Assembly (NCBI GenBank): GCA_029938515.1
Contig: JAOZUU010000134.1
Span: forward strand, 1 to 7,295
Direction of reading: 5' to 3'
Length of the DNA stretch: 7,295 bases
DNA from: Desulfobacterales bacterium
Lineage (GTDB): Bacteria > Desulfobacterota > Desulfobacteria > Desulfobacterales > QNYZ01
Shown in pieces: positions 1 to 7,295 of this stretch. A program made the translations under genes and the position numbers. Within the stretch, counting starts at the first letter, position 1, and each line of letters opens with the position of its first letter. The notes beneath the pieces are model-generated. The model was not told where the DNA came from. It was given only the letters and a program-made list of their open reading frames with translations, and searched no databases.

Positions 1-158
1 CGGCGGTTGATGCGGACTGGGCCCTGTCGAAAGTAAAAGGGATCACGGCGGTTCCCACCTTTGTTCTCAATCAGGATCGGCTGGTCGGCGCCCAGTCCTA
101 CGAGGTGCTTGATAAACTGATGATCGCAAATCGGGTTGAAAAAAGAAATAATTCCTGA
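1..158 (+). CDS. DsbA/FrnE-like thiol oxidoreductase, C-terminal fragment (5' end outside window)
   Basis: Only the last 51 codons are visible, read in the frame whose first complete codon starts at base 3 and ending at TGA 156-158. The peptide contains GITAVPTFVLNQ followed a few residues later by LVGAQSYEVL. This is the pattern of the last part of a thioredoxin-fold DSBA domain: a cis-proline loop (V-P-T), a beta strand, a hairpin with G-A-Q, and the final helix. FrnE-type DsbA proteins typically have this VPxF...GAQ ending. The family exchanges thiols and disulfides through a CxxC active site, which would lie upstream of the window and cannot be checked. The tail (EKRNNS) is short and polar. 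Without the N-terminus I cannot say whether it is cytosolic (FrnE type) or periplasmic (DsbA type). The family call is fairly secure; the exact role is not. Confidence 0.72.
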   Translation, partial: AVDADWALSKVKGITAVPTFVLNQDRLVGAQSYEVLDKLMIANRVEKRNNS

Positions 159-196
159 ATCATGCGAATGCAGCAATTAGCCTCGAGTAAATGCCT

Positions 197-227
197 GGCA
201 GAACTTTGCCGAAACGGATGAGCCGTT
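197..227 (+). terminator. Tandem small hairpins after the DsbA-like gene (weak terminator candidate)
   Basis: Two short inverted repeats lie side by side 39 bases past the stop: GGCA-N6-TGCC (197-210) and AACGG-N5-CCGTT (213-227). The downstream sequence is T-rich (TGTTTGATAATTTT) but has no uninterrupted T run next to the stem. This is at best a weak intrinsic terminator. Confidence 0.25.
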
Positions 228-268
228 ACCTGTTTGATAATTTTGGCCTTTTTGATAAAAATGCCGGC

Positions 269-299
269 TTGACAAAACAACCTCCCCATGGTATTTAAT
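269..299 (+). promoter_or_regulatory. Putative sigma70 promoter for the beta-helix gene
   Basis: A perfect -35 hexamer TTGACA (269-274) is followed by TATTTAAT (292-299). With TATTTA as the -10 the spacer is 17 bases; with the better hexamer TTTAAT (5 of 6 matches to TATAAT) it is 19 bases. Transcription would begin near 305, giving a leader of about 180 bases before ATG 484. This is the only strong -35 seen in the gap. Confidence 0.5.
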
Positions 300-471
300 T
301 TTCTACAGTTTGAATCAGACCCTGAAACAACCCGGACCTGATCGCCACATCATTGAGGGTATATCATGTTATTACTCTCCTCCAGCCTTCACACAACCTT
401 AGTTTTTTACTTAATTCACTATCATAAAAGACCTTTATATCCTTTTCCCTTTTGCGAGATCAATTTATCTG

Positions 472-478
472 AAGGAGG
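472..478 (+). promoter_or_regulatory. Ribosome binding site that selects ATG 484
   Basis: AAGGAGG at 472-478 lies 5 bases before ATG 484 but only 2 bases before the in-frame GTG 481. Normal Shine-Dalgarno spacing therefore favours ATG 484 as the start. Confidence 0.8.
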
Positions 479-483
479 ATGTG

Positions 484-1842
484 ATGCATAGATTATTTTC
501 TTCTGCTGGCATGAGCCTTATCGTGGTTTTACTGATCCCCGTCGGCGCCATCGCCGCGGCTTCCTATCAAGTTTCACCCACGGCGGACAACGACTGCAGC
601 GACTTCCAATGCCAGTTGCAGCCGGCGTTAAGTGCATCGGCATCGGACGGGCAGGACAGCGAGGTTATTCTTTCCCAAGGCGGCTACAATGGTAATTTTG
701 AGTACCTACCCGCAATCGGCGGCGATGGCCGGTTGAAAATACAGGGCGGCTGGAACAGTGGTTTCACCGCCCGTACCAGGGACCCCGCCAGTACAATCCT
801 GGATGGAAACAACAATGGCATCGTACTGAAACTCAACGATGTCATCGTCAATGAGGGCGCGACCATAAAGGGCGGCGGCAGTCTCGAGATAGAAGGCATC
901 ACCCTGAGAAACGGCAATGCACCAGCCTATGGCGGAGGTCTTTTCGCTGCAACAGTGCCGCCTGGAAGCATCACGCTCAAAAGGAACATCTTCGAGAACA
1001 ATACCTCTGCGGCGCTTGGCGGTGGCTGTATCGTCTTGTCCGCCGACGCGCTTCCTGGGAGCCGGGGTGGAAATGTCACTCTCGATTCGAACATCATCCG
1101 CAACAACAGGGCCACGGGGTACAGAGATGGCGGGGAAGTTGAACCGGGAGAAGGCGGTGGCTGCATGGTTTTTGCATCTAATACCACCATCATCGCCAAC
1201 AACCTTGTTTACAATAACAGTGCCGGCATCGCGAATTCTTTTAATGGAACTGGCGGCGGTCTTTATATTGATCTGCTAAGTGGCAGCGTTTATATCGTCA
1301 ACAACACTGTTTCCGGAAACCAGGTTAACTCCCTGGATGCAGGACCAAGCGGCAATGGCGGCGGCATCAATGTTTCGACAAACGATGAGTCCGGATGGGG
1401 CGGCGCCAACGTGTTTTTGTACAATAACATCGTATATGGCAACGTCGTGAAAAAGAACAACGCCGTATTCCCCGGCACAGCGTGGGATATTCACAATGCG
1501 GTTGCCGGCAGCGGCCCCCTGAAGGGATCGTTAACCATTGCCTATTCCGATTTTCAACACCTCAGAGGCCGAACCGGATCGGTAGCGCCGGTATTCAGCC
1601 ACAACCTGAATATCGATCCGAAGTTCTCCACTTCCGGGTTCCTTTACCGGCTGACAGAAGCGTCGAAATGCATCGACGGGGGCAGTAATACCGCGCCTCA
1701 CATGCCCAAAATTGATCTCGCCTGGGAAATGCGACCCCAGGACGGGGACCGCAACGGGACGGCTATTACAAACATGGGTGCTTACGAAAAAGTGATCAGA
1801 AAGGGCCTTCCGCTGCCGGCAACCCTTCTGCTTCTCGAATAG
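484..1842 (+). CDS. Secreted right-handed beta-helix protein with choice-of-anchor-Q type C-terminus
   Basis: The 452-residue product begins with a Sec signal peptide: MHRLFSSAG, a hydrophobic stretch to about residue 22, and a likely cleavage near AIA/AAS. The mature N-terminus has C38 and C43 in DFQCQLQPAL, resembling the CTLREAI-like start of this family. GGWNSGF and TILDGN follow. Five rungs then begin with GGG (residues 150, 179, 224, 257 and 292), each followed by a strand and an NN/N-x-V-x-x-N turn, as in Pmp-like parallel beta-helices. The C-terminal part (NIDPKF, SKCIDGGS, RPQDGD, MGAYE) is the signature of choice-of-anchor-Q domain proteins. It ends in GLPLPATLLLLE, a short hydrophobic tail. 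It is probably exported and perhaps surface-attached. Ligand and function are unknown; polysaccharide binding or cleavage is possible, but no catalytic motif was recognised. The gene converges with the RND gene downstream. Confidence 0.85.
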   Translation: MHRLFSSAGMSLIVVLLIPVGAIAAASYQVSPTADNDCSDFQCQLQPALSASASDGQDSEVILSQGGYNGNFEYLPAIGGDGRLKIQGGWNSGFTARTRDPASTILDGNNNGIVLKLNDVIVNEGATIKGGGSLEIEGITLRNGNAPAYGGGLFAATVPPGSITLKRNIFENNTSAALGGGCIVLSADALPGSRGGNVTLDSNIIRNNRATGYRDGGEVEPGEGGGCMVFASNTTIIANNLVYNNSAGIANSFNGTGGGLYIDLLSGSVYIVNNTVSGNQVNSLDAGPSGNGGGINVSTNDESGWGGANVFLYNNIVYGNVVKKNNAVFPGTAWDIHNAVAGSGPLKGSLTIAYSDFQHLRGRTGSVAPVFSHNLNIDPKFSTSGFLYRLTEASKCIDGGSNTAPHMPKIDLAWEMRPQDGDRNGTAITNMGAYEKVIRKGLPLPATLLLLE

Positions 1843-1979
1843 TGTTGGGCCAACCTTGAATTGTCTTGAAAAATATTAAACAATTCGGCGTCACAACGTT
1901 TAGCACTGGAAATTTTGCATTTGCCAAATGGGTTCTCCTTCAGCTCACTATAGCGAGCGAAAAATCACTCAATTAAGGG
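1843..1979. other. Convergent intergenic spacer with two palindromes
   Basis: The two genes end tail to tail here. A 13-base palindrome CATTTG-C-CAAATG lies at 1918-1930. A 16-base near-perfect palindrome GCTCACTATAGCGAGC lies at 1943-1958, with its one imperfect pair a potential wobble on the minus strand. Neither is followed by a T run on either strand, so neither is a textbook intrinsic terminator, although the second could fold as a hairpin at the end of the minus-strand transcript. Confidence 0.5.
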
Positions 1980-4900
1980 CTATCGTTCAATCCGGAATTT
2001 CGTGGTCCTCAGCATCGCCTCCTGAGCATACGAAAAAAGATTCTCAGTTGTCCTGGCACCGCTTTCCACGAGGCCGGCCAGTCCGAATTTAATTTTTAGC
2101 TCGATTCCGCTTGCACAGGCTGGATTTGTCTTGAGCAGTTCCTCCAGTCGTTTTCGGACAACCAGCGCTTTCGCGGTAGAGGTTTGGGGTAAAATCAGAA
2201 CGAATGTGCTGGCATCCAGCCTTCCCAGGGTATCGCTTTTTCGGATCCCGCCGGAAATGGCATCGGAAAGCCCGCACAGCATGGGATCATTCACATCAAA
2301 ACAGGTCAGGGACGAATCACCTTCTTCCTCTAATTTGATGAGGTAGAGGCTAAGATCCGTATGATATCGGCGAGACCGGTGGATTTCCTTGTCCAGACAC
2401 GCCATCAATCCTTTTTGGTTACAAAGACCTGTCAAGTCATCAATGGAGCTGGACTCAAAAAGGCAATGGGAAGCATTTTCGATCCTGTCGCAAAGCACAG
2501 CCATCAGGTTGAAAAAAAACTTGTGAGCAATGGCCGGGTACAGCCATTGCATCCGTTGAATCATTTTAAGGTTTATCTGTAAAAGCTCGGATATTTTTCT
2601 GGCCTGTACCGTCGCTGATCGGGGTACGGCCCGTATAAGGCCCATCTCGCCCACCACATCACCGGCTTTCAGAGTCGTCAGGAGTTTCTGAAACCCTGGT
2701 TTCTGCTGCCCGTCTTGATCAATGGCATGATCCACCACATCCATTTCTCCGGATATCACGGCATACATGGAATCACTCTGTTCCCCCTTCTGGAATAGTA
2801 TTTCGCCGGTCTCTATCTTTTTCAAAGCTCCGGCCATGCAGATGTAGTGAACCTGTGTTCGCGTCATCCCCTGAAAAAGAGGAATACCGTGACGGGGCTC
2901 CACCCCCATTTTCAATCGCACCAGGTCCCAGAGGGTCACCAACTCTACATGCATCATCAATGAGGGGAGCAAAATCATATCCCCCACCAGCGCTGCAAAC
3001 ATGGTGATTACGATCATCATCCCGAATACCGCTGTGGGAGTGAAGCCGGACAGGACCAGGATGGAAAACCCCGCACTGATGGTCAGGGTCGTGAAGATGA
3101 TGGGCCGGCCGACCTGGTGGAGGGTTTTACTGAGAGCCTGCTCTCTGTCCAGGTCTTTGCGAAATTCTTCATTATAGCGTACCAGGTAATGGATCGTATC
3201 ATCGACGGCCAGGCCGATGGCGATACTGGCAATCAGCCCGGTAACCATGGAGAGTTCGATATTGAACCATCCCATGAGCCCGAAAATGATAACGATGGGG
3301 AACAAATTGGTAGCCGCCGCAATAAAACCGACCTTGCTTGACAGGAAAAGGGCAAACATAATGCCGAAAACGAGAACAATCGTGATGGACAGACTCTTTA
3401 TTTGTCCACCGGTAAGCAAGTGGCTGCTGGCGGATATGACGATTCCGAACCCGGTCACATCCCAGCCAAGGGACCCGGGAAACTCTTTTTGGACATGATC
3501 CATGATTTTTTCACGGGTTTCTAAAAATTGCCGTGAACTTGACAAATGGGTCAGGAGCAAAATGTTGGTACTGGAAAGCTCAGGGGTCATGAACCGGGTA
3601 AACATGTCTTCACCCAACATCGTTTTGTAATTATTCATCACCATTCGAAGTTCCCACTCTTCTTCGGGCAGGGCGTAGTATTTGGGATCGAAACTATTCG
3701 TGGCATAACGAACCAGTTTGAGGTAATCGGCAAAAGATACTGTTTTGTCTACACCCGGCAATTTTTCAAGAAATTCCTGGATGCGGGCAATATCGCCAAT
3801 ATGGCCGGGGTCTTCGAAATAATCCTTTTCGTTACCCACCATAACCAGGTTAATGGGGAAACTCCCGGAAAGATCACGATAGATGTCGTGAAAATTCCGA
3901 TATACAGGGACATCCTCTTTGAAATACCCCAGAGGATTGGTCTCGACTTTAATCCGGAAAATGCCCAGGATACAAAAAACCACCAGGCCGCCGAGTACCG
4001 GCAGAACAATCATCTGTCGATTCAAATCGATGTGGATGATCCCGTTAATTACCCGGTCCATCCAGTTGAAGTTTCCGGATTTGTCGGAATGTTTTTTGCG
4101 GGGCAGCGGAATAACACACATCATGGCCGGCAGCAGCGTCAGAATGATGACCAGCAGGCTGAACATACCGAAGCAGGAAAAAACGGCAAATTCACGAATC
4201 GTGGGAATCCGGTTGACAAGTAAAGACCCAAGGCCAATCACGGTCGTAATCACCGCCAGAACAGTTGGAAAGCTGATGCCGCTATAGGTCTGTGCCACGA
4301 CCTTCACCGCTGAGGAGCTGTGCAGACTGCGACGGATGTATTCAGACATGATGTGCAGACAGTAAGCTGTCCCCACGGCGACAAGAAAGACCGGAACGAT
4401 CTGGGTCAGCATGGACAATGGTATCCCGACCCAGGCCATCAGGCCGAATGTCCATACCAGTGTGCAGATAACGCATATCAACGGCATGAAGAGCCCATGA
4501 AGATTTCTATATAAAAGCAAAAGAATAATGGAAATAATCAGAATCGTAACGGGCGGCAGGCGAAAAAAATCTCTTTTCGTGAGCTGAACAAGCGCCTGGG
4601 ACACCAGGGGCATCCCGATCTGGTAAAGTGACAGATCCCGGGTTTGTTCGGCAATCAGGCTATTGACCGCCTGTATCACTGAATCAATATCGGCATCACT
4701 GGATAATACCAGGGTAAGAACCGTGGTTTTATAATCACTGGAAACGATATTTTTCCTGAAAAGATCAATGGGCGCAATAATTTCCGCAAACTTTTCAATG
4801 GGCCATTTTCCCGAGATATCAACGGACTTTTTTATCTCCGGAAGGCTGATTACCCTCCGGACCCCGCTTATCTTGGCAGCATTCTGTGAAAGGGACTCTA

Positions 4901-5180
4901 TCTTGCGAAAGGTGATGGGTTCAAAAATATTTTCCGCCTTGATCACTACGCGGATGATTTCGTCCGAGCCGAAAATCTGCTTGAACTTATGGTGAACGGC
5001 GGTTTCAGGGAGATCTTCAATAATCAGATCATAGATGGATGTCTGAAAGGAAAGCCGTGGCATCTGCAGGGCAAAAAGAAGGGTTACGGCCCCAACGATC
5101 AGGATGACCGCCCAGGGATAACGGATGACCCTTTTAAAAAGCTCCTGAAAAGAAACCTGACGGATCACCTGTTTAAGCAT
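1980..5180 (-). CDS. RND/MMPL-family transporter fused to a cyclic-nucleotide-binding domain and a degenerate GGDEF domain
   Basis: The product is 1066 residues from ATG 5180. Residues 21-745 form a two-fold RND exporter (COG1033/MMPL type): TM1 at 21-40, extracytoplasmic loop 41-207, TM2-TM6 at about 209-358, TM7 at 390-410, second loop 411-594, TM8-TM12 at 596-745. TM10 carries the RND motif GLAVDDTIH (D660, D661), likely the proton relay; the matching TM4 site reads VGTAYCLH without the Asp. Residues 767-880 are a CNB domain with GEILFQKGE and a phosphate-binding cassette GEMGLIRAVPRSATV (E845, R854). Residues 905-1066 are GGDEF-like: DDLTGL at 914 is kept, but GGDEF reads DASTF (989-993) and the first metal Asp is Lys (K949); RKSD (980-983) matches an I-site. 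It is probably a nucleotide-controlled exporter of unknown, perhaps lipidic, substrate. The frame extends to TTG 5240, but the promoter makes ATG 5180 likelier; no good Shine-Dalgarno precedes either. Confidence 0.88.
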   Translation of the reverse strand: MLKQVIRQVSFQELFKRVIRYPWAVILIVGAVTLLFALQMPRLSFQTSIYDLIIEDLPETAVHHKFKQIFGSDEIIRVVIKAENIFEPITFRKIESLSQNAAKISGVRRVISLPEIKKSVDISGKWPIEKFAEIIAPIDLFRKNIVSSDYKTTVLTLVLSSDADIDSVIQAVNSLIAEQTRDLSLYQIGMPLVSQALVQLTKRDFFRLPPVTILIISIILLLLYRNLHGLFMPLICVICTLVWTFGLMAWVGIPLSMLTQIVPVFLVAVGTAYCLHIMSEYIRRSLHSSSAVKVVAQTYSGISFPTVLAVITTVIGLGSLLVNRIPTIREFAVFSCFGMFSLLVIILTLLPAMMCVIPLPRKKHSDKSGNFNWMDRVINGIIHIDLNRQMIVLPVLGGLVVFCILGIFRIKVETNPLGYFKEDVPVYRNFHDIYRDLSGSFPINLVMVGNEKDYFEDPGHIGDIARIQEFLEKLPGVDKTVSFADYLKLVRYATNSFDPKYYALPEEEWELRMVMNNYKTMLGEDMFTRFMTPELSSTNILLLTHLSSSRQFLETREKIMDHVQKEFPGSLGWDVTGFGIVISASSHLLTGGQIKSLSITIVLVFGIMFALFLSSKVGFIAAATNLFPIVIIFGLMGWFNIELSMVTGLIASIAIGLAVDDTIHYLVRYNEEFRKDLDREQALSKTLHQVGRPIIFTTLTISAGFSILVLSGFTPTAVFGMMIVITMFAALVGDMILLPSLMMHVELVTLWDLVRLKMGVEPRHGIPLFQGMTRTQVHYICMAGALKKIETGEILFQKGEQSDSMYAVISGEMDVVDHAIDQDGQQKPGFQKLLTTLKAGDVVGEMGLIRAVPRSATVQARKISELLQINLKMIQRMQWLYPAIAHKFFFNLMAVLCDRIENASHCLFESSSIDDLTGLCNQKGLMACLDKEIHRSRRYHTDLSLYLIKLEEEGDSSLTCFDVNDPMLCGLSDAISGGIRKSDTLGRLDASTFVLILPQTSTAKALVVRKRLEELLKTNPACASGIELKIKFGLAGLVESGARTTENLFSYAQEAMLRTTKFRIER

Positions 5181-5212
5181 GGGTTGCAACCGTTTGATTA
5201 ATCCCAAGGTGA

Positions 5213-5229
5213 CGGTACAAAAAGTACCG
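5213..5229. repeat. Perfect inverted repeat CGGTAC-N5-GTACCG in the RND gene leader
   Basis: Six-base arms flank five A residues (five T on the minus strand). The repeat begins roughly 7 bases after the predicted transcript start of the RND gene and ends 32 bases before ATG 5180. The position suits an operator for a dimeric repressor or a 5'-leader hairpin. A second perfect palindrome, GGTTGCAACC (5182-5191), lies one base before that ATG. Confidence 0.55.
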
Positions 5230-5242
5230 ACTGGAAACAAAT

Positions 5243-5271
5243 TTTATAGTAATCCATTTTCGGGAAGTCAA
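5243..5271 (-). promoter_or_regulatory. Sigma70-like promoter of the RND-CNB-GGDEF gene
   Basis: On the minus strand, TTGACT (5271 to 5266) and TATAAA (5248 to 5243, continuing AT) are separated by exactly 17 bases. Each hexamer matches the consensus at five of six positions. The expected start point is near 5236, inside the longest reading frame but downstream of its TTG codon. This argues for translation from ATG 5180 with a leader of about 56 bases. Confidence 0.7.
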
Positions 5272-5279
5272 TTCAAAAA

Positions 5280-5329
5280 GGCCAAAGAAGGTAAGATTGT
5301 TTAGGTCAGGCGATTATGACAGGTTGGCC
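5280..5329. repeat. Nested inverted repeats upstream of the RND promoter
   Basis: GGCCAA (5280-5285) and TTGGCC (5324-5329) form a perfect 6-base inverted repeat 38 bases apart. Inside it, GTCA-N8-TGAC (5305-5320) forms a second, shorter one. Both lie just upstream of the -35 element, where an activator could bind. The arms are short and may be chance. Confidence 0.3.
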
Positions 5330-5350
5330 ATCAATTATATCAATGCCTGT

Positions 5351-5405
5351 AAAAAGAGCCCATCTATTAGGAGCTAACGTGAAAAAGGACCCAATCGTCA
5401 GGATC
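5351..5405 (-). terminator. Two tandem weak hairpin/T-run terminators after the GNAT gene
   Basis: On the minus strand, GATCC-N8-GGGTC (5405 to 5388) is followed by CTTTTT, and AGCTC-N9-GGGCT (5375 to 5357) is followed by CTTTTT. Each stem has five pairs including one wobble. The first stem overlaps the GNAT stop codon. Singly they are weak; together they could end the GNAT transcript before the RND promoter. Confidence 0.35.
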
Positions 5406-5856
5406 AAATGCTTCGTTCCAGATTAATGGTTTGGGAGGGACCAAATTGGTTCGCGCTAAAGAAATTTATCAGTTTAGAATCATTCCAGTCGACCAGGGTG
5501 TTTATTTTTTGAACGCCGAGACTTTTCAAGTGGCCAATAAATTCATTAATCAATTGCTCACCGATACGCTTATGCTGGTAATCGGGATCGACGCCGATGG
5601 TGTCCAGGGTCGCTTCTTCCTGAAAAATACCATACTCTCCCATAAAGAGTTCCCCCATTACGAACCCCACCACCGTTCCATTTTCTTCCTCCGCCACAAG
5701 TGACGTGGGTAGATAATCCTTAGATTTAAAAAGCTTGTCGAACTTCAATTCATAGTACTCTGGGCGGGAAGCCTTGAGTACTTTCTCATCTATCCCGACC
5801 ACAGCGTCAAAATCGTCAGCTTTCATGAGCCTGATTTTAATGGTACTCGTGTTCAT
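5404..5856 (-). CDS. GNAT-family N-acetyltransferase
   Basis: This complete 150-residue protein has the usual single-domain GNAT length. It starts at ATG 5856, 4 bases after AAAGGAGG. The order of elements fits the fold: IKIRLMKADDFDAVVGIDE (beta1-alpha1), TSLVAEEENGTVVGFVMGE (beta2-beta3), LDTIGVDPDYQHKRIGEQL (beta4 and the acetyl-CoA pyrophosphate loop, residues 84-102), and INTLVDWNDSKLINFFSANQF (beta5 and motif B, about 118-138). The family transfers an acetyl group from acetyl-CoA to an amine, often a protein N-terminus or lysine in RimI-like members. The acetyl-CoA loop reads Q-H-K-R-I-G, where the usual pattern is Q/R-x-x-G-x-G/A; the first Gly is Arg (R97). Cofactor binding may still occur through backbone contacts. 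The gene lies 110 bases downstream of the Fe-S oxidoreductase on the same strand and may be co-transcribed. The substrate is unknown. Confidence 0.85.
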   Translation of the reverse strand: MNTSTIKIRLMKADDFDAVVGIDEKVLKASRPEYYELKFDKLFKSKDYLPTSLVAEEENGTVVGFVMGELFMGEYGIFQEEATLDTIGVDPDYQHKRIGEQLINEFIGHLKSLGVQKINTLVDWNDSKLINFFSANQFGPSQTINLERSI

Positions 5857-5860
5857 GGGG

Positions 5861-5870
5861 CCTCCTTTCC
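5861..5870 (-). promoter_or_regulatory. Ribosome binding site of the GNAT gene
   Basis: The minus strand reads GGAAAGGAGG and then CCCC before ATG 5856. This is a near-perfect Shine-Dalgarno with a 4-base spacer and fixes the start codon. Confidence 0.75.
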
Positions 5871-5966
5871 GTCGTTTGATCTTAGGACCTCGTTAAAAAA
5901 TAACTCCACATCTTTGCTTGTTTTTTGGCAATCCGCCTGATAATTCGCAGGAATTGTTTGATTTAC

Positions 5967-7295
5967 TTACGCCATATTCATCGCCACTAACTCGGCGATA
6001 TCTTGTGTCTTGATTTCCTCTTCTTTTTCCAGTTCTTTCATGCCGTCTTCGATCATGGTCAAACAGAACGGGCAACCCACGGCCACATTCGCCACCTGTT
6101 TTCCGACGATTTCTTCGGCTCGTTCCAAATTGATTCGTTTGCCGATGGTCTCCTCCATCCACATTCCGCCCCCGCCTGCGCCACAACAAAAACTTTCGGA
6201 GCCATACCGGTCGAGCTCTTTGAGTCCCCAGTTTGATATGGACTTCAAAATCGATCGGGGTTGATCATACACCGAATTATATCGACCCAGATAGCAGGGA
6301 TCGTGGTAGGTCAAAGATCCTTCCAATGTTCTTTTTAAGGCGATTTTCCCCTCTTTTACGATCTGATCGATGAACTCGGTATGATGGACCACTTGGTAAT
6401 TGCCGCCCAGTTGCGGGTATTCATGCTTCAGCGTATTGAGACAATGGGGACACGCCGTGATGATTTTTTTAACCTTGTAATTGTTCAAGGTTTCGATGTT
6501 TTCCTGCGCCATCATCTGGTACAGCATTTCATTGCCGACGCGCCGGGCAAAGTCACCGGTGCATTTCTCTTCCACACCCAGGATAGCGAAGCTGATACCG
6601 GCTCTTTGCAGGATTTTGACCAGGCTGGTGGATACTTTTTTGGATCGGTCATCGAATGAACCGGCACAGCCAACCCAGAGTAAATAGTCGACATCGGAAT
6701 CATCCGCCATCATTTTAACGTCCAGTCCGTCCGCCCAATCGGCGCGTTTGTCATACCCGATGCCCCAGGGATTGCCGTTGCGTTCGAGTCCTTTAAGGGC
6801 CGGGTTCAACTCTTTGGGGTAGGCTTCCGCCATCAACGTCTGCCCCTGTCTCATGGCGATGATGCGGGGAACATGTTCGATAGTCACCGGGCAGACTTCT
6901 TCACAGGCTCGGCAGGTCGTACAGGCCCAAAGCGTGTCTTCGGCGATCACGTCACCAACAAGCTGCTTTTTGCTGTTGAGCGCAGCTATCTGTTCGGATA
7001 TCTGGGCTTTATTTTTATCAATTTGCCTGGAGTCGCCATCTGGCTTGATGGTGGCGGACAACTTCGCTCTTTTGATTATGTTGTCCGCATTATCTAATAA
7101 TTCAGATTTCAATTTATCATTGAAATCATGCAGATTTAACGGTTTGTCAGTGATGTAAGTGGGGCAAACTTCTTTACAGCGACCACACTCGGTACAGGTG
7201 TAAAGATCCAGTCCCTGTTTCCAATTGAGCTGGTGGATGTGATTGATTCCCAGCGATTCGTCTTCCCAGGCCGCTTCATCTTCCAAATCCAAAAG
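5967..7295 (-). CDS. HdrD/EMO-like iron-sulfur oxidoreductase with two 4Fe-4S motifs and two CCG domains (N-terminus outside window)
   Basis: The frame is open to the window edge, so only the C-terminal 442 residues are seen. The TTG at 7292 is probably internal, since a Leu codon precedes it in frame. Counting from that TTG, two ferredoxin motifs (CTECGRCKEVCP at 33-44, CTTCRACEEVCP at 124-135) would each bind a [4Fe-4S] cluster. CCG domain 1 has C209, C244 and CPHC 281-284 but reads KCTGD instead of CCG. CCG domain 2 (DPCYLGRYN, C333; FCCGAGGG, C369-C370; CPFC, 407-410) is intact and could hold a noncubane cluster of the HdrB type. These motifs match proteins annotated as heterodisulfide-reductase-related or EtfAB:quinone oxidoreductases, which usually carry an N-terminal heme b membrane domain. 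A role in electron transfer from acyl-CoA oxidation is inferred; the membrane part would lie beyond 7295. Confidence 0.85.
   Translation of the reverse strand, partial: LLDLEDEAAWEDESLGINHIHQLNWKQGLDLYTCTECGRCKEVCPTYITDKPLNLHDFNDKLKSELLDNADNIIKRAKLSATIKPDGDSRQIDKNKAQISEQIAALNSKKQLVGDVIAEDTLWACTTCRACEEVCPVTIEHVPRIIAMRQGQTLMAEAYPKELNPALKGLERNGNPWGIGYDKRADWADGLDVKMMADDSDVDYLLWVGCAGSFDDRSKKVSTSLVKILQRAGISFAILGVEEKCTGDFARRVGNEMLYQMMAQENIETLNNYKVKKIITACPHCLNTLKHEYPQLGGNYQVVHHTEFIDQIVKEGKIALKRTLEGSLTYHDPCYLGRYNSVYDQPRSILKSISNWGLKELDRYGSESFCCGAGGGGMWMEETIGKRINLERAEEIVGKQVANVAVGCPFCLTMIEDGMKELEKEEEIKTQDIAELVAMNMA

What the first reader, a model, noticed from the sequence alone, without database searches (positions are those of the whole stretch)
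1980..5180. Three-part fusion: RND exporter, cyclic-nucleotide-binding domain, GGDEF-like domain
One continuous frame joins a full 12-TM RND pump to two cytosolic second-messenger modules. RND pumps are normally controlled by transcription; this layout suggests direct control of transport by cAMP/cGMP and possibly c-di-GMP. From memory, RND-CNB fusions occur in Desulfobacterota; I do not recall the added GGDEF-like domain as a described architecture and cannot check it here.
Basis: partly seen in the sequence, partly recalled or inferred. Interest (0 to 1): 0.75.

Follow-up and report, generated by a model that had tools for sequence, protein, structure and literature searches.

The report
Hydrogenase-linked RND protein with messenger-sensing tail
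This window encodes one continuous membrane protein of the RND pump family fused to a cyclic-nucleotide-binding domain and a GGDEF domain that has lost its enzyme motif; relatives of the gene repeatedly sit inside [NiFe]-hydrogenase gene clusters, so the protein likely ties membrane transport or sensing to small signalling molecules in relatives of sulfate-reducing, hydrogen-metabolising bacteria.

Summary
Confirmed: window 1980-5240 (-) is one frame of 1086 aa (ATG at 5180 likely) joining RND/MMPL, cNMP-binding and GGDEF domains; 119 of 120 listed homologues carry all three. The GGDEF domain is no diguanylate cyclase: 0 of 120 comparable sequences keep GG[DE]EF, while the c-di-GMP I-site RxxD is kept in 117 of 120, against 5 of 14 other motif-degenerate GGDEF domains and 29 of 29 intact ones from relatives. 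The window's own copy is not beside its hydrogenase. Likely reading: an RND core gated by a messenger-binding tail, accessory to periplasmic hydrogenase. Ligands, substrate and signal direction are untested; my searches of an open-access library found no description.

The parts
1980..5240 (-). RND-CNB-degenerate GGDEF fusion ORF, 1086 aa from TTG 5240; ATG at 5180 (1066 aa) likely start
2904..5153 (-). RND/MMPL core, residues 30-779, 12 predicted TM helices, two periplasmic domains
   Evidence: Pfam MMPL/Sterol-sensing/ACR_tran; model and Foldseek
4359..4373 (-). TM4 motif G-T-A-Y-C (residues 290-294): acidic pair of outgroup RND-CNB proteins replaced by Y-C
   Evidence: class A: Y 52 and C 53 of 53; class C: Y 27 and C 26 of 27; three RND-CNB outgroups E-D
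3198..3203 (-). TM10 D680-D681
   Evidence: invariant in A1; kept in all rows of all classes except one class C row with N at 681
2553..2822 (-). cyclic-nucleotide-binding domain, residues 807-896
   Evidence: PF00027 56.9 bits; tail model matches CRP/GlxR folds
2610..2651 (-). phosphate-binding cassette GEMGLIRAVPRSAT, residues 864-877, with E865 and R874
   Evidence: E865+R874 in 120 of 121 (A1) and 43 of 50 (A2)
2007..2447 (-). degenerate GGDEF domain, residues 932-1078
   Evidence: PF00990 52.4 bits; 3ign match
2232..2243 (-). I-site motif RxxD (R1000-D1003)
   Evidence: 117 of 120 (A1), 45 of 50 (A2)
2202..2216 (-). scrambled catalytic motif DASTF (residues 1009-1013) in place of GG[DE]EF
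   Evidence: 0 of 120 (A1) and 0 of 50 (A2) keep GG[DE]EF
2148..2150 (-). R1031, position of the third I-site arginine (PleD R390, numbering recalled)
   Evidence: R in 120 of 121 (A1) and 45 of 50 (A2); at the same fixed offset in 16 of 29 intact GGDEF sites
5404..5856 (-). upstream neighbour, GNAT-family acetyltransferase, 150 aa
   Evidence: PF00583; not found in the other RND loci searched
5967..7295 (-). upstream neighbour, Fe-S/CCG protein, runs off the window
   Evidence: PF02754, Fer4 families

Best explanation
The gene encodes one continuous RND/MMPL-family membrane protein whose predicted cytosolic tail, a cyclic-nucleotide-binding domain plus a GGDEF domain without its catalytic motif, likely works as a ligand-operated switch on the RND core, and the family is likely an accessory of the periplasmic [NiFe] hydrogenase. 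Shown: the architecture, its conservation, the loss of the catalytic motif with retention of the I-site residues, the swap of the tail for a histidine kinase in relatives, and the placement of many relatives in hydrogenase gene clusters. Inferred: a cyclic mononucleotide (cAMP or cGMP) in the CNB pocket and c-di-GMP at the I-site would change the tail's shape and thereby open or block the RND conformational cycle. That would let the cell match the RND activity, perhaps export of a lipid or hydrophobic molecule or readout of a periplasmic signal, to its hydrogen metabolism. What the core moves or senses is unknown.
For: Single frame and three Pfam domains above cut-off; 119 of 120 listed homologues keep the architecture. 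CNB pocket pair E865/R874 in 120 of 121. GG[DE]EF in 0 of 120 and 0 of 50, RxxD in 117 of 120 and 45 of 50, R1031 in 120 of 121; control: motif-degenerate GGDEF domains from five relatives keep RxxD in 5 of 14. Tail model (pLDDT 84.2) matches cAMP-bound GlxR, CRP and the c-di-GMP-bound 3ign GGDEF. PopA is a precedent for RxxD with a degenerate A-site (passages of PMC12564702). Class III cyclase genes flank some members: CHASE2-cyclase 1.0-1.2 kb downstream of L029, L035, L037 (domains checked for L035), FHA-cyclase just upstream of L072. The window's genome has 8 Guanylate_cyc matches and three intact GG[DE]EF proteins. Hydrogenase context: 27 of 41 RND-CNB-GGDEF loci with at least 4 kb of flank; order large subunit-RND-protease on one strand in ten; 25 of 51 RND-bearing genomes within 12 kb of HynB; 0 of 4 long outgroup RND-CNB loci.
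Against: No ligand binding was or could be tested. RxxD is probably inherited: 29 of 29 intact GGDEF sites examined in relatives have it, so its retention may be partly structural, and the degenerate control is small (14, of which two look like orthologues and three read GGDDF). Relatives carry a kinase tail on the same core, which suggests that the core can signal outward instead of being gated. The pocket pair E/R is not both present in 7 of 50 of the more diverse tails. The TM4 acidic residues of the outgroup are gone, so the core may not be an ordinary proton-driven pump. The window's own copy lies beside a GNAT and an Fe-S/CCG gene, not the hydrogenase; 14 of 41 RND-CNB-GGDEF loci with enough flank show no hydrogenase marker, and 9 of 51 RND-bearing genomes have no HynB match. 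Cyclase genes also flank kinase-tailed loci that have no CNB (L053, L081).
Confidence: 0.5

Rival explanations
1. The RND core is a sensor derived from a pump (a transceptor) and the tail is the output: in relatives a histidine kinase, here a CNB-pseudoGGDEF module that would report to a partner protein.
For: Tail swap to a complete kinase, H 27 of 27, N and G1 boxes 26 of 26 readable, at matching sites in some cases: hypF-hypD-hypE-apbE upstream of both L015/L017/L018/L080 and L057, and the same three upstream genes, named by eye, before both L072 and L085 (maps; cyclase domain checked for L072 only). TM4 acids lost throughout the clade. A sensory-type hydrogenase small-subunit marker is found near 16 of 27 kinase loci (one repeats another's region).
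Against: The CNB-GGDEF tail has no known output chemistry and a conserved ligand pocket; TM10 acids are kept; the invariant columns lie mostly in the RND core, as expected for a working transporter too.
Confidence: 0.3
2. The protein is a hydrogenase assembly or localisation factor: the RND core moves a lipid or hydrophobic molecule needed for export, anchoring or envelope stability of HynAB, and the tail is a minor regulator.
For: Position between the large-subunit and protease genes in ten RND-CNB-GGDEF and two RND-CNB loci; fold like lipid-moving MmpL3/HpnN/NPC1.
Against: The HynA of L048 and of the window's genome end, by eye, without a hydrophobic anchor; 166 of the 208 HynB-bearing genomes of the order sample lack the RND, so it is not generally needed for hydrogenase.
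Confidence: 0.12
3. Ordinary MMPL-type exporter in which the tail is a decaying accessory without function.
For: No column of the GGDEF part is invariant in A1, the last invariant one being N911; two RND-CNB members nested inside the clade lack GGDEF (L038, L040).
Against: CNB pocket and I-site positions are among the best conserved tail columns across 121 sequences; 119 of 120 listed homologues keep all three domains.
Confidence: 0.08

Closest known systems
MmpL3/MmpL4/MmpL5, HpnN and NPC1-type RND proteins
   Same: 12-TM RND fold with two periplasmic domains; Foldseek E 1.3e-25 to MmpL4; Pfam MMPL
   Different: No cNMP or GGDEF tail in those (recalled); TM4 acid replaced by Y-C here; NCBIfam HAE3 cut-off not reached
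RND-CNB proteins of the same order (L105-L107, L120-L123)
   Same: RND core followed by a CNB domain; 28-30% identity
   Different: No GGDEF; TM4 E-D present in the three checked; no hydrogenase markers in the 4 long loci
RND-histidine kinase relatives (L048, L057, L065, L067 and others)
   Same: Same RND core, 47-59% identical in the best segment, overlapping kinds of genomic site
   Different: HisKA-HATPase tail in place of CNB-GGDEF
PopA (degenerate GGDEF c-di-GMP receptor)
   Same: A-site lost, RxxD kept (PMC12564702 passages)
   Different: PopA is a response regulator; no transporter
CbrA-type transporter-kinase fusions (recalled, no call)
   Same: Transporter core joined to a signalling tail
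   Different: SLC5/PutP core, not RND

Membership tests
RND/MMPL superfamily | MMPL domain above Pfam cut-off, two stretches | tested here: met
   125.6 bits versus 20.5, two stretches
RND/MMPL superfamily | 12 TM helices, two large periplasmic domains, RND fold | tested here: met
   model, Foldseek to MmpL/HpnN/NPC1
RND/MMPL superfamily, MmpL3-like proton relay | acidic residues in both TM4 and TM10 (recalled for MmpL3) | tested here: not met
   TM10 D680-D681 present; TM4 is Y293-C294
HAE3 exporters, TIGR00921 | score above NCBIfam cut-off 351.9 | tested here: not met
   226.6 bits
Cyclic-nucleotide-binding domain proteins | Pfam cNMP_binding and cassette Glu/Arg | tested here: met
   56.9 bits versus 27.5; E865+R874 in 120 of 121
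Cyclic-nucleotide-binding domain proteins | binds cAMP or cGMP | not testable with these tools
   needs protein
Diguanylate cyclases | GG[DE]EF motif | tested here: not met
   DASTF here; 0 of 120 and 0 of 50
Degenerate-GGDEF c-di-GMP receptors (PopA-like) | A-site lost with I-site RxxD kept | tested here: met
   117 of 120; controls 5 of 14 degenerate and 29 of 29 intact
Degenerate-GGDEF c-di-GMP receptors (PopA-like) | binds c-di-GMP | not testable with these tools
   needs protein
[NiFe]-hydrogenase accessory gene | recurrent placement of the family in hydrogenase clusters | tested here: met
   27 of 41 and 15 of 21 loci, 25 of 51 genomes
[NiFe]-hydrogenase accessory gene | this copy adjacent to hydrogenase genes | tested here: not met
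   RND on contig C28; hynA-hynB-hupD-hypF-hypD-hypE-apbE on C356, which ends inside apbE

The most novel reading that the evidence does not exclude
A family of RND proteins that has been turned from pumps into hydrogenase-linked transceptors with exchangeable tails: in one form the core drives a histidine kinase beside an H2-sensing hydrogenase, in the other it is read or gated through a cAMP/c-di-GMP double switch, giving sulfate-reducer relatives a membrane device that joins periplasmic hydrogen metabolism to second-messenger signalling.
Probability: 0.3. Interest if true: 0.88.

Novelty: new variant of a known kind. Interest (0 to 1): 0.68.

Why it matters
RND proteins are usually thought of as pumps controlled by transcription. 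Here one RND core is found with two kinds of signalling tail, and the genes recur inside [NiFe]-hydrogenase clusters, in ten loci between the large subunit and its maturation protease. If the tail binds its predicted ligands, this would be a direct second-messenger control point, possibly a dual cNMP/c-di-GMP one, on an RND protein, and a lead to how these bacteria couple envelope or signalling functions to hydrogen turnover. The tail swap makes the question of direction, gating or sensing, testable with chimeras.

Tried and rejected
Assembly error or frameshift: rejected. Active diguanylate cyclase: rejected. RxxD as a stand-alone argument: weakened, since 29 of 29 intact GG[DE]EF sites in 30 best-scoring loci of six relatives also have RxxD (biased to high scores; one locus gave no site). 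I therefore added a motif-degenerate control, 5 of 14: 20 regions were fetched; 18 rows besides the window aligned, from 17 regions; three regions gave no row. Dropped before the count were three rows with an intact motif (L169, L186, L187) and one empty second row of L168. The 14 include three GGDDF rows, two rows that look like orthologues (L172, L173, both with RxxD), and come from five genomes. A first count of kinase boxes with loose patterns used wrong patterns; the alignment replaces it. A first neighbour clustering was swamped by antisense ORFs; the marker-based count replaces it. The window's GNAT and Fe-S/CCG genes as a conserved context: not supported; among the loci held, GNAT matched only the window's own locus, CCG that and weakly L036. 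Literature on RND with CNB, GGDEF or kinase, or RND in hydrogenase operons: the listings gave nothing on point (open-access library; most subscription papers are not in it). PMC13101534 (passages) mentions an MMPL protein in a benzene-related gene cluster and seems unrelated. Bias: loci L011-L089 were found with the patterns IGLAVDDT and VGTAYCLH, so TM4/TM10 conservation in them is partly selected; A1 was not chosen by those patterns and shows C294 in at least 90% and D680/D681 in all rows. Near-copies: several L090-L101 loci repeat genomes of L011-L089; those have under 4 kb of flank and are not in the 41 and 21.
Full report
What is in the window. The minus strand from 5240 to 1980 is one frame of 1086 aa; the ATG at 5180 gives 1066 aa, the length of the two 89%-identical homologues. 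Pfam finds MMPL, cNMP_binding (807-896) and GGDEF (932-1078), all above curated cut-offs. The structure model has 12 membrane helices (my reading of the helix list), two large domains between them and a tail after TM12; the RND part matches MmpL4/5, NPC1-type, MmpL3 and HpnN structures. Short loops on the N-terminal and tail side carry more K+R than those on the other side, so the tail is predicted cytosolic. A separate tail model (pLDDT 84.2, pTM 0.67, 50 sequences) matches cAMP-receptor folds such as GlxR and CRP and GGDEF folds such as WspR and 3ign.

Conservation. A protein search scored 7996 candidates, 1048 passed and the best 120 were listed; 119 of these 120 list all three domain families (by eye). 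In the alignment of the window protein with these 120 (A1) the CNB cassette residues E865 and R874 are both present in 120 of 121; of the 120 rows without a gap in the motif none has GG[DE]EF and 117 have RxxD. R1031, at the place of the third I-site arginine of PleD (recalled), is R in 120 of 121. In a second set of 50 tails, the window's and 49 of the 55 usable ones (six near-copies left out), the values are 43 of 50, 0 of 50, 45 of 50 and 45 of 50. So the catalytic motif is gone, the nucleotide cassette is kept in nearly all close relatives, and the I-site is kept.

Controls for the I-site. In six relatives, 29 of 29 intact GG[DE]EF sites from the 30 best-scoring loci have RxxD, and 16 of 29 have R at the third position by fixed offset; the motif was thus probably inherited from an active cyclase. 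Among 14 motif-degenerate GGDEF domains from five of the same genomes 5 keep RxxD (5 of 11 without the three GGDDF rows). In the window's own genome 1 of 3 other intact GGDEF proteins has RxxD. Retention in the RND tails is above that of other degenerate domains, but the sample is small and the motif may also be structural. PopA is a published precedent for a GGDEF protein with a dead A-site and a c-di-GMP-binding RxxD (passages of PMC12564702).

Tail swap. A genome scan gave 79 loci (the best 80 of 433 stretches that encode a relative) and the genome search more. Of 95 loci with a strong RND core, the window's included, 59 have CNB-GGDEF (class A), 27 a histidine kinase tail (class C), 3 CNB alone (class B) and 6 are cut or split. 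In the four class C proteins tested Pfam gives HATPase_c above cut-off in four and HisKA above cut-off in three, just below in L065; the phospho-acceptor His is present in 27 of 27 and the N and G1 boxes in 26 of 26 readable tails. A tree of the RND cores needs at least 4 changes for class A and 2 for class C on well-supported branches (quick method, long branches flagged by the tool), so the tail changed more than once. In some cases the two forms occupy matching sites: hypF-hypD-hypE-apbE precedes the RND in class A loci L015, L017, L018, L080 and in class C locus L057; and the same upstream genes, by eye, precede L072 (A) and L085 (C) (maps).

Hydrogenase link. Marker genes for [NiFe]-hydrogenase subunits, maturation protease and HypF/D/E, taken from L048 and L017 (Pfam check of the L048 genes; HypF, HypD and HypE named by eye), were sought in the loci held then. 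Among loci with at least 4 kb of total flank at least one marker occurs in 27 of 41 class A, 2 of 2 class B, 15 of 21 class C and 4 of 4 unclassified; a few rest on one gene only. In ten class A loci (L013, L014, L025, L026, L030, L032, L034, L036, L039, L044) and two class B loci (L038, L040) the RND gene lies between the hydrogenase large-subunit gene and the protease gene on one strand. Near 16 of 27 class C loci there is a second small subunit, without Tat motif by eye in the two read, and in many a large subunit and PAS histidine kinase follow (Pfam for L048), the arrangement of H2-sensing hydrogenases (recalled). Control: four outgroup RND-CNB loci of 11.6 to 19 kb, and the other distant RND loci with short flanks, show none of these markers. 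Order-wide sample: of 389 genomes, 51 have the RND core at E<=1e-150 and 208 a HynB-like large subunit at E<=1e-60; 42 of the 51 have both against 166 of the other 338 (Fisher p 7.6e-6, not corrected for kinship), and in 25 of 51 they lie within 12 kb on one contig, class A and C together.

The window's own copy. Its genome (72% complete, 560 contigs) has one RND of this family, on the window contig beside a GNAT and an Fe-S/CCG gene. Its hydrogenase cluster hynA-hynB-hupD-hypF-hypD-hypE-apbE is on another contig and stops at the contig end inside apbE. In its nearest relative in the tree (L011/L090) the RND follows hypE-apbE. Whether the window's copy moved or a second copy is missing from the assembly cannot be told.

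TM4. In class A and C the TM4 motif is G-T-A-Y-C with few exceptions; three RND-CNB outgroups have G-S-T-E-D at the same place; TM10 keeps D-D in all rows but one. Half of the usual acidic relay is thus missing in the hydrogenase-linked clade. This may mean a changed ion coupling or a sensor function; it argues against filing the protein as a standard HAE3 exporter, whose NCBIfam cut-off it also fails.

Messenger supply. CHASE2-nucleotidyl cyclase genes lie 1.0 to 1.2 kb downstream of L029, L035 and L037 and an FHA-cyclase just upstream of L072; Pfam was checked for L035 and L072. Such genes also flank class C loci L053 and L081, which have no CNB, so this is only mild support. The window's genome has eight Guanylate_cyc matches and three intact GGDEF proteins.

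Mechanism. Most likely the tail is an input: ligand in the CNB pocket and at the I-site would set the state of the RND core, which would act in step with hydrogenase, for a lipid-like substrate or a periplasmic signal. The kinase relatives make the opposite direction, core to tail, a serious rival. Every step from ligand to function is inferred.

Literature. The searches listed no paper that, by title, abstract start or passages seen, describes RND-CNB-GGDEF or RND-kinase proteins or RND genes in hydrogenase operons; the library holds open-access papers only. Passages of the Desulfobacterium autotrophicum genome paper (PMC2702500) describe hynAB; 'RND' does not occur in its main text; it suggests that electrons from the [NiFe] hydrogenase go to an as yet unknown membrane carrier.

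Noticed in passing
L048, L057, L065, L067, L076 and 22 further loci (class C): RND core fused to a histidine kinase tail, in 16 of 27 near a sensory-type [NiFe] hydrogenase small-subunit gene.
   Followed up: yes
L029, L035, L037 (downstream), L072, L053, L081 (upstream): CHASE2- or FHA-linked class III nucleotidyl cyclase genes beside the RND gene in Desulfosarcina-type loci.
   Followed up: partly
L049:11932-13440, L067:9357-10883, L076:5384-6892: Sensory-type hydrogenase large subunits end only a few residues after the last DPCxxCxxH motif, shorter than HynB; the L048 one is longer.
   Followed up: no
L077, L081, L082, L083, L088: RND reading frames split into two ORFs; real inactivation or sequencing errors not distinguished.
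   Followed up: no
window 481-1842 (+): 453-aa ORF with N-terminal signal-like stretch and Asn/Gly-rich repeats by eye (beta-helix-like), no Pfam match at E 0.1 or NCBIfam match at E 0.01.
   Followed up: no
L120-L123: Distant RND-CNB proteins without GGDEF, with no hydrogenase markers nearby.
   Followed up: partly
L065, L064, L063: Kinase-tailed RND in strain NaphS2 and relatives lies by another kinase and a receiver protein and, in L064 and L065, an acyl-CoA-ligase-like gene by eye, not hydrogenase.
   Followed up: no
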